A stretch of 64,000 nt of DNA from Leptospiraceae bacterium (GTDB lineage: Bacteria; Spirochaetota; Leptospiria; Leptospirales; Leptospiraceae), in the NCBI GenBank assembly GCA_022402465.1, contig JAKRSH010000034.1:1-64000 (forward strand). The letters run 5' to 3'. Shown piece after piece: positions 1-64,000 of the stretch. The position numbers and the translations under genes were made by a program. The notes under the pieces are model-generated. The model saw only the letters and a list, made by a program, of their open reading frames with translations, searched no databases and had not been told where the DNA came from. Position 1 is the first letter of the stretch. The number at the start of each line of letters is the position of its first letter.

Positions 1-2
1 TG

Positions 3-386
3 GCTAATATAAGAGATGTTAGTTCCATTTTGCGAAAGAATTTATACAGTATCGACTTTGATCCACAACAAAAATCATTCAAAGATCAATTTGAAGTTCC
101 TTATGGTACAAAAGGAAGCTCTCGACCAGATTTTTTTAAAAATGGTCATAGTATAGAAGTTAAAAATTATGACGTGACTACTCCTCGTGGTAGATCTAAT
201 TTGGTTAGAAATGTCTCAAACCAAATAAATAAACGGGTAAAAGATTTACCTCCTAATACAAAGCAAACTATAATCATTGATGTAAGAGGACAAAATTATA
301 ATAAAGAATATTTGAAGTCTATTAGAGAATCTATTATTAAAAAGTCAAATTATGATAATGTTGATATTATGTTTATGACGAGGTAA
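3..386 (+). CDS. C-terminal tip of a polymorphic/CDI-type toxin, PD-(D/E)XK-like nuclease (5' end outside window)
   Basis: The reading frame is open to the left edge of the window, so this is the 3' end of a longer gene; a TTG at 30 could serve as an internal start but need not. The visible part has RPDFF, then about seven residues later IEVKNY, which fits the D...ExK core of a PD-(D/E)XK nuclease as found at the tips of CdiA/Rhs-type toxins. The next gene, 4 nt downstream, resembles an immunity protein, the standard order for toxin-immunity modules. The predicted role is a nucleic-acid-cleaving effector delivered to neighbouring cells. The substrate cannot be told from sequence, and whether the missing N-terminus is CdiA, Rhs or another carrier is unknown. 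Confidence 0.6.
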   Translation, partial: ANIRDVSSILRKNLYSIDFDPQQKSFKDQFEVPYGTKGSSRPDFFKNGHSIEVKNYDVTTPRGRSNLVRNVSNQINKRVKDLPPNTKQTIIIDVRGQNYNKEYLKSIRESIIKKSNYDNVDIMFMTR

Positions 387-390
387 AAAT

Positions 391-807
391 ATGACTGTTG
401 GTATTAAAGTTGATTATTTGTGGTTTCAAATAGGAAACGGAGAATTTCTAAATGCATTTTTTTCTACTATTAGCTACCACTTAGAGCCAAATGGATGGGG
501 AAGCAAGTATCCTATTATTATGAAGGATCTCTACAATGGAAATGTTTCTTGGGAAAAAGTTCCAGAATTAAAAAATGAAATTATTGAAATACGTAAAGAT
601 TTAGGAAAAATATCTCCTAAAAAAGTTATTTGGAATTATGAAGATTTGGAACAGAATCCTCCATGGAGGGATAATATTAGCCCAGAAATAACAAGTTTAG
701 CGAACTATTTTGTAACTAGTAATGGAGAAGATCTATTTGAAGTTATTCTTAAAGCTATAGATGATTCTTTCTCCGAAAAAATTGATTTAAAAATTGAAAG
801 CATTTAG
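391..807 (+). CDS. Imm70-family-like immunity protein
   Basis: A 138-residue acidic cytosolic protein with no signal peptide. It matches the Imm70 pattern as I remember it: start MTVGIKVDY, then FLNAFFSTISYHLEPNGWG, KVIWNYEDL, PPWRDNISP, and NYFVTSNGEDLFEV near the C-terminus. Immunity proteins of this kind bind and neutralise the toxin tip encoded immediately upstream. The ATG lies 4 nt after the toxin stop, and its Shine-Dalgarno GAGG overlaps the toxin stop codon, so translation is probably coupled. A downstream palindromic region may mark the module boundary. The family call is from memory of the motif pattern, not a search. Confidence 0.7.
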   Translation: MTVGIKVDYLWFQIGNGEFLNAFFSTISYHLEPNGWGSKYPIIMKDLYNGNVSWEKVPELKNEIIEIRKDLGKISPKKVIWNYEDLEQNPPWRDNISPEITSLANYFVTSNGEDLFEVILKAIDDSFSEKIDLKIESI

Positions 808-812
808 TTTAT

Positions 813-941
813 GAGCCTGAGGCTCGCCCAGCACCTACGCGGTAGCTGGTGCTGGGCTTGTCGAGTGGGGTCAATAAATTGAAGTTAACTCGAACTTTAC
901 AAACCCGAAAAGAAATCACAATTTATTGACCTGAGTCTCGC
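813..941. repeat. Nested inverted and direct repeats downstream of the immunity gene
   Basis: The gene-free stretch 808-1169 begins with stacked symmetry. GAGCC/GGCTC forms a small hairpin at 813-825. GCCCAGCACC (826-835) pairs perfectly with GGTGCTGGGC (848-857). GTCAATAAATTG (870-881) pairs perfectly with 919-930. CCTGAGGCTCGC (816-827) recurs as CCTGAGTCTCGC (930-941). There is no T-run, so it is not a simple intrinsic terminator. It could be the end of a mobile element or a recombination boundary of the toxin module. From 942 to 1169 I see nothing coding. Confidence 0.6.
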
Positions 942-1169
942 AAAAACTAATTCCTTGTACGTTTTGTCTGTTCTATTGGATGAAAGTCGCAGTTAAGAGA
1001 CTTAATTTTTATCTACTGGTTAAAATATTTCGAAAATTCGATGAAATCAATCTCAGAAAACGCTTTTATTCCAAATTAACGATCAAAGATGTACATAGCT
1101 AGATTGGAGCAAAAAGAAAAAGGATCAATGGCTATGTTTTAACTAATAAAAGATGGAAATTCTATCTAT

Positions 1170-2066
1170 ATGGATAAACCGAACAGCCATGATCCCTATG
1201 TCCGTAGCATCTTCTCCGGAAGAGAAGAGAGTATAAAATTCTTCCGGGTAGTTCTCCCTTAGGAGATAGTTGAAATTCTAGACATTGAAAACTTAGAAGA
1301 CAGAAAAGAAAGCTTTATCTCAGAAGAACAAAAGGAATCTAGGACAGATAAACTGTTTAATATTCCAACCAAAACTGGGAGAGATGTATACTCTTACATT
1401 CTCTTCGAGCATAAAAGCTTTTTGGATCCAAACATTTACACCCAACTTCTCAGGTATCTAGCTGAAATCTACCAATGGCAGAAGAATAACAACAAGAAAT
1501 ACAGCCCAGTGATACCTTTAGTATTCTACCATGGTAAGAAGGCTTGGAATCAAGGAACTGAGTTCCTTCATGTATTCCATCTGTCTAGTGAGGAAGAAAT
1601 ACTCCTAAGATTCATACCTAACTTTTGCATCAATTTGTATCATTTGAAACCTCGAGACCCAGACTTTCCAACGAAAATGCTTTCATTAAAATTAATGCTT
1701 AGGATATTACAACATAATCGGGATGATCCTGAGTCATTTGAAAAGTCACTTCGTCAGACAATCAAGGACTTAGCAGAAGAGAAATTGGAATGGAAAAGGG
1801 TTGCTATTCTAAAAGCAATCTTGTATTATATAAACAAGGCAAGAGAAGATGCTGATCGTTACTACGATGTAGAATTCTACCGAGAAGTGGAGGAGGAATT
1901 TATGACAGTATTGGATAAGATAGAAGAAAGGGGAATTGAGAAAGGTAAGCTGGAGGGAAAGTTGGAAGATGCTAGATTGATGAAGGCGAAAGGCTATCCA
2001 ATTTCAGATATATTAGAAATCACTGGACTATCCAAGGCCCAACTTAATGATTTTGGGATAATATAA
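1170..2066 (+). pseudogene. Rpn/YhgA-family PD-(D/E)XK nuclease gene with in-frame amber stop
   Basis: The frame from ATG 1170 begins DKPNSHDPYVRSIFSG, runs 30 codons, meets TAG at 1260-1262 and then continues open in the same frame to 2066. Beyond the stop, residues such as DIENLE, TDKLFN, LFEHKSF and IYTQLLRYL are the conserved N-terminal nuclease core of the Rpn (Transposase_31) family, with D...ExK as FEHK. Family members I recall have Lys where the stop sits, so one AAG-to-TAG change explains it. The C-terminal tail from about 1990 is a small helix-turn-helix-like segment. A 214-residue product could start at 1422 (TTG) but would lack the catalytic Glu-x-Lys. Rpn proteins are linked to RecA-independent recombination. 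Full length would be about 298 residues. Confidence 0.8.
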
Positions 2067-2130
2067 AAACTGTGTTATCTTTGGGATGGTAAATAAAGCC
2101 GAAGGTTTTTAGAATTTCTGATGAATTTGG

Positions 2131-2478
2131 TCCAGCACAATTTAGCAAAGAACAGCTGATCGTTAAAAATCGTGCTGGATGCCAGATTTCCTCTTAACAA
2201 TATAACAATAGTTAGGTTTATTTGATATATTAAATTATGGAATATTAGGTTACCCTATCCATCTCATCCTGACGATAGGCTTTAGCCTATTGCAGGATGA
2301 AGCTCATAGTAATATTGTCAGCTAACAAGTTTCAATCGGTATCATAGATCAAAGTTTCTGAACCAAAGAGTATCCCACTGATGCCACGTGCTTTAGTGCG
2401 TGGTGAAGATTCTAAGAACAAGTCCTTGCACCCCAGATCGACCGAGCGCCCTCGTCGAGGGGGAGCTGGAACAGGTGC
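2131..2478. other. Gene-free stretch with four consecutive hairpins
   Basis: No ORF of note lies between 2067 and 2516. Four inverted repeats follow each other: TCCAGCAC/GTGCTGGA (2131-2138, 2172-2179); TCATCCTG/CAGGATGA enclosing ATAGGCT/AGCCTAT (2264-2300); CCACGTGC against GTGCGTGG with two wobble pairs (2384-2403); and GCACC/GGTGC (2428-2432, 2474-2478) enclosing CCCTCG-T-CGAGGG (2449-2461). The CCAGCAC core is shared with the repeat at 826-857 on the other side of the broken rpn gene. A structured RNA or decayed element termini are both possible; I cannot separate them. Confidence 0.45.
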
Positions 2479-2516
2479 CCAAAGAAATAACCTTGAGCAA
2501 ATCTAAACGTAGTAGA

Positions 2517-2903
2517 TTATTTTATAATTTTGTCTCGGTTTAAATAATTATAAAGGGAATTATCATACTTAGGATGGATGTCGCCATCTTTTGTTGGTTC
2601 AAAATTTGGATTCTCGTATTTGCAGGAAGAATAGCAGTGATTGTATCTTGGTTCAGTTGGATTTCGTTCTAGATTTGTGTAATTAAGGGATCTATTGCTT
2701 CCCGAAAGGCCTTTGCCACTAGCGAAGGCTGCAATGGTTCCAATGAAGCTTGTCACAGATAGTGTGGAATAAATTGCATCTGATTTTCTATAGCAAGATT
2801 TCATACATGAATTAAATGCAGACTTACTGGAAGTTTCATCAGCAAGAAGATGAAAGTTTGCTAAAGAAAAAATTACAAAAACCACAATCACTTTCTGCTT
2901 CAT
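2517..2903 (-). CDS. Small exported protein with two CX3C motifs
   Basis: I place the start at the ATG at 2903, because MKQKVIVVFVIFSLANFHLLADE is a good signal peptide, whereas the longer frame to 3044 only adds low-complexity sequence read through a repeat. The product is about 128 residues. After the signal peptide it carries CMKSC and, about 65 residues on, CYSSC, i.e. two CX3C pairs that could form two disulfides in an exported hairpin. A Gly/Ser-rich hydrophobic stretch lies between them. I do not recognise the family. It is divergent from uvrC with about 220 bp between the starts. Confidence 0.55.
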   Translation of the reverse strand: MKQKVIVVFVIFSLANFHLLADETSSKSAFNSCMKSCYRKSDAIYSTLSVTSFIGTIAAFASGKGLSGSNRSLNYTNLERNPTEPRYNHCYSSCKYENPNFEPTKDGDIHPKYDNSLYNYLNRDKIIK

Positions 2904-2990
2904 AGTTCTATGTTTACTGAGAATAAAAAAAATTGCAAGTTTTTTCAATTCAGATTTTTTCTCTTCTTTGCCAGGGTGACTTGGGAAATT

Positions 2991-3009
2991 CCTCCTTAAG
3001 GGGGCGGCA
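2991..3009. repeat. Dispersed repeat, copy 1
   Basis: CCTCCTTAAGGGGGCGGCA differs at one position from 47179-47197. Flanking bases also agree loosely (GGGAAA before; AAGCAC and CAAAAC-like runs after), suggesting a dispersed intergenic element. The core forms a short CCTCC/GGGGG hairpin with loop TTAA. Confidence 0.55.
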
Positions 3010-3122
3010 AAAGAAGACCAATCCCAAATACCTGCATCAAGCACAAAACTAAACTGAGCGAGGCTAGTGAAATTTTGAAATAGTGATCAATATTGGCTCT
3101 AGAAATATGGTCAAAAGTAGGA

Positions 3123-4952
3123 ATGATCGATTCACGAAAATTAATTTTAGAGAAGATCAAGAATCTCAGCGATGAGCCTGGTTGCTATCTTTGGAAGGAT
3201 GGCAAGGGAGAGGTCATTTATGTTGGCAAAGCGATACGACTCGCTAATCGAATCAAAAGCTACCTCAATCCGAATGTAGCTGAGGTAAAGACTAGACATC
3301 TACAAATAGAAATTGCTGATTTAGATTGGATAGTCACTGGAACAGAAGTAGAAGCACTCATCCTTGAGTCGACTTTAATCAAGAAATACAATCCAAAATA
3401 CAATGTTCGCCTAAAGGATGATAAACGTTATCCTTTTATTTGTGTATCAACATCTGAGGCTTATCCCATGGTTTTTCTAACCAGGAGACCTAGACCAAAT
3501 GGAGATAGATACTTCGGTCCTTATGCTGACCCTAGAGTCGCAAGAGACGCGCTACAGATAATCCATAAAATATTTCCCATTCGCAAGACTAAATTGAAAT
3601 TACCCTTAGCTAAGCCGCAAAGACCTTGTATGAATTTTCATATCAAGAGATGCCTTGGACCCTGCCAAGGAAATGTACCTGAAGATATTTATAGAGAAAT
3701 GATAGATCGCGTTATCCAATTTCTAGAAGGGAAGAAAGATGTTTTAATAGACAATCTTAAATCCAGGATGATGGACTATGCTGATAAAATGGATTTTGAA
3801 TCAGCGGCACACTATCGAGATATTTTGTCTAGAGTGGAAAAAGTAAGAGAAAGACAAACTGTAGTCAGTGTGGAAGGTGGGGACGAAGACATAGTCTCTT
3901 TTGCAAAAAGAGATAATGAGGGACAAATTGTACTCTTAGAAGTACGTTCAGGTCGACTAGAAGCTAAGAAAACATTTCCATTCACAGGATTAAATGATTC
4001 TTCTAACCAAGAACTCTTGGAAGCCTTCCTCCGAGATTATTATTTGAATGCGAATTTTGTTCCAAGAACAATTTATCTTCCTGAGGTAGCCAAGGATGGC
4101 GTCCAAGCATTGATGGAATATCTGCAAGATCAGTTGGGTTTTATGCCTAAAATCAAAATTCCAGCCCAAGGAAAGAAGAGATCCTTAATCAATATTGGTC
4201 AGAAGAACGCGGAACTAGCTTTAACAGAAAGACTTCTTGCAACTAAACTCAGAGATCAATCTACAGCCTTGCAAGAGTTAAGGGATAATTTGAAATTGAA
4301 AGAACTTCCGCAAGTGATTGAGTGTTATGATATTTCTCATATCCAAGGTTTTGAGCCAGTTGCTTCCGGGGTTATGTTTGTAGATGGAAAACCATATAAG
4401 CCAGGTTATAGACATTACAAAATTCGAGGACATGAGGGTATCAATGATCCTGGTATGATGCATGAAGTAATTGGTCGAAGGCTACAGCGTTTATTAAATG
4501 AAGAGGAAGCCCTGCCTGATTTGATAGTTATTGATGGTGGTCCAACCCAGCTCAATCGAGCTTGCGAAATTGCTCTTGCCTTGGAAATTCCCAATCTTCC
4601 TTTTATTGGGCTAGCTAAGAAGCGAGAAGAAATATATTTCCCAGGAGAAAAGGAGCCTTATACTTTTCCTATTAACTCTCCTGGTATGCGATTGCTCCGT
4701 AATCTTAGGGATGAGGCACATAGATTTGGGGTGACCTATCATAGACTTAGAAGAATAAAAGCTGAGCTTAAGACTTTGTTAGACGAAATTCCAGATATAG
4801 GTGCAGTGCGACGTAGATCCATTCTAAAGTATTTCCAAGGACGTAAGAAAATCCAAGATGCAAAATGGGAAGAACTGATTCGGATTGACGGAATAGGGGA
4901 AGCAACCGCTCATAAAATTATTAACTACATTCAGAACAAAAGAATTAGCTAA
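3123..4952 (+). CDS. uvrC: UvrABC excinuclease subunit C
   Basis: UvrC makes both incisions around a UvrB-bound DNA lesion in nucleotide excision repair. The GIY-YIG nuclease is at about residues 13-95 ([18 protein letters not shown]). Cysteines around 170-185 ([13 protein letters not shown]) match the conserved cluster region, the UvrB-interacting UVR motif lies near 200-235 ([10 protein letters not shown]), the RNase H-like second nuclease includes [10 protein letters not shown] and [12 protein letters not shown], and a C-terminal helix-hairpin-helix ends the protein ([10 protein letters not shown]). About 609 residues is normal. I prefer ATG 3123 because the family begins shortly before the GIY motif; TTG 3093 in frame would add ten residues. 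Confidence 0.97.
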
Positions 4953-5018
4953 GTCAATTTTTTTGTCTATAAAATGTTGGTGCAAATTTTCAGTTCTATG
5001 AAATCCTTTTATTAATTT

Positions 5019-6405
5019 ATGGCTATGAATACGAATCCAAAACACAGAGTCATAGATGCTTCACGTGAAGTACAATTTACTTTGACAAATGTTTTGAGGA
5101 TTATTCAAACTTCCGTTTTTTTATTCATTTCTTATCCTATCTCTAATCGAATCTTCTTTGCCATTGGATTGTTCTTTTTGTTTTTTGGTTTACTTTGGTT
5201 AATTTTAACAGAAATCAAAATAGTAAATGAAAGTAAATATCCTCAAACTGGATATCTTGCTGCTTTCATGGATCTTAGTGTGTTTTCTATTTTAATTTAT
5301 TTATCTGGCAATTTAGATTCTTTATTAATGGTAACTTATCTGTATGTTACAGTTGTCTGCTCTACTAATCTACGTATCAACCAAGGATTATTTGCCTTAA
5401 TAGTATCTGAGTCCATGCTTGGTATTTCGCTATATCAAATCCAGTGGAACTTTGCTTTTGGGAATTATCAATGATATTCTAGATTTTTCAAAAATTGAAT
5501 CAGGTAAAATAGAATTATATCTCGAAACTTTTTCGCTGAGAGAATCGATTGATACTGTGATAAGTAATTTTGCGCCAATGATTCATGAGAAAGAAATTCT
5601 TTTTGAATCGAAGATTGATGCAAATGTTCCAGAATATATTTCTTCAGATAAAATTAGACTGAATCAAATAATTCTTAATTTGCTAAGCAATGCAGTTAAG
5701 TTTACGCCCAAAAAAGGAAAAATCGATTTAAGCATACTTGTAAAATCAAAAGTGGAAGATAAGCTTCAGCTAGAATTTATCATAAAAGATTCTGGAATTG
5801 GAATTGAACCTGAGAAATTAACAGAACTTTTTAAGGCATTTTCTCAAGCAGATTCATCTATTACGCGTTACTATGGTGGAACGGGTCTAGGACTTACCAT
5901 TTCAAAGAAACTCACAGAGTTATTAGGAGGAGAGATTTTTGCCTTGAATAATAGCGATCAAGGAATTTCTTTTATCTTTTATATTACTTGTTCAGAATCC
6001 CTAAGAAGCCTAGAAGAAGTAGTTTCTTATCCAGAAATAAATTCTTCACAAAGAATTTTGATTGTAGATGATAATATTTTAAATAGGCAAGTATTACGAA
6101 AACTTTTACAAAATATCCACCAAGAAGTGGAAGAATCTGAATCGGGTAGGCATGCTATCCAAGTTTTAGAAAATCAAACTTTTGATTTGATTTTTATGGA
6201 TATTCAAATGCCAGAAATCGATGGCATACAAGCTACAAAAATAATTCGAGAAAAAGGAATTGCTATTCCCATTGTTGCTTTAACGGCGAATGTATGGAAT
6301 GAAGACAGAGATGCTTGCTTTTTAGCTGGAATGAATGACTTTTTAACTAAACCTGTCGACAAAATAAAACTCATTCAGGTCTTAAACAAATTCAAAAATA
6401 CTTAA
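5019..6405 (+). pseudogene. Hybrid histidine kinase gene with internal deletion and frameshift
   Basis: The 5' part (5019-5474) encodes four or so membrane helices and then runs into a stop. The 3' part (in frame from about 5430 to 6405, TTG 5419 possible) encodes YIKSSGTLLLGIINDILDFS, the second DHp helix of a kinase, followed by N box NLLSNAVKFTP, G1 DSGIGI, G2 GGTGLGLTISKKL and a receiver with DDN, phospho-acceptor FMDIQMP and KPVD. The H-box with the phosphorylated His, and any PAS or linker, is missing between the two parts, which also lie in different frames. I infer a deletion with its junction near 5425-5435. Neither fragment can be a working kinase; a truncated receiver protein could still be made. 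Confidence 0.8.
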
Positions 6406-6505
6406 GATAGAGGTTTTTGAAAAAGAAAATTTACTTTTCTACTAAGTACTTCTAAAAAATTTCTTGGACTTCGCATCTTTAGACAGATTTGCCTGAGGGC
6501 TAATT

Positions 6506-8842
6506 ATGTTTCAAAGAGTAGATGCCAAATTGGCGAGAAGACAGAAGTCAAGTTTTGATTCTTCGAGTAAATTACTTTGTAATTGCTTAGAAGGTAAATT
6601 TAAAATTTTCACATTGTACCTCCTTTTCCTTTTCTGTTTTTCTGCTTGTAAGGATAGAGACTCAGAATTTTTTCTAGCTAATTCGAATTCAATTCCCCAG
6701 CTTATTCGCTTAGATTATGGATTGGAACTTTTGGATGAGGGTGAGAGGAATCCAGAAGGAATACTAAATTTAAAACCCAGTTTTGAATTTACAGAAAGTA
6801 CGCTCTGTTTTCATTCACGCAATCGAAGTGAAATCGACTACGGACCACGGCTGAGTTTTTGTTTAGAAAATTCTTTATTCAATAAAAAGATAATGGAGGA
6901 TGTTCAACTCGCCTTTGAAAACCCTTTAAATACTAATTCATTTCCTAATTTTATAATTCATTCTCATAATCTTGAGCTAAGAATAGATTTTCCAACAGAA
7001 AGTTCCATCATTCGAGAGTGGAAGAAGGTTCCAGCAAATAACTGGTTATTGTTAGATGAAAGTTTTCTGGATAGACTTGAAGAGAAAAGATCCATTCAGC
7101 TAGACGGAACCGAATTCCACTTAGGCAAATCCTATTCTTTGCCTTATTGGAATTATATGGAATCAAACTCTTGTTCGTTTTTAATCAGATCCTGGAATTT
7201 AGATGTTTCTAAGTCATCAAGACGATTCCTAAGGATTTCTTTTCCCTGTGATTATATTTCTCCTATGATCCGAAAGTTTATTGAATCTAGCAAGATGGTG
7301 AATGAAAAAAGTCGGACAAATTGTACAAATAGAGAAATTGTAATCCAAGAAATATTTCAAAGCACAAGTTCGAGAATGAATCGTTTCATAGAATGGAAGA
7401 ATCCTCATAAAGAAGCGATTTGTTTAGATGAGCTAGTTTTCTTGCAAGTTCCAGAAGAGGAATCCAATAGCAAGGATGAGCTTTCTAATTCCAAGCAAGT
7501 AAGAATTCAATTCTGGGATAATTCTGGTTTAGGTTTTCTCTTTCCTAGTGCACATCTACTCTTTATTCATGAAGATTCCGATTTAGAGGGCAAAATGATT
7601 CCTGCTTCTTTCCCTTGGAACGATTTGCAGCAAGGAAAACCAAGTTTCTTAGCGCTACAAAAGGAGGTAGAAAAGGAAATTCTACCAAAGATAGATTCTT
7701 TGGTTGTGAACTTTAAAGAAGAAGATGAATACTTTTCACAGGATCTAAACTTACCTGCTTGCGCTGATCAGAGATTTCTGTATACATCCTCTGAAAAAGC
7801 CTGTGCTAGTCCAGGTTATTCTTTACCTAGGAGTTCGAGTTCCCATTTTTGTAAACCTATTGATCTTCAACTAACAGAAATTCAGGCAAGAGGTGTATTA
7901 GATTCTGAGTTGAGAAGCTTTACCCAAGACAGATTTTTAGAATTTCAAGTTCGCACAAAAGATGGAAGAAGTAGCTGTGATATATCGGCTCTGTTTCTAA
8001 AAATAGGAAGGGATGCTTTTCCATTAAGTGCTCTGCGGAAAATTCTGAATAACAATGAAGTATTCCTTATTAGTTTGAGTAAAAAACTACCCCAGCAGAA
8101 TTTTCAGATATCGCGTAGTCTGAGCCGATTGAACTGGCAGTCAGATATCACTCTCTATGATCTTAAGAAGGAAGAAGTGGAGAGGAATTTTCGAAATTCA
8201 AGTGAGCCTCGCTTTGTTGATCATGATTCAAATGGGAATCTTTATTCATTAGAGTGGAAGACAGAAGTATTAGGCAAAGATGCTTTTATTCATCATTTAT
8301 CCACTCCAGGATGGGTCTCAAGTTCCAAGTACGAAGGAAATGAATCCAAGCTTCCAGGATTTGATCCTGGTATTCAGCTAACAGAATTACTATGGTCTGG
8401 ATCTTTTCAGAACTCTATCTCAATCTTAGAAGATCGATTTATAGAATGGAAGAGTGAATCTGGTCAACCAGCCTCACTTCTACTTGAACTAGAATTTCCA
8501 GGCTTTCCTTCCCGAAGTCAATCCTATTTAATTCCCAATCAAGTAGGAACCTATACTCTTTCAAGAAGTGAATTAGTCTGCTTTCCCAAAAAAAATTCTT
8601 TAATACACAGAGATTTCAATCTGTTCCAAAGCAATACAAGAATGCGAATACGAGATCCTATCTCTAACAGCATACATGATGAGGTTCTCATTTCAACTTC
8701 CCAGTTCGGAATGAACTCCACTTCTCTAAGAATACGAAGAAGTGCTGTTAAGAATCTAAATACACAAACCTGGCAAAGCTCCGATATTGATTCTTCTTTT
8801 TGCTTAGGACAGACCTTTGCAAGCCCTGGAGAAAATCCATGA
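6506..8842 (+). CDS. Lipoprotein with three lamin-tail-like repeats
   Basis: A 778-residue protein with a hydrophobic stretch ending in a lipobox (FSAC, Cys48), so it is probably anchored in an envelope membrane; the 30-residue extension before the hydrophobic core is unusual, but no better start is visible. From about residue 276 I see three divergent copies of one pattern: an opening strand (VIQEI, LQLTEI, IQLTEL), then a short FIEW or FLEF motif, and a closing ASPG, STPG or ASPG at about 432, 599 and 772. This opening and closing pattern is that of lamin-tail domains, which bacteria place on exported nucleases and adhesins. The stop overlaps the ATG of the next gene (ATGA), implying coupled expression. 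The domain assignment is by eye. Confidence 0.55.
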   Translation: MFQRVDAKLARRQKSSFDSSSKLLCNCLEGKFKIFTLYLLFLFCFSACKDRDSEFFLANSNSIPQLIRLDYGLELLDEGERNPEGILNLKPSFEFTESTLCFHSRNRSEIDYGPRLSFCLENSLFNKKIMEDVQLAFENPLNTNSFPNFIIHSHNLELRIDFPTESSIIREWKKVPANNWLLLDESFLDRLEEKRSIQLDGTEFHLGKSYSLPYWNYMESNSCSFLIRSWNLDVSKSSRRFLRISFPCDYISPMIRKFIESSKMVNEKSRTNCTNREIVIQEIFQSTSSRMNRFIEWKNPHKEAICLDELVFLQVPEEESNSKDELSNSKQVRIQFWDNSGLGFLFPSAHLLFIHEDSDLEGKMIPASFPWNDLQQGKPSFLALQKEVEKEILPKIDSLVVNFKEEDEYFSQDLNLPACADQRFLYTSSEKACASPGYSLPRSSSSHFCKPIDLQLTEIQARGVLDSELRSFTQDRFLEFQVRTKDGRSSCDISALFLKIGRDAFPLSALRKILNNNEVFLISLSKKLPQQNFQISRSLSRLNWQSDITLYDLKKEEVERNFRNSSEPRFVDHDSNGNLYSLEWKTEVLGKDAFIHHLSTPGWVSSSKYEGNESKLPGFDPGIQLTELLWSGSFQNSISILEDRFIEWKSESGQPASLLLELEFPGFPSRSQSYLIPNQVGTYTLSRSELVCFPKKNSLIHRDFNLFQSNTRMRIRDPISNSIHDEVLISTSQFGMNSTSLRIRRSAVKNLNTQTWQSSDIDSSFCLGQTFASPGENP

Positions 8843-10200
8843 AACAAAATACTTTTGTACACAAATTGATTTATACTCTGGTCTTATTTGTATTTTTTGT
8901 AAGTATTCCTCTGAATGCGGATGTGGATGTTTTCTTTCAGCCGAATTTTTATTCATATCAATTTATTGAAAAGGATCTTGTACAAGGCTACAGGAATAGA
9001 AATTCTTCTCAGGTATATAGAATTGGAACAGAGGTAGAAGTAGAGAATGAATTTGCAAAAGTAGAAATACAGGCTAGTTTCTTCTCTAATCCAAGACAAG
9101 AGAATGGAATCTATTTAGGCAGAGAAGCCTATCTTGCCTTTCCTATACAAGGCTTTACTTTAAATATTGGAAGGAAAAGTTTCACAAATAAACACCCTCT
9201 CTCTAAAACCACCTATACAGAATTAGATGGAACGGAGGGTGTATCCTTGGATGTAGAGATTTGGGAAAACATCTATTGGCAGATCAGCCTTTGGGATAGT
9301 TATCGTGCTTATCCGATCTGGGAATACAACCAAACAGAAGTTTACGATAATTTACTCAAGCAAGAATTTCGAAAAGGGGAAAGGTCTAGGCATGGAACAA
9401 ATTTTCTTTGGACAAGTCAGTATATAGATTTTACTACTGATTTTTATTATTTAAATTTTGGTGATTGGGGAAGGTATTCTTCCGATGATCTGAATTTACA
9501 AAGAAGAGAATCAGGTGATGGAGATTTTTACCACCGCACTCGCCTAGGATTGGTTGCAAAATGGGAAGGTTTTCGTGTCTCAGGTATGGTACATATTGCA
9601 CGTGGTTTGGATAAAACGTTCGCAGACCCCAAAAGACCAGAGCGCAGTCTTCCCATAAGGGGGGAAGCTGTTCAACTTGAAATAGGATTTTTCAAGAAAG
9701 ATTTTTTTACTTTTCTCTCTGGATTTGTCCCTAACACAATGCAGACAGCCTCGAGCGATCAAGCAACTACCATTGGTTATGTGGGTATGGGGAATTCTCC
9801 TTTATCTGGAGCCTTCCTTACTAGAACTATGAATGTTTATCCAAGTGCCTGGGTAACAGAATTTGGACTAGAGTCTATCCAAGAAATTAAAGGAAGAAGG
9901 AGTTCCTCTTTTCTTGGTAGGTGGGGAGCTGGGTATGTTTGGAATCCCATACAACTTAGTATTTTAATTGAAACATTAGTTCCTAGAATCCTGCAAAGGG
10001 AAGATAGAGGAGAAATCAGTCTTAGAAAGGTGGATTATGCAAAGCAGACTTTTTCAGAGGCTACAGCAAGAATAGAATATATCAGGATTTCAGCAGCAAC
10101 AGAGTTTCATTTTGGTATGGAATTGAGTTATCTTTGGACTAGTAAGGAAGTAGGTATAGAAGGAACAGGGGTTCGCCTTTATGGAGGAGTACTATTTTGA
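8839..10200 (+). CDS. Outer-membrane beta-barrel protein
   Basis: I place the start at ATG 8839, overlapping the previous stop, because it opens a signal peptide (core IYTLVLFVFFVSIPLNA) with cleavage after LNA. The mature chain of about 430 residues is rich in alternating aromatic/polar strands (FFQPNFYSYQF, WQISLWDSY, DFTTDFYYLNF) and ends in Phe after LYGGVLF, the usual barrel insertion signal. No plug or peptidoglycan domain is visible. It resembles unclassified spirochaetal porin-like proteins; the substrate is unknown. The PLD-type lipoprotein gene downstream starts inside its stop codon, so the three genes form a coupled set. Confidence 0.7.
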   Translation: MKQNTFVHKLIYTLVLFVFFVSIPLNADVDVFFQPNFYSYQFIEKDLVQGYRNRNSSQVYRIGTEVEVENEFAKVEIQASFFSNPRQENGIYLGREAYLAFPIQGFTLNIGRKSFTNKHPLSKTTYTELDGTEGVSLDVEIWENIYWQISLWDSYRAYPIWEYNQTEVYDNLLKQEFRKGERSRHGTNFLWTSQYIDFTTDFYYLNFGDWGRYSSDDLNLQRRESGDGDFYHRTRLGLVAKWEGFRVSGMVHIARGLDKTFADPKRPERSLPIRGEAVQLEIGFFKKDFFTFLSGFVPNTMQTASSDQATTIGYVGMGNSPLSGAFLTRTMNVYPSAWVTEFGLESIQEIKGRRSSSFLGRWGAGYVWNPIQLSILIETLVPRILQREDRGEISLRKVDYAKQTFSEATARIEYIRISAATEFHFGMELSYLWTSKEVGIEGTGVRLYGGVLF

Positions 10201-11906
10201 AATTAGAATATACTAATAAAATTAATTTTAATCAAAAAAGATTAGACCTAAGTAGAATCATAATACTTCTAAGTCTAGTATTTCTTAGTCAATGCAAGCA
10301 AGCAAATAACTCTAAGGATCTCTCTGCACTCTTGGGTCTTGTAGCTGAGGATAATACTTGGAGAGTAATTTTTTCTTATCCTGGTAGAAACACCTCACTT
10401 CAGAAAAGGGAAGAAGCAAAGAGGGAAATTATTTCAATCATTAGTGAAACAAAAAGAAGTCTTCTGATCCATGCCTATGGTCTCACGGATGAAGATATCA
10501 TTAAAGAGATTGCAAAGGCCATGGAACGTTCCGTAGAGATTCAAATTGTGGCAGACTCAGAGAGAAATTATGATCTTCTAAAGAAGTATAAAATTCCTTA
10601 TGCAATTTGGAGGGGCTCAGGTCTTCACCATATCAAAGTTATTCTTAGTGATCATACAAGAATGTTTACAGGAACAGGTAATTTTACAACCCAGGGACTC
10701 TTAACAGACTACGATGGTTACCTTAGCTTTCGATTTTCTGAATCCATGGGCAAAGAATTTGAATTGCTTATCAATGAAAAATATTCTTATCCCTTGCTTT
10801 CATGGAATGATTTTTATTTTTATAATTCTCCCAAGAACGGAAGACAAATACAGAAAAGAATACTAGATGAGATTAGAACTGCTAAACGAAAAATTCAATT
10901 CCTTATCTATGCTCACTCGGATCCTGTCTTAAGCTATGAATTAATTCGGGCAAGTAAGCGAGGTGTATTTGTTGAAGGGATCTATGATAGACCAATCAGC
11001 GACCAAGGAAAAATTTTAGCTACTCTTCTTCCTCAAACAGGTTCAAGAATCTATGAAGATGAAAATGAAGATAGAATCGATGATGGAATATTTGGATTAG
11101 GTGGATTGAATCACCATAAAACAATCATTATAGATGACGAAATACTTTTATCTGGTTCCTTCAATTTTTCTTTAAACGCAAGAGATTCAAATCGAGAATT
11201 ATTTTATGAGACTAAAAATGCAAAAATCATAGAAGAATTTGCAAAAGAATTTCATAGAGTGAAGAACTCTTCAAGAATCTATCCACCTTCTTTCCTTGAA
11301 ATAGATGAGTTAACTAGCAAATCCAGATTTGTTTTTGAAAATGGCCATGGAATATTCCGCAGTTTGGGGATTCGAGCAGATTCTAATTTTGGTAATTTTC
11401 ATCCAATCTCTTCGGGTCTATTTGCAGGAAGTCGGAAAACGGAAAACCTCAATTGGCCTAGATCTAGTCAAATCGATTCTAGCCTTGATCCTAAAGGCAG
11501 CTATGCTAGTTCTACGCTAGGATTTAATGCGAATTTATTTCTAGCCTTGCCAATCTTGCCCTTAAAAGTCTTGGATTCAAATCATTCTCTAGGATCAATA
11601 TTGGTATTTGAAAGACAGGTAGAACTAAAAATGGCTCATGTTTGGACTTGGAACAGAGGATGGTTGAGTTCGGATCTTGTGAAACTAAGCAAGCAAGAAT
11701 ATCTATTGGTGGGTGATGCTCTCAAAGGAACAAACCCTACAGCCTGGCTCGTTTTGGAAGGTAGGGAAGGGCAGGAAAATTTTGCAAGCTGCTTCTACCC
11801 CAAGGGAAGATCATTTCCTTCTGAGTTAGAATATCTGGCTGAGGAGAATCAAATACAAAATATGATTCAATTTGGTAGAAGAGTTGTTTCTTGTTCAGAA
11901 ATATAA
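10197..11906 (+). CDS. Phospholipase D-fold lipoprotein
   Basis: It starts at TTG 10197, inside the upstream TGA, with GGAGGAG 8-9 nt before it. A hydrophobic stretch ends in lipobox LSQC. Two HKD motifs follow: HHIKVILSD with GTGNF, and HHKTIIIDD with SGSFNF, giving the paired active site of the PLD superfamily (phosphodiesterases including Nuc-type nucleases, phospholipases and cardiolipin synthases). No transmembrane pair of the cardiolipin-synthase type is seen. About 200 C-terminal residues are unrecognised and rich in Ser, Trp and aromatics. Lipid anchoring and the barrel partner suggest action at the envelope or outside. Whether DNA or lipid is the substrate is open. Confidence 0.8.
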   Translation: MKLEYTNKINFNQKRLDLSRIIILLSLVFLSQCKQANNSKDLSALLGLVAEDNTWRVIFSYPGRNTSLQKREEAKREIISIISETKRSLLIHAYGLTDEDIIKEIAKAMERSVEIQIVADSERNYDLLKKYKIPYAIWRGSGLHHIKVILSDHTRMFTGTGNFTTQGLLTDYDGYLSFRFSESMGKEFELLINEKYSYPLLSWNDFYFYNSPKNGRQIQKRILDEIRTAKRKIQFLIYAHSDPVLSYELIRASKRGVFVEGIYDRPISDQGKILATLLPQTGSRIYEDENEDRIDDGIFGLGGLNHHKTIIIDDEILLSGSFNFSLNARDSNRELFYETKNAKIIEEFAKEFHRVKNSSRIYPPSFLEIDELTSKSRFVFENGHGIFRSLGIRADSNFGNFHPISSGLFAGSRKTENLNWPRSSQIDSSLDPKGSYASSTLGFNANLFLALPILPLKVLDSNHSLGSILVFERQVELKMAHVWTWNRGWLSSDLVKLSKQEYLLVGDALKGTNPTAWLVLEGREGQENFASCFYPKGRSFPSELEYLAEENQIQNMIQFGRRVVSCSEI

Positions 11907-12037
11907 AACCCAAGAAGGGATGTATCTTATTATAAAGAAGTGAATTAGAACTTGAGCCTTGTTGCCTGGGTCTTTGTTAATTGGGAGGATGAATATCAAA
12001 CCAAAAGTGGAAATAAATAATTGTGTAAAAATAAAAC

Positions 12038-12115
<78 letters not shown>

Positions 12116-12226
12116 AAAACCATAGTTTATTTTGCCATTTTTTTGGCAATGCAAATAATTTTCTTGTCCTTTAAATTCTAGGAGGCAGAATGGTGCTTTG
12201 ATACTGGTATTAGGTGGTAATCGCTT

Positions 12227-13288
12227 TTGAGTCAATCTGCTAATGAATTCGTAATTGAACATTATGAGAAGAAGATCTACGATCAGAAACAACTTTTAGA
12301 AATCTCCAAGGCTCTTAACTCGACCTTGGATTACCGGTATTTGATTGATGCAATTTTAAATATTTGCCTAGCACAGCTTCAAACCTTGAATGCTGCCATG
12401 TATTTAGAGACGGAAGTAGATTCTCAACTTTTCCGAATGGAGCAAAGCTTCAAGGGCTTTGATATTGGTTCCAAAGAATTAGAATACGAGATTCCTATGG
12501 ATTCTCCTTTGATCCACTTTTTAGCCGAAAAGCCCAAGGCAACCTTACTGAGTTATGTACTCAGCATACCAGAACTGAAAGAAGATCCTGTCGTTCTTTT
12601 TCTCAAGCACTTAGGTGCTGAGATTCTTGTTCCTCTCAATGCAAAAGGCAGGGTCAATGGCTTGCTGATTCTCGGAGAGAAGATGATTCTGAGCGAGTAT
12701 TTAGAGGAAGAAAAAGAATTCATGACCACTCTCGCTTCTCTAGCAGGGATAGCAGTTGAAAATGCCCGATTGTACGAGCTTGCCACGGTTGATATGATGA
12801 CCAGCCTCAAAGTTCACCATTACTTTCAGACCAAGCTTAAGGAAGAGATGGATCGTTGCCGTAAGAAAGCAACCAATTGTACCTTACTCTTTACAGATGT
12901 GGATAAGTTTAAAGTTTTCAATGATACGTATGGACACCAAGCGGGAGACGTAGTTTTAATTGAAGTAGCTAAACAATTGATCAACCACGCTGGTCGCCAT
13001 GATATTGCAGCACGTTACGGTGGGGAAGAATTCTGTTTAGTTATGCCAGGTGCAGATGAGAACGCAGGCTTTCAAATGGGTGAGAGGATACGTAAGGCTG
13101 TAGAAGCAATGGCTGTTAAGAATCCAAACACAGGGGAAGATATGAAAGTCACGCTTTCTGTTGGGATTTCAAGCTTTAAGATCAGTGATAGAAGCAATAA
13201 AGACCTAATTGAAAGAGCTGATAAGGCACTTTACCAGGCTAAGCATTCTGGAAGAAATAGAACAATTTGTTATAAGCAAGAATCTTAA
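12227..13288 (+). CDS. GAF-GGDEF diguanylate cyclase
   Basis: A cytosolic protein of 353 residues. The N-terminal half (about 20-180) is GAF-like (LAQLQTLNAAMYL, LVPLNAKGRVNGLLILGE), and the C-terminal half is a GGDEF domain with intact active site RYGGEEF and FTDVDKFKVFNDTYGH upstream, so c-di-GMP synthesis is likely. The product-inhibition I-site RxxD is not conserved: the Asp is present but Gly sits at the Arg position (GRHD), suggesting less feedback control. The start is TTG 12227 with AGGTGG about 9 nt upstream. It stands with a DUF1577/PilZ protein gene and a degenerate HD-GYP gene in the same window. Confidence 0.92.
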   Translation: MSQSANEFVIEHYEKKIYDQKQLLEISKALNSTLDYRYLIDAILNICLAQLQTLNAAMYLETEVDSQLFRMEQSFKGFDIGSKELEYEIPMDSPLIHFLAEKPKATLLSYVLSIPELKEDPVVLFLKHLGAEILVPLNAKGRVNGLLILGEKMILSEYLEEEKEFMTTLASLAGIAVENARLYELATVDMMTSLKVHHYFQTKLKEEMDRCRKKATNCTLLFTDVDKFKVFNDTYGHQAGDVVLIEVAKQLINHAGRHDIAARYGGEEFCLVMPGADENAGFQMGERIRKAVEAMAVKNPNTGEDMKVTLSVGISSFKISDRSNKDLIERADKALYQAKHSGRNRTICYKQES

Positions 13289-13324
13289 TCCAACCGACAT
13301 TTATCCTAGATAGGAGACATGTCT

Positions 13325-13543
13325 ATGTTGGATGCAAAAGTCAAAGTTTATGATGAAAAAGAAGAATCTCTTTCCGAAAAGATTCGTAACCGAGCACTGA
13401 GTCAGCACCAATTCGATTTCTCACCATATTCTTGTTATATTGAATACAAGGCTTCCGACAAGGATACTAGAATTGAATTCCGAGATTGCGTAATTGATTA
13501 CTCTCGTTGCAAGAATTCAAGATGTATCAAAAAGCTTACCTAA
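13325..13543 (+). CDS. Small conserved-looking cytosolic protein, function unknown
   Basis: About 72 residues, acidic N-terminus, then a compact segment with three cysteines (DCVIDYSRCKNSRC). AGGAG at 13312-13316 is 8 nt before ATG 13325 but only 2 nt before ATG 13319, so the second ATG is preferred. It sits between the GGDEF gene and the aspartic-protease-like lipoprotein gene, overlapping the latter by about 22 bp. I do not recognise it. Confidence 0.6.
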   Translation: MLDAKVKVYDEKEESLSEKIRNRALSQHQFDFSPYSCYIEYKASDKDTRIEFRDCVIDYSRCKNSRCIKKLT

Positions 13544-14433
13544 TTCTAAGTATCTTTCTTCTGGCAAGCCATTGCCAAAATTTTCCATCCCAAAAAAGTT
13601 CTCTAGCTGAAATTCCCATTTCAAAATACATCTATAAAATTGCTCACAACCAAGTTTTTCTAAAAGTCTATGTTCAATCACTAGGAAGTAGAGAGGTTCA
13701 AGAGCGTTGGGCCTTGCTCGATTCAGGTTCAACCGTTAACTTAATGTTAGATAAGGATTTGGATACAGAAATTAAGCAGATTGCATGGCTGCCTAATTCT
13801 GAAAATTACTCTAAATTGGAGTTTCATAATCTTGGCACAGCCTTGCCCAAGCAGTATGATCTAGTTTTAGGTGCTCCTTTTTTTCTGACACATTGTCTTA
13901 TTTTCGAAAATGCAGTTCCAATAAGCATAGAGCAAAATCATAAGAAAAAATGTTTCACAAGCCCAAGGTATGTATCAGCTAAAGAAAACTTTCCAAATTA
14001 TAGAATTACTATGGACCTTATTGCAAAAGAAGGATTAATTCACACAAGCGTACAAATTGGTACAAAGCAAGAATTAATGGCTATTGATACAGGCTCAGGT
14101 TTAAGTTCTCTGCCATTGTCTAAATTTCAGGAAGACTTGGTTTCATTAAATGAATCTATTCTAGTGATGGACATTTATGGGGAAAAAAATCCAAGAAAAC
14201 TCTATTCTTTGGCAAGACCCATTCGCTTAAAGGAACTTGCATTTGTTCCTGCCAAAATCTTGGATAGCGATGAAGTTTGGGATCGCAAGGAGGGATATTC
14301 CAGCACTCTCGGAGTGGATTTTCTAAAAACATTTCGCGTTTACATTGACTTTGGGTCTAAAATATTGGGAATAGATAGCAATGAAAGCAAGCAAGGGCAA
14401 GATCATAGTAGCAATGAGTGGGGGAGTCGATAG
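13522..14433 (+). CDS. Lipoprotein with two retropepsin-like aspartic protease lobes
   Basis: ATG 13522 opens a lipoprotein signal (core YLILSIFLLASHC, lipobox ASHC). Two catalytic-type motifs follow: LLDSGSTVNLML at about residue 70 and AIDTGSGLSSLPL at about 190. Each is followed by a second-half motif of the aspartic protease fold (YDLVLGAPFF and STLGVDFLKTF...VYIDFG). This is the two-lobed layout of pepsins rather than the single lobe of retropepsins, in one 303-residue envelope protein. Both D-S/T-G triads are intact. The 3' end overlaps mnmA by 53 bp. The substrate is unknown; processing of envelope proteins would be a reasonable guess. Confidence 0.7.
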   Translation: MYQKAYLILSIFLLASHCQNFPSQKSSLAEIPISKYIYKIAHNQVFLKVYVQSLGSREVQERWALLDSGSTVNLMLDKDLDTEIKQIAWLPNSENYSKLEFHNLGTALPKQYDLVLGAPFFLTHCLIFENAVPISIEQNHKKKCFTSPRYVSAKENFPNYRITMDLIAKEGLIHTSVQIGTKQELMAIDTGSGLSSLPLSKFQEDLVSLNESILVMDIYGEKNPRKLYSLARPIRLKELAFVPAKILDSDEVWDRKEGYSSTLGVDFLKTFRVYIDFGSKILGIDSNESKQGQDHSSNEWGSR

Positions 14434-15523
14434 CGCTGTAGCCGCAGGGCTTCTCATGGAAGAAGGCTATGAGGTTATAGGAGTCAATTTAAGAACTTGG
14501 GAATACGAAGCCCCAGCCTGTGATACTACCAAAAAGTCTTGCTGTTCTCCCGAAGACATTCGAGATGCTCGTGATGTTGGGCTTTCCCTTAAGATTCCTT
14601 TTTATGTTGTAAAAATGGAGAAAATTTTTGGAGAAAGAGTGATAGACCGATTTATCGATGATTATAAATCAGGAAGAACTCCTAATCCATGTGTTGAATG
14701 CAACACCTTTGTAAAGTTTGGTGCCTTATTTGATAAAGCTAAAACCTTAGGTATAGAGAAGATAGCTACTGGACATTATGCACAGACCCATTACGAAAAT
14801 GGTAGATGGTCTATTGCAAATGGTGCTGATAATACCAAAAACCAAGCCTATTATTTGTATGGCTTGTCCCAAGAAAATATTTCGAACACAGTATTCCCTT
14901 TAGGTGGAATGCAAAAGTCGGAAGTTCGTGAGATTGCCAGAAGAATGGGATTGCCGGTTGCTGATAAACCTGAAAGCCAAGAGATTTGTTTTATTCCTGA
15001 AAATGATTATAGAAAATTCTTAGAAAAGAAATCTGTGCAGTTCACTCCTGGCTTTTTTAAAATGGGTGATGGCAGAATTCTAGGTAAGCACAGTGGCAAA
15101 GAAAAATTCACTATAGGCCAAAGAAAAGGATTGGGTATTTCTTGGAAAAATCCTCTCTACGTTCTTGCTATTGAAGATGATGGAACTGTTATTTTGGGAG
15201 AAGAGAACGAAACCTATTGTTCACAATTCGTTGTTGAGGATGTAACTCTCCAAGGTTGGAATCCATTTTCCGAAGGTGAATCTCGTGAAGCAAGGATACA
15301 AGTTCGTTACAGACATTCACCTATCTCTTGTATGGTGCAATATAAAAATACAAAATACATCATTCGTCCATTAGAAGATGTGCGTGGTGTAACACCTGGT
15401 CAGTCTGCTGTTTTTTATCCTAGCAATGGAACCCATCTCTTGGGAGGTGGAATAGTCGAAAAGGGCAGTATAGAGCTATCTATACGAACAGCACAAATTG
15501 TTGCTGAGACTGTAGAGGTTTAA
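14381..15523 (+). CDS. mnmA: tRNA-specific 2-thiouridylase MnmA
   Basis: MnmA activates U34 of Lys, Glu and Gln tRNAs with ATP and inserts sulfur relayed from IscS/Tus-type carriers. The PP-loop is AMSGGVDSAV near the N-terminus; the catalytic cysteines are in TPNPCVECN and ESQEICFIP; the tRNA-binding region has ATGHYAQ and NKNQAYYLYGL-like NTKNQAYYLYGL; the C-terminal beta-barrel contains FTIGQRKGLGI. The length of 380 residues is usual for the family. It overlaps the preceding gene by 53 bp, so ribosome access probably depends on upstream translation. Confidence 0.96.
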   Translation: MKASKGKIIVAMSGGVDSAVAAGLLMEEGYEVIGVNLRTWEYEAPACDTTKKSCCSPEDIRDARDVGLSLKIPFYVVKMEKIFGERVIDRFIDDYKSGRTPNPCVECNTFVKFGALFDKAKTLGIEKIATGHYAQTHYENGRWSIANGADNTKNQAYYLYGLSQENISNTVFPLGGMQKSEVREIARRMGLPVADKPESQEICFIPENDYRKFLEKKSVQFTPGFFKMGDGRILGKHSGKEKFTIGQRKGLGISWKNPLYVLAIEDDGTVILGEENETYCSQFVVEDVTLQGWNPFSEGESREARIQVRYRHSPISCMVQYKNTKYIIRPLEDVRGVTPGQSAVFYPSNGTHLLGGGIVEKGSIELSIRTAQIVAETVEV

Positions 15524-15528
15524 GAATT

Positions 15529-17775
15529 TTGAAGAGCAATTCTACTCTTCTTATTATCGGAGGGGGCTTGCTGCAAGTTCCTATCATCCAAACAGCTAAA
15601 ACCATGAAACTCAAAACTGTTGTAGCTGATATGAATCCAGATTCTATTGGCTTTCGCATTGCTGATGATAAAATACTCATGTCAACCAAAGATGTGGAAG
15701 GTATGGTTCGAGAAGCCAAGCGCTATGCTAAGGATAAACCAATTCATGGTGTTATTACGGCTGGGACTGATGCCTCTATGACTGTAGCTGCCGTAGCCAA
15801 CTCCCTAGATCTTCCTGGGATTCGCTTTATAGATGCTGAAGCTTGCTCAAACAAGGTAAAGATGAGAAAACGACTCAAGGAATATAAAGTTCCTATTCCA
15901 AATTTTGCAGAAGTATGGAATATACAGGATGCTAGAGATGCCTTAGAGTTCTTGAAATTTCCTTTGGTTATGAAACCAGCAGACAATATGGGAGCCAGAG
16001 GCGTAATCAAGCTAGAGAGCAGGGAAGATATTCAAAATGCATTTAAGCATGCTAAGAAATTTTGTCCGACAGGGGAACTCATTCTAGAAGAATATATGGT
16101 CGGACCAGAGGTCTCCGTTGATGCCTTATCCTTTGGTGGACGTTTCATGATTACAGGTATTGCTGACCGAATTATAGAAAGAGAGCCTTATTTTATAGAG
16201 GTTGGTCATAATATGCCTTCTGCCTTGAATTCGGATACATTGAAGGAAATTGAACGTGTTATGATCCAAGGAATGAAAGCACTTGGTATTACTCTTGGTG
16301 CAGGAAAGGGAGATATCAAGATAACTCCTGATGGAGTGAAAGTTGGCGAAATCGCCGCACGCTTGTCAGGTGGCTTTATGTCTGCTTTTACTTACCCTTT
16401 GTCCTCAGGAGTCAACTTAAATCGCGCTGCTATCCTTATTGCTATGGGAGAAGAGCCTGATAATCTTGAACCAGTTTTGAACAGAGTGTCCATAGAACGA
16501 TCACTACTCGCAAAACCAGGAAAGCTTTTAAGTATTAGTGGGCTCGATGAGGCTAAGAAAATCGAGGGAGTTAATGAAATATTTATCCAATCTAATGTTG
16601 GCGACATCATAAAAGAACCCACTAATAATATTGAAAAAACAGGTCATGTCATTATAACTTCTAATTCCTTGGATGATTCTGAAAAGATTTTCGAAAAGGT
16701 AAAATCTACACTGCAATTTGAAGTTGATGAAGTCTATGGTGTTACTGAAAAGGAAATGAACCAGAACGCTCGCAATAGATTCGGTAGAGAAATATGCTGG
16801 GTTTGCAAAATCTGTGATGGCACAGATTGCGCAAGTGGTGTTCCAGGGATGGGTGGAGTTGGTACTATGAGCAGCTTCCAGGATAATTCCAAGGCTCTTG
16901 CAGAATACCAAATACTTCCGCAATACATACGCAGTCATGTAGCTTCCAATATTGAAACCGATTTCCTTGGAAAAAAAATATCATCACCAATTATGGGAGC
17001 ACCAATGACAGGTGCCGTGACCAATATGAACGGGACTATGACGGATACTGAATATGCAAGCATAGTTCTAAAGGGATTTAATGAAGCAGGTTCCTTGGCC
17101 TGGTTAGGTGACGGAGCTACTCCTGATAAATATAAGGCTCTTCTACCAGAAATTTCTGCATACAAAGGACAATCTGTATTAATTTGTAAACCTAGAGAAG
17201 ATGAGGGTTTGTTAAGAGAAAGAATGCAAGAAGCAGAGATTCAGGGAGTCTTTGCAATTGGAATAGATATAGATGCCGTAAATTTCAAGACTATGTCATT
17301 GAAAAATTTAGCAAGTATTAGTCGCTCTATAAAAGAACTAGAGAATATTAGAAAATTTACCAAACTGCCCTTCATTCTTAAAGGTATTATGAATCCTGAA
17401 GATGCAATCCTCGCTGTAGAAGGAGGTTTTGATGCAATAGTTGTATCTAACCATGGAGGAAGAGTTCTTGACGGAATGCCAGGAACAGCTCGCGTTCTAC
17501 CTAAGATAGCAGAAAAAGTAAAAGGCAAGATTCATCTTTGTGTAGATGGCGGAATTCGCTCTGGAATGGATGTATTTAAAATGTTAGCCTTAGGTGCCGA
17601 TACAGCCTTGATTGGTCGCCCTGTAGCTATTGCAGCAGTAGGTGCTGAGTCAGCAGGAGTCAAATTTATTATACAAAAATTCAAGGAAGAGCTTAGACAA
17701 TCCATGAGTATTACTGGTTGTGAGAAACTAGACTCAATTTCGATTAAAATGCTTTTCCGAAAATTTGATAATTAA
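15529..17775 (+). CDS. ATP-grasp ligase fused to an FMN-dependent alpha-hydroxy-acid oxidoreductase-like domain
   Basis: The N-terminal 400 residues are an ATP-grasp enzyme related to CarB/PylC/PurK-type ligases (LLIIGGGLLQVPII, FPLVMKPADNMGARGV, ILEEYMVG, GEIAARLSGGF). A cysteine-rich linker follows (CWVCKICDGTDCASGVPG), then a TIM-barrel FMN domain with IVVSNHGGRVLDG, where His is the expected catalytic base, and LCVDGGIRSGMDVFKMLALG and IGRP for flavin phosphate. The linker plus barrel matches a clostridial-type alpha-hydroxy-acid oxidising protein, in which the cysteines open the protein. Fusion to a carboxylate-amine ligase suggests two steps on one carboxylic acid substrate, but the substrate is not evident. 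The start is TTG 15529, 5 nt after mnmA. Confidence 0.8.
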   Translation: MKSNSTLLIIGGGLLQVPIIQTAKTMKLKTVVADMNPDSIGFRIADDKILMSTKDVEGMVREAKRYAKDKPIHGVITAGTDASMTVAAVANSLDLPGIRFIDAEACSNKVKMRKRLKEYKVPIPNFAEVWNIQDARDALEFLKFPLVMKPADNMGARGVIKLESREDIQNAFKHAKKFCPTGELILEEYMVGPEVSVDALSFGGRFMITGIADRIIEREPYFIEVGHNMPSALNSDTLKEIERVMIQGMKALGITLGAGKGDIKITPDGVKVGEIAARLSGGFMSAFTYPLSSGVNLNRAAILIAMGEEPDNLEPVLNRVSIERSLLAKPGKLLSISGLDEAKKIEGVNEIFIQSNVGDIIKEPTNNIEKTGHVIITSNSLDDSEKIFEKVKSTLQFEVDEVYGVTEKEMNQNARNRFGREICWVCKICDGTDCASGVPGMGGVGTMSSFQDNSKALAEYQILPQYIRSHVASNIETDFLGKKISSPIMGAPMTGAVTNMNGTMTDTEYASIVLKGFNEAGSLAWLGDGATPDKYKALLPEISAYKGQSVLICKPREDEGLLRERMQEAEIQGVFAIGIDIDAVNFKTMSLKNLASISRSIKELENIRKFTKLPFILKGIMNPEDAILAVEGGFDAIVVSNHGGRVLDGMPGTARVLPKIAEKVKGKIHLCVDGGIRSGMDVFKMLALGADTALIGRPVAIAAVGAESAGVKFIIQKFKEELRQSMSITGCEKLDSISIKMLFRKFDN

Positions 17776-17787
17776 TCTAATGATGAT

Positions 17788-18843
17788 ATGGACAAATTAG
17801 TAACTGATTTTTCATCTATAATCAAAGTTATTAATTTACTTTTTGGAAGATTACCGGTGCATCTTCATCAAGATGAGCAAGAGTTTCCTATCAAGATTAT
17901 TGCTATGAAAGAGAAGGGCCTTATCATTCTAAATACTAAAAACTCGCAAGGCTCAGAGCGAAATTTATCAGTAATTCACAATGGAACCAAAATACAAGTA
18001 ACCTTCAAAAAGCTAGGTGGGGATGATAAAGGAATCGAAATTCTATCACCCATTAAAATGACCATAGCGGAAGCTAAGCGAGAATCGAACCGAGTTATCT
18101 TGCAAGAAAATAATCCAAAATTATCTGTTACTAATCTTATTAATCAAAATGATATCCAAAAAGCGATAGGTTTTGTTGATAAGAAGGTAGACACTATCAT
18201 TAAAGAATATTCGCAAAGACTGAATTCAAAGTTTAGGAATGTAAATATAAATATTTCTGCAAGATTAGATGGTCGTATGAGATTAATGCAGAATTATGAT
18301 AAGCCTATCTATATTCCTGATCGAAAAGCTGAAAATTTTAATCATCCTAACTTTCTTCCCTTCCATGAATACATTCGTTTGATTTCTATTGCCAAATTAA
18401 ATGAAGATTTTCTTTCAGAAATCACAGTTCCACTTAAGTATAAGGGTTATTCTTCTTTGGGTTATGTTCAAGTGAATTCAGAAAATGTATTACCATTTGA
18501 ATCCTACGACATTATTTCCAAAATTTCCCAAGCACTTACCTCCGATTTAATTCATACAGGAGTGTTTCAAGAATCCAAAGAAATCTGTGATGTAAATGAT
18601 TTAAGTTCAACTGGCTTATCCTTTCTGCATCCTCAGTCTAGGTTATTTTCTCGGTCTATGACTATGGGAGAGACTATTGTTTTCGATTTGACTTTGCCAG
18701 ACAATAAGAAAGTTGTCTGCAGGGGAATTATCAAAAATATAAAGAACACTGAAGTCATGTTCCGAGTTGGAATTCAATTCTACAATAACGTGAGTAACAC
18801 AAACGAAGAAATTGAGAAATTCCTTAATAAATCGCAAGATTAA
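17788..18843 (+). CDS. DUF1577-type protein with C-terminal PilZ-like domain
   Basis: A 351-residue cytosolic protein following the FMN fusion gene by 12 nt. The whole resembles the Leptospira DUF1577 family. The C-terminal 100 residues look like a PilZ domain: NDLSSTGLSFL gives the D/NxSxxG half of the c-di-GMP site and FRVGIQF is the closing strand, but the preceding RxxxR arginines are not apparent, so ligand binding is uncertain. Such proteins may respond to c-di-GMP made by enzymes like the GGDEF protein at 12227. Confidence 0.7.
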   Translation: MDKLVTDFSSIIKVINLLFGRLPVHLHQDEQEFPIKIIAMKEKGLIILNTKNSQGSERNLSVIHNGTKIQVTFKKLGGDDKGIEILSPIKMTIAEAKRESNRVILQENNPKLSVTNLINQNDIQKAIGFVDKKVDTIIKEYSQRLNSKFRNVNINISARLDGRMRLMQNYDKPIYIPDRKAENFNHPNFLPFHEYIRLISIAKLNEDFLSEITVPLKYKGYSSLGYVQVNSENVLPFESYDIISKISQALTSDLIHTGVFQESKEICDVNDLSSTGLSFLHPQSRLFSRSMTMGETIVFDLTLPDNKKVVCRGIIKNIKNTEVMFRVGIQFYNNVSNTNEEIEKFLNKSQD

Positions 18844-18851
18844 TTTCTATA

Positions 18852-19835
18852 ATGTCTCCCAGCGATTATGATTCACTTGATTTCATAAAACATAAAACCA
18901 TATGCAAGCATAACACTTTTTTATTAAAATATCTAAGCGAAAGATTTACTTATTTTAGCTTAGAAGAATGGGTTAGTATACTTTCATTAAGTAGAATATT
19001 CTTAAATGGGAATTTGATTAAGGAAGATAGGCAAATTTTTGCTAATGATGAGATAATCTGCTTCCTTGAAAGATTCGAAGCAGAAGAACCACCTGTAGAT
19101 ACGAATTACTCAGTTCTATATGAGGATGAATATTTATTAATTCTTGACAAACCTGGAGATATCCCTATTCATCCAGCAGGAAGGTATAGAAAAAATAATC
19201 TGCTTAGCATTGTAGAGTCTGATTTTTCCTGTAAATTGTTCCCTTGCCACAGACTAGACCGCGAGACTTCAGGTGTATGTTTATTTGCAAAAGATAGTCA
19301 ATCCAGCCAGAAGATGGCTTCGTTGTTTCAACAAAGAAAGATTCATAAGGAATACAGAGTTTTTGTATATGGAGATTTCCCAGAACAAATTGTCCTTGAA
19401 GGATGGATAGAGAGAGATTTAAATTCTTCCATACGTAAGAAAAAAGTCCTCAACCAAAAGAATTTACTTAAGGAATCTGAGATTGTATCAGTATTACAAA
19501 AAGAAGATTCCAAAGTTTATGCAATCACAAGGTTTCATAAATTAAATTTTAATAAAGGAATAAGTTTACTAGCAGCCTTTCCTGTCACAGGGAGAATTCA
19601 CCAAATACGTGCTAGTCTATATTCTTATGGTTTTCCAGTTCTGGGGGATAAAATTTATGGTCGAGATGAAAGTATTTTTTTGCAATTCATAGAATCTGGT
19701 TGGAAGGAAGAATTCTCTGAAATACTAGGGCATAGGCGCCAAGCACTCCATGCCTATCAAATAGAGTTCACTCATCCAATTTCTATGGCAAAAATGAAAA
19801 TAATTTCTCCCATTCCTTCCGACCTTCACTTTTAG
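18852..19835 (+). CDS. RluA-family pseudouridine synthase
   Basis: It converts specific uridines of rRNA or tRNA to pseudouridine. An S4-like RNA-binding segment fills residues 20-75; the catalytic motif is HRLDRETSGV with the essential Asp, followed by KEYRVFVYGD, GRIHQIRASL and VLGDKIYG, all standard for RluA-type enzymes. At 327 residues it is of usual length. The target nucleotide cannot be assigned among RluC/RluD-type homologues. It starts 8 nt after the DUF1577 gene. Confidence 0.93.
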   Translation: MSPSDYDSLDFIKHKTICKHNTFLLKYLSERFTYFSLEEWVSILSLSRIFLNGNLIKEDRQIFANDEIICFLERFEAEEPPVDTNYSVLYEDEYLLILDKPGDIPIHPAGRYRKNNLLSIVESDFSCKLFPCHRLDRETSGVCLFAKDSQSSQKMASLFQQRKIHKEYRVFVYGDFPEQIVLEGWIERDLNSSIRKKKVLNQKNLLKESEIVSVLQKEDSKVYAITRFHKLNFNKGISLLAAFPVTGRIHQIRASLYSYGFPVLGDKIYGRDESIFLQFIESGWKEEFSEILGHRRQALHAYQIEFTHPISMAKMKIISPIPSDLHF

Positions 19836-19841
19836 ATTTCC

Positions 19842-19854
19842 TTATGTCTCATAT
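19842..19854. promoter_or_regulatory. TTATGTCTCATAT, weaker match to a recurring 13-bp dyad
   Basis: It shares its first eleven bases with TTATGTCTCATTA found upstream of fliY and fliI. It lies about 57 bp before the DNA methyltransferase start. The function is unknown; this may be a chance match. Confidence 0.3.
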
Positions 19855-19910
19855 AATCTTTATTAGTTGTGAAGTAAACTTGCACTTCCATCCGACCATA
19901 GACTTATACT

Positions 19911-21065
19911 ATGGAAGATTTAATTCTCAAGAAAGAAATATCAGATCGTCGTTTATTTGGAGAGTTTTGGACAGCAAGGCAGAGACAATCGCATTCTCTA
20001 CATTATGCGGTGAGTTATAGGGCTTCTTTTAAGCCAGAATTGCCCTCATTCTTCTTTTCTGAATTTTTAACAAAAAAAGCTTCTGTTGTAATGGATCCAT
20101 TCGGTGGAAGGGGAACAACAGCTATACAAGCTAATTTGGAGGGCCATTACGCTATTCACAATGATGTAAATCCTCTTTCAATTTTTCTTGCTAAGTCTCG
20201 TTCTCAAATTCCAAGTAAAGATTCTTTAATTAAAACACTTAAGAACGTAGACTTAAGTTCTAAGCCCAAGGAAGAAGAATTGGATGAAGCCTTGCTTGCC
20301 TTTTATCATAAAGATACACTTCGAGAAATAAAAAATTTCCGAAATTTTTGTGACGAAAATTCATCACCTGAGACTAACTTTCTTAAGTTGGTAACTCTTT
20401 CAAGGTTGCATGGGCACAGCCCAGGATTTTTTTCCGTATATAGTTTTCCGCAGGTTTCAATTCCAGCTATACAACAAAGAAAAAACAATAGCAAAAAAGG
20501 AATTCTACCTGAATACAGAGCTATTTTACCAAGAATAGAGTCAAAGTTGAAACGTGATCTAGCTGATAGCCTTCCTCCTTTCTACCATGAATTTTCTGGA
20601 AAGAACCAATACTACCTCTCAAGTACGGAGAATATGGATCAAATTCCATCTGAATCTGCTGATCTACTTGTTACCTCACCACCTTTTTTAGATAAGGTGG
20701 ACTACAAAAATGATAATTGGATTCGTCATTGGTTTCTCGGAATACCTGATGAACAAACTGATAAGATTTCCATGTTTTCTTCAATAGATGAGTGGACAAA
20801 TTTTATGACTAACACTTTGAAATCCTCGGCTCGAATTCTCAAGAGAAATTCTTATTTGGTTATTGAAGTTGGTGAAGTGAAGAAAGGAAAAAATGTTATT
20901 CCTCTAGATGACTATGTAGTAGAGGCAGGAATTCGATCAGGGCTCACTTGGAGTAGAACTTATATTAACACTCAGAAATTCACCAAGCTTTCGAATTGCT
21001 GGAATGTAGATAATAATGAAAAGGGAACAAATTCCAATCGATGTGTTGTTCTGCAAAAAATCTAA
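19911..21065 (+). CDS. Orphan DNA N4/N6 methyltransferase
   Basis: SAM-binding motif I is [15 protein letters not shown] (about residue 60), and catalytic motif IV is [14 protein letters not shown] (about 260) followed by DNWIRHWF, a combination typical of amino-methyltransferases of the N4-cytosine/N6-adenine class. The N-terminal region ([13 protein letters not shown]) matches this MTase group. No restriction endonuclease or specificity gene is adjacent, so it is likely a solitary enzyme for epigenetic marking. 384 residues; the recognition sequence cannot be read from the protein. Confidence 0.8.
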
Positions 21066-21159
21066 TCATTGAAATTTGAATTAACTCAACTGAAAAGATG
21101 TAAGAATTCTAAATTTGATCCTTTTGATTCTCGCTAGAATAACTTGTAATTTCAATTAC

Positions 21160-21187
21160 TTGACTACATTCAGAATCCATTCAATAT
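21160..21187 (+). promoter_or_regulatory. Candidate promoter, possibly for a leaderless mRNA
   Basis: TTGACT (21160-21165) is followed after 16 bp by CAATAT (21182-21187). Transcription would begin within a few bases of the ATG at 21194, leaving little or no leader. Identified only by eye. Confidence 0.3.
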
Positions 21188-21193
21188 GGAAAT

Positions 21194-21613
21194 ATGAAGT
21201 ACATCTTTCTATCATTTCTTTTTTTCATTGCACTAACTTTTTGTGGAGATAAACCAAGTTCCCTTCAGGAGCCTAATTCTTCAGAAGATTCCTTACCTAT
21301 AGAAATCCAAAAGTTACAAGAAGGTAATAAGATTATTTTGCAATTGAATGCACGATCAGGATTCGGAATTCAAATAGATGTTCCTAATGTTATCAGTGCA
21401 AGCGCTAAAGACGGCTTAGTCATCGAATCCCAGAATTTGGTTTTTGCAGGATCTCCCAATCTCAAGAAACCAGAATACTATTTAAATTTGAAACCCATGG
21501 AATTGACTTTCCAAGGAAAAGGAAAGCTCATCCTCCAAGGCAAAATCTTTTATTGCGATTTTAGTAAGAACATCTGCCTACCTGGAAAGATTTATAGAGA
21601 ATTGAATATTTAA
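21194..21613 (+). CDS. Small lipoprotein with DsbD-N-like C-terminus
   Basis: A 139-residue protein with lipobox LTFC at about residue 17. The mature part is mostly beta: GFGIQIDVPNV, then LTFQGKGKLILQGKIFYCDF...CLPG. The closing YCDFSKNICLPG resembles the end of DsbD alpha-type domains, where two cysteines carry redox traffic, but only those two cysteines exist in the mature domain and similarity is weak. It is probably membrane-anchored, with role unknown. Confidence 0.6.
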   Translation: MKYIFLSFLFFIALTFCGDKPSSLQEPNSSEDSLPIEIQKLQEGNKIILQLNARSGFGIQIDVPNVISASAKDGLVIESQNLVFAGSPNLKKPEYYLNLKPMELTFQGKGKLILQGKIFYCDFSKNICLPGKIYRELNI

Positions 21614-21666
21614 TTCATAAAGATCAAAGATTAGAAATAGCAGATAATATAAATTAGAGTATAGAT

Positions 21667-23343
21667 ATGAAACTTAATAAATACAGCAGTAAACTTACCC
21701 AGGACGAAACTCTCCCTGCTTCCCAGGCGATGATCATTGGATCAGGAATTCCCTTTGAAGATTTGAATAAGGCCTTTGTCGGAATAGGTAGCACAGGTTT
21801 CGAGGGGAATCCTTGTAATATGCACCTAACGGATCTTGCTGCCTTACAGAAAAAATCAGTCCAAGCTACCAATGAAATCGTAGGACTTTTGTTTAATACA
21901 ATAGGTGTGAGTGATGGAATTACGAATGGAAATGATGGGATGCGATACTCTCTTCCATCCAGGGAAATTATAGCGGATTCTATAGAGTCAATCGCAGGTG
22001 CTCATTTTTATGATGGGGTAATTTTTACCGCAGGTTGTGATAAGAATATGCCAGGTGCCATTATGGCTATGGCTAGACTGAATCGACCTTCTATTATGGT
22101 TTATGGTGGAACAATTAATGGTGGCCATTATAAGGGCGAAAAGCTGAACATAGTGTCCGCTTTCGAGGCTTATGGAAAGAAGTTGCAAGGCAAAATATCG
22201 GATGAGGACTATAAAGAAATAATTAAGAATTCTTGCCCAGGCCCAGGTGCTTGTGGGGGAATGTATACAGCAAATACTATGGCAACTGCTATCGAGGCAA
22301 TGGGAATGAGCCTGCCATACAGTTCCTCTTGTCCAGCAAGAAGCGAAGAAAAGAAGAGAGAGTGCCACAATGTAGGCCAGTATATTCTAAATCTTTTAGA
22401 AAAAGATATCAAGCCATCAGATATCATTACAGAAAAATCAATCAAAAATGCTCTTAAAATTATTACAGTCCTAGGTGGATCTACCAATGCCGTTCTGCAT
22501 ATGATAGCCATAGCAAGAACTATGGGAATCGAATTAACTCTAACTGATATCCAAAATATCACAGATACCACTCCACTTCTGGCTGATATGAAACCTAGTG
22601 GTAAGTATCTAATGGAAGATCTTTTTAAGATTGGAGGTGTTCCTGCCATTCTCAAGTTCATGCTTAAGGAAGGTATGATAGATGGTTCCTGCATGACAGT
22701 TACAGGTAAGACGATAGAGGAAAATCTAAAAGACCTTCCTGGTCTTCCTGAAGGCCAAGATCTTTTGAGGCCACTTTCTAATCCAGTTAAGCCCGAAGGT
22801 CATATACAAGTTCTATATGGCAATATAGCTAAGTTAGGTGCTGTTGCTAAGATTACTGGTCATGAAGGTGAAATCTTCCAAGGTAAGGCTATCTGTTTTG
22901 ACAATGAGGCAGATCTAAATGCAGGAATCCATGAAGGTAAGGTGCAAGCAGGGCATGTTGTTGTTATACGTTATGTGGGACCCAAAGGCGGACCTGGTAT
23001 GCCTGAAATGTTAAAGCCAACCTCTGCAATTATTGGTGCCGGTCTTGGGGATAAGGTTGCTCTTATCACTGATGGAAGATTTTCTGGTGGAACTCATGGC
23101 TTCGTAGTGGGTCATGTTACACCGGAAGCAATGGAAGGTGGCGAGATAGCCTTGGTGGAAGATGGAGATATTATACTTATCGACTCTATTCATAATACCA
23201 TAGAAGCTAAAGTAAGCGAAGAGGAATTCAATGCACGTCGTGCAAAATGGAAGAAGCCAGACTACAAAGTAAAATCCGGATATCTTTGGAAATATATCAA
23301 GAATGTTGAAAATGCAAGTGGTGGATGTTTGACTGATAGATAA
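21667..23343 (+). CDS. ilvD: Dihydroxy-acid dehydratase IlvD
   Basis: IlvD dehydrates dihydroxy-isovalerate and dihydroxy-methylvalerate to the keto acids for valine, isoleucine and, further on, leucine and CoA. The iron-sulfur ligands are visible as Cys50 (GNPCNMH), Cys124 (AGCDKNMPG) and Cys196 ([13 protein letters not shown]), and the C-terminus has [16 protein letters not shown]. 558 residues is full length. It stands alone, convergent with glyA. Confidence 0.97.
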
Positions 23344-23445
23344 GATTCTTCTTGGAAAGAATAGAACTCTTATTCAATTCAAGGACATTATTTAAATCAG
23401 AGGAATTTTCTTATACTTATCTCAGAGGTATTTTATGAACAAGAT

Positions 23446-23476
23446 TCAAGCCTTGGGTCATTAGGTCAAGGCTTGA
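23446..23476. terminator. Hairpin between convergent ilvD and glyA
   Basis: TCAAGCCTTG (23446-23455) pairs perfectly with 23467-23476 around an 11-nt loop. Its position between two converging genes suggests bidirectional termination, but neither side has a clear T-run, so Rho-independent action is uncertain. Confidence 0.45.
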
Positions 23477-23497
23477 GTGTGCTTGGTTTGAAGTTAT

Positions 23498-24742
23498 CTA
23501 GATTCGAAATTTGTCCATAGGAAAAGATTTCGTAATTTCAGCTACACTTGCTTTGACAGATTTTGCCTTAGCATCATCACCCAAATGATCTAGAAGGTCA
23601 CAGATTAGACTTCCGACTTTTTTCATTTCATCTTCCTTGAGCCCACGAGTGGTGAGAGCAGGTGTTCCTAGTCGGATCCCTGATGTAATGGCTGGCGGGT
23701 TCTTATCGAATGGGATACCATTCTTATTAACAGTAAAGCCTACATGGTCCATAGCATCGGCTGCATCCTTACCAGTCATACCTTTTACGCTAACATCCAC
23801 TAAAACTAAATGATTATCAGTTCCACCTGAAATTACTCTATATCCACGAGAAAGAAATACCTCAGCCAGAACTTTTGCATTTTTTACAACTTGGTCGATG
23901 TACGTTTTGAACTCAGGTTGTAAGGCTTCACCAAATGCTACTGCTTTTGCAGCTATCACATGCATGAGAGGACCACCTTGTATTCCAGGGAAAACTCTAG
24001 AGTTGAGTATCTTTTCATTTTCTCCTTGGGAAAGTATGAGTCCACCCCTAGGTCCTCTAAGTGTTTTATGAGTTGTAGTTGTAACATAATCACAGATTCC
24101 TACTGGACTTGGGTGGGCACCAGTTGCCACCAAACCAGAGATATGTGCCATGTCTGCCATGAGCTTTGCACCAACTGAGTCGGCAATTTCTTTGAATCTA
24201 GGAAAATCTAAGGTTCTTGGATAGGCTGAGGCACCTACAATGATAAGTTTAGGTTTTGATTCTTTGGCAATTTTTGCAACCTCATCCATATCAATTCTAT
24301 GATCTGACTCACGAACTCCGTAAGCTACAGGCTTAAAATACCTTCCACTGATATTCACCGCTGAACCGTGGGTTAGGTGTCCTCCATGCGCTAAGTTCAT
24401 TCCAAGAAAGGTATCACCTGGTTCTAGGCAGGCAAGAAAAACTGCCATGTTTGCTTGTGCACCAGAGTGAGGTTGAACATTCGCATATTCTGCTTTAAAA
24501 ATTTTCTTAGCACGATCTATGGCAAGTTGCTCTACCGTGTCAGCATTTTCACAGCCATTGTAGTATCTCTTGCCAGGGTATCCTTCCGCATATTTATTTG
24601 TAAGTGTAGAATGGTAGGCTTCAAGAACAGCTTGGGATACAAAATTCTCAGAGGCTATGAGTTCTAGAGAATTCTCTTGTCTCTCGTCTTCTTTTTGGAT
24701 AGCGGAAAAAACTTCTGGATCTGCTTTGGATAGGATACTCAT
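23498..24742 (-). CDS. glyA: Serine hydroxymethyltransferase
   Basis: A PLP enzyme interconverting serine and glycine and loading one-carbon units on tetrahydrofolate. Family landmarks are [28 protein letters not shown], the substrate region HGGHLTHGS, and the PLP lysine in [14 protein letters not shown]. The length of 414 residues is normal. A weak match to the recurring dyad (TAATGTCTCTTTA, 24757-24769) lies 15 bp upstream of its start. Confidence 0.97.
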
Positions 24743-24884
24743 ACATCCAGATTGGATAATGTCTCTTTAGGGAAAATTTCTTTTTTCCAAGATTTAGAAT
24801 TTTTCCGACAATTGCTTTCCGGTTCAGCATTCAGAAAATTCAGAAAATCATTGCCAAAAACCCAAGTTCTGAATTATGTAAGCT

Positions 24885-25211
24885 ATGGTCCAAGACTTAA
24901 AGAAAACCATTCCCCAAGAAATTGAATACGATGAGAATGATCTCAGGATACTCTGGAAGGATGGTTTTCAATCTAAATACAATTTGCTTAGCCTTAGAAA
25001 ATTATGCCCTTGTGCAAGCTGCAGAGGCGGACATGGTGGCAAAGTGGGACAGGCAACGGGTCATATCACTAAGGCATCTATTATTTCCTGGAACAAAGTT
25101 GGCAGATATGCAATCAATATCCTCTGGAACGACTACCACAATACTGGAATTTTTTCTTACGACAATCTAAGGGCTTATAGCGAAGGCAGAATGGATGCCT
25201 TCGATGAATAA
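24885..25211 (+). CDS. DUF971 (GBBH-like N-terminal domain) protein
   Basis: A 108-residue protein whose landmarks LRILWKDG, LRKLCPCASCRGG and GRYAINILWND...GIFSYDNLR are those of the DUF971 domain, also found at the N-terminus of gamma-butyrobetaine hydroxylases and fused to Mrp/ApbC iron-sulfur carriers. The CPCASC cysteines may bind metal. Stand-alone copies are common, with no defined reaction. It is read divergently from glyA and 102 bp before fliY. Confidence 0.88.
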   Translation: MVQDLKKTIPQEIEYDENDLRILWKDGFQSKYNLLSLRKLCPCASCRGGHGGKVGQATGHITKASIISWNKVGRYAINILWNDYHNTGIFSYDNLRAYSEGRMDAFDE

Positions 25212-25263
25212 TTTTCATTTTTTTCACTCTTATTCAAAAAAACAGATGACAAAATCAAGGTTA

Positions 25264-25276
25264 TTATGTCTCATTA
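25264..25276. promoter_or_regulatory. TTATGTCTCATTA dyad upstream of fliY
   Basis: An imperfect inverted repeat (TTATG-TCT-CATTA) 37 bp before the fliY start. The identical 13-mer lies upstream of fliI, and a one-mismatch copy upstream of the histone operon. It could be an operator or part of a shared promoter. Confidence 0.45.
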
Positions 25277-25313
25277 CCCTTAGTTAAGATTATGATCCGT
25301 ATTGGAGCTGTAA

Positions 25314-26399
25314 ATGGGTGAAGGTTCCCTATCACAAGACGAAATAGACGCCCTTTTACAAGGTGCGGAAGACAGTCCATTTGACATGGGAGGGGGTTCT
25401 GCCTCTTCTTCTGGATCTATGGCTGATTCCTTATCTCCCATAGATAGAGACATCATATCGGATATGTTAGGCCAAGCTTTCCAGACTGCGGGAAATGTGC
25501 TGGGAACCATACTTGCCAAAAATACTCGTTTCAACAATCCATCTACCGAATCTCGTAGTTCATCGGAAATTAGCCAAGAGCTAGGGAGTAAATCTGTTTG
25601 CTTGTATTCCCAGGTGCAGGGAATCTTTAATGGTAGAATCTCTATCATCATAGCCCAAGAGAATGCTGCAAAAATCGCAGGACTCATGATGGGTGGATCT
25701 GGACCAGCTGGTGCTATGGATATGGCACAATTACAGACTTTGAAGGATTGCCTTTCCCCCATGATGGGAACTGTTACAGCACAGATTGGTATGAAGCTAG
25801 GTGGATCTCTCTCTGGTTCCCCACCTGATATTGTTTTGGTGAATGCTCCCAATGATTTGCGATTGCCTGATGGTCAGGCCCTTGTTAAAACCCAATTTAG
25901 TCTCAATATTGATTCCATTGGATCATTTAAACTAAGTTATATTCTTTCTAGCGATAATGCCCAGTCTATTTTGGATATCTCCAAAAATGGAGCTGGTATG
26001 CAATCCAGCGGTGGTATGAATGTGCCTATGCAGGGTGGCGGCATGAACATGGGTGGTTTTGCAACAAACCAACCCCAGGTGGGAATCAAAGGAATTGGTT
26101 TTCCATCTCTTTCCACTGCAGGTGCGGCCTCAGGAAATACAAATCTCAATCTTTTGATGGACGTTCAGATGGCTCTTACGGTGGAGCTAGGAAGAACTAA
26201 AATGTATATTAAGGATATTCTCGGCCTAGGGGAAGGTTCTATTATCGAGTTGGATAAGCTGGCTGGTGAACCAGTAGATTTACTTGTTAATGGAAAGTTG
26301 ATAGCCAAAGGGGAAGTTGTGGTAATCGATGAGAACTTTGGTGTGCGGGTTACAGATATCGTTAGTCCTCAGGATAGAATTAAATCGGATAAAGGATAA
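25314..26399 (+). CDS. fliY: Flagellar switch protein FliY (FliN/CheC-like)
   Basis: Part of the cytoplasmic C-ring that sets rotation direction. The N-terminus LSQDEIDALLQG is the CheY-P docking peptide seen in FliM/FliY, residues 40-210 are CheC-like, a Gly/Met-rich linker follows, and the last 85 residues are a FliN SpoA domain (MALTVELGRTKMYIKDILGLGEGSIIELD). The CheC active sites seem eroded: the first reads TAGN where ExxN is expected, the second DCLS. GGAG lies 6 nt before the ATG. It is the first gene of the operon and overlaps fliO by one base (TAATG). Confidence 0.93.
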   Translation: MGEGSLSQDEIDALLQGAEDSPFDMGGGSASSSGSMADSLSPIDRDIISDMLGQAFQTAGNVLGTILAKNTRFNNPSTESRSSSEISQELGSKSVCLYSQVQGIFNGRISIIIAQENAAKIAGLMMGGSGPAGAMDMAQLQTLKDCLSPMMGTVTAQIGMKLGGSLSGSPPDIVLVNAPNDLRLPDGQALVKTQFSLNIDSIGSFKLSYILSSDNAQSILDISKNGAGMQSSGGMNVPMQGGGMNMGGFATNQPQVGIKGIGFPSLSTAGAASGNTNLNLLMDVQMALTVELGRTKMYIKDILGLGEGSIIELDKLAGEPVDLLVNGKLIAKGEVVVIDENFGVRVTDIVSPQDRIKSDKG

Positions 26400-27169
26400 T
26401 GAAGGCGGGAATTATTCCTATTGTAATCCTAGCGCTTACATGGGGATCACTATATTCTCAGGAAAAGCCCGAAGATCTAGATTCTCTTCTTCAGGAGGAG
26501 TTAGGTGTAACTCAAGCCAATACTTCCTCCAAAAGTAATACTAGTAAGGATTCTACGAATACCACATCCACTAAAGATCCCGCAACTGGTGCTGGTGGCA
26601 GTGATCCTAATGTTGATTTGATTCAGAATCGATACTCAGATTCAGAGGATTCCTCTTCTACTGCATGGCTTCTCATTAAAGTAATTTTAGTTTTTGGTGG
26701 TCTAACGGCTGTAATGATGTTTATCTTACGTGTTATGACCCGGACTAGGGATTCTAGGTTTCCTGTAAAAGGCGTCATGTCAGTTCTTTCCAGTCTTCCT
26801 ATTGCTCCTAACAAACAAATTCAAATTGTGGATGTTGCTGGTAAGCTTATCGTTTTAGGAGTGGCTGATTCTGGAGTGAATTATATAACAGAGATTACTT
26901 CCTTGGAAGATAAGAATCGAATTCTTAAATTGAAGCAAGAATTTGAACCAAGCCAAGATAATTTTATGGTTACTCTATTAGAGTCCTTAAAGGATCTTTC
27001 ACCCAAATCACTCACCAATCGCTTAGAAGGTAGTCAGGATGATTCCAAATACCTAGATGATTCTGAAATAGAAGCCTTAGAGCAGAAGCACAAACGATCC
27101 TTAGAAAAGCTTAAAGATAGCAACAAGGATCTTGGCATGGATCCAGGTTTTTCTGGAGGCAAGTTATGA
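26399..27169 (+). CDS. fliO: Flagellar export gate assembly protein FliO
   Basis: FliO helps assemble the FliP ring of the export gate. The protein has an N-terminal signal-like segment ending near LYSQ, a low-complexity Ser/Thr/Asp region to about residue 80, one membrane helix ([22 protein letters not shown]) and the characteristic cytoplasmic segment [28 protein letters not shown] charged C-terminal tail follows. 256 residues, longer than in enterics, as usual for spirochaetes. The start is coupled to fliY and the stop to fliP (ATGA). Confidence 0.9.
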
Positions 27170-28140
27170 GTGCAATACGAAACTTAGGATACCTTTTAAA
27201 AATCAGATTGGCACTTGTAAGTAAATTTCTTTCCTTTTTTTTAAGAAAATCAATGGGACATAATTCCGTTATGTTGAGCATTAAATCACAAGCAAGGTTG
27301 CGAGAACTGAATTTTCCATTTCCCAATATACGAGGTTTTATCTATCTTTTTTTGATTTTAGTCATCCTTAGCCCGGTTTTGGGAGCACTATTGGAAGGGA
27401 GCATCCTAGATCTTGGAGTGAATCTTCAGGCTCAATCTACATCCAACACAAGGATACCTATCCCCAATCTCAATTTTAATGTGAACGAGGCTAAGACACC
27501 AAGAGAGACCTCTCTTTCCTTGATGGTTCTATTCTTGGTAACCATTCTTTCTTTAGCCCCCGCTATTATAATGTCTGTTACTTCGTTTACAAAAATTGTA
27601 ATTGTCTTGGATTTTGTCAGAAGAGCTCTTTCTCTTCAGAATCTCCCACCTAACCAAGTGATGATGGGCCTTGCTCTTTTTATGACATTTTTTATCATGG
27701 CTCCAACTCTTGGTGAAATCAATCAAACAAGTCTTCAACCATTTATGGAAGGAAAAATTGATACCAACACTTTTTTTGATAAAACCATGGTTCCTCTGCG
27801 CGGTTTTATGATACGTCAAATTGGTGCAGCGGGAACCAAGGATGTTGCCTTGTTTTTGAAATTAGGCAAGGTGAAAAATGTAAAATCTTATGATGATGTA
27901 CCTTCTTATGTTATTGTTCCTGCATTTATGCTAAGTGAAATCAAGAAAGCATTCATTATAGGTATTTATATTTTTATTCCATTTATTGTAATCGACTTGG
28001 TGGTTGCTGCTTCCCTTCTTTCCATGGGATTGATGATGCTTCCGCCTGTGATGGTTAGCTTACCTTTTAAGATTATTTTGTTTATCCTGATAGATGGATG
28101 GAATCTGCTCGTCTACGAATTGGTTAGGAGTTATAAATGA
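27166..28140 (+). CDS. fliP: Flagellar export gate protein FliP
   Basis: FliP forms the core of the export channel with FliQ and FliR. The conserved body starts near residue 115 ([40 protein letters not shown], read in parts) and continues through [19 protein letters not shown] and the C-terminal helices with [13 protein letters not shown]. The coupled ATG gives 324 residues, about 80 more than most FliP; the extra N-terminal stretch includes a basic region before the signal-like helix at about 50-75. A later in-frame start is possible but the ATGA overlap favours 27166. Confidence 0.95.
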
Positions 28141-28400
28141 CCGAAGTTGATGTTATAACCTTAATTCGCGATGCCTTGATCATAACGATAAAAATTTCTT
28201 CCCCAATTTTAGTAACCGCTCTAGTTGTAGGATTGTTTATTGGAATTTTGCAGACAACAACCTCTATCCAAGAGCAGACTATTGCCTTTGTGCCTAAGCT
28301 TTTTGCAATCTTTGTTGTGATCATAGTGTTCGCGTCTTGGATGGTTAGAACTATGCTAGACTATACCAGAAATATTTTTTTTATGATAGAGAAATTTTGA
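28137..28400 (+). CDS. fliQ: Flagellar export gate protein FliQ
   Basis: An 87-residue protein with two membrane helices separated by [16 protein letters not shown], the hallmark loop of FliQ. It packs around the FliP-FliR core of the type III export gate. The ATG overlaps the fliP stop by 4 bases. Confidence 0.96.
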
Positions 28401-28407
28401 GAATTAA

Positions 28408-29187
28408 ATGGAATACTTTGTAAATAACTTTCAAGTCTTTATGCTGATGTTCGCTAGGCTATTAGGTTTATTTATGATTACACCTGTTTTCTCATCGGAA
28501 TCTATACCTGTAACTCTTAGGATGATACTTTCCTTTTTAATAACCATAATACTTTTTCCAGTTTCCTCTGCCTTTCTACCTAAGGTTCCACCTGATATGC
28601 TAACCTATGGACTCTTGGTACTATCAGAAATGATGATAGGTCTTTTGATAGGATTTATGGTTACTATATTTTTTGCAGCCTTTCAAATGGCTGGAGACTT
28701 CTTTAATGTTCAGTTGGGTTTTGCTTATACAGAAGTCCTGGATCCTATGACTCAAGTATCCTTGCCTGTAATTTCTTCCTTAAAGAACCTTATGGCAATA
28801 CTGGTTTTCTTATCTATGGGTGCTCATAGAATGATGATCAAAAGTCTTGCATTCTCTTTTGAAAAAATTCGTATCCTAAGTTTTACTCCAGAGACCAATC
28901 AAGGAATCTATAAGGCTATAGAAGGTGCAATTGGTGCTATGTTTGTTGTTGCATTTAAGATTAGTTTGCCTGTACTTGGGATCTTATTTCTTGTTACTAT
29001 AGCCGAGGCTTTAATGGGAAAGGCGGCACCTCAGTTGAATATACTTCAGTTAAGCTTTCCAATCAAAGTTTTGATCGGACTAATTGTACTGATCTCAATA
29101 ACATCTTTCATAGTTGCTCAGATGGAATCTGCATTTATGGTTTCCTTTGATAAAATAGATGAATTGTACAAAGGATGGCCGAATTGA
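28408..29187 (+). CDS. fliR: Flagellar export gate protein FliR
   Basis: A 259-residue membrane protein with about six helices; [14 protein letters not shown] at the start and [23 protein letters not shown] in the middle are characteristic of FliR. It completes the FliPQR helical pore. The start is 7 nt after fliQ and the end overlaps flhB by 13 bp. Confidence 0.95.
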
Positions 29188-30341
29188 GCTCGGTTCATAC
29201 ACAAGACTGGATATATCTTGGAAGTAATGAATGGTCTTTCATAGATGACTTTCGAATTAATCTTCAGTTGTTCGCAGCAGAAGATGAGGGTCGTACAGAA
29301 CCGCCTTCAGAACGAAAGAGAAGAGACGAAAGAGAAAAAGGAAATGTTCCTAAATCACCTGAACTTAGTTCGGCGGTTGTTTTACTGGCAGCTACTGTTC
29401 TACTGTATCTTATGGGTGAATTTTTTATTCGTAAATCAGCATTATTCATGAGAAAGTATCTTCACTTTGCCAGAGATCCAGGAGAATTTAATTCTGAAAG
29501 TTTTAGTCTTCTACTTAAGGATGCTTCCTGGGATATTTTTACTTTACTTGCTCCCTTATTAGGTGTTACTTTTGTGTTTGCTGTATTGGGAAATATTTTG
29601 CAAGTTGGTTTGCTTTTTGCACCAAGAGCAATGGAGTTTCGTTTCGAAAGATTAGTCCCTAATTTCAAAAGAGTTCTACCTACTAGACAAACCTTGTTCA
29701 ATTTAGGTAAATCTCTAATGAAGGTTGTTCTTATAGGATGGGTTAGTTATATTATTGTTTCTCAGGATTTTCTGAGAATTATGCTTACAGGTGATATGGG
29801 TATTCTGCAAGCATTGGAGTTAGTTTCATTCTCTGGATTTAAGATTTTTATTATAGTCGGAATAATTCTCTTAGCTATTGCGGTTGCTGATTTTTATTAC
29901 CAGAAATTTGAATTCGAAGAAAGTCTGAAGCAAACACCTAGTGAAGCCAAGCGTGAGATTAAAGAGCAAGTAGGGGATGGTGCCTTAATTGCTAGAAGAA
30001 GACAAATCATGAGAGATATTGTTAGCTCAAATATGCTACAAAATGTACCTAAAGCAGATGTTGTGATAACAAATCCTATCCATTTTGCGGTAGCACTTGC
30101 TTTTAACTCATCAGTGGACGCAGCTCCCAAGGTTATAGCCAAAGGTGAGGATCAACTTGCTTTGACAATCAAGGAAATTGCTAAAAAGAATAATGTTCCT
30201 ATGGTTGAAGATAGACTACTTGCGCAACAGTTGTATAAATTAGTTGAGGTAAACCAAGAAATTCCATTCAATCTTTACCAGGCTGTATCTATAGTTTTCG
30301 TTAACCTTCGAAAATACCAAACAATGGGAGGTAGAAGATAA
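29175..30341 (+). CDS. flhB: Flagellar export substrate-switch protein FlhB
   Basis: FlhB closes the gate and, after self-cleavage, switches export from rod/hook to filament substrates. Here the family start ([19 protein letters not shown]) is preceded by about 38 extra residues, four membrane helices follow, and the cytoplasmic domain carries the cleavage loop. That loop reads NPIH rather than the common NPTH; the Asn-Pro bond and His are retained. 388 residues. Translation overlaps the fliR end. Confidence 0.95.
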
Positions 30342-30343
30342 TT

Positions 30344-32470
30344 ATGGAAAAAAAACCTTGGTATACCAATTCAGATATTATCATTGGTGTTGGTGCTTTG
30401 GCAATTCTCATGATGTTAATTGTTCCTCTGCCTGGCTTTATCTTAGATCTTCTACTGATTGTTAGTATTGGAGTTGGAATTATTATTTTGCTAACATCCC
30501 TTAGTGTTGCTGAGGCTATGGATTTTTCTATATTTCCTACCTTACTATTGATTACTACTCTTTATAGACTCGCACTCAACGTATCAACAACTAGGCAAAT
30601 TCTCAGTAAGGGAGCAGCAGTAAACTCTCAAGTTATCGAAGCTTTTGGAACCTTTGTGGTAGGTGGTGAAGGTGGGCTAGGTAAGTATGTCGTCGGATTT
30701 ATTATCTTCATCATACTCATCATCGTTCAGATCGTAGTTATCACCAAAGGAGCAACCAGGATATCGGAAGTTGCAGCAAGATTTGCCTTGGACGGACTAC
30801 CTCAGAAACAAATGGGGATAGACATGGAGCAAAATTCAGGTGCCATCACTGAGCAGCAAGCCATGACCAAGCGGAAAAGATTAGAACAAGAAGTTAATTT
30901 TTATGGAACCATGGATGGAGCGAGTAAATTCGTACAAGGGGATGTAAGAGCTGGACTTATTATAACAGCTATTAATCTTTTGGGTGGAGTAATTATTGGA
31001 GTTTCCATTCGCGGTGAATCCTTTGCATCAGCGATAGAAACATATGGTAAATTTACGATCGGTGATGGACTTGTTTCACAAATTCCAGCTCTCTTGATCA
31101 CCACAGCAACAGGTCTTATTGTAACTCGTTCTAGTTCCATTCAATCCTTCACTGGAGAGTTTAAGAAACAGTTGTTTACCAATTCCAAAATTCTTTATAT
31201 AGTCGCAGCTGCCTTGGGACTTGCCGCACTTATTCCTGGTCTACCATTCTTTTCCCTATTGGTCTTAGGTGGATTTTTTGGATATCTTGGGTATTACATG
31301 GAAAAGGCAGCAAAGTTACAAGTTGAACTGATTGAGAAAGGTGAAGAAGCGAAAACTACCGAAAAGAAACCAGAAGACTACCTAGAAGAAATACGAACAG
31401 AATCTATAGTTGTTTCATTGGGTTTAAATTTATTGCCTCTTGCAGAAGTTAAAGATAGAGGCTTGCTGCTTTCTCAAATAGCTAATACACGTAAGAAATT
31501 TGCATCTGATTATGGTTTGGTGATTCCTCCGGTTCGAATTATGGATAATTTAGAGATCCCTCAAGATAATTATACTATTAAGATCAATGGTGTTGTTGTT
31601 GGAGAATCAGCGATCAAACCAGATAAATTAATGGCCTTGGATAATTTAAGACAAGTAGAAGATCCTATACCTGGTGATAAGTTTACTGAACCAACTTTTG
31701 GAATGCAGGCTCTTTGGATAGATCCTGATTTAAAGAGTGAGGCTGAAACAAAAGGATACACAGTTGTGGATCCTTCAACAGTCATTATCACACATTTGAA
31801 AGAATTGATCCTAACACATTCTTCTTCACTTTTGGGTAGAGAGGAAACTCAAAGTTTACTAGAACATGTTCGTAAGTCTAAACCAACTCTTATACAGGAA
31901 CTCGGCTATGAGAAAGAAGGTAGACTTGGAATTATACAACAGGTTTTGCAGAATATGCTAAGAGAAGGTCTTCCCATTCGAGGTTTGCCAGTAATCTTAG
32001 AATCAATCGCGAACAATATTTCCAAATCTACTGATCCGAATTATCTATCTGAATTAGCAAGACAGGCAATCTCTAGACAAATTGTAAATGAATATGTCCA
32101 AGCAGATGGTAAACTTTATGTGATAGGCGTGGATCCAAGGTTAACGGATCGCTTGTCTAAGAACCTTGTTGAAGATCCCTTAGAAGGAAAAGTTATAGCC
32201 ATAGGTGCTGATCTAAGACGTAAGATGATCGAATCTATACAAGCGGAATACAAGAAAGCTTTAGAAAATAACCGTTTCCCAATATTCATAATTGATAGAT
32301 ACATTCGTATGCCATTGTTTGGTTTTATTTCAAGAGAGTTACCGCCAAGGAATTTTGCGGTTCTTGCCATTCAAGAAATTCAAACATTCACGAATATAGA
32401 GCTAGTGAGTCAACTAAGCATTAGCCAAGCAGAAAAACAACAGGAGGAAGGCGCAGGAGTAGGCGCTTAG
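30344..32470 (+). CDS. flhA: Flagellar export protein FlhA
   Basis: A 708-residue export-gate subunit: about eight N-terminal membrane helices (to about residue 330), with the FHIPEP-type cytoplasmic loop represented by [22 protein letters not shown], and a large cytosolic domain forming the nonameric ring that docks chaperone-substrate complexes. It starts 2 nt after flhB and leads into flhF after 7 nt. Confidence 0.97.
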
Positions 32471-32477
32471 TAAATTT

Positions 32478-33902
32478 ATGGATTATGTAAAGATCAAAGG
32501 AAGAGACATTCAAGATTGTTTGATGCAAATGAAAATGAAATACGGTCCCGAAGCTCATGTATACGAACATAGAGTTTTAACAGAGGGTGGATTGTTTGGT
32601 ACAGGTCTTCTTGCGAACAAAATGTACGAAATTGATGTTGCCATTCCTGAAAAAGCATCCTCTAAAGAACGTGTTGAAAAGAAATTAAATGATTTAAGAG
32701 AACTACTCAAGAAAAAATCACAAGCGCCTTCAGCACCAAATTCTGTTAAGAAGAGTTTAGATAATTTACCTCAGTTTCAATCACGCAAACTTGTGACTGC
32801 AGAACCTTTGCAGTCTGTAAGAAATAGAGCGCATGCGAATGTAGATTTTAATTATGAAGAAGACCAAGAAGTCCAGGAATTACTTTCTTCAACATTAGAA
32901 GATATTTCCGATATTGCTCAAGAGGAAATACTTTTTGAAGAAATACAAAAATCCGATAAACTTCCAAATAAGCCACAACAATCAAAAGATATTTCTAATG
33001 AAATAGGTCTTTCCTTCCAAAAGGAAATGATTCATAGAGTGCCAGAAAGTAAGGATTTACTTTCCCCAGCCTTAGATAAGTTGAAAAATAAATTTATCAA
33101 TGAAGGAATGAGCCAGAGTTATGCGACAGAACTTATGGAAGAGGTAGCTCAACATCTTTCCCCAATGGAAAAAGGTCGAATTGCATCCGTTTGGGAAAAA
33201 GCAGCTCACCTTCTAGAGGATCGTATCAAGGTAGATTCTGATTTGCTTAGTGGGACTAAGAAGGGGAAGAGAAAAGTTGTCTTTATTATAGGACCAACGG
33301 GAAGCGGCAAAACCACTACGGTTGCCAAGCTTGCTGCAAAATATTTCCTTCACATGGGAAAATCGGTATCCTTATATACAACTGATAATTATCGAATTGC
33401 TGCAGTTGAACAATTGAAAAGATACGCAGATACTATGGATATACCCTTTTATTCCGTAAAAGATGTCCGCAAATTCCGTGAGGCATTGCTTAGAGATGGA
33501 TCAGAGCTAGTTCTCGTTGATACAGCAGGTTATAGCCATAAAGATAGAGAAACCTTGTATAAAATGAAGGAGTTCTATTCAGCTCTTGGTGAAAAGGATC
33601 AGCTTGAGAATATTTTGGTGATTTCATCTACAGTTTCTAGACAAAATGCCTTCGAGGTATCCAAGGCTTATGAAGAATTAATTTACAATCGCATCATTTT
33701 ATCAAAAATTGATGAAACAGATTATTTAGGTTCTTTCCTAGAACTTGCCGATACTAACCATAAGGAATTTGCATATTTTAGTGTGGGACAAGATGTTCCT
33801 TTCGATATAATTGCATCGAATAAAAAACTTCTTGCGGAATGTGTAGTATATCCTGAAAAAATGAAAGGGATGACGGGGGAAGAGTTTACCGCCAAAAACT
33901 GA
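32478..33902 (+). CDS. flhF: SRP-family GTPase FlhF
   Basis: FlhF sets where and how many flagella are built. The N-terminal basic domain (about 1-90) and a variable acidic linker precede the NG domain with Walker A GPTGSGKTTTVAKLAAKY, LYTTDNYRIAAVEQL and LVDTAGYSHKD. 474 residues. In spirochaetes the FlhF/FlhG pair governs polar placement of periplasmic flagella. Confidence 0.96.
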   Translation: MDYVKIKGRDIQDCLMQMKMKYGPEAHVYEHRVLTEGGLFGTGLLANKMYEIDVAIPEKASSKERVEKKLNDLRELLKKKSQAPSAPNSVKKSLDNLPQFQSRKLVTAEPLQSVRNRAHANVDFNYEEDQEVQELLSSTLEDISDIAQEEILFEEIQKSDKLPNKPQQSKDISNEIGLSFQKEMIHRVPESKDLLSPALDKLKNKFINEGMSQSYATELMEEVAQHLSPMEKGRIASVWEKAAHLLEDRIKVDSDLLSGTKKGKRKVVFIIGPTGSGKTTTVAKLAAKYFLHMGKSVSLYTTDNYRIAAVEQLKRYADTMDIPFYSVKDVRKFREALLRDGSELVLVDTAGYSHKDRETLYKMKEFYSALGEKDQLENILVISSTVSRQNAFEVSKAYEELIYNRIILSKIDETDYLGSFLELADTNHKEFAYFSVGQDVPFDIIASNKKLLAECVVYPEKMKGMTGEEFTAKN

Positions 33903-33933
33903 TCCTGTTCCCGAATACAAAGGAAGATAAATC

Positions 33934-34875
33934 ATGGATCAAGCCGCGAATCTTAGGAAACTGACGGAAGGTACAACAAATCTCAAATTAGTTCCGAATC
34001 AGGCACGACCTATGACAAAAATTATTGCAATTGCATCAGGAAAAGGAGGAGTTGGGAAATCAACTCTCTCAGTCAATCTTGCCATAGCTATTGCTAAAGC
34101 TGGGCATAAGGTTTTAATTTTTGATGGGGACTTAGGTCTTGCCAATATCAATGTCCTACTTGGTATCATTCCAAAATACAATCTCTACCATGTAGTAAAG
34201 GGTCATAAGAGTCTCAAAGATATTATCATTCAGACCCAGGATGGAGTGGATATTATTGCTGGTGCTAGTGGTTATTCCCAATTAGCCAATTTAAATGATA
34301 CACAAAGAAATAATCTAATCAAAGGTTTTGCAGATCTAGACAATTATGACTATATGATCATAGACACTGGAGCTGGAATCTCAAGCAACGTAATAGGTCT
34401 TGTAATGCCTGCTGATGAAGTCATTGTTGTGACCACTCCAGAACCAACGGCCATCACTGATTCCTATGGGTTGATCAAGTCTATAGTAAGCCAGACCAAA
34501 GATAAAAATCTCAAGATCATGGTGAACCGTGTAAGATCGGCTATCGAAGGCAAAAAGGTTGCAGACAGAGTAATAGATATCTCAGGTCAATTCTTAGAGG
34601 TTCAGGTTGAGAATCTTGGTTTTATTTTCCAAGATGAAGAAGTTGAGAAAAGTATCCGTGAGCAGAAACCATATATTACAAATAGTCCAAGATCCAAGGC
34701 AGCAGCTTGTTTAACAAGAATCACTCATACACTTTTGCAGACAGAAAATACGGATTCAGACACGGAAGGTCTTGCTGGATTTATCAAGAAATTTTTCAGC
34801 TTTGTAGATTACCGTGAAAAAGAACTGGAAGATAGAATGAATGAAGATGAAGATACTCCTACAGATAAAGGTTAA
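33934..34875 (+). CDS. flhG: MinD-like ATPase FlhG (FleN/YlxH)
   Basis: An antagonist of FlhF that limits flagellar number. The N-terminus DQAANLRKL is the FlhF GTPase-activating peptide. It is followed by the deviant Walker [18 protein letters not shown], switch [14 protein letters not shown] and [10 protein letters not shown] long C-terminal amphipathic region probably makes membrane contact. 313 residues, 31 bp after flhF. Confidence 0.95.
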
Positions 34876-34878
34876 ATC

Positions 34879-35346
34879 TTGAGCTTACAAATCCTCTTCA
34901 TAGCTGGCTTTGCCACGCTTGCTTTTCTAATCAGTACAACGGCTGGTTTTATGGTAGGGAACAGGGTTTCTTATATACTATTTATTTCATTTTCTTCGGT
35001 TGTAACATTTGCCATCTTTGGATTTGGAGTTCATAAGATTTTGGAATTAAAAGTTCCTGAATTTCTAGCCTTTTTAGGTGGGATCTCTCTAAGTGGAGAC
35101 TTTGATGAGGATGGATCAGGAGCCGATTCCCTAGGAATCAATCCCAACGAATTCCGCGAAGGCGCTGATGGAGGTTTTTCATCGGACTCAGGGAATTCAA
35201 ATAATTCTGATATAGAAAGGCTACAACAAGCAGCTAAATCAGGAAAATTCGGAGATCATCTCGTAGTGGATAAGATTCCTATTAAAAATGAGCCTAAGTT
35301 AATGGCGGAAGCGATCCGAACCATGATGGCTCGAGATGATGAGTAA
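34879..35346 (+). CDS. Unknown membrane protein of the flagellar operon
   Basis: A 155-residue protein beginning at TTG 34879, 3 nt after flhG. Two membrane helices fill residues 4-25 and 32-52. An acidic, Gly/Ser-rich linker of about 60 residues leads to a compact charged tail, with IPIKNEPKLMAEAIRTMM near the end, which looks like a conserved binding motif. The position between flhG and fliA suggests a role in flagellar number, placement or sigma-factor control. I do not recognise a named family. Confidence 0.8.
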   Translation: MSLQILFIAGFATLAFLISTTAGFMVGNRVSYILFISFSSVVTFAIFGFGVHKILELKVPEFLAFLGGISLSGDFDEDGSGADSLGINPNEFREGADGGFSSDSGNSNNSDIERLQQAAKSGKFGDHLVVDKIPIKNEPKLMAEAIRTMMARDDE

Positions 35347-35441
35347 ATCATTTTTTTAAGACATAAATAAAAAAATACTATCCTAATTTCTCTTTTCGTT
35401 CGATTTTTACAGAGGAAAGATAAATAAAGTAGCTTCACATT

Positions 35442-36242
35442 ATGTCTAGAATCATGGAAAAATTTAACAGTCGGGATGAGCTTGAGCTTTGGAAAGAGTA
35501 TCGAGTGGATAAAAATCCTGAAATCCGAAGCTATATTGTCGAAAAATATTCTCCCCTAGTTAAACACGTTGCAGGACGAATTGCAATCGGTATGCCTCAA
35601 AATGTTGAGTTTGACGACCTCGTAAGTTACGGCGTCTTCGGACTGTTAGATGCGATTGAGAAATTTGATCCATCCAGAGAGATTAAATTTAAAACCTATG
35701 CCATGACTCGAATTAGAGGCTCCATTTTTGATGAGCTAAGATCGGTCGACTGGATTCCTAGATCCATCCGCCAGAAAGCCAAGCAACTAGAACAGATAAT
35801 TGGTATGCTTGAGAACAAAGAAGGCAAGAAGGTCGAAGATGAAGAGATAGCCAAGGAACTTGGAATCTCTATGGAAGAATACAACTCTCTACTTAGTAAA
35901 ATTTCAGGCACATCCTTGGTTTCTCTGAATGATATTTGGTTTCTTGGTGATGAGAACGATGAAGTTTCTTTTATGGAGACTCTAGAATCACCTATGAATA
36001 TGAATCCTGATAACATAATCGAGAAAGAAGAAATCAAAAATGTTATCGTAGAAGCTATTAAGACTCTTCCAGACAAAGAGAAAAAAGTTATTGTTCTATA
36101 CTATTATGAAGATTTAACTCTAAAAGAAATTGGTGAAGTATTGGAAGTTACCGAATCCAGAATTTCACAATTGCATACCAAGGCTGTCTCCCGGCTTAGA
36201 TCAAAACTTGGCAAGGTGAAGAACGCTATCCAGAAAAGGTAG
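35442..36242 (+). CDS. fliA: Flagellar sigma factor FliA/WhiG (sigma-28)
   Basis: Directs RNA polymerase to late flagellar promoters. Region 2 is visible as [37 protein letters not shown] and [18 protein letters not shown]; region 3 follows; region 4 has [24 protein letters not shown] for the -35 element. 266 residues. It starts 95 bp after the upstream gene, a gap that could hold its own promoter. No anti-sigma FlgM gene is seen in the window. Confidence 0.95.
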
Positions 36243-36248
36243 CTTGCT

Positions 36249-38237
36249 ATGTCAGTCACAGAACTTCTTTCGGATGAGCTTAAAGAACTAGACAGAAAGG
36301 AAACCGAAGAAGTTGAAGTTATAGGGGAATCTATTGAAGCCTGTCTGAGACTTGCATCAGAATATTTCAATCGCAAAATCCATGAACTAGATTATAGGGT
36401 TATCAAACGTGGTAAGAAGAAATTATTTTTTTCTGAACCTTTTCATATCCGCGTCTCCATTATCCCTGAGGATGATATTTTAAATGAGTTAGAGTCTCTA
36501 GATGAGGCTTTAACTGGTGGCTCTGGTAAATTAACAAGCAAAGAACTTAGAGATATTATTGAACCAAAAGATAAAGATGGTTATGCAACTGTAAAAATAT
36601 ATAAACAAGGCGTTTTTCTTATGGTTGTTGCACCTGTAGGAAATGGTAAGAAAGTAAAATTAGATGATGTTGCGAAAAAATTATCTTACCGTGGTATATC
36701 GCAAGTTGAGCAATCTAGAATCAAATCTATTGTTGAAAAGGCGAGTGGAAGTTCAGAATTAATTTCAAATCAAAAACCTAGGCCTAATATGGAAGCTAGC
36801 ATGCTGACTGATGTTAGTGCAGATCAAATGAGGGCTAATGTTACCTTGATACCAGCCAAGCCTGGTGGTAGAGATCTAGAAGTTCAAGATGTTGCAAATG
36901 CTTTAAAGTCTATTGGTGTTGTTTATGGAATCAAGGAAGATCTTATAAAGAAATATCTTGATGAAGAAAAGTTCAATGTTCCTTTTGCAGCAGCAGAAGG
37001 AGATCCACCAGTGAATGGCAAGGCGGCTGAGATTCGCTACCATGTTCGTACAGAAAAATCTTTGAACTTCCGTGAGGATGCAACTGGTAGAGTGGACTAT
37101 AAAGACCTTGATCTCATCGAAAACGTAGTTGTGGGACAATTGCTTGCTGAGAAGATTCCTGCTCAACCAGGAAAGTTTGGAAGAAATCTCTATGGAATGA
37201 TGCTTCCAGCTAATGATGGAAGGGATATTGAGTTGAAGCAAGGTAAGGGTACAATTCTATCTGAGGATAGAACTCGACTAACAGCAGAAGTAAATGGTCA
37301 AGTTCTTTATACATTGGGCAGATTGTCCGTTGAGACAGTTTATCGTATCAATGGAGATGTTGGAATCAAGACAGGAAATGTTACCTTCCTTGGATCTATC
37401 ATTATTACAGGAAATGTGGAAGACAATTTTCATGTGAAGGCAGCTGGGAATATTGAAATCTTTGGAACTGTCCAGAAATCTATAGTGGAAGCCGATGGGG
37501 ATATCATCGTTAGACAAGGGATCACAGGTCGTGAAGAAGCACGCATTGAATCTACAGGTGGGAACATTGTTGCAAAATTCATACAGAATGCAACCTGCAT
37601 AACAGATAAGGACATTTTGGTACAAGAAGGAATCATGCACTCGAATCTCATGGCAGGTGGTCGGGTGTTATGCAAAGGAAAACGCGCTCAGATAGTAGGT
37701 GGTACCATCCAGGCTACCAAATTGATTGCTGCGAAAGTTATAGGTTCTCCAGCTAATCCTCAAACGGATCTTATAGTAGGTAACAATCCTAAGATCCAAA
37801 AGCAAATTAAGGAATACGAAGATAAGAAATCAGAAAACCAAGCCAAGAAAGACCAGTTGATTAAAACTCTTAAAACTCTGAAGGCAAGAAAAGAAACAGA
37901 CCCTGCATCTTTTACACAAGAGAATGAACAGCATTTACAGAAACTGAGTGCAGCTGATAAGAAGCTAGAAAAACGAATTGAAGAATACAATCAAGAAATC
38001 AATACTTTAATTGCTTATATGGAAGAACAATCCGCTCATGGTAGAGTTTCAGTTGAGAAAACACTTTTTGGTGGAGTTACCATTAAGATTAAAAATGCAG
38101 AGTTTAAGGTTAAGAACGAGGTAAAATTCAAAACCTTTCTAGAAGAAAATGGTCAAATTCGTCAGCTCCCTTATGAAGATCCAGATGGTGGAAAAAAGGA
38201 CTGGAGAAAAAAACGTAACCGCGGTAGAGTATCCTAA
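36249..38237 (+). CDS. FapA/DUF342-family protein with Jag-N-like domain
   Basis: The N-terminus (about residues 18-70) resembles the Jag-N domain ([20 protein letters not shown]). The centre contains the FapA beta-helix with Gly-rich repeated strands ([55 protein letters not shown]). A coiled coil of about 80 residues (528-610) and a short basic tail end the protein. FapA proteins are cytosolic scaffolds of unclear function often found near flagellar and chemotaxis genes. 662 residues, 6 bp after fliA. Confidence 0.9.
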
Positions 38238-38313
38238 AAGAATCATTTTCAGCCCAGGCTGATACTCCGAGATAAGGAATGTTGTTGGTAGACTTCTGAA
38301 TCCGGAGGCAAGT

Positions 38314-39387
38314 ATGGAAATCCTTGCATTAATCTCTATTAACATGGCATTCGCCTTTGGGATGTATTTATTTTTTTCTGCAAAGATGACTCGAACTCTA
38401 AAAGAGAGTCAGGGTGCTCAGTTAGAAAAGAAGATACGTTCCTTCTATGCTCAGTTTATTCATCAATCAGACCAATCTATTACTTTGCTTGAATCCAAAT
38501 TAGGCGGTCTCAGGGATTTAATCCAAAGAGCTGAGAGTCTTAGGACTAACCTTAGAGAAGACTCAGACATTGGTTCAGGAATCAGTCTTCAACTTCAGAA
38601 TCTCATCAATCATTCAAAGCATATTTTAAATGAATCCCAAGCGGAAAATGATTACAATAAGGAAGTGGTTAAATCTATACCTATTCCTTATCCTTATATG
38701 GAGCAAGCTCCCAATAAATTTGCCTTAGGTGTAGCAAATGTTTATACGCAAAATGAGCCTATATCCAATCCTAAACTTTCTGCTCAATTTAAAAATCCAT
38801 ATCCTAGTTCTACTAGCTCTACAAATGATATAAATAAATCACCAGCGACTTCTACTAGACCAAATGTAAGAAACAAACCACCCATCCAAGAAGATGAGGC
38901 ACAGATAACTAAGAAAATAGATACCTCAGATATATTTGCTAGCATAGGCAAAAGAGTGAAAAATATTGTAATCGGCTCAACCTTTGATGAAAAAGAAAGT
39001 GTATTTGACAATCGTCCTATTTCTAGTTTGAATACAACTTCAAATACCAATTCAGTTGCTTATTTGATAGATGGGGATCCATTCACTGACCAAGAAAGTG
39101 GTGGTATACGAAACTTGGATGAAGAAAAAATAAAAGAGGAAGGGAGTTTTCTTTCAACCTTATCTCAGATCGATGAAATTAAAAATCCTAAACCTAAAGA
39201 CAGAATTGATATATCTCCTGAATCGGTATTAAAAGAATTACCTGATAGTGCAACTAAGATCGATAAGGTTGTATTCCTTCTAACTAAGGGCTACTCGCAC
39301 GAAGAAGTTGCTGATGTCATGAATTTAGGATACAGAGAAGTTCTTTTGATTGAAACTGTAAAAATGGATAAAAGCCGCCGAAAATAA
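38314..39387 (+). CDS. Membrane-anchored protein with C-terminal HTH-like module (SwrB/DUF2802-like)
   Basis: One N-terminal membrane helix (LALISINMAFAFGMYLFF), about 60 residues of likely coiled coil, a long low-complexity Ser/Asn/Pro linker, then a C-terminal helical module VFLLTKGYSHEEVADVMNL. This layout matches the SwrB/DUF2802 group linked to flagellar assembly in other phyla. GGAGG lies 5 nt before ATG 38314. The C-terminal module resembles the tail of the coiled-coil protein at 54277-57111. Confidence 0.65.
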   Translation: MEILALISINMAFAFGMYLFFSAKMTRTLKESQGAQLEKKIRSFYAQFIHQSDQSITLLESKLGGLRDLIQRAESLRTNLREDSDIGSGISLQLQNLINHSKHILNESQAENDYNKEVVKSIPIPYPYMEQAPNKFALGVANVYTQNEPISNPKLSAQFKNPYPSSTSSTNDINKSPATSTRPNVRNKPPIQEDEAQITKKIDTSDIFASIGKRVKNIVIGSTFDEKESVFDNRPISSLNTTSNTNSVAYLIDGDPFTDQESGGIRNLDEEKIKEEGSFLSTLSQIDEIKNPKPKDRIDISPESVLKELPDSATKIDKVVFLLTKGYSHEEVADVMNLGYREVLLIETVKMDKSRRK

Positions 39388-39392
39388 ATTGA

Positions 39393-39695
39393 ATGGAAGA
39401 TTATTTTGCTTTAAATATAGGATTTTCAAATATCATCTTATTGCCTAAGATTGTGGGTATCATGTCTTCGGATTCTGCAGGTGCAAGAAGACTTCGTTCC
39501 GAAGCTAAAACGAATAATATGTTAGCCGATGCAACTATGGGTAGAAAAACTAGGTCTATCATTCTTACTACTTCAGGACATATCTTTTTGTCAGCGATTC
39601 GACCAGAAAGCTTGGGAAAAAGATTGGAGAAAAAAGATAATTTGATTGCTAAAGAAGAAGAACTAGAGGATATTAAATCATCAGAATTAGATTGA
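39393..39695 (+). CDS. RemA/YlzA-like (DUF370) regulator
   Basis: The 100-residue sequence fits the DUF370 core: [30 protein letters not shown], and [24 protein letters not shown]. In Bacillus, RemA is a DNA-binding oligomer that activates matrix and osmoprotection genes, and its gene also precedes gmk. Here it ends the flagellar operon, 5 nt after the SwrB-like gene and 16 nt before gmk, with an extra acidic C-terminal tail. Confidence 0.88.
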
Positions 39696-39711
39696 TTTAG
39701 AGGTTCTCGAT

Positions 39712-40293
39712 TTGACTGAAGTCCCTATCAAAAGTAGTAATGCCAATTTATTCATCCTATCCTCTGTTGCCGGAGGAGGAAAATCTACCTTAATAGGTAA
39801 GTTACTTACTGAGTTTCCTTTTCTGAAATTTTCTATCTCCTCGACTACCCGTAAACCAAGGAAGGGAGATATTCCTGGAATTTCTTATAATTTTTTATCC
39901 GTAGATGAATTTGAAAAAGGGATATCGAATAATCAATTCTTGGAGTGGGCTAAGGTGCATGGTAATTACTATGGAACACCAAGGGACTACATAGAATCTG
40001 CGATTCGAAATAATGAAAATATTATCCTTGATATTGATGTACAGGGTGCACGCTTAGTGAAACAGCAACTTCCCAATTCTAAATCTATTTTTATTTTACC
40101 ACCATCTGAAGAAATTTGGATACAAAGATTGATCGGTCGAGGTTCTGATGATGAAGAAAGCATTCAAAGAAGAATTGAAAATGGTAGAAAAGAACTTTTA
40201 GAAAAAGATCAATTTGATTACCAGATCGTAAATGATGATCTAGAAACTGCTTTGCAAGAACTTATTTCAATTATTAGACCAAATATTACTTAA
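39712..40293 (+). CDS. gmk: Guanylate kinase
   Basis: Phosphorylates GMP to GDP. The start is TTG 39712 with AGAGG 8 nt upstream. The Walker A reads SSVAGGGKST; most guanylate kinases have SGPSGAGKST, so the first P-loop Gly is Ser. STTRKPRKGDIPGISYNFLS, GNYYGTPRDYIE and ILDIDVQGA are regular GMP/ATP-site motifs. 193 residues. I recall the same P-loop form in Leptospira, so it is probably a lineage trait. Confidence 0.94.
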   Translation: MTEVPIKSSNANLFILSSVAGGGKSTLIGKLLTEFPFLKFSISSTTRKPRKGDIPGISYNFLSVDEFEKGISNNQFLEWAKVHGNYYGTPRDYIESAIRNNENIILDIDVQGARLVKQQLPNSKSIFILPPSEEIWIQRLIGRGSDDEESIQRRIENGRKELLEKDQFDYQIVNDDLETALQELISIIRPNIT

Positions 40294-40395
40294 GCTGAGT
40301 AGACACTTTCATTTTGATTGATACTTATTTTAGAGAATTGACGAGATCTGAATTAATTAATTAAAAAAAGAAAATTATAAAAAACAAAAAAGGAA

Positions 40396-41853
40396 TTAGG
40401 AAGTTGTTAAATGGGTAGCACTTTCATAAAGAGGAGCATTTATTTCGGGATCAACTAAATAGATGATTCGAGTGGAATCTACTGTTTTTTCTAAATCAAA
40501 TCGTGCCTTACGCTTATCTACTTTAATAGTCTCCCTATTAAAGTCTGTGATACGAAATCTTTTCTCTTTTTTTATAATGGGTTGAATTGTTCCAAGTCTT
40601 TCAAGCAGAGGTCTCGTTTGGAATCGTGCCACTTTAATTACCCTACAGATGTCAAAATGAACAGATTTTTCTGAATCAACTGAGGCTGTAATCACAAAAT
40701 CGAAAGGATTGATTATAGAAACATTATTCGTAAGACTTGAACCTACATAATCTACAAGATGGCGTATGCTTCTACTACTATAAGAGAAGAATGAGTCGTT
40801 TAATATTATTTTAAGAGCCTTATCAGGTGTCATAGCGCCACGCCAAGATTGTTCTGAAGTGAGAGAGGAAAATTCACTAGCCAAAGATAAGATAGAAATA
40901 TCCTCATCTAAGCTAGCTGAGGTTACATCATTTGCAATTAAACTAATCTGATCTTGGATATCACTTATAATTCTTTCTTTGCCAGTTTCCTTAGTGTATT
41001 TATCTCGAATCGCCATTAATTTATTGAAAATTGTTCTTTGATCAGGAAAATTATTATTCACTCCCGTTCCTCGGTATGGTCTGTGGTGATTTAAGATCAT
41101 AGTGCGAATAGAGGTTGAAACTTCGGGAGCAGTAAGAGACATCAAATAGCTAATGATAGGATGTTGTTGAATTGTAGCATATTCTTCTGGTGTAAGTTTC
41201 GGATTTTCTTGGACCTTTAGCCTGGAATAACCAATATCTAGAAGGTAGCTCGCCATCATTAAGTTCAGATGGTCTTTTTTGTCACCAGAATCTTCTCCAT
41301 TTCCTAGAATCTTGCGATTTCTTACCTTCATACCCATAGCAACAATTGTGCGTTTCGTCATAAGTTCAGATTCTAGTGAGACTCCTGCTATGCCTAGAAT
41401 TTCGAGGATGTTAATTAATCCAGATTCATATTCTGGATTGGAGACAAAATCTGTAAGTAGATCATTGATTGAATTATGAATGAAATTGGCATGGTTGGAT
41501 GAAAGAGATGATTTCTTAAGATCATCAATCAGAGCTGAGGTTTGTTTCGCAAATTGTATGGTCTTTTCTTGGTTGAGTACGGACTGCTTGGTTGTCTTGG
41601 TTTCCGTTGGTTTACCAAAGGCAAGCAACTTCTTGAGATCATCTTTGAGATAAAATATCCCCTGGAATTCAAACTTTAGTAACTTTCCAAAATCTTCTGC
41701 ATTTGCGTTATCTTGTTTGTTAATTAGAACCTGCCCTTCTTTATTAAAGAAATCTACAGGGATTTGAGCTGCCTTTCGAAAGCCATCAATGATTTCTTGG
41801 GTAAATTCAAATTTGACTAATCTATCTCGGGATACGTTTTTGGATGCAGCCAT
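40396..41853 (-). CDS. Degenerate HD-GYP-like protein
   Basis: A 485-residue cytosolic protein. Residues from about 210 follow the HD-GYP layout: YLLDIGYSRL in place of LHDIGK (metal His lost, Asp kept), KLTPEEYATIQQHP intact, and NHHRPYRGTGVN in place of HHExxDGSGYP. The C-terminal 100 residues are basic and unrecognised. The loss of metal ligands and of the GYP motif suggests it no longer hydrolyses c-di-GMP but may still bind a ligand or partner. It is convergent with gmk and lies downstream of flbB on the same strand, 189 bp away. Confidence 0.7.
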   Translation of the reverse strand: MAASKNVSRDRLVKFEFTQEIIDGFRKAAQIPVDFFNKEGQVLINKQDNANAEDFGKLLKFEFQGIFYLKDDLKKLLAFGKPTETKTTKQSVLNQEKTIQFAKQTSALIDDLKKSSLSSNHANFIHNSINDLLTDFVSNPEYESGLINILEILGIAGVSLESELMTKRTIVAMGMKVRNRKILGNGEDSGDKKDHLNLMMASYLLDIGYSRLKVQENPKLTPEEYATIQQHPIISYLMSLTAPEVSTSIRTMILNHHRPYRGTGVNNNFPDQRTIFNKLMAIRDKYTKETGKERIISDIQDQISLIANDVTSASLDEDISILSLASEFSSLTSEQSWRGAMTPDKALKIILNDSFFSYSSRSIRHLVDYVGSSLTNNVSIINPFDFVITASVDSEKSVHFDICRVIKVARFQTRPLLERLGTIQPIIKKEKRFRITDFNRETIKVDKRKARFDLEKTVDSTRIIYLVDPEINAPLYESATHLTTS

Positions 41854-42042
41854 AGTATGATTATTCTATTTTTTTTAAAATAATTTTCTATGTATACGAC
41901 TTTTTTGGAAAAAAATAAATTTCATCTGTATGAGATGAAAAATTCGATCATCTATTTGAGGTAAAAAATAAATATTAAACAAATAGCCATGGTTTTTTGA
42001 AAAATAATTTATTTATAGAAAATTCAGTATTTCTCAAATGAA

Positions 42043-42654
42043 TCAAAGGTCATTCCTATTTTCGCTTTCAAGCCATTTGTTGGTGATTACTGACCTGCGT
42101 TCGGCTGGAAAAAGTGTAAGTAAGTAGGTCGTGATAGTTTGGCGACCATCTTCTTCTGCGTCCTTATCCATTTGTTCTAAAACATCGATTATATCGTAAT
42201 CTGGCCAGTTGATAAGCATATCTCTAGCAGAGGCAGGAGGCATGTTTGCAACCTTTTCCGCTAGGACTTTAATTTTTTCTTTTCTAGCTTCTTCTAGCTT
42301 TTTCTTTTCTTTGATTTCTTCTTCTTTTTTGAGAACACCTTTCTTTAATTCTTCCAATCTATCCCTTTCTTGGGTAAGTTCTTCTTGTGTTTTGTCTAGT
42401 TGCTCTTTAATTTTTGCTAATTCTTCTCTATCTTCTACTATTTTTTCTTGAGCTCTTAGAATTTCCAATTTTTCCAATTCAGTAGGAGACTCGTTATCCT
42501 GGATAACTTGATCAGGAGATTTTGCTAAAAAAGGAAAGTAGTCTTCCGCATCTATAATTCTAAAGTAATCAAAAACAAAAAATCCCACAATAAGGAGAAA
42601 TCCTATTAAAAGAATTAAATAAATTGCTCTTGTTTTGTCTGTTAAGCTTGCCAT
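42043..42654 (-). CDS. flbB: Spirochaete flagellar collar protein FlbB
   Basis: FlbB forms the base of the spirochaete-specific periplasmic collar around the motor. One N-terminal helix (IYLILLIGFLLIVGFFVF) is followed by a long coiled coil (about 60-135) and a C-terminal MgtE-N-like domain with VANMPPASARDMLINWPDYD and LFPAERRSVITNKWL. 203 residues. The order fliI-fliJ-flbB is that known from Borrelia (fliI-flbA-flbB). It starts 9 nt after fliJ. Confidence 0.92.
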   Translation of the reverse strand: MASLTDKTRAIYLILLIGFLLIVGFFVFDYFRIIDAEDYFPFLAKSPDQVIQDNESPTELEKLEILRAQEKIVEDREELAKIKEQLDKTQEELTQERDRLEELKKGVLKKEEEIKEKKKLEEARKEKIKVLAEKVANMPPASARDMLINWPDYDIIDVLEQMDKDAEEDGRQTITTYLLTLFPAERRSVITNKWLESENRNDL

Positions 42655-42663
42655 TTTGCTATC

Positions 42664-43257
42664 CTATATTTTTGAAAATTTATCATAAATTGCTTTGAGA
42701 TTCTTATATTCCTCAGGCAAATTCTCGTCTAAATTATCTTCCTTAGATAAAATTTTAAATATACGTCCTGATTTTTTATTGGAAGGATCATGTGAATCCT
42801 CATCGTTAAATTCAGAGTTCTTATTGAACTCTAAAGTAGTTAAATATTCCTCTAATTCAACTTTCTCAACCTTTCTTAGTTTTTTCTTATATTCGGATAA
42901 GCTATTCTCGCGCAAAATTTCAAGAATCTTCTTTTCCTTACGAGCAAGGTCTACTCTCATTCTTGCCATGTCTAGATCTGGTTGCTTGCCATTTATTTCT
43001 TGTTCTATGGAAGAAATCTTAAGTCCGAGTGTGCGGTTAATATCAGAATATTCATAATAATCTTGAATCGAAATTCCTTTCTTAATATTCTTAGATATAT
43101 TTTCCGATATGGATTGGATTTCTTGTTCTAAGGAATTCTTTTCTGAATTTAGCTTATTCACTTCAGAAACGATAACGGACAAATTTCTAATTTCTTCATC
43201 TTCCTTTCTCTTGCGAATAACTATTAAAGGATCTAATCTAAATTGAAACTTTTTCAT
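42664..43257 (-). CDS. fliJ: Flagellar export protein FliJ (FlbA)
   Basis: A 197-residue, almost wholly helical coiled-coil protein starting MKKFQFRLDPLIVIRKRKED, the typical FliJ opening. FliJ is the central stalk of the FliI hexamer and links it to FlhA. The C-terminal third is more acidic and longer than in enteric FliJ. Gap to fliI 15 nt, to flbB 9 nt. Confidence 0.88.
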   Translation of the reverse strand: MKKFQFRLDPLIVIRKRKEDEEIRNLSVIVSEVNKLNSEKNSLEQEIQSISENISKNIKKGISIQDYYEYSDINRTLGLKISSIEQEINGKQPDLDMARMRVDLARKEKKILEILRENSLSEYKKKLRKVEKVELEEYLTTLEFNKNSEFNDEDSHDPSNKKSGRIFKILSKEDNLDENLPEEYKNLKAIYDKFSKI

Positions 43258-43272
43258 TTCTCTTTATTCTAA

Positions 43273-44634
43273 TTACAACTCTTCTTCTATTTCCTGTGAA
43301 AGTAAAATATCTTTTAAGCCAGTTACTGCTTCCTTGAATACGACTTTTTCTTCAATTCGTTGCTTGAGATACTTATCAATAGCTGGCTTTTTATCTATGG
43401 ACATATCTACCTTAGGATCTGTTCCCCTGGAATAGGCATTGAGTAGTATGAGTTCTTCACTATTTTTGTATTTGGAAATAAGCTCTCTCACTATAGTTGA
43501 ATGCATATAGTGATCTTCGTGGGCAATCTTTACCATAAGTCTAGAAAGTGAAGAAGCGATATCGATAGCTGGGAAATGAGATTCCTTGGCTAATTTTCTA
43601 GAAAGTACGATGTGTCCGTCAATATAACCTCTTACAGCATCAGCAATTGGATCATCCATATCTTCATCAGCATCTGTTAATACTGTATAAAAGCCCGTTA
43701 TGCTACCAGTTTCTCCAACTCTACCAGCACGTTCTACCAGTTTAGATAATCTAGAGAATACAGAGGCGCCAAATCCTTTGGTAATTGGAATTTCACCAAC
43801 TGATGTTTCTCTTAGGGCATGTGCAAATCTCGTTAATGAATCCATAAGTAAAAGTACATCTTTACCTTGGTCACGAAAGTATTCTGCAACAGAACAAGCT
43901 AACTGGGCGCAGGTAACCTGCTCCATTTTCGGCGAATCGGATGTTGATAAAAGTATAATGGATTTTGCGAGAGCTTCTTTTCCTAAATCGTCTTCTAGGA
44001 ATTCGTTCACCTCTCGACCACGTTCACCAACTAAGGCTATCACATTAATATCGGCCGTAGTATTTCGTGCAATCATTCCGAGTAGGGTCGACTTACCCAC
44101 ACCAGAGCCAGAGAAAATCCCTATTCTTTGCCCTTTGCCAACAGTTAGAAGTCCATCAATTGCTCTAACGCCTGTGGGAAGTATTTCTCGTATAGCTGGT
44201 CTTGAGAGTGGGTTAGGAGAAAGACTATCTGTATACCTTTCTTCTTTTGATTCAATATAACCCTTGTTATCGATTGGTCTACCAATTCCATTGAAAATTC
44301 TTCCAAGTATCTCTTGTCCAACAGGAATCGAAATTCTTTTGCGAGAGGAAAATACAAAAGCATTGGGGAAAATTCCTTCAATCTCACCTAGCGGCATTAA
44401 GGTGTAATTATGATCTTTGAAGCCTACTAAAACACAGGAGAGGTATCCTCGTTTCTCTCCTTTTTCGACCTCCATAATTTCACCTATACGTGAATCGGGT
44501 GGACCATTGGAATAGATTACATTCCCAACTACACGGATGACAAAGCCTGACCTACGTATGGGTTCTGTCTGATCCAAAACATTTAGGTATTTGGACATAA
44601 CATCAACTTTTTCTGTAAATTTCTTTTCAATCAT
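43273..44634 (-). CDS. fliI: Flagellar export ATPase FliI
   Basis: The F1-beta-like ATPase that unloads chaperones at the export gate. Walker A is GIFSGSGVGKSTLLG, Walker B VLLLMDSLTRFAHALRE with the family's EIPITKGFGASVFSRL next to it; VGERGREVNEFLEDDLG and ATDP-type C-terminal helices are regular. 453 residues. It is the first gene of the fliI-fliJ-flbB operon, with the 13-bp dyad 42 bp upstream. Confidence 0.97.
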   Translation of the reverse strand: MIEKKFTEKVDVMSKYLNVLDQTEPIRRSGFVIRVVGNVIYSNGPPDSRIGEIMEVEKGEKRGYLSCVLVGFKDHNYTLMPLGEIEGIFPNAFVFSSRKRISIPVGQEILGRIFNGIGRPIDNKGYIESKEERYTDSLSPNPLSRPAIREILPTGVRAIDGLLTVGKGQRIGIFSGSGVGKSTLLGMIARNTTADINVIALVGERGREVNEFLEDDLGKEALAKSIILLSTSDSPKMEQVTCAQLACSVAEYFRDQGKDVLLLMDSLTRFAHALRETSVGEIPITKGFGASVFSRLSKLVERAGRVGETGSITGFYTVLTDADEDMDDPIADAVRGYIDGHIVLSRKLAKESHFPAIDIASSLSRLMVKIAHEDHYMHSTIVRELISKYKNSEELILLNAYSRGTDPKVDMSIDKKPAIDKYLKQRIEEKVVFKEAVTGLKDILLSQEIEEEL

Positions 44635-44675
44635 CGTTGCTTTTAGGTAAAAATGCCCATCTTAGATAATAATGA

Positions 44676-44688
44676 TTATGTCTCATTA
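44676..44688. promoter_or_regulatory. TTATGTCTCATTA dyad upstream of fliI
   Basis: Identical to the 13-mer upstream of fliY, here in opposite orientation to its gene, which is acceptable for a near-palindrome. It sits inside a possible promoter (TTGCAT at 44695-44690, TATTAT at 44671-44666, 18 bp apart on the minus strand), so it would lie between -35 and -10. Confidence 0.45.
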
Positions 44689-44760
44689 GATGCAAGTCTT
44701 ATTTTCCCTATAAAATGCTCTTACAAAGAATTCAAGGAAAGATCTAAGCTATCAAGAATG

Positions 44761-44788
44761 TAAGCCTATCTTTATAAAGATAGGCTTA
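44761..44788 (-). terminator. Perfect 14-bp palindromic hairpin after the lipoprotein gene
   Basis: TAAGCCTATCTTTA is followed directly by its reverse complement. It lies 14 bp beyond the stop of the lipoprotein gene at 44802 and before the fliI promoter region, so it probably insulates the two units. No T-run follows on the minus strand. Confidence 0.5.
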
Positions 44789-44801
44789 GGACCTCAGGGC
44801 T

Positions 44802-45467
44802 TCACTTGAGCCCAGAAGCTGTCCAAGTTAAGGTTTTGGAACCGAGACTTACAATTAAGCTTTCTGATTTCCATTGTAGCTTGTAATCAGGAGAATCCAA
44901 CCAATTCGGTAGATCATAAAGAGTAGGTGCTGCTTGCAAAATATTCCAGACAGCTAGTTGGGGTTTTTGGATTACTAAGTCATCCCCATATTTTGAAGTT
45001 ATAAATGCTATGGTAGCATTGTCTGATAATGTAAGATTCCAAATCTGTTGATTTGGTTCATAGAATATTGCATTCTTTAGGCCTTGGCTAGATACGGACT
45101 TAGCGTATCCAAGCTTTCTCAAATAAGTTCCGTACTCATCATTCATACCTTGTACCCAAACCAATACATCTTTATTTGAGTTATAGGCAAGGAGTCCCGG
45201 TAAAGTCCATGAGTTGAGATTTGCTAATTTTTTCCCATCATCCGATTTGCCATTTGGGTAGAGGACTAATTCTGTTTGGTAGGATTTTTTAATTGTAGTG
45301 CCATTTAGAAGATTCCAAGAATCTCTTTCCAAATAGATGACAGTATATTCAAGAATACTTTTATCTGATGTAACAGTCTCTGGTTCTAGCTTGCCAACTC
45401 TCCAAAAAAGACTAGAGCAGGAGTTCAAGGCTAGTATTCCAGATAAAATAAATGCAAATTTTTTCAT
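44802..45467 (-). CDS. Lipoprotein of unknown function
   Basis: The start at ATG 45467 is preferred: GAGGGA lies 4-6 nt before it, while the upstream ATG (45479) overlaps that ribosome binding site. The lipobox is LNSC after a short hydrophobic stretch. The mature chain of about 200 residues is beta- and Trp-rich, with LLAYNSNKDVLVWVQGMND and LQWKSESLIVSLGSKTLTW. I do not recognise a family. Its transcript probably ends at the hairpin 44761-44788. Confidence 0.75.
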   Translation of the reverse strand: MKKFAFILSGILALNSCSSLFWRVGKLEPETVTSDKSILEYTVIYLERDSWNLLNGTTIKKSYQTELVLYPNGKSDDGKKLANLNSWTLPGLLAYNSNKDVLVWVQGMNDEYGTYLRKLGYAKSVSSQGLKNAIFYEPNQQIWNLTLSDNATIAFITSKYGDDLVIQKPQLAVWNILQAAPTLYDLPNWLDSPDYKLQWKSESLIVSLGSKTLTWTASGLK

Positions 45468-45527
45468 AATGTCCCTCATTCATAATACAAATCATTTAAT
45501 GCTCTAAGATGGAATCTGTAAAGGCAT

Positions 45528-45557
45528 AAAAAAAGCCCAGCTTTTCAGCTAGGCTTT
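45528..45557 (-). terminator. Intrinsic terminator of the exported hydrolase gene
   Basis: On the minus strand an 11-bp stem (AAAGCCTAGCT with AGCTGGGCTTT, one G-T wobble) closes a GAAA tetraloop and runs straight into seven T residues counted with the stem base. It lies 35 bp after the stop at 45593. Confidence 0.9.
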
Positions 45558-45592
45558 CTTTGCTCACATAAGGAGGGCTAAGAAATTGATTC

Positions 45593-46402
45593 TTATCTCC
45601 ATCCATCATTCGTTAATTCGCTGTGGTTTTCATACAAACCAGCAGAACCAACGGAAGATGCTCTAAAATGTCCTGAATACTGTGTATAAGTTACGTTTTT
45701 GTTGAAAGGCCAAATTCCTTCACTCTGAGTGAGGGAAGACTGGCATTTGCTAACACCGCCAACTCGACTGTATCCACAAGCTGAATGGTAGGCTACAGCA
45801 TAGTCATCTTCACCAGGAAGAATCGCTGAAGCTCCTACTAAGCCCTTGTAACCAGGAACATGAAAGATGCTTACGCCACCTGTATTGTTGTGATTGAAGG
45901 CTGCTCTTGCAGTAGATACGATCAAAGCCTTATCCATTGCATTTCCTGCGAAACCAAAAGTTGCTCCGTTAAGTGCGGATGCCAATTCAGAACCACCAGA
46001 AGCCGCTGCGAGTGCAGTTACTCTAGTAAGATTGAAACCTTTGCTAGACGCAGTTGAACCTAAATTCGACAACCAAAACTCGATCGCATAACAACCAGCA
46101 CTGTGGCAAACGATCTTGCAAGAATTGGATCCTTTGCAATATGTCGTTAAACCTGTAGAAATGTTTGTTTGCGCTCTAGCAGACCCATAAGTTCTTGGAT
46201 CAGTTGTTCCATTGTATCCAATGAAAATCTTAGAACCAGAAACTGTATTAGGTGAACTACCCCAATAATTGTTAACATCAGTTGTTCCTACTCCGTTGTG
46301 GTTGGACCCAGACTTTCCATGAATGAAAATCGTGTGAGTTTGAGAGCTGATCCCAGCTGTTAGAAACAATGTTGTTAGAAATCCTACTATAAAAATTCGC
46401 AT
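45593..46402 (-). CDS. Exported alpha/beta-hydrolase-like protein
   Basis: A 269-residue protein with a signal peptide (FIVGFLTTLFLTAGISSQ). TIFIHGKSG supplies the oxyanion-hole strand and IVCHSAGCYAIEFW the nucleophile elbow; the usual GxSxG has Cys at the first Gly and at the residue after it. A possible acid and His lie in the C-terminal half (GHFRASS, ENHSEL). It is probably a periplasmic or secreted esterase/lipase-like enzyme. Several cysteines suggest disulfides. AGGAG lies before the ATG and a strong terminator follows. Confidence 0.7.
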   Translation of the reverse strand: MRIFIVGFLTTLFLTAGISSQTHTIFIHGKSGSNHNGVGTTDVNNYWGSSPNTVSGSKIFIGYNGTTDPRTYGSARAQTNISTGLTTYCKGSNSCKIVCHSAGCYAIEFWLSNLGSTASSKGFNLTRVTALAAASGGSELASALNGATFGFAGNAMDKALIVSTARAAFNHNNTGGVSIFHVPGYKGLVGASAILPGEDDYAVAYHSACGYSRVGGVSKCQSSLTQSEGIWPFNKNVTYTQYSGHFRASSVGSAGLYENHSELTNDGWR

Positions 46403-46536
46403 TTTGAGTTCTCCTTTTGCTTAATTGAGAATGTGACAAAAATATCAAAAAATTGCAATAAAAAATTGATTAAGTCAAGAAATTTATTTCTGACTTTTTT
46501 CTGCCACACTCTCAAGGAAATTCAAAAGAATTTCGT

Positions 46537-46929
46537 CTACTGCAATCCCGTTTTAGCCGATTTTTTGGCTTTGTCTGTGTATTGGATGGCTGTAGCCCTA
46601 GCATGCCATTTTGCTTCATTGTAAACGATTAGAAATATGCTATATCCTTCTACTTCAAATACATGGTTGATGATTTCATCTGCCCCCATAGCCTTTGCCT
46701 TGGAATAGAGCTCCTCGTATCCTTGACCTCCGAGACCAACGAAGGGACCATACGCTTTATAAATGCCTTCTGCTTCCACAGTCCCTAGGATTTTGTAATC
46801 CTCAGTGGTTAGCAAATACTGGGTTTGGTTGTTTACCGGTCCTGGTGCCTTGACGCTAGTATAGATACAACCCACCAAGGTCGAAGCCAATACCAACGTT
46901 AGAATAGATGCTTTTGCAACGTGTTTCAT
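46537..46929 (-). CDS. Small lipoprotein, family not recognised
   Basis: I start it at ATG 46929 with AGGAGA about 7 nt upstream, which opens a lipoprotein signal (LTLVLASTLVGC). The longer frame to 47040 adds only non-conserved sequence. The mature part (about 110 residues) has ILGTVEAEGIY and YSKAKAMGADEIINHVFEVEGY, an arrangement common to small surface lipoproteins that bind nothing known. Basic C-terminus. Confidence 0.7.
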   Translation of the reverse strand: MKHVAKASILTLVLASTLVGCIYTSVKAPGPVNNQTQYLLTTEDYKILGTVEAEGIYKAYGPFVGLGGQGYEELYSKAKAMGADEIINHVFEVEGYSIFLIVYNEAKWHARATAIQYTDKAKKSAKTGLQ

Positions 46930-47174
46930 GAAAATTCTCCTACAATTAAATTTTTCAACATTCTTCCACAGATTGTCAATGGGGAAATCTTGTTTGAAAC
47001 TGGAACCTGGTCTAGCAAACTCCACTGACTCCTGTGACAATCATAAATGCCTAGATGGATAAGACATGACATCGTGGATCTGTAATTTGTTCTGTTTGGT
47101 TCATATTGCATAAGTTTTATGTAATTTTATTTGGGTTTTGTGAAAATAGGTTGAAGTTAGGTGGGAAAACATTA

Positions 47175-47197
47175 GCCACCTCCTTAAGGGGGTGGCA
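47175..47197. repeat. Dispersed repeat, copy 2, with hairpin
   Basis: GCCACC-TCC (47175-47183) pairs with GG-GGGTGGC around TTAA, and 47179-47197 matches 2991-3009 at 18 of 19 positions. It occupies the otherwise empty stretch 46930-47302, in which I see no gene. Confidence 0.55.
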
Positions 47198-47302
47198 GGA
47201 ATTAAGCACCAAACAAAAACCTAAAAAATATTCCAAAAATGTGAAAATCTGATTGTTTTTTTTTTTCATTAGCTTGACAAAAAAGAGGAAATAAAATCTA
47301 AC

Positions 47303-47782
47303 ATGAAAAAACAAATTACAACCTTAACTCTGCTATTGGCTATGCTATTCTTTGCTAGCTGCCAAAAAAAAGAAAATGATGACGATGAAAATGGTTTCTT
47401 AGTAGCCGCTTTACTTTTGGCGTCTAATGCTAGTAGTTGCAGGGTAGCTGCTGGAACAACAATTTTAAGCTTACCTTTTGTCACGGCTTCTACAACGGCA
47501 CAACCTGTTTCATTCACAACAGCAAATGGTACTTCATTAGGAGTTGTTGTAGCGAAAAATTTAGCAGTAGGAGCGAAAGTTGTATTCACTGGAAATGCTA
47601 CTGCCACTGCTTATCCAAATTCTAGTAGTACTGGATGCAATGTTTCAGCAAGTGGTAATGTATTAAGTACATCTCTAACTCAGACTTCGACTAATCCAGC
47701 ATCTTTCACAGTAGTAATAGCTCAAGAAAATACTGCATTTTTAGTAACAGGTTCAGGAACAGTTACAGTTCAAATTCAATAG
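47303..47782 (+). CDS. Small Thr/Ser/Ala-rich lipoprotein
   Basis: A 159-residue protein with lipobox FASC followed by an acidic spacer (QKKENDDDENG), typical of spirochaetal surface lipoproteins. The mature chain is beta-prone and repetitive in T, S, A and V, with two cysteines (SSCRVAAG, TGCNVSA) that may pair. GAGGA precedes the ATG at a long distance (13 nt). No family recognised. Confidence 0.7.
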   Translation: MKKQITTLTLLLAMLFFASCQKKENDDDENGFLVAALLLASNASSCRVAAGTTILSLPFVTASTTAQPVSFTTANGTSLGVVVAKNLAVGAKVVFTGNATATAYPNSSSTGCNVSASGNVLSTSLTQTSTNPASFTVVIAQENTAFLVTGSGTVTVQIQ

Positions 47783-47938
47783 AATTTAACAGATTCCATT
47801 TAAATTGTTGAATATAGCCATCATGAGAATTTTTTTCTTGCGGTGGTTTTTGGGTTTTTTTAAGTTATCGTATTGAGTAATTCTATGCCAGATAGCTCTC
47901 GTTAAGGTGAATTAAAAATATATTTGCAATGATCAAAC

Positions 47939-48364
47939 ATGAAGTTAAAATTTTTTATACCAATTCTACTTTACAATTGTATCTTGCCTCCCAATAATCC
48001 AAATCAGGAGTTTACAATCTCGAAATTTGAGACCGAGAATAAAATATCTGAATATACATTTATTAAATCTCTCTCTTGTAATTTTGACTCAGCGCAATCT
48101 TTTTTCTTTAGTGAATTAGGAAATGATGAAGATCCAAGGATTGATTCACGAAATAAAACTATTTTATATGAAAAGAAGGCAGTCAATCATTGTCTTAGTA
48201 GTATTTTAATAGTATCTTGTCCTAATTTTCCAACAAATACTACCCAATCTGTAGAAATCATGGCGTTCAATATAACGAGCAATAGATTATTGAATTGCAC
48301 ATTTAATACACTAGAATTTATTACTTTGGAAAAACCAAGATCAGGGTCATTTTGGCAACCATGA
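47939..48364 (+). CDS. Small exported protein or lipoprotein coupled to a membrane protein
   Basis: 141 residues, opening with a short hydrophobic segment and a possible lipobox (LLYNC). Four or five cysteines in the mature part. Its TGA overlaps the ATG of the next gene. No family recognised. The AT content is higher than in neighbours. 47783-47938 upstream holds no gene. Confidence 0.6.
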   Translation: MKLKFFIPILLYNCILPPNNPNQEFTISKFETENKISEYTFIKSLSCNFDSAQSFFFSELGNDEDPRIDSRNKTILYEKKAVNHCLSSILIVSCPNFPTNTTQSVEIMAFNITSNRLLNCTFNTLEFITLEKPRSGSFWQP

Positions 48365-49305
48365 AATCACTCAAAATATTAAGTCTCAAAAGTCATATAA
48401 TTTTAATCTTACTCTGGGGTTTGAATGATCTTGTTTTCAAGTTGCAATTCCCGGGAATTATAACAGGAAAAATCTCAGATTTAATTGGATTATATTTAAG
48501 TCCTTTTATCTTGACAGCCTTATTTAAATTATTTCTAAGAAAAATAGAAGAAAAAACTATTTTTTATTTTTCTTCAGGCTTAGTTATTAGTTTTTTTGTA
48601 ATGATTAACTTATCACAAATCTTAAATGATACAATTTACAAATCCATAGATATTGGTTTAGGTTATAAGGGCTACTCAGACTTTTCCGATTTGCTTTGTT
48701 TACCTATTTTAATTATATCAATACTTAGTTTTAACCATCTATTAGATGATGAAATTAAGAATAATTCAAAATATCTAGTTTTATTATTATCTTTTACAGT
48801 ATTTATAAATTCACCTAGGGAACCTACTGGCCGAAGTGATTTATTTTCTTTAATAGCACTAATTGGTTTGGCAGAAGATAAAATTTATTTACTAGAACCG
48901 AATGAAAATACTATTGTGAAAGAATCAGAAAGATTTCTATTTCGTTTTGTTGGAAAAAACAATGAATCTTCACCAAGTAGTATAGATGAATTAATTGTTC
49001 CTGATGAGTGTAATTCAATTAATACTGAGCCTATTTTAACAAATCAAGAAAATTTCGGGAGTAGTAATAATGTGCCTTCTATGAAGTTTTTGAAATATAA
49101 AGTATTAATTTATGACAATCTTGCTTTGACTAATTTAAAAATATCTCAAACCTGTGATGATAATAATTGTAACATAGAAACTAATCAGCTTAGCAGTGGT
49201 AAATATTTTTGGGAAGTAAGTTTACAATATAGGTATATTCAAGATTGTAAATTATATGAATATTTTGAGAAACCAAAACAGGATTCAATAAGCTTTAATA
49301 AATGA
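48361..49305 (+). CDS. Polytopic membrane protein with NDLVFK...GKISDLIGL motif
   Basis: I choose ATG 48361, overlapping the preceding stop, over TTG 48352. The N-terminal half has about five membrane helices; helix one ends in LNDLVFKLQFPGIITGKISDLIGL, a pattern I have seen in uncharacterised membrane proteins of other phyla (LNDH...TGKLSDxxGL). The C-terminal 150 residues are soluble and beta-rich. The function is unknown. Confidence 0.65.
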   Translation: MKSLKILSLKSHIILILLWGLNDLVFKLQFPGIITGKISDLIGLYLSPFILTALFKLFLRKIEEKTIFYFSSGLVISFFVMINLSQILNDTIYKSIDIGLGYKGYSDFSDLLCLPILIISILSFNHLLDDEIKNNSKYLVLLLSFTVFINSPREPTGRSDLFSLIALIGLAEDKIYLLEPNENTIVKESERFLFRFVGKNNESSPSSIDELIVPDECNSINTEPILTNQENFGSSNNVPSMKFLKYKVLIYDNLALTNLKISQTCDDNNCNIETNQLSSGKYFWEVSLQYRYIQDCKLYEYFEKPKQDSISFNK

Positions 49306-49420
49306 AAATTGCACAACTCAAAGTTCTTCATCTTTAGTTCAATGATTTTCACTCCAGGCAATCCTCGAAAGTCATTATCCTGAGTAACAATAGTATTGAA
49401 ATAAATGCAATCTTATTTGA

Positions 49421-51349
49421 CTAAAACTCTTTATCCCATCGCCCACTTAACACGGGAAAGCGAAAGCTAGTCTTAGGATCGAGTCCGTATTCGTCCAAAT
49501 GAAAAGATACAGCAAACCTCTCTCTCTTCCATTGAGAGATGCGAAATAATTGGAAATAGCGCTCAACCATAGTTTTCAATTCATTTCGAGAAAAAGTATC
49601 CCATTTCTGAGTTAATTCTCCAAGGATTTGTTCTTTGCTGTAACCTTGGTTGACAAAAGAAAACTCTATATCTTGTAAGATAGCATAAGGCATTAGATCT
49701 TTTTCATCTTCTTGTTCCTCTTCTAAGGGTTTAAGTTCTGCAGAAGGTTTTGTATGCAATAAGTCAGCTAAACTTTTATAAGCGGGGATTCTTGGATCTC
49801 CTGATTGGTTGATAAAATGAAGCCAGTCTAAAAGAAATTTCTTACTAACTCCCGCTATAGGGCAGATAGATCCAGAGCTATCCCCATCCATAGTTGTATA
49901 TCCAACAGAGGCTTCAGAACGATTTCCTGTGGAAAGTAATAAATGATTTTTGGTATTCGCAAGAAGCCATACCAAAGGAGATCTTCCCCTCGCTTGAATA
50001 TTTTGTAAGGCTAGCCCATCCTTTTTCCAATCTAGCTTGCGATCTATGGTCTGAGAGATTAAATCTACCATTCTTCCAACAACTTCATCGATGATGATAC
50101 TGTGGTGCTCTGCTCCTAGCTCCTTGGCAAGATTTTCAGCAATCTCTTGGGTTATAGAAGAATTATTTGCCGTCTTTTGGTAGATGGTTGTAAGTAAGGT
50201 ATTATCCAAGCCAAGCTCTGCTAGGGATGAATTGCCTCTTGCTTTTCTTACTTCGGATACCATTGCTGCAACCAAGATGGCAATAGCAGAACTGTCTGCA
50301 CCACCTGACAGGGATAAAGTGTAACCTTTCATGCCAGACTTTCGTAAATAATCAAATAGTCCAAGTATAAGTGCTGAAGTAAAGGCATGAAATTGATTCT
50401 CGCTTGGAAGTTTGTTGTATGCAATAGAAGCAGATGATTTTCCAAAGGGGGACTCAGGAATAGGTACAAGTCGTTTAAGAAATTGTTTATTTGTACTTCG
50501 TCGAAAGAACTTTGATCTGTCATGATCTATATTCTCTTTTAGAATGTTAGCAGTTGATATAGATGTATTTTCTAAGGGTAGAATTTTCCCTATACTTAAG
50601 ACCTTACCTGATTGAAGTATTAAATTTCCTCCATCATAAATGGCTCTTCCAGATTCATTGCCAATTAGATTGGCAAAGGCAAAAACATTCCCTTGGGTTC
50701 TTGAACTTTCTTGGAAAATTCTTGACCTGGTCTCATATTTTCCAAAGGCAAAATGGGATGCTCCAGGACATAAAATAATATCAGCACCTAACTCTGAATA
50801 TTCCTGGGACGGTCTATGCATGACCCAGGAGTCCTCACAAATTTCAAGTGCGATTTTGCAAGAATCCCAATCCAAGATAATATCACCTAGATAAATATCA
50901 GAATCTGTATAAGATTCAGGAAATAAATGATTTACTCGAACAGGCTCACCCAACCATTCTGTGAACCAACGCTTTTCATAATGAATTCCCGTGTTAGCCA
51001 AGTTCCTCTTTGCAACTAGCCCACGAACCTTTCCATGAGAAAGGATGGCACATGTATTGTATAAATATGGTGAGAAGAAAAATGGAAGTCCTACGACCAC
51101 CAAACGATTCTTAGTAAGAGGGAGTAAGTTCCCTATGCTTGTGATACATTTCTGCCAAACCCAAGGAAAGTAAAATGAATCCTCGCATCCATAACCGGAA
51201 AGAGAGAGCTCTGGAAATAAGATGATCTTTGATTGGTCTAAGTCTTTATTTTCTAAGACTTCCTTGTGGAGTGCCAAATTTCCTTCAAAATCTAGGGCTA
51301 TCGTATTGATAGAAACAGTGGAGAGTGTTATACTTTTGGATGCTTCCAT
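49421..51349 (-). CDS. nadE: Glutamine-dependent NAD+ synthetase
   Basis: Amidates nicotinate adenine dinucleotide, the final NAD step. The N-terminal nitrilase domain hydrolyses glutamine with Glu (FPELSLSGYGCED), Lys (VAKRNLAN) and Cys (LEICEDSW). The C-terminal synthetase has the PP-loop LSLSGGADSSAIA and NIQARGRSPLVWLLA, STGNRSEASVGY. 642 residues, the two-domain form. Its start overlaps waaA by 22 bp, and it ends the six-gene operon. Confidence 0.96.
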   Translation of the reverse strand: MEASKSITLSTVSINTIALDFEGNLALHKEVLENKDLDQSKIILFPELSLSGYGCEDSFYFPWVWQKCITSIGNLLPLTKNRLVVVGLPFFFSPYLYNTCAILSHGKVRGLVAKRNLANTGIHYEKRWFTEWLGEPVRVNHLFPESYTDSDIYLGDIILDWDSCKIALEICEDSWVMHRPSQEYSELGADIILCPGASHFAFGKYETRSRIFQESSRTQGNVFAFANLIGNESGRAIYDGGNLILQSGKVLSIGKILPLENTSISTANILKENIDHDRSKFFRRSTNKQFLKRLVPIPESPFGKSSASIAYNKLPSENQFHAFTSALILGLFDYLRKSGMKGYTLSLSGGADSSAIAILVAAMVSEVRKARGNSSLAELGLDNTLLTTIYQKTANNSSITQEIAENLAKELGAEHHSIIIDEVVGRMVDLISQTIDRKLDWKKDGLALQNIQARGRSPLVWLLANTKNHLLLSTGNRSEASVGYTTMDGDSSGSICPIAGVSKKFLLDWLHFINQSGDPRIPAYKSLADLLHTKPSAELKPLEEEQEDEKDLMPYAILQDIEFSFVNQGYSKEQILGELTQKWDTFSRNELKTMVERYFQLFRISQWKRERFAVSFHLDEYGLDPKTSFRFPVLSGRWDKEF

Positions 51350-52629
51350 ATCTCTTCGTAGATTCTCTGAGAGGCTCCTGTATTTGCTAGCACAAAGTTT
51401 TTGTTGCTTAATCGAATTTTACTAAAATCAAATTGGTTTAGAATTTTTTGTTCTAAGTCAATGAGAAGTTCCATCATGCTTGGATAGCGAAAGAGTCCAT
51501 GAAGTGACTCAAGTAATAATGCTTCTGAAGAATTTTCTATCTTCCTTCCAGTAAAGATTGGATTCCCAAAATAAGCTGGTTCAATCACATTATGAATACG
51601 GTGTTGAAAGCCACCTCCCACGTAGACAAGACTTGCATACTGGTAGGCATAGGCAAGTAAGCCTAGCTCATCCATTAGTTGGATTTCTGATTCTGGTTTG
51701 TTCTCTGAAAATCTGTTTAGACTCCAAGCACTAGATTGTAATTTTTCTTGGATGTAATCCAATCGCTCTGCCTTGATTTTATGAGGAAAGATCCAAAGTG
51801 AAATTCTACCCTTGAGTTTAGTATTGCTTAACCATTCTATGATCCCGAGTTCCGAATTAGGGTAGGTAGATGCAAAAACTAAATTCAACTTACCTTCCTG
51901 GAACCTTCGATTTTTCTTAGCCCAATCTTGGAACTGAAGATTGGGTTTTGTGTTTAGAATTCTTTGAACTACTGCATCGAATCTAGTGTCACCCAAAGTT
52001 TTCATTTGGCTTTTTTGCTTTGAACTTAGAACAGATAAGAAATCTTTCTCTAGGATACTATGAGCTGGATAAACGGCATCTAACCAAGAAAAGATGAGTT
52101 TGGTAAAATAAGAAAGCACTCCCTTATTGCGACTTGAAGCATCTCCTAGAGTAGCACATACAAGGTAGACTTGGCAATTGGATGATTTTGCAGAACGAAT
52201 CAACCAAGCCCAGGTGTCCCAAGCAAAGAGTATTAATTTCTTAGGACGAAATGTTCTTAAAAGCAAGTTATAAGAAAAGGGACCATCCAAGGGAAGAGGG
52301 TAGTGGTAATCGCAGGGAGAATCGACTAAGTTACGTTCTGTAACAGAGTCTGAAACCCACGTCAATAATAATGTGCAATCCTTTTCTCTTCGTTTGATTT
52401 CTCTAGCTAATGCTTTTGCTTGGTCCAGTTCTCCTACGCTTGCTCCATGCAACCAATACAAATTATTGTTAGGCACTTCGAGAGTTTTAATTTCTATATC
52501 AGCTCTAAGGCGTAATTCATGGAATCTTCTAGCTCTAGGCGAAAGAAAGATGGCAAGATAGAATAAGAATTGTATGAAGGGTGCAATGATTGTGTAGAAA
52601 ATAAATAACAAAAATCCAAAAACTTTCAT
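51328..52629 (-). CDS. waaA: Kdo (3-deoxy-D-manno-octulosonate) transferase
   Basis: Transfers Kdo from CMP-Kdo to lipid A in the inner membrane. An N-terminal membrane anchor precedes WLHGASVGELDQA with the catalytic Glu. The C-terminal GT-B half carries LVYVGGGFQHRIHNVIEPAYFG and the following GNPIFTGRKIENSS. The usual NARxS region reads divergently, so the identification rests on these motifs and a fitting length (433). Confidence 0.88.
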   Translation of the reverse strand: MKVFGFLLFIFYTIIAPFIQFLFYLAIFLSPRARRFHELRLRADIEIKTLEVPNNNLYWLHGASVGELDQAKALAREIKRREKDCTLLLTWVSDSVTERNLVDSPCDYHYPLPLDGPFSYNLLLRTFRPKKLILFAWDTWAWLIRSAKSSNCQVYLVCATLGDASSRNKGVLSYFTKLIFSWLDAVYPAHSILEKDFLSVLSSKQKSQMKTLGDTRFDAVVQRILNTKPNLQFQDWAKKNRRFQEGKLNLVFASTYPNSELGIIEWLSNTKLKGRISLWIFPHKIKAERLDYIQEKLQSSAWSLNRFSENKPESEIQLMDELGLLAYAYQYASLVYVGGGFQHRIHNVIEPAYFGNPIFTGRKIENSSEALLLESLHGLFRYPSMMELLIDLEQKILNQFDFSKIRLSNKNFVLANTGASQRIYEEIWKHPKV

Positions 52630-52674
52630 GACCCTGGTCTCTGTCTCCTTCTTAGTATCATTTTGCTTTCGGGA

Positions 52675-53283
52675 TCAATGCTTTTGTTTCATATGAGCTA
52701 TGATTTCTTTTTCCAATCTTTCATCTGCAATTTGAATTGGATAAGAACCTAATATTCTATAATCAGGTGTTGTAAGAAAATACCAGGTATTATGATCTAT
52801 TGTATAATTTAAGAGAGAATTCGGAAGATTTGAAACTTGGAAATGAACTCCGTATGCCTTAGTTAGATAGAGTAAATCATTTTCTCTTGGGTAAAGAACT
52901 TCTACATTCTTAGCGCTTTGGCCGAATAGTTTTTGTAATTTTGCTTTTGTATCTCGTGTGGGATCTAAGGATATGAAAATAAGACTCAGTTGTTTGGGAA
53001 AATTTTGCAAGGCCATTCTCTGCATCTTAAGAACTGCCTCCCAGTCCAAGTCGGAGGCAGAAAGTTGACCAAAGTAAATCAATTTATAATCTTCGTTCAG
53101 GCTCTCTAAGGTGATGGATTCTGCTTTGAGATTTTGTACTCTGAGCTTGAGTAATTCAGGCAAAGGATGGACTTCTTCAACTACAGTAGGACCATCCTTT
53201 TGAACCTTGCCTGTATAGAAGTATGCACTGAGACTTGCAATGAGAAAAACGGAGAGAGGGAGGATGATTCTATTCTTACCCAT
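52675..53283 (-). CDS. SCO1/SenC-like protein lacking the copper cysteines
   Basis: A 202-residue membrane-anchored thioredoxin-fold protein. SLIFISLDPTRDT and TIDHNTWYFLTTPD are SCO family landmarks, the latter with the copper-ligand His. The expected CPxxC after the first strand (FGYTxCPDxCP) reads FGQLSASDLDW, so both cysteines are gone. Copper delivery to cytochrome oxidase is therefore unlikely; a structural or peroxiredoxin-like role cannot be excluded. It is one base after map. Confidence 0.75.
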   Translation of the reverse strand: MGKNRIILPLSVFLIASLSAYFYTGKVQKDGPTVVEEVHPLPELLKLRVQNLKAESITLESLNEDYKLIYFGQLSASDLDWEAVLKMQRMALQNFPKQLSLIFISLDPTRDTKAKLQKLFGQSAKNVEVLYPRENDLLYLTKAYGVHFQVSNLPNSLLNYTIDHNTWYFLTTPDYRILGSYPIQIADERLEKEIIAHMKQKH

Positions 53284-53284
53284 A

Positions 53285-54043
53285 TTACTCAGGTAAGGTG
53301 AGGATTTCGTAGCCCTTATCAGTAACTAGTACAGTGTGCTCAAATTGCGCAGACCATTTTGCATCCTTAGTCGTCACAGTCCATTTATCTTCTTTGGAAA
53401 AGTTTACTTCATAGGTACCCAGATTTACCATGGGTTCTATAGTAAAAGTCATACCTGGTTCTAACTTGGCAAGTTTACGATTCATTTTGAAATGAGGGAC
53501 TTGTGGATCTTCATGGAAGGTTCGCCCAATCCCATGCCCCATAAGATCTCTAACTATACCATAGCCTAGGGGAGTTAGATAATCATCGATAGCATTCGAA
53601 ATATCGTTGATGCGATTTCCAGGTTTTACTTGCTCTATGCCCAACCACATGGATTTTTCTGTATCTTCTACAAGCTTCTTATGGATGGGATCTATATTTG
53701 TTCCAACAAAGAAAGTCTTGGATGTGTCTCCATGATAGCCATCTACAATGGGAGTAACATCTATGTTGATAATATCACCGTCTTTGAGTATATCTGTGGC
53801 TTTCGGAATTCCGTGGCATACCACGTGGTTTATAGATGTACAGATTGACTTGGGAAACCCCCTGTATCCCAAGGGGGCTGATTTATTGCCGTGTTTTTTT
53901 GTGAAATCTTCACAAAGGTTGTTTAGATCTAGAGTCGAAACTCCAGGTTTCACAAAATCAGAAATGTAAAGCAGTAGCTTGCTAGCAAATTTGCCAGCCT
54001 TGCGCATCTTATCGATTTCGGAACGGTTTTTTATATAAATCAA
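53285..54043 (-). CDS. map: Methionine aminopeptidase type I
   Basis: Removes N-terminal Met from nascent proteins. Metal ligands are visible: the Asp pair in NIDVTPIVDGYHGDTSKTF, His in MGHGIGRTFHEDP, Glu in FTIEPMVN and AQFEHTVLV. 252 residues, start MIYIKNRSEIDKMRKAGK. It lies 7 nt after the histone gene and 1 nt before the SCO1-like gene. Confidence 0.97.
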   Translation of the reverse strand: MIYIKNRSEIDKMRKAGKFASKLLLYISDFVKPGVSTLDLNNLCEDFTKKHGNKSAPLGYRGFPKSICTSINHVVCHGIPKATDILKDGDIINIDVTPIVDGYHGDTSKTFFVGTNIDPIHKKLVEDTEKSMWLGIEQVKPGNRINDISNAIDDYLTPLGYGIVRDLMGHGIGRTFHEDPQVPHFKMNRKLAKLEPGMTFTIEPMVNLGTYEVNFSKEDKWTVTTKDAKWSAQFEHTVLVTDKGYEILTLPE

Positions 54044-54050
54044 GTTTCTC

Positions 54051-54263
54051 TTAGAAATCGTAGGAACGAACGGTAGTTCTTTTATTGCTTTGTGTTCTTT
54101 CTATTGCTTCGTCTAGCATCTTGTAAATTCTTTCATTTAAGCCGTCTACAGCATCTGAAGAAGTCATACAGCCCTTTGATTTGATGTATGCTTTTACTTT
54201 GCTCGCGACTATTAAAGACTCACGACCTGTAGTTTCTGTTGATTCATTTGTTTCTTCTGACAT
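54051..54263 (-). CDS. Bacterial histone-fold protein
   Basis: A 70-residue protein: an acidic 12-residue tail, then a single histone fold with LIVASKVKAYIKSKGCMTSS, DAVDGLNERIYKMLDEAIERT and the family end NKRTTVRSYDF, whose RxTVxxxD matches the Bdellovibrio histone Bd0055 and the Leptospira histones as I recall them. Such proteins dimerise and coat or bend DNA. AGGAG lies about 6 nt before the ATG. It sits in an operon after the large coiled-coil gene (13 nt) and before map (7 nt). Confidence 0.88.
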   Translation of the reverse strand: MSEETNESTETTGRESLIVASKVKAYIKSKGCMTSSDAVDGLNERIYKMLDEAIERTQSNKRTTVRSYDF

Positions 54264-54276
54264 AAATACTCCTTTT

Positions 54277-57111
54277 TTATCTTACTTTGCGAGAGGCTAA
54301 AATGGTGTCTACCAAGGATTTCTCTATCCCTAGTTTATCTGAGATGGAATCGGGAGACCAATGGTGCTTCTCATATAGGCTCAAAATTGTATTTTTCTTC
54401 CTTTCTAGGATGGGATCTGCTCCGTTTGACTTAGAAGTCTTAGGATTTGGCATGCTTTGCATGCTATTTTGGACAACATCTAAAAAGGAAGACAATTTTT
54501 CGAACTTTTCATCTGCCTCAGCAAGTAAACTCTCCAATTCATCCTTGGAAACTTGGGTATCACTTCGCATTTCTTCTATTCTTTTTTGCAAAGTAAGTGC
54601 TTGCTTATGGCGTTCGCTTAAATCCCCAATGAGATTTTCGATTTTGTCAAAACGTGATTCAACGGTGAGAATATCCTTTTCTCTATCCATCAAATGTTTG
54701 GCTCTATCATCTGCTTTTCGTATGGTTTCACTCAGTTCGCGTTCTCTCGCTTCGATTACAGAGATTTCCCTGTCCAAATTTGATATGCGGTTTTGGATTT
54801 CTTCGGAAGTCTCAAGTTCGGTATCGAGATCTTTCTTCATCTCTCGTAGAACTTCAACAGAATTGAGATAGTTTTCTAAGAGTTCTTGATTTGCTTCCGT
54901 ACTAACAAGAGTTGATTTGAGTTCTTCTAAGACTCGCTCAGATCTTTCTACAGTTTCTTTGGATTCATCCAAGAAGCGCATTTCTTGTTTGGCAAGATCA
55001 ATATGATTGGTGAGATCACGAACTTCTTCTCTCACCGCTCCTAGACTTCCTGAAACAGAGCCAAGGATTTCTTCTTTGAGTTGAAGTGCCTCTTCGATTC
55101 CCTGATCAATATCTTTTTTAAAGCTTTCGAATTCTTCTTTGTTGTCACGGAAGGATTCTTCTAGATCTTTCTTTAGGCTTGCAATATGCTTATGAACTTT
55201 TTCTTCGATTTGACCTATGTGGAGGTTTCCTTTATCAACTAGCTTTGCAAGTTGTTTGCTGATTTTCGCATCAATAGTTTCATTGATCTTTTCAACTTTC
55301 AATTCTTGTCTACTAAAGAAATCATCGGCGGACTTTTTCAAGTGAAGGAATTTATCCGTTAATTCTTTTTGAGCTTGTTTGCTTTCTTCAGTCAGACTTC
55401 CTTCTTGGGCTTGTAGATAATTTTCAAGTCTTCGTCGAGAATCTTCGTATTCTTCTTTAAACTTACCAAGTAAATCCGCACCTTGAATATGGATGCCTTG
55501 CAATCTTTCGTTTAGAGAGTCTATGCTTTGTAATGCGGTTGTCTTATTTTTGGATATTTCTTCTTCCCAGAAATGCAACATGGATTCTATTTTGGATTCG
55601 GTTTTAGCAACCTCTGTCTGAAAGACAGATTCAAAACCATTGGATTTCTTTTCAGCTTCCTCAAGGATTTCTCTAGCTGTTTCGGTGAGTGCATCTTTGA
55701 GATCTCCAACATAGTGATCTACTCCACCCAATTTCTCTTCTATGATGGATTCAAGATTTTTCACCTTGTCTTCAATGATGGAAAAATCTATCTTCAACTT
55801 GTCCTCAAGGTCTTTCCTTAGCTGTGTTATGGATTCCTTTGCTTCTTTTTCACTTGTAATTCTAGTGGATTCCAAATCTTTATTAAAATTTTTCAATTCA
55901 CCAAGAGCTTCTTTTCGTATGCTCTCAGCCTCTAATTTTAATTCAGTGGAGATAGATTTAAAATCTTCAGCAAATCCGTCCATTTGTCGCATAAGTTCTG
56001 ATTTGCGAGTATCTGCCTGTTTCAGCAATTTGTTCTCAGCTTCAAGGTATTTTTCTTGGAAATCAGTAATAGTTCCATTCAAGGTCTCAGCTTGTCTTCT
56101 AGTTTCATTGAGAATCTCATCTCTTCGTGTCATGGTTTCTAAAGAGAGTCCTTCAATTTCACGTTTGATAGCATCGACTTCCATACGTATGCTTTCTAGG
56201 AATGATTCTTTGGACTGAGATGCTTGTTCAATCACTCTGTCATAGCGTTCTGAAAGTTTTTTCTCTAATTGGTTGAGCTTTTCTTCAACCTTGGTTTGAG
56301 CCTTAGAAGTCTTATCTTCCAGTCTTTCATCAAAGCGATCCACTTTCTCAGAGAGTATAGCGGTAGTATCTTCGAATTTACTGATTTTTAAATCAAGAAT
56401 GCTCTCTGCTTCTGAAATTCTTCCCATCACATCATCAATTTCTTTGCGAGCAATTTCAACTCTTCCAACTGTTTCTTGGACAAGCATCTCAGATTGCGAT
56501 TGCAATTTTGCTTTTGCAGAATTAGCAATCTCATCTAAGGTGAGATCAAGAGAATCAGATTTTTTTTCCATCAAGCCTTCTAGCTCTATGAGTTTGGTTG
56601 CGAGGGACCTAAGGATTTCATCCGATCTAAGATCTAATTTTTCTTGGAATCGGTCTAGTATAGAAGAAGACTCTTCTTTTAAGGAGTCCAAATCCTCTCG
56701 TAGAATTCCAACTTCTTGGCGTTGGTTTTCCACAATAACCAGTTCGTTTTGAAGAATTTCTGCCTCAGATCTAGCATCATGGGCAAGCTCAGAAATAGAA
56801 TTCATTTCCTGGCTTAGGGAAGTTAAGTAGTCACGGCTGGATTTAATTTGTTCGAAAAGAGTTTGGGATTCCCTGGAAAGCGATTGGATTTCTTCGCTGG
56901 TTTTCTTGGCATGTTTCAAGTGCAGGTCTATATCTATGCCTGCATCTTTTACAGATTGAATTTTGAGTAATGCTGTTTGGTGTATCTCTTCCGAGAGTTT
57001 CCCAGCGTATCTCTTGATCTGACTTAGCTTTGTGTTCGACTTGTCTAAGCGACGTAGTCCAATGGTTACAGCAATGCTTGCAAGAAAAGGTATAAGTATT
57101 TCAAGGCCCAT
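54277..57111 (-). CDS. SpiroCoCo-family giant coiled-coil protein
   Basis: A 944-residue protein: a short N-terminal hydrophobic segment (LEILIPFLASIAVTIGL), a nearly unbroken coiled coil to about residue 880 with few prolines, and a C-terminal module TILSLYEKHHWSPDSISDKLGIEKSLVDTIL that looks like a small helix-turn-helix. This layout matches the spirochaete coiled-coil (SpiroCoCo) family. It may build a filament or tether at the inner membrane. It is the first gene of the operon with the histone; the 13-bp dyad lies 6 bp before its start. Confidence 0.8.
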   Translation of the reverse strand: MGLEILIPFLASIAVTIGLRRLDKSNTKLSQIKRYAGKLSEEIHQTALLKIQSVKDAGIDIDLHLKHAKKTSEEIQSLSRESQTLFEQIKSSRDYLTSLSQEMNSISELAHDARSEAEILQNELVIVENQRQEVGILREDLDSLKEESSSILDRFQEKLDLRSDEILRSLATKLIELEGLMEKKSDSLDLTLDEIANSAKAKLQSQSEMLVQETVGRVEIARKEIDDVMGRISEAESILDLKISKFEDTTAILSEKVDRFDERLEDKTSKAQTKVEEKLNQLEKKLSERYDRVIEQASQSKESFLESIRMEVDAIKREIEGLSLETMTRRDEILNETRRQAETLNGTITDFQEKYLEAENKLLKQADTRKSELMRQMDGFAEDFKSISTELKLEAESIRKEALGELKNFNKDLESTRITSEKEAKESITQLRKDLEDKLKIDFSIIEDKVKNLESIIEEKLGGVDHYVGDLKDALTETAREILEEAEKKSNGFESVFQTEVAKTESKIESMLHFWEEEISKNKTTALQSIDSLNERLQGIHIQGADLLGKFKEEYEDSRRRLENYLQAQEGSLTEESKQAQKELTDKFLHLKKSADDFFSRQELKVEKINETIDAKISKQLAKLVDKGNLHIGQIEEKVHKHIASLKKDLEESFRDNKEEFESFKKDIDQGIEEALQLKEEILGSVSGSLGAVREEVRDLTNHIDLAKQEMRFLDESKETVERSERVLEELKSTLVSTEANQELLENYLNSVEVLREMKKDLDTELETSEEIQNRISNLDREISVIEARERELSETIRKADDRAKHLMDREKDILTVESRFDKIENLIGDLSERHKQALTLQKRIEEMRSDTQVSKDELESLLAEADEKFEKLSSFLDVVQNSMQSMPNPKTSKSNGADPILERKKNTILSLYEKHHWSPDSISDKLGIEKSLVDTILASRKVR

Positions 57112-57117
57112 AAGATA

Positions 57118-57130
57118 TTATGTCACATTA
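57118..57130. promoter_or_regulatory. TTATGTCACATTA dyad upstream of the coiled-coil/histone operon
   Basis: One mismatch to the sites upstream of fliY and fliI. It is in the 75-bp gap between two divergent genes. Its opposite strand contains CATAAT, which could double as a -10 box. Confidence 0.4.
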
Positions 57131-57186
57131 GTCTGAAGGATGGAAAAACTTGCAAGAAGAAAAACGAAGAGATTGAATTTTTCCCA

Positions 57187-57942
57187 ATGAAACAGCTGGA
57201 ACCCTATTCCTTATTTGCCGAAATCTATGATCATTCTATGAGGTATGTTCCTTATAAGGATTGGTCAGATTATATATTGAAGAGAAGCATGCATTATACC
57301 AAGCAATTTCCGGAAGCAGTTCTGGATATGGGTTGTGGGACGGGTAGGCTTTTGTATTTTATGGAAAAAAATAGAAAGCAAGCTGGTAAAACCAAAAAAC
57401 CATGGTTGGGAGTGGATCTTTCGGAGGCCATGATTGAGGAAGCAAAGAAAATTTCTTCCAAAATCCAATGGATGCAAGCAGATATTAGGGATTTCTGTTC
57501 AAAAGAAGCCTTTGATTTGGTAATTTCCACTCATACTACAATCAATTATTTTGAAAATCCAGGGACTCTCATTGCTAAGGCGGCAGAGCATCTACCTAAA
57601 AATGGAATTTTTTTCTTGGATTTTACCTCCGAAATGAATTTGATTCGAAATTTTGATCGCAAAAAGATCCAAGAAACCAAGCAGAATCTTCTTCTAGAAT
57701 GGGAAAGCTCCTTTGATCCCAAATCCAAATTGATTCAGGTGCACTTGAATTTCTTTCATTCCAAAACCAAGCAAGCCATAGGGCGTGAGGCACATCCTCA
57801 GTTTTTTCATACACCTAAGTCTCTGGAAAAAATCTTAAAAGAAAATGGTTTTCGAATTTTGGAAAAGGGAGGAGACTATGATCTATTCACAAAATTTGAG
57901 GAAGCAGATATGTGTCATATGCTCTGCCAGAAAGTGAAATAG
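57187..57942 (+). CDS. Class I SAM-dependent methyltransferase
   Basis: 251 residues. Motif I is VLDMGCGTGRLLYFM, the acidic ribose-binding loop is GVDLSEAMIEEA, motif IV is FDLVISTHTTINYF. The opening YSLFAEIYDHSM is common to small-molecule methyltransferases of the UbiE/YodH type. The substrate is unknown. It precedes the ABC system by 14 nt and may be co-transcribed. Confidence 0.9.
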   Translation: MKQLEPYSLFAEIYDHSMRYVPYKDWSDYILKRSMHYTKQFPEAVLDMGCGTGRLLYFMEKNRKQAGKTKKPWLGVDLSEAMIEEAKKISSKIQWMQADIRDFCSKEAFDLVISTHTTINYFENPGTLIAKAAEHLPKNGIFFLDFTSEMNLIRNFDRKKIQETKQNLLLEWESSFDPKSKLIQVHLNFFHSKTKQAIGREAHPQFFHTPKSLEKILKENGFRILEKGGDYDLFTKFEEADMCHMLCQKVK

Positions 57943-57956
57943 GAAAGGATAAGTCT

Positions 57957-58871
57957 ATGATTCAGGTCAAGAATCTAAGAAAGAATTTTGGTGAAAAAGT
58001 AGCAGTCGATGGTATAAGTTTTAACATCGAAAAAGGTAAGATCACAGGCTTGCTTGGTCCGAATGGTGCAGGCAAGACAACTACGATGCGGATCATGGCT
58101 GGGTACTTCAGTGATACGTTTGGTTCAGTATGCTATGATGGTTTGGATATGAATTCAAATGCTATCAGTATTAAACGAAGATTAGGTTATTTATCAGAAC
58201 AAGCACCACTTTATACAGACATGAATGTTAGAGAATACTTGCATTTTTGCGCTGATGCAAGAGAAATTCCAGAAAGACTAAAAGGAATTGCAATACAAAA
58301 AGTACTAGATCTCTGCGAACTTAAGACTGTAATTTATGTACCAATCCACCAGCTTTCCAAAGGATTTAAACAAAGAGTAGCACTTGCTGGAACTCTGGTC
58401 CATGATCCTGATTATATAATTTTGGATGAACCTTCCAGTGGACTAGATCCTAACCAAATATTGATGATACGAAATCTAATTCGAGATTTAGGAAAAGATA
58501 AAACCATTCTAATATCTACTCATATTTTACAAGAAGTAACTGAAATCTGTGACCAGGTTATTATCTTATCCGAAGGCAAAATTGTTATGAATGCAAGTGT
58601 AAATGAACTTGGTGTTACAAATCGTATCTTTTTTCGTTCAGAAGTTCCCATTCAGAAAGTGAAAGAGATTTTTTTTGGAACGGGAATGAAAGATATTGAG
58701 ATATTGCAATCCAATGAGGATGGAACTTTCAATTATTCTATAGATAGTGCTGGGCAAGGTGGACAGGCTGTATTTAAAGTCTTAGCTAAAAATTCCTATT
58801 CTGCTCATGAAATAAGACCTTTTATAAGGTCTATAGATGATATCTTTTCTGATCTAACAAGGAATCATTGA
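57957..58871 (+). CDS. ABC transporter ATP-binding protein (GldA-like)
   Basis: The start is moved to ATG 57957 (MIQVKNL) with an AGGAAAGG run upstream; a longer in-frame start overlaps the methyltransferase gene. Walker A GLLGPNGAGKTTTMR, signature LSKGFKQRVALA, Walker B YIILDEPSSGLDPNQ and H-loop THILQEV are intact. About 305 residues. With the next three genes it makes the GldA/GldF/GldG/DUF4340 arrangement found in non-gliding as well as gliding bacteria. Confidence 0.93.
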   Translation: MIQVKNLRKNFGEKVAVDGISFNIEKGKITGLLGPNGAGKTTTMRIMAGYFSDTFGSVCYDGLDMNSNAISIKRRLGYLSEQAPLYTDMNVREYLHFCADAREIPERLKGIAIQKVLDLCELKTVIYVPIHQLSKGFKQRVALAGTLVHDPDYIILDEPSSGLDPNQILMIRNLIRDLGKDKTILISTHILQEVTEICDQVIILSEGKIVMNASVNELGVTNRIFFRSEVPIQKVKEIFFGTGMKDIEILQSNEDGTFNYSIDSAGQGGQAVFKVLAKNSYSAHEIRPFIRSIDDIFSDLTRNH

Positions 58872-59684
58872 ATGCAGAAAATTTTTCATTTCCACAAAAG
58901 CGTAAATAATTTGATTCAAGGTATTCAAACTATCCTTCCAAAGTTGAATGAATTGCGTAAGCATCTTAAGATACTTGTCAAGAAAGAACTTTTTGCATTT
59001 ATTAATACACCAATAGGTTATATTTTTACTGCGTTTTTTGTCTTGCTCTTGAATTTTTTATTTTTCTTTGGTCTGGGTGATAATTCTTTTTGGGATTTGA
59101 AAACCGCGAGTATGGAACATTTTTTTCTTTGGATTCCAATTCTTTTTACTATTTTTATCCCTGCAATAACCATGCGCCTCTGGTCAGAAGAAGAACGCAA
59201 TGGCACTCTTGAAATTCTTTTAACCTTGCCTTTTGAGAATTATGAATTGGTTCTTGCTAAATTTGTAGCTGCCTTCTTATTTATAAGTTTGGCACTTCTT
59301 GCTACAGTTCTCACTCCACTAACAGTAATTATATTGGGAAGTCCAGATATGGGTTTGATTCTTTCGGGATACATAGGCAGTCTCTTACTTGCAGCCTCAT
59401 ATATTTCCATTGGTCTTGTGATTTCAGCCTTAAGTCGGGATCAGATCACAGCATATATACTAAGCTTACTTGCCTGTATACTTCTTTACTTAATGGGTTA
59501 CCAACCAATCCTACAATTTTTTGGTTATGAATTAGGAGAAATTGTGTCTTATCTATCTCTTTCTAGTCACTTTGAATCTTTTCGAATCGGCGTTTGGACT
59601 CTTAGGGATTTTGTATATTTAATTAGTTTTGTATGTTTGTTTTTAATTTTTAATGTGATGATTCTAAGGACTCAAAAATCATGA
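58872..59684 (+). CDS. ABC-2 type permease (GldF-like)
   Basis: A 270-residue membrane protein with about six helices after a 35-residue cytosolic start. VKKELFAFINTPIGYIFTA, MRLWSEEERNGTLEILLTLP and the closing helices fit the GldF/CcmB-like ABC-2 permease family. The ATG directly follows the upstream TGA and its end overlaps the next ATG by 4 bp. The substrate is unknown. Confidence 0.9.
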   Translation: MQKIFHFHKSVNNLIQGIQTILPKLNELRKHLKILVKKELFAFINTPIGYIFTAFFVLLLNFLFFFGLGDNSFWDLKTASMEHFFLWIPILFTIFIPAITMRLWSEEERNGTLEILLTLPFENYELVLAKFVAAFLFISLALLATVLTPLTVIILGSPDMGLILSGYIGSLLLAASYISIGLVISALSRDQITAYILSLLACILLYLMGYQPILQFFGYELGEIVSYLSLSSHFESFRIGVWTLRDFVYLISFVCLFLIFNVMILRTQKS

Positions 59685-61405
59685 TGACTAATTTGTTGCA
59701 TCTAATACAAAATTTACTTCTTCGTCTGAATCATAAAATAAATTCTTCCAACCGATTTTTATTCCTACAAATTTTATTGCTTTTTGTTTCAATGAATTAT
59801 TTCGTTTCTGCCTTGCAATGTAGGTTGGATGTGTCTTCTTCCCAAAGATATTCCTTAACAAAATCTAGTGTTAATTTTTTGAAAAATATTGAAGAAACTA
59901 TCTATATTAATGCTTATTATTCTTCTAAGATTCCTGCGGAGAATAAGGCTCGTATTCTTATGGTTCAGGAAATGCTAAAGCAAATTCAATCCATCAATCC
60001 AGATAAAATAAAACTCCGATTTTATGATCCTGATGAATCTGAAGATTTAGTTCAACAAGCCTATAATGATGGTATTCAACCACAAAGATTTGAGAAGATA
60101 GATGTTGGTTCAGCCCAAGTTAAGAATGCATTTTTAGGTATTGCTCTTCATCATGAAAAACAGCATGAAGTGATACCAACTGCATTTTATATTGAAGAGA
60201 TTGAAGTGCAAATAGTATCTTCTATCAGGAAATTGATTCGTAAAAAGTTACAACTAAGCTCCAATCTAGCGGTATTGATAGATCCAGGTCTGTCTTTGCC
60301 CATACCACCGGGTTCTCAATCGGGGAAGGATACCTATGGTATTTTTATTCATAAATTATTTTCAGAAGAATTTGGAAGTGCACAAGAAATTTCAGCCAAT
60401 CTCAAAGCCATTCCAGAAAATATTCAGATCCTTATTGCTGTTGGGCTTCCTGAATGGACGGAAATTGGTAAATTTCATATAGACCAATTTCTTATGAGAG
60501 GCGGAAAGTTTATACTGCTACCCAAGACTATGGATTTTAAAATGAATCCTGATGAGAATTACAATGGTTTGGCGATAGGCATGAATGGTTTAGCTCAGAC
60601 TATTCAGGGGATTACTGAATTGAATGATTTTCTCTCTCATTACGGCGTAAGTGTAGGTTCCGATCTTGTCTTCAATGCTTCCATGGGTCTACCTATGGGA
60701 AGCGTTCTAGAGACTGAACAAGGATTTGTAGGTAAATCCTTTTATCCATTGTGTTTGGTTTTATCTAAAGATTCTCAAAATTTTTCAACAAGTAATAATC
60801 TTACTAAGGACTTAGAATATCTTCTACTGCCATGGGCACATAGTCTTAGTTATAATAAGGATAAACAGCCAAATGCCAATTACGAAGTGATTATGCAGAC
60901 TTCGTCTAAATCAAGCTTATTAACAGACTATGTCTTTGTTGGTGAGAAGCAAATTGCAAATTTAAATCCTAAAATGAGCTCTGATAAAATTCCACTGGCT
61001 TTGGATATTAAAGGCAATTTTACTTCCTACTTTAAAATTCAAAAACAAGATTCTAAGATAGAAGCAAAGGATCTTATTGAATCAACAATTCTTGGTAAAG
61101 AATCAGAGCTAATCGTAATAAGTTCTCCATATTTGATTTCCGATCTTTTGGTTCTTCCGGAATTTAGAGAACTTTACCAAGCTGCCAATGTTCCTTTTAT
61201 GATAAATGCCTATGAAATTTTAAATGGAAACCAAGAGCTAGTAGAAGCAAGGTATAAGAAATCTTTATTCGAGCCCTTACAACCATTCACTGGTTCAGAG
61301 CAAATTTTATACAATATAATTCATATTATACTATTGCCAATGTGCATTATCCTTTTTGCTTTTTTTCGTATGAAGTCGCGAAATTCAGGGATGACGCTTG
61401 AATGA
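59681..61405 (+). CDS. GldG-like ABC auxiliary protein (ABC_transp_aux)
   Basis: 574 residues: an N-terminal helix (LFLQILLLFVSMNYFVSAL), a large extracytoplasmic domain with RYSLTKSSVNFLKNIEETIYINAYYSS typical of the GldG/PF09822 family, and a C-terminal helix (IIHIILLPMCIILFAFF). It probably presents or senses a periplasmic substrate for the permease upstream. Coupled at both ends by ATGA overlaps. Confidence 0.9.
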   Translation: MMTNLLHLIQNLLLRLNHKINSSNRFLFLQILLLFVSMNYFVSALQCRLDVSSSQRYSLTKSSVNFLKNIEETIYINAYYSSKIPAENKARILMVQEMLKQIQSINPDKIKLRFYDPDESEDLVQQAYNDGIQPQRFEKIDVGSAQVKNAFLGIALHHEKQHEVIPTAFYIEEIEVQIVSSIRKLIRKKLQLSSNLAVLIDPGLSLPIPPGSQSGKDTYGIFIHKLFSEEFGSAQEISANLKAIPENIQILIAVGLPEWTEIGKFHIDQFLMRGGKFILLPKTMDFKMNPDENYNGLAIGMNGLAQTIQGITELNDFLSHYGVSVGSDLVFNASMGLPMGSVLETEQGFVGKSFYPLCLVLSKDSQNFSTSNNLTKDLEYLLLPWAHSLSYNKDKQPNANYEVIMQTSSKSSLLTDYVFVGEKQIANLNPKMSSDKIPLALDIKGNFTSYFKIQKQDSKIEAKDLIESTILGKESELIVISSPYLISDLLVLPEFRELYQAANVPFMINAYEILNGNQELVEARYKKSLFEPLQPFTGSEQILYNIIHIILLPMCIILFAFFRMKSRNSGMTLE

Positions 61406-62373
61406 TACTTAAAGATTTTAATTCCATTTCACTTTCAAAGAAATTAATCTTCATCAATCTAATTTTTCTTGGCTTAGGATGGTATTTACATGATCCTTTT
61501 TCTCTTTTTGTAAACGATTATAGATCAGCTCAAGCCTTTCTTAGCAGAGAACAATCTATAGATTCCATTCAAATCCAACTACTAAGTTCTGAACAAAACG
61601 TATTATATGAAGAAATTCTAGAAATAAATCCACAATCTAAGAAGGATTGGAACTTAAAAGTGAATGATTTTGTTTTTGATTCGGATCTTCTTAAAGTATC
61701 TACCCTTTTAGATACTATTTATGAATTGAGAAATTATACAGAAATAGGATCCAACAAAGATGGATTTGGTTTCCAAGACGAGACTATTCATCTGAATCTT
61801 TCTTATCAGGAGAATGACGTTTTAAATTTTAGTATAAGCCAAGAAATACCCTCGGGTGGTGGTTCCTATATATTAGTGAATTCAAAAGTTTATCTTGTTC
61901 CATTTCAAATAAGAGATTTAATTTCCGTCTCAGATCCATATTCCTTTGCCTTGAAATCAATTGCAAATTTGGATTTTTTTCAAAATGTTAACTCTATTAT
62001 AATTAAAAAGGAAAAATATATCTTAGATCAACAGCCTGAAATTTATAATTATAATTTAGACCAAGGTATTTGGACCTTAAATAATCTTAGAATAAGCCAA
62101 GAAAATTTATCACAATTAGAACAAACTATTCAATCGCTTCAAGTTTGGAAGGCAGATGAGTTCTACACGAAGCAGGCAGTTGATTGGAAACTCATTCCCA
62201 AGATAAGCATTCAAATCGCTAATGATAAAAAGCAAATCAAACCAATTCAATTGGACTGCAAGTTTATAAATGCGAAGTCAAATTACTTATGTTTAAAAAA
62301 CAATTCATTTTGGATGGAAATAGATCGTTATAGCGTAGAAGCTTTTTTAAAAATATTCGAATCTAAATCATAA
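61402..62373 (+). CDS. DUF4340-type membrane-anchored protein
   Basis: 323 residues with one N-terminal helix and a beta-rich exterior containing SGGGSYILVNSKVYLVPFQIRDLI and the WKADEFYTKQAVDW segment, consistent with DUF4340 proteins that usually close GldFG-type operons. Four-base overlap with the preceding gene. The function is unknown but tied to the ABC system by synteny. Two near-identical half-domain halves are not evident. Confidence 0.75.
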   Translation: MILKDFNSISLSKKLIFINLIFLGLGWYLHDPFSLFVNDYRSAQAFLSREQSIDSIQIQLLSSEQNVLYEEILEINPQSKKDWNLKVNDFVFDSDLLKVSTLLDTIYELRNYTEIGSNKDGFGFQDETIHLNLSYQENDVLNFSISQEIPSGGGSYILVNSKVYLVPFQIRDLISVSDPYSFALKSIANLDFFQNVNSIIIKKEKYILDQQPEIYNYNLDQGIWTLNNLRISQENLSQLEQTIQSLQVWKADEFYTKQAVDWKLIPKISIQIANDKKQIKPIQLDCKFINAKSNYLCLKNNSFWMEIDRYSVEAFLKIFESKS

Positions 62374-62432
62374 AAAGAAACTTCTGAACTAGGAATCTGA
62401 TTTTTTTTAGTAAAATACAAAGTCAATAGAAG

Positions 62433-63050
62433 CTATTGCCAAGTACTAGAATTCAATCCTTCCCAAGAAATTTCAACACTTGCTATAGTTGAATCTTCAT
62501 GATTTCGAATTTGAAAGTTTTCTAATCGACTATTCATTGATTTTAAAAGCAAGACAACTAATGCAATTCCAATTCCTTCCCCTTCCGAATCATCGGCTCG
62601 TTCTAAATAGTATTCCATTATATCATTGTAATTCTGAGAATGTAGAATAGATGAACGGATTTTATTCATCTCATTATTAACCATAGTTTGGTTGTTTTTT
62701 ACAGATATATAAATTCCCATATCATTATCATATAGATTGATCTCGACATAGAAATTTTTTTGAATTGCAGCTTCTTTGTAATCTGGAAGTCTTCCATGCA
62801 AAACTTTGCTCTTATACATCCGCACACCTAATTCATAATCGGAAGGATGTGATATATCTGCCTTGATTTCTTGAAAGAAAAGTCTTTTCAAATTTGCCTT
62901 AATTCCATTCAGCAACAAATCTTTCGATAGAGTAAAGATAGTAGATGTAAATGATTCTAAATTTTTTTGTTTTAGAATAGAAAGGATTGCATCATATATT
63001 TCATTATTCTCTTCGGGATCCCATAAGTGATAACGAAATGTGTAATTCAT
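62433..63050 (-). CDS. GHKL (HATPase_c)-like protein
   Basis: 205 residues. Three ATP-lid landmarks are visible: SKDLLLNGIKANLKR (N box, Asn), NLYDNDMGIYISVKNN (D box) and DSEGEGIGIALVVLLLKS (G2 box, GxGxG). There is no DHp helix or receiver, so it is a stand-alone ATPase domain of the anti-sigma/serine-kinase type rather than a sensor kinase. Its ATG shares one base with the stop of the acyltransferase gene (TAATG). Confidence 0.65.
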   Translation of the reverse strand: MNYTFRYHLWDPEENNEIYDAILSILKQKNLESFTSTIFTLSKDLLLNGIKANLKRLFFQEIKADISHPSDYELGVRMYKSKVLHGRLPDYKEAAIQKNFYVEINLYDNDMGIYISVKNNQTMVNNEMNKIRSSILHSQNYNDIMEYYLERADDSEGEGIGIALVVLLLKSMNSRLENFQIRNHEDSTIASVEISWEGLNSSTWQ

Positions 63051-64000
63051 TAAAATCTATGATCTGAACTAAAAATTTCCTTGGCTAGAGATTTTTCTTC
63101 ATTCAATAAATTTTCTAATTTATTTCTTAAATTTTGTGTTGTATCTTGAACAAGTTTCTTTTTGTCTTTTTTATAACTATCATAAAGAGTATTCACTAAA
63201 ATAGGAGTGCTGATACGAATTTTAGCAAGATGAGGTCGCATTTTGGTTTCTCCTAGAATTTCTTGTTCGTATCGATACAACCATTCATAAAGCCTTTCCG
63301 ATGAAGGAAGTTCTTTGATGTAGTCAATTTGCATAGTGATAAAATCATAAGCTTTTTGCGCGGCCTTGCGAGCCCATTTTGCAACTTCTTTACTAGGCAC
63401 TTTATCTTTTACATTCTCTAAATCTAAAGTAGCAAGTTCAAGAAAAGAAAGTACTTTTCTTAGTTTTACAATTGCATTCTCTGTCGGATCATATTTGGGT
63501 AATTCAATTTTTTTTGCAATGTTATCAAGAATGGTATGGCGGATTTTTCCCATTCGATAATTAAAATCTTCTGGATTTTCAATTTCAATTCCATATTCTC
63601 TTTCTTCTTTTTCTAGCAATCTTCGCCCAATTGAAAGAAACCTTTCTACTATAGTTTTACCCGTTTTGGATATTCCCATCTTGTTTTCTAGAATTGTAAG
63701 GGAGGCATCTAAATCTTTTTTCATGATATCTTCTTTCGCGTTCATTTTGTATTTTATAAACACTGGTAAAATATAGACTTGTGCATTTGGATCTTTCTTA
63801 ATGGAATCTTCTAGTCCCCAGAATCCTAATTGGGCAACTCCAGGTTGAAATGGTAGCAAGGTATCGTTCAAACCAGAAGTTGGCTCCCCTTCAGGAAAAA
63901 GAACCAACTTACCTTCTGGAGCAGAGATAATTTCTCGAGTTGCTTTTAAGGAATCTTTATCATTTGTTCCAGCAATAACAGAGTAGGCACCTATAGCTTG
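63050..64000 (-). CDS. PlsC-like acyltransferase, 5' end outside window
   Basis: The minus-strand frame is open to the right edge. The visible part begins in the acyltransferase domain (AYSVIAGTNDKDSLKATREI) and has the acceptor motif LVLFPEGEPTSG, equivalent to FPEGTRS of PlsC. The HxxxxD catalytic motif lies beyond the window. After about residue 100 a long helical, basic tail of about 200 residues follows, which is unusual for a plain 1-acylglycerol-phosphate acyltransferase. It is coupled to the GHKL-like gene. Confidence 0.75.
   Translation of the reverse strand, partial: QAIGAYSVIAGTNDKDSLKATREIISAPEGKLVLFPEGEPTSGLNDTLLPFQPGVAQLGFWGLEDSIKKDPNAQVYILPVFIKYKMNAKEDIMKKDLDASLTILENKMGISKTGKTIVERFLSIGRRLLEKEEREYGIEIENPEDFNYRMGKIRHTILDNIAKKIELPKYDPTENAIVKLRKVLSFLELATLDLENVKDKVPSKEVAKWARKAAQKAYDFITMQIDYIKELPSSERLYEWLYRYEQEILGETKMRPHLAKIRISTPILVNTLYDSYKKDKKKLVQDTTQNLRNKLENLLNEEKSLAKEIFSSDHRF

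Follow-up and report, generated by a model that had tools for sequence, protein, structure and literature searches.

Does a bacterial histone whose gene adjoins that of a giant coiled-coil protein act together with it? The question is raised by a locus in the window, the whole 64,000-nucleotide stretch analysed here (positions 1 to 64,000 of contig JAKRSH010000034.1, Leptospiraceae bacterium assembly GCA_022402465.1), for which a preliminary description proposed that the coiled-coil protein, with a membrane-like N-terminus and an HTH-like C-terminus, could tether histone-bound DNA to the envelope. ORF calls place three genes on the minus strand in the order 944-aa coiled-coil protein, 70-aa histone and 252-aa map, with gaps of 13 bp and 7 bp, in agreement with the coordinates, lengths and spacing of that description (Table 1). 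The layout is operon-like as claimed, and the same-strand run continues beyond map through SCO1-like, Kdo transferase and NAD synthase genes to 49421. Such a tight arrangement may give co-transcription of the histone and coiled-coil genes in the window genome. No promoter site was predicted between these two genes on their strand, but the scan is uninformative, as its total falls below that of shuffled sequences. The 252-aa ORF was rightly read as map, and encodes a type I methionine aminopeptidase; a second paralogue (G000:C35:40616-41353) is 33% identical to it, and two methionine aminopeptidases are also found in four genomes of the sister genus.

Table 1. Features of the histone locus and its surroundings, with positions in the window
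Feature	Position	Strand	Basis
FtF alpha3 histone, HLp type, 70 aa, 13-residue N-terminal tail	54051..54263	-	68% identity to HLp
SpiroCoCo-family coiled-coil protein, 944 aa	54277..57111	-	NF047514 145.9 bits; NF047515 114.1 bits
SpiroCoCo N-terminal membrane anchor, residues 5-19, then RR	57055..57099	-	hydropathy; kept in 14 homologues
SpiroCoCo C-terminal three-helix HTH-like tail, divergent DUF6115/DUF2802 type	54280..54426	-	AlphaFold2, Foldseek
map, type I methionine aminopeptidase, 252 aa, TTG start	53285..54043	-	TIGR00500 323 bits (cut-off 171)
SCO1/SenC-like protein, next after map	52675..53283	-	PF02630 48.2 bits
Kdo transferase, part of same-strand run	51328..52629	-	PF04413 92.6 bits
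Glutamine-dependent NAD synthase, part of same-strand run	49421..51349	-	PF02540, PF00795
Divergent methyltransferase	57187..57942	+	PF13489
FlhF GTPase; possible, inferred partner of a FipA-like tail	32478..33902	+	TIGR03499 188.5 bits (cut-off 174)

The smaller of the two proteins belongs to a known family. HLp of Leptospira perolatii (PDB 9qt0-9qt2) is a tetrameric FtF histone of solved structure, around which about 60 bp of DNA is wrapped (PMC12701072), and the histone of L. interrogans ranks among the most abundant proteins, shows nucleoid enrichment, and resisted deletion (PMC10627809, PMC12701072). A phmmer search aligned the window histone with HLp (PDB 9qt0) over residues 11-70 at 68% identity and E 1.6e-23, so the ORF is not a chance one, and a Shine-Dalgarno-like AAGGAG stands directly before its ATG. 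Six of the seven listed tetramer/RD-clamp residues are identical (R49, S52, N53, R55, D62 and F63 of HLp are R56, S59, N60, R62, D69 and F70 here), the exception being the T61 position, which is occupied by a tyrosine (Y68). The claim of a histone gene thus stands: on its sequence, the 70-aa protein is a Leptospira-type FtF histone, a fresh member of an already described family. It also shares with HLp its position before map, and differs in having a longer, acidic N-terminal tail as well as the tyrosine; furthermore, its genome encodes an HU-family protein, whereas L. perolatii and L. interrogans are without HU (PMC12701072). By analogy with HLp, the protein would form a tetramer that wraps DNA, and serve as a general nucleoid protein.

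A whole-genome search matched this locus only, indicating a single-copy histone gene. The Pfam model PF00808 missed the window's own histone and was therefore not used for judging absence. Close single-domain FtF relatives, at about 50-68% identity, are found in many Planctomycetota and a few other metagenome-assembled genomes (L058-L126), while no close relative was found on plasmids. The HU/IHF-family protein of the window genome has 102 aa (G000:C21:162256-162519, L173:1474-1782; PF00216, 83.8 bits), and an HU-family match is also present in most of the histone-bearing relatives.

The larger neighbour has been given another name in print. In many Leptospira species hlp adjoins genes for an ‘SMC’, MAP and a DUF350 protein, and cooperation between HLp and SMC was proposed in December 2025 (PMC12701072); the histone neighbourhood is therefore already published, but with a partner name that is wrong or at least doubtful. 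The 944-aa protein of the window exceeds the cut-off of the SpiroCoCo N-domain model (NF047514; 145.9 bits, cut-off 75) and falls just below that of the C-domain model (NF047515; 114.1 bits against 125, E 7e-33), which is exceeded in the close homologues L157 and L161. With its N-domain, membrane anchor, coiled coil and HTH-like tail it resembles other members of the SpiroCoCo family, differing in its C-domain score and in a diverged tail motif, the latter as in other Leptospirae. A search of a literature library found no paper on this family.

That the histone's neighbour is instead an SMC-type condensin acting with the histone, as the published proposal has it, is highly improbable. The protein does share a long coiled coil with SMC, and its weak, partial match to the SMC model TIGR02168, confined to the coil, is the likely origin of the database label; however, this match reaches 30.8 bits against a cut-off of 567, a sequence scan found neither a Walker A nor an LSGG signature motif, and the N-terminus carries a membrane anchor. 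A genuine SMC scoring 761.8 bits, over the cut-off, is encoded with its neighbours on another contig (C17) of the same genome. For the neighbour in the window genome, the missing ATPase motifs refute an SMC identity. Judging from gene order, the ‘SMC’ reported beside the Leptospira histone is probably also SpiroCoCo. Gene order and the window genome together indicate that the conserved neighbour of the Leptospira histone is probably not SMC, and the proposed histone-SMC module thereby loses its basis.

If SpiroCoCo served the histone, the two genes might be expected to travel together across spirochaete genomes, a check that the preliminary description named, but they do not. A search of 120 Spirochaetota genomes (E 1e-8) recovered SpiroCoCo in 104, and the gene is kept in relatives in which no histone is detectable. 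Among 30 genomes of the order, the histone is present in 25, SpiroCoCo in 28 and both in 23, with the genes side by side in only four of the 23: the window genome and three of its sister genus. Four of seven close relatives are without the histone and keep SpiroCoCo. In these same-family genomes (G001-G004, two of them 99% complete) neither an 11-row profile nor an HBb-type bacterial histone query found a histone, SpiroCoCo retains the same tail, and map lies at another location with no histone beside it; G003 is one of these, and its SpiroCoCo shares 72% identity with the SpiroCoCos of congeners that carry a histone. Searches for each of the two genes in seven genomes of the same class (G030-G035 and G037) found SpiroCoCo in all and no histone.

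Non-adjacency in related genomes, which the preliminary description named as refuting its proposal, holds outside Leptospira and three genomes of the sister genus: adjacency is reported across many Leptospira species, where the neighbour holds the place of SpiroCoCo (PMC12701072), and is present in the three sister-genus genomes, but not elsewhere. The genome collection contains no Leptospira species, and synteny in that genus is taken from the published work; its retention across so many species could mean real coupling there. In the sister genus (L049-L051), SpiroCoCo and the histone lie about 500 bp apart, with an opposite-strand ORF of 71-77 aa, conserved in all three genomes, in the interval, and a terminator-like hairpin follows SpiroCoCo in two of the three. 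The histone there most likely shares a unit with map, separate from that of SpiroCoCo. This antisense ORF (MDTTK..., in UBA2033-type metagenome-assembled genomes) was not recognised as a member of any family (L049:7523-7753, L050:7482-7715, L051:7490-7705). In the sister family the histone lies apart from SpiroCoCo, with a divergent GalE-like epimerase gene upstream, and cupin and HAD hydrolase genes downstream (L047:6891-9235, L048, L053, L055 and others). Within the order, the gene that most often stays beside SpiroCoCo is the divergent methyltransferase (L157, L158, L163, L166, L167). Taken together, the arrangement of histone and SpiroCoCo is probably a lineage-specific gene order, rather than a sign of a conserved histone-tether complex.

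The architecture of SpiroCoCo bears out the membrane-like N-terminus of the preliminary description. A single hydrophobic stretch, residues 5-19 (ILIPFLASIAVTIGL), reaches a maximum hydropathy of 2.43, beyond residue 40 the value never rises above 0.83, and all SpiroCoCo homologues read have such a stretch at the N-terminus, with basic residues after it. From this we infer an N-out, C-in orientation, so that the protein would be an inner-membrane-anchored coiled-coil rod, distributed throughout the spirochaetes and unrelated to the histone. The coil repeats at about 3.63 residues in its middle but at about 3.45 nearer the C-terminus, a two-part pattern kept in five homologues; the first part may be straight or right-handed and the second left-handed.

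The HTH-like C-terminus also held up, as a prediction. AlphaFold2 models the last ~45 residues as three helices (mean pLDDT 85.8, tail core about 92-95), and Foldseek gives the HTH of DeoR as the best PDB match (TM 0.81, rmsd 1.4), with the nearest solved folds being the HTH domains of DeoR, LsrR and sigma region 4 (TM about 0.7-0.81). The Foldseek E-values exceed 0.1, the domain being tiny, and the probability and TM scores were used only to assign an HTH fold. These 45 residues are kept across both the order and the phylum. Six of seven distant SpiroCoCo tails exceed the DUF6115 cut-off, and two reach 32.2 and 32.3 bits for DUF2802 (cut-off 33.5, E about 1e-7), whereas the window tail gives 13.4 bits for DUF6115, and no DUF2802 match in a Pfam profile search. 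HTH folds usually bind DNA. For the SpiroCoCo tail such binding is doubtful, given its relation to DUF6115/DUF2802 and a recognition helix that, in motif-bearing tails, is often acidic (GEVELILE). The relation of the family's tail to a protein-docking domain suggests docking rather than DNA binding.

These properties bear directly on the proposed tether, in which the HTH tail of SpiroCoCo would anchor histone-wrapped DNA to the inner membrane, with the operon ensuring co-production of both proteins. The membrane anchor and HTH-like tail that it invokes are both present, the genes are 13 bp apart in the window, and their synteny extends across many Leptospira; in addition, according to the citing text of PMC2680258, a Leptospira coiled-coil protein named Scc, which may be a different protein, binds DNA and forms filaments. 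Nevertheless, SpiroCoCo is retained with its tail in genomes in which no histone is detectable, the genes are unlinked elsewhere, the tail is related to DUF6115/DUF2802, and the pI of the whole protein is 5.0. A functional link between histone and SpiroCoCo is not supported, and the tether, possible as an idea, appears improbable.

A more promising lead than the tether is a spirochaete-wide family of membrane-anchored coiled-coil proteins whose tail is related to the domain with which FipA docks FlhF. FipA is a small membrane protein that includes a coiled region, and its DUF2802 domain binds the flagellar GTPase FlhF; of its invariant residues G110, E126 and L129, the glycine and leucine are needed for this binding and the glutamate is not (PMC11620751). 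It occurs only together with FlhF and FlhG, and its authors report no FipA in spirochaetes (PMC11620751). By comparison with the FipA of polar-flagellated gammaproteobacteria, SpiroCoCo has the same order of parts (a short N-terminus, a membrane helix, a coiled region and a DUF2802-like C-terminal domain), and distant SpiroCoCo tails match at the family level, whereas FipA is about 163 aa long and its coil is short, and the window tail is without the three invariant residues.

The resemblance raises the further reading that SpiroCoCo is the spirochaete counterpart of FipA, its tail recruiting FlhF to the pole and helping to place or assemble the periplasmic flagella. Besides the order of parts and the DUF2802 scores of two tails, this reading is supported by the FipA-type G, E and L at spacings of 16 and 19 in the tails of eight of 35 spirochaete families, as exemplified by G69, E85 and L88 of L196 where the FipA positions are expected; five further families have the G and E plus another large hydrophobic residue. 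The window genome also holds the company in which FipA is found, an FlhF over the cut-off with a MinD-type ATPase (probable FlhG) beside it, as seen in this one genome. Both are encoded in the window about 20 kb from SpiroCoCo, a distance that is not evidence of a link, and SpiroCoCo is not gene-linked to flhF. The motif, moreover, is lost in the Leptospirae branch, the window included, where the three positions are occupied by H, L and T, and the window SpiroCoCo is therefore not classifiable as FipA-like on sequence. A glycine at the FipA G position is also common in HTH domains, which counts against the identification, as does the reported absence of FipA from the phylum. Co-occurrence with flagella offers no discrimination, as FlhA is present in all 120 genomes sampled. 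We consider this reading rather unlikely. The flagellar genes of the window form an export cluster at 26399-34875 comprising FliO, FlhB, FlhA, FlhF and the MinD-type ATPase.

A broader version, quite unlikely in our estimate, makes SpiroCoCo a giant membrane-anchored scaffold whose divergent FipA-type (DUF2802/DUF6115) tail positions FlhF and the periplasmic flagella, and which in the Leptospira lineage has come to be encoded in the same operon as the main chromatin protein. If true, its operon placement in that lineage would tie the organisation of the envelope and pole to nucleoid production. SpiroCoCo would in any case gain a testable hypothesis, that of a FipA-like docking tail, in a phylum reported to be without FipA and yet using FlhF and FlhG.

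The interpretation that we favour is the joint one of an FtF histone, an unrelated anchored SpiroCoCo rod with a docking tail, and a lineage-specific gene order, which as a whole we hold to be probable, though well short of secure. Here the HTH-like tail would reach into the cytoplasm and most likely dock a protein partner, for which the best guess is FlhF or another polar or flagellar component. Docking carries two caveats, namely that the FlhF link is weakest in the window copy, with its marginal DUF6115 score and altered residues, and that the window tail is basic (pI 9.6), in a fold that usually binds DNA; the tails of homologues range from pI 4.8 to 9.7. In one genus of the phylum, the open frames of SpiroCoCo extend in several genomes to about 7,100 to 9,100 codons (at G099:C1:108491, G148:C1:211492 and G111:C1:1318805), which is very long for a bacterial coiled-coil protein.
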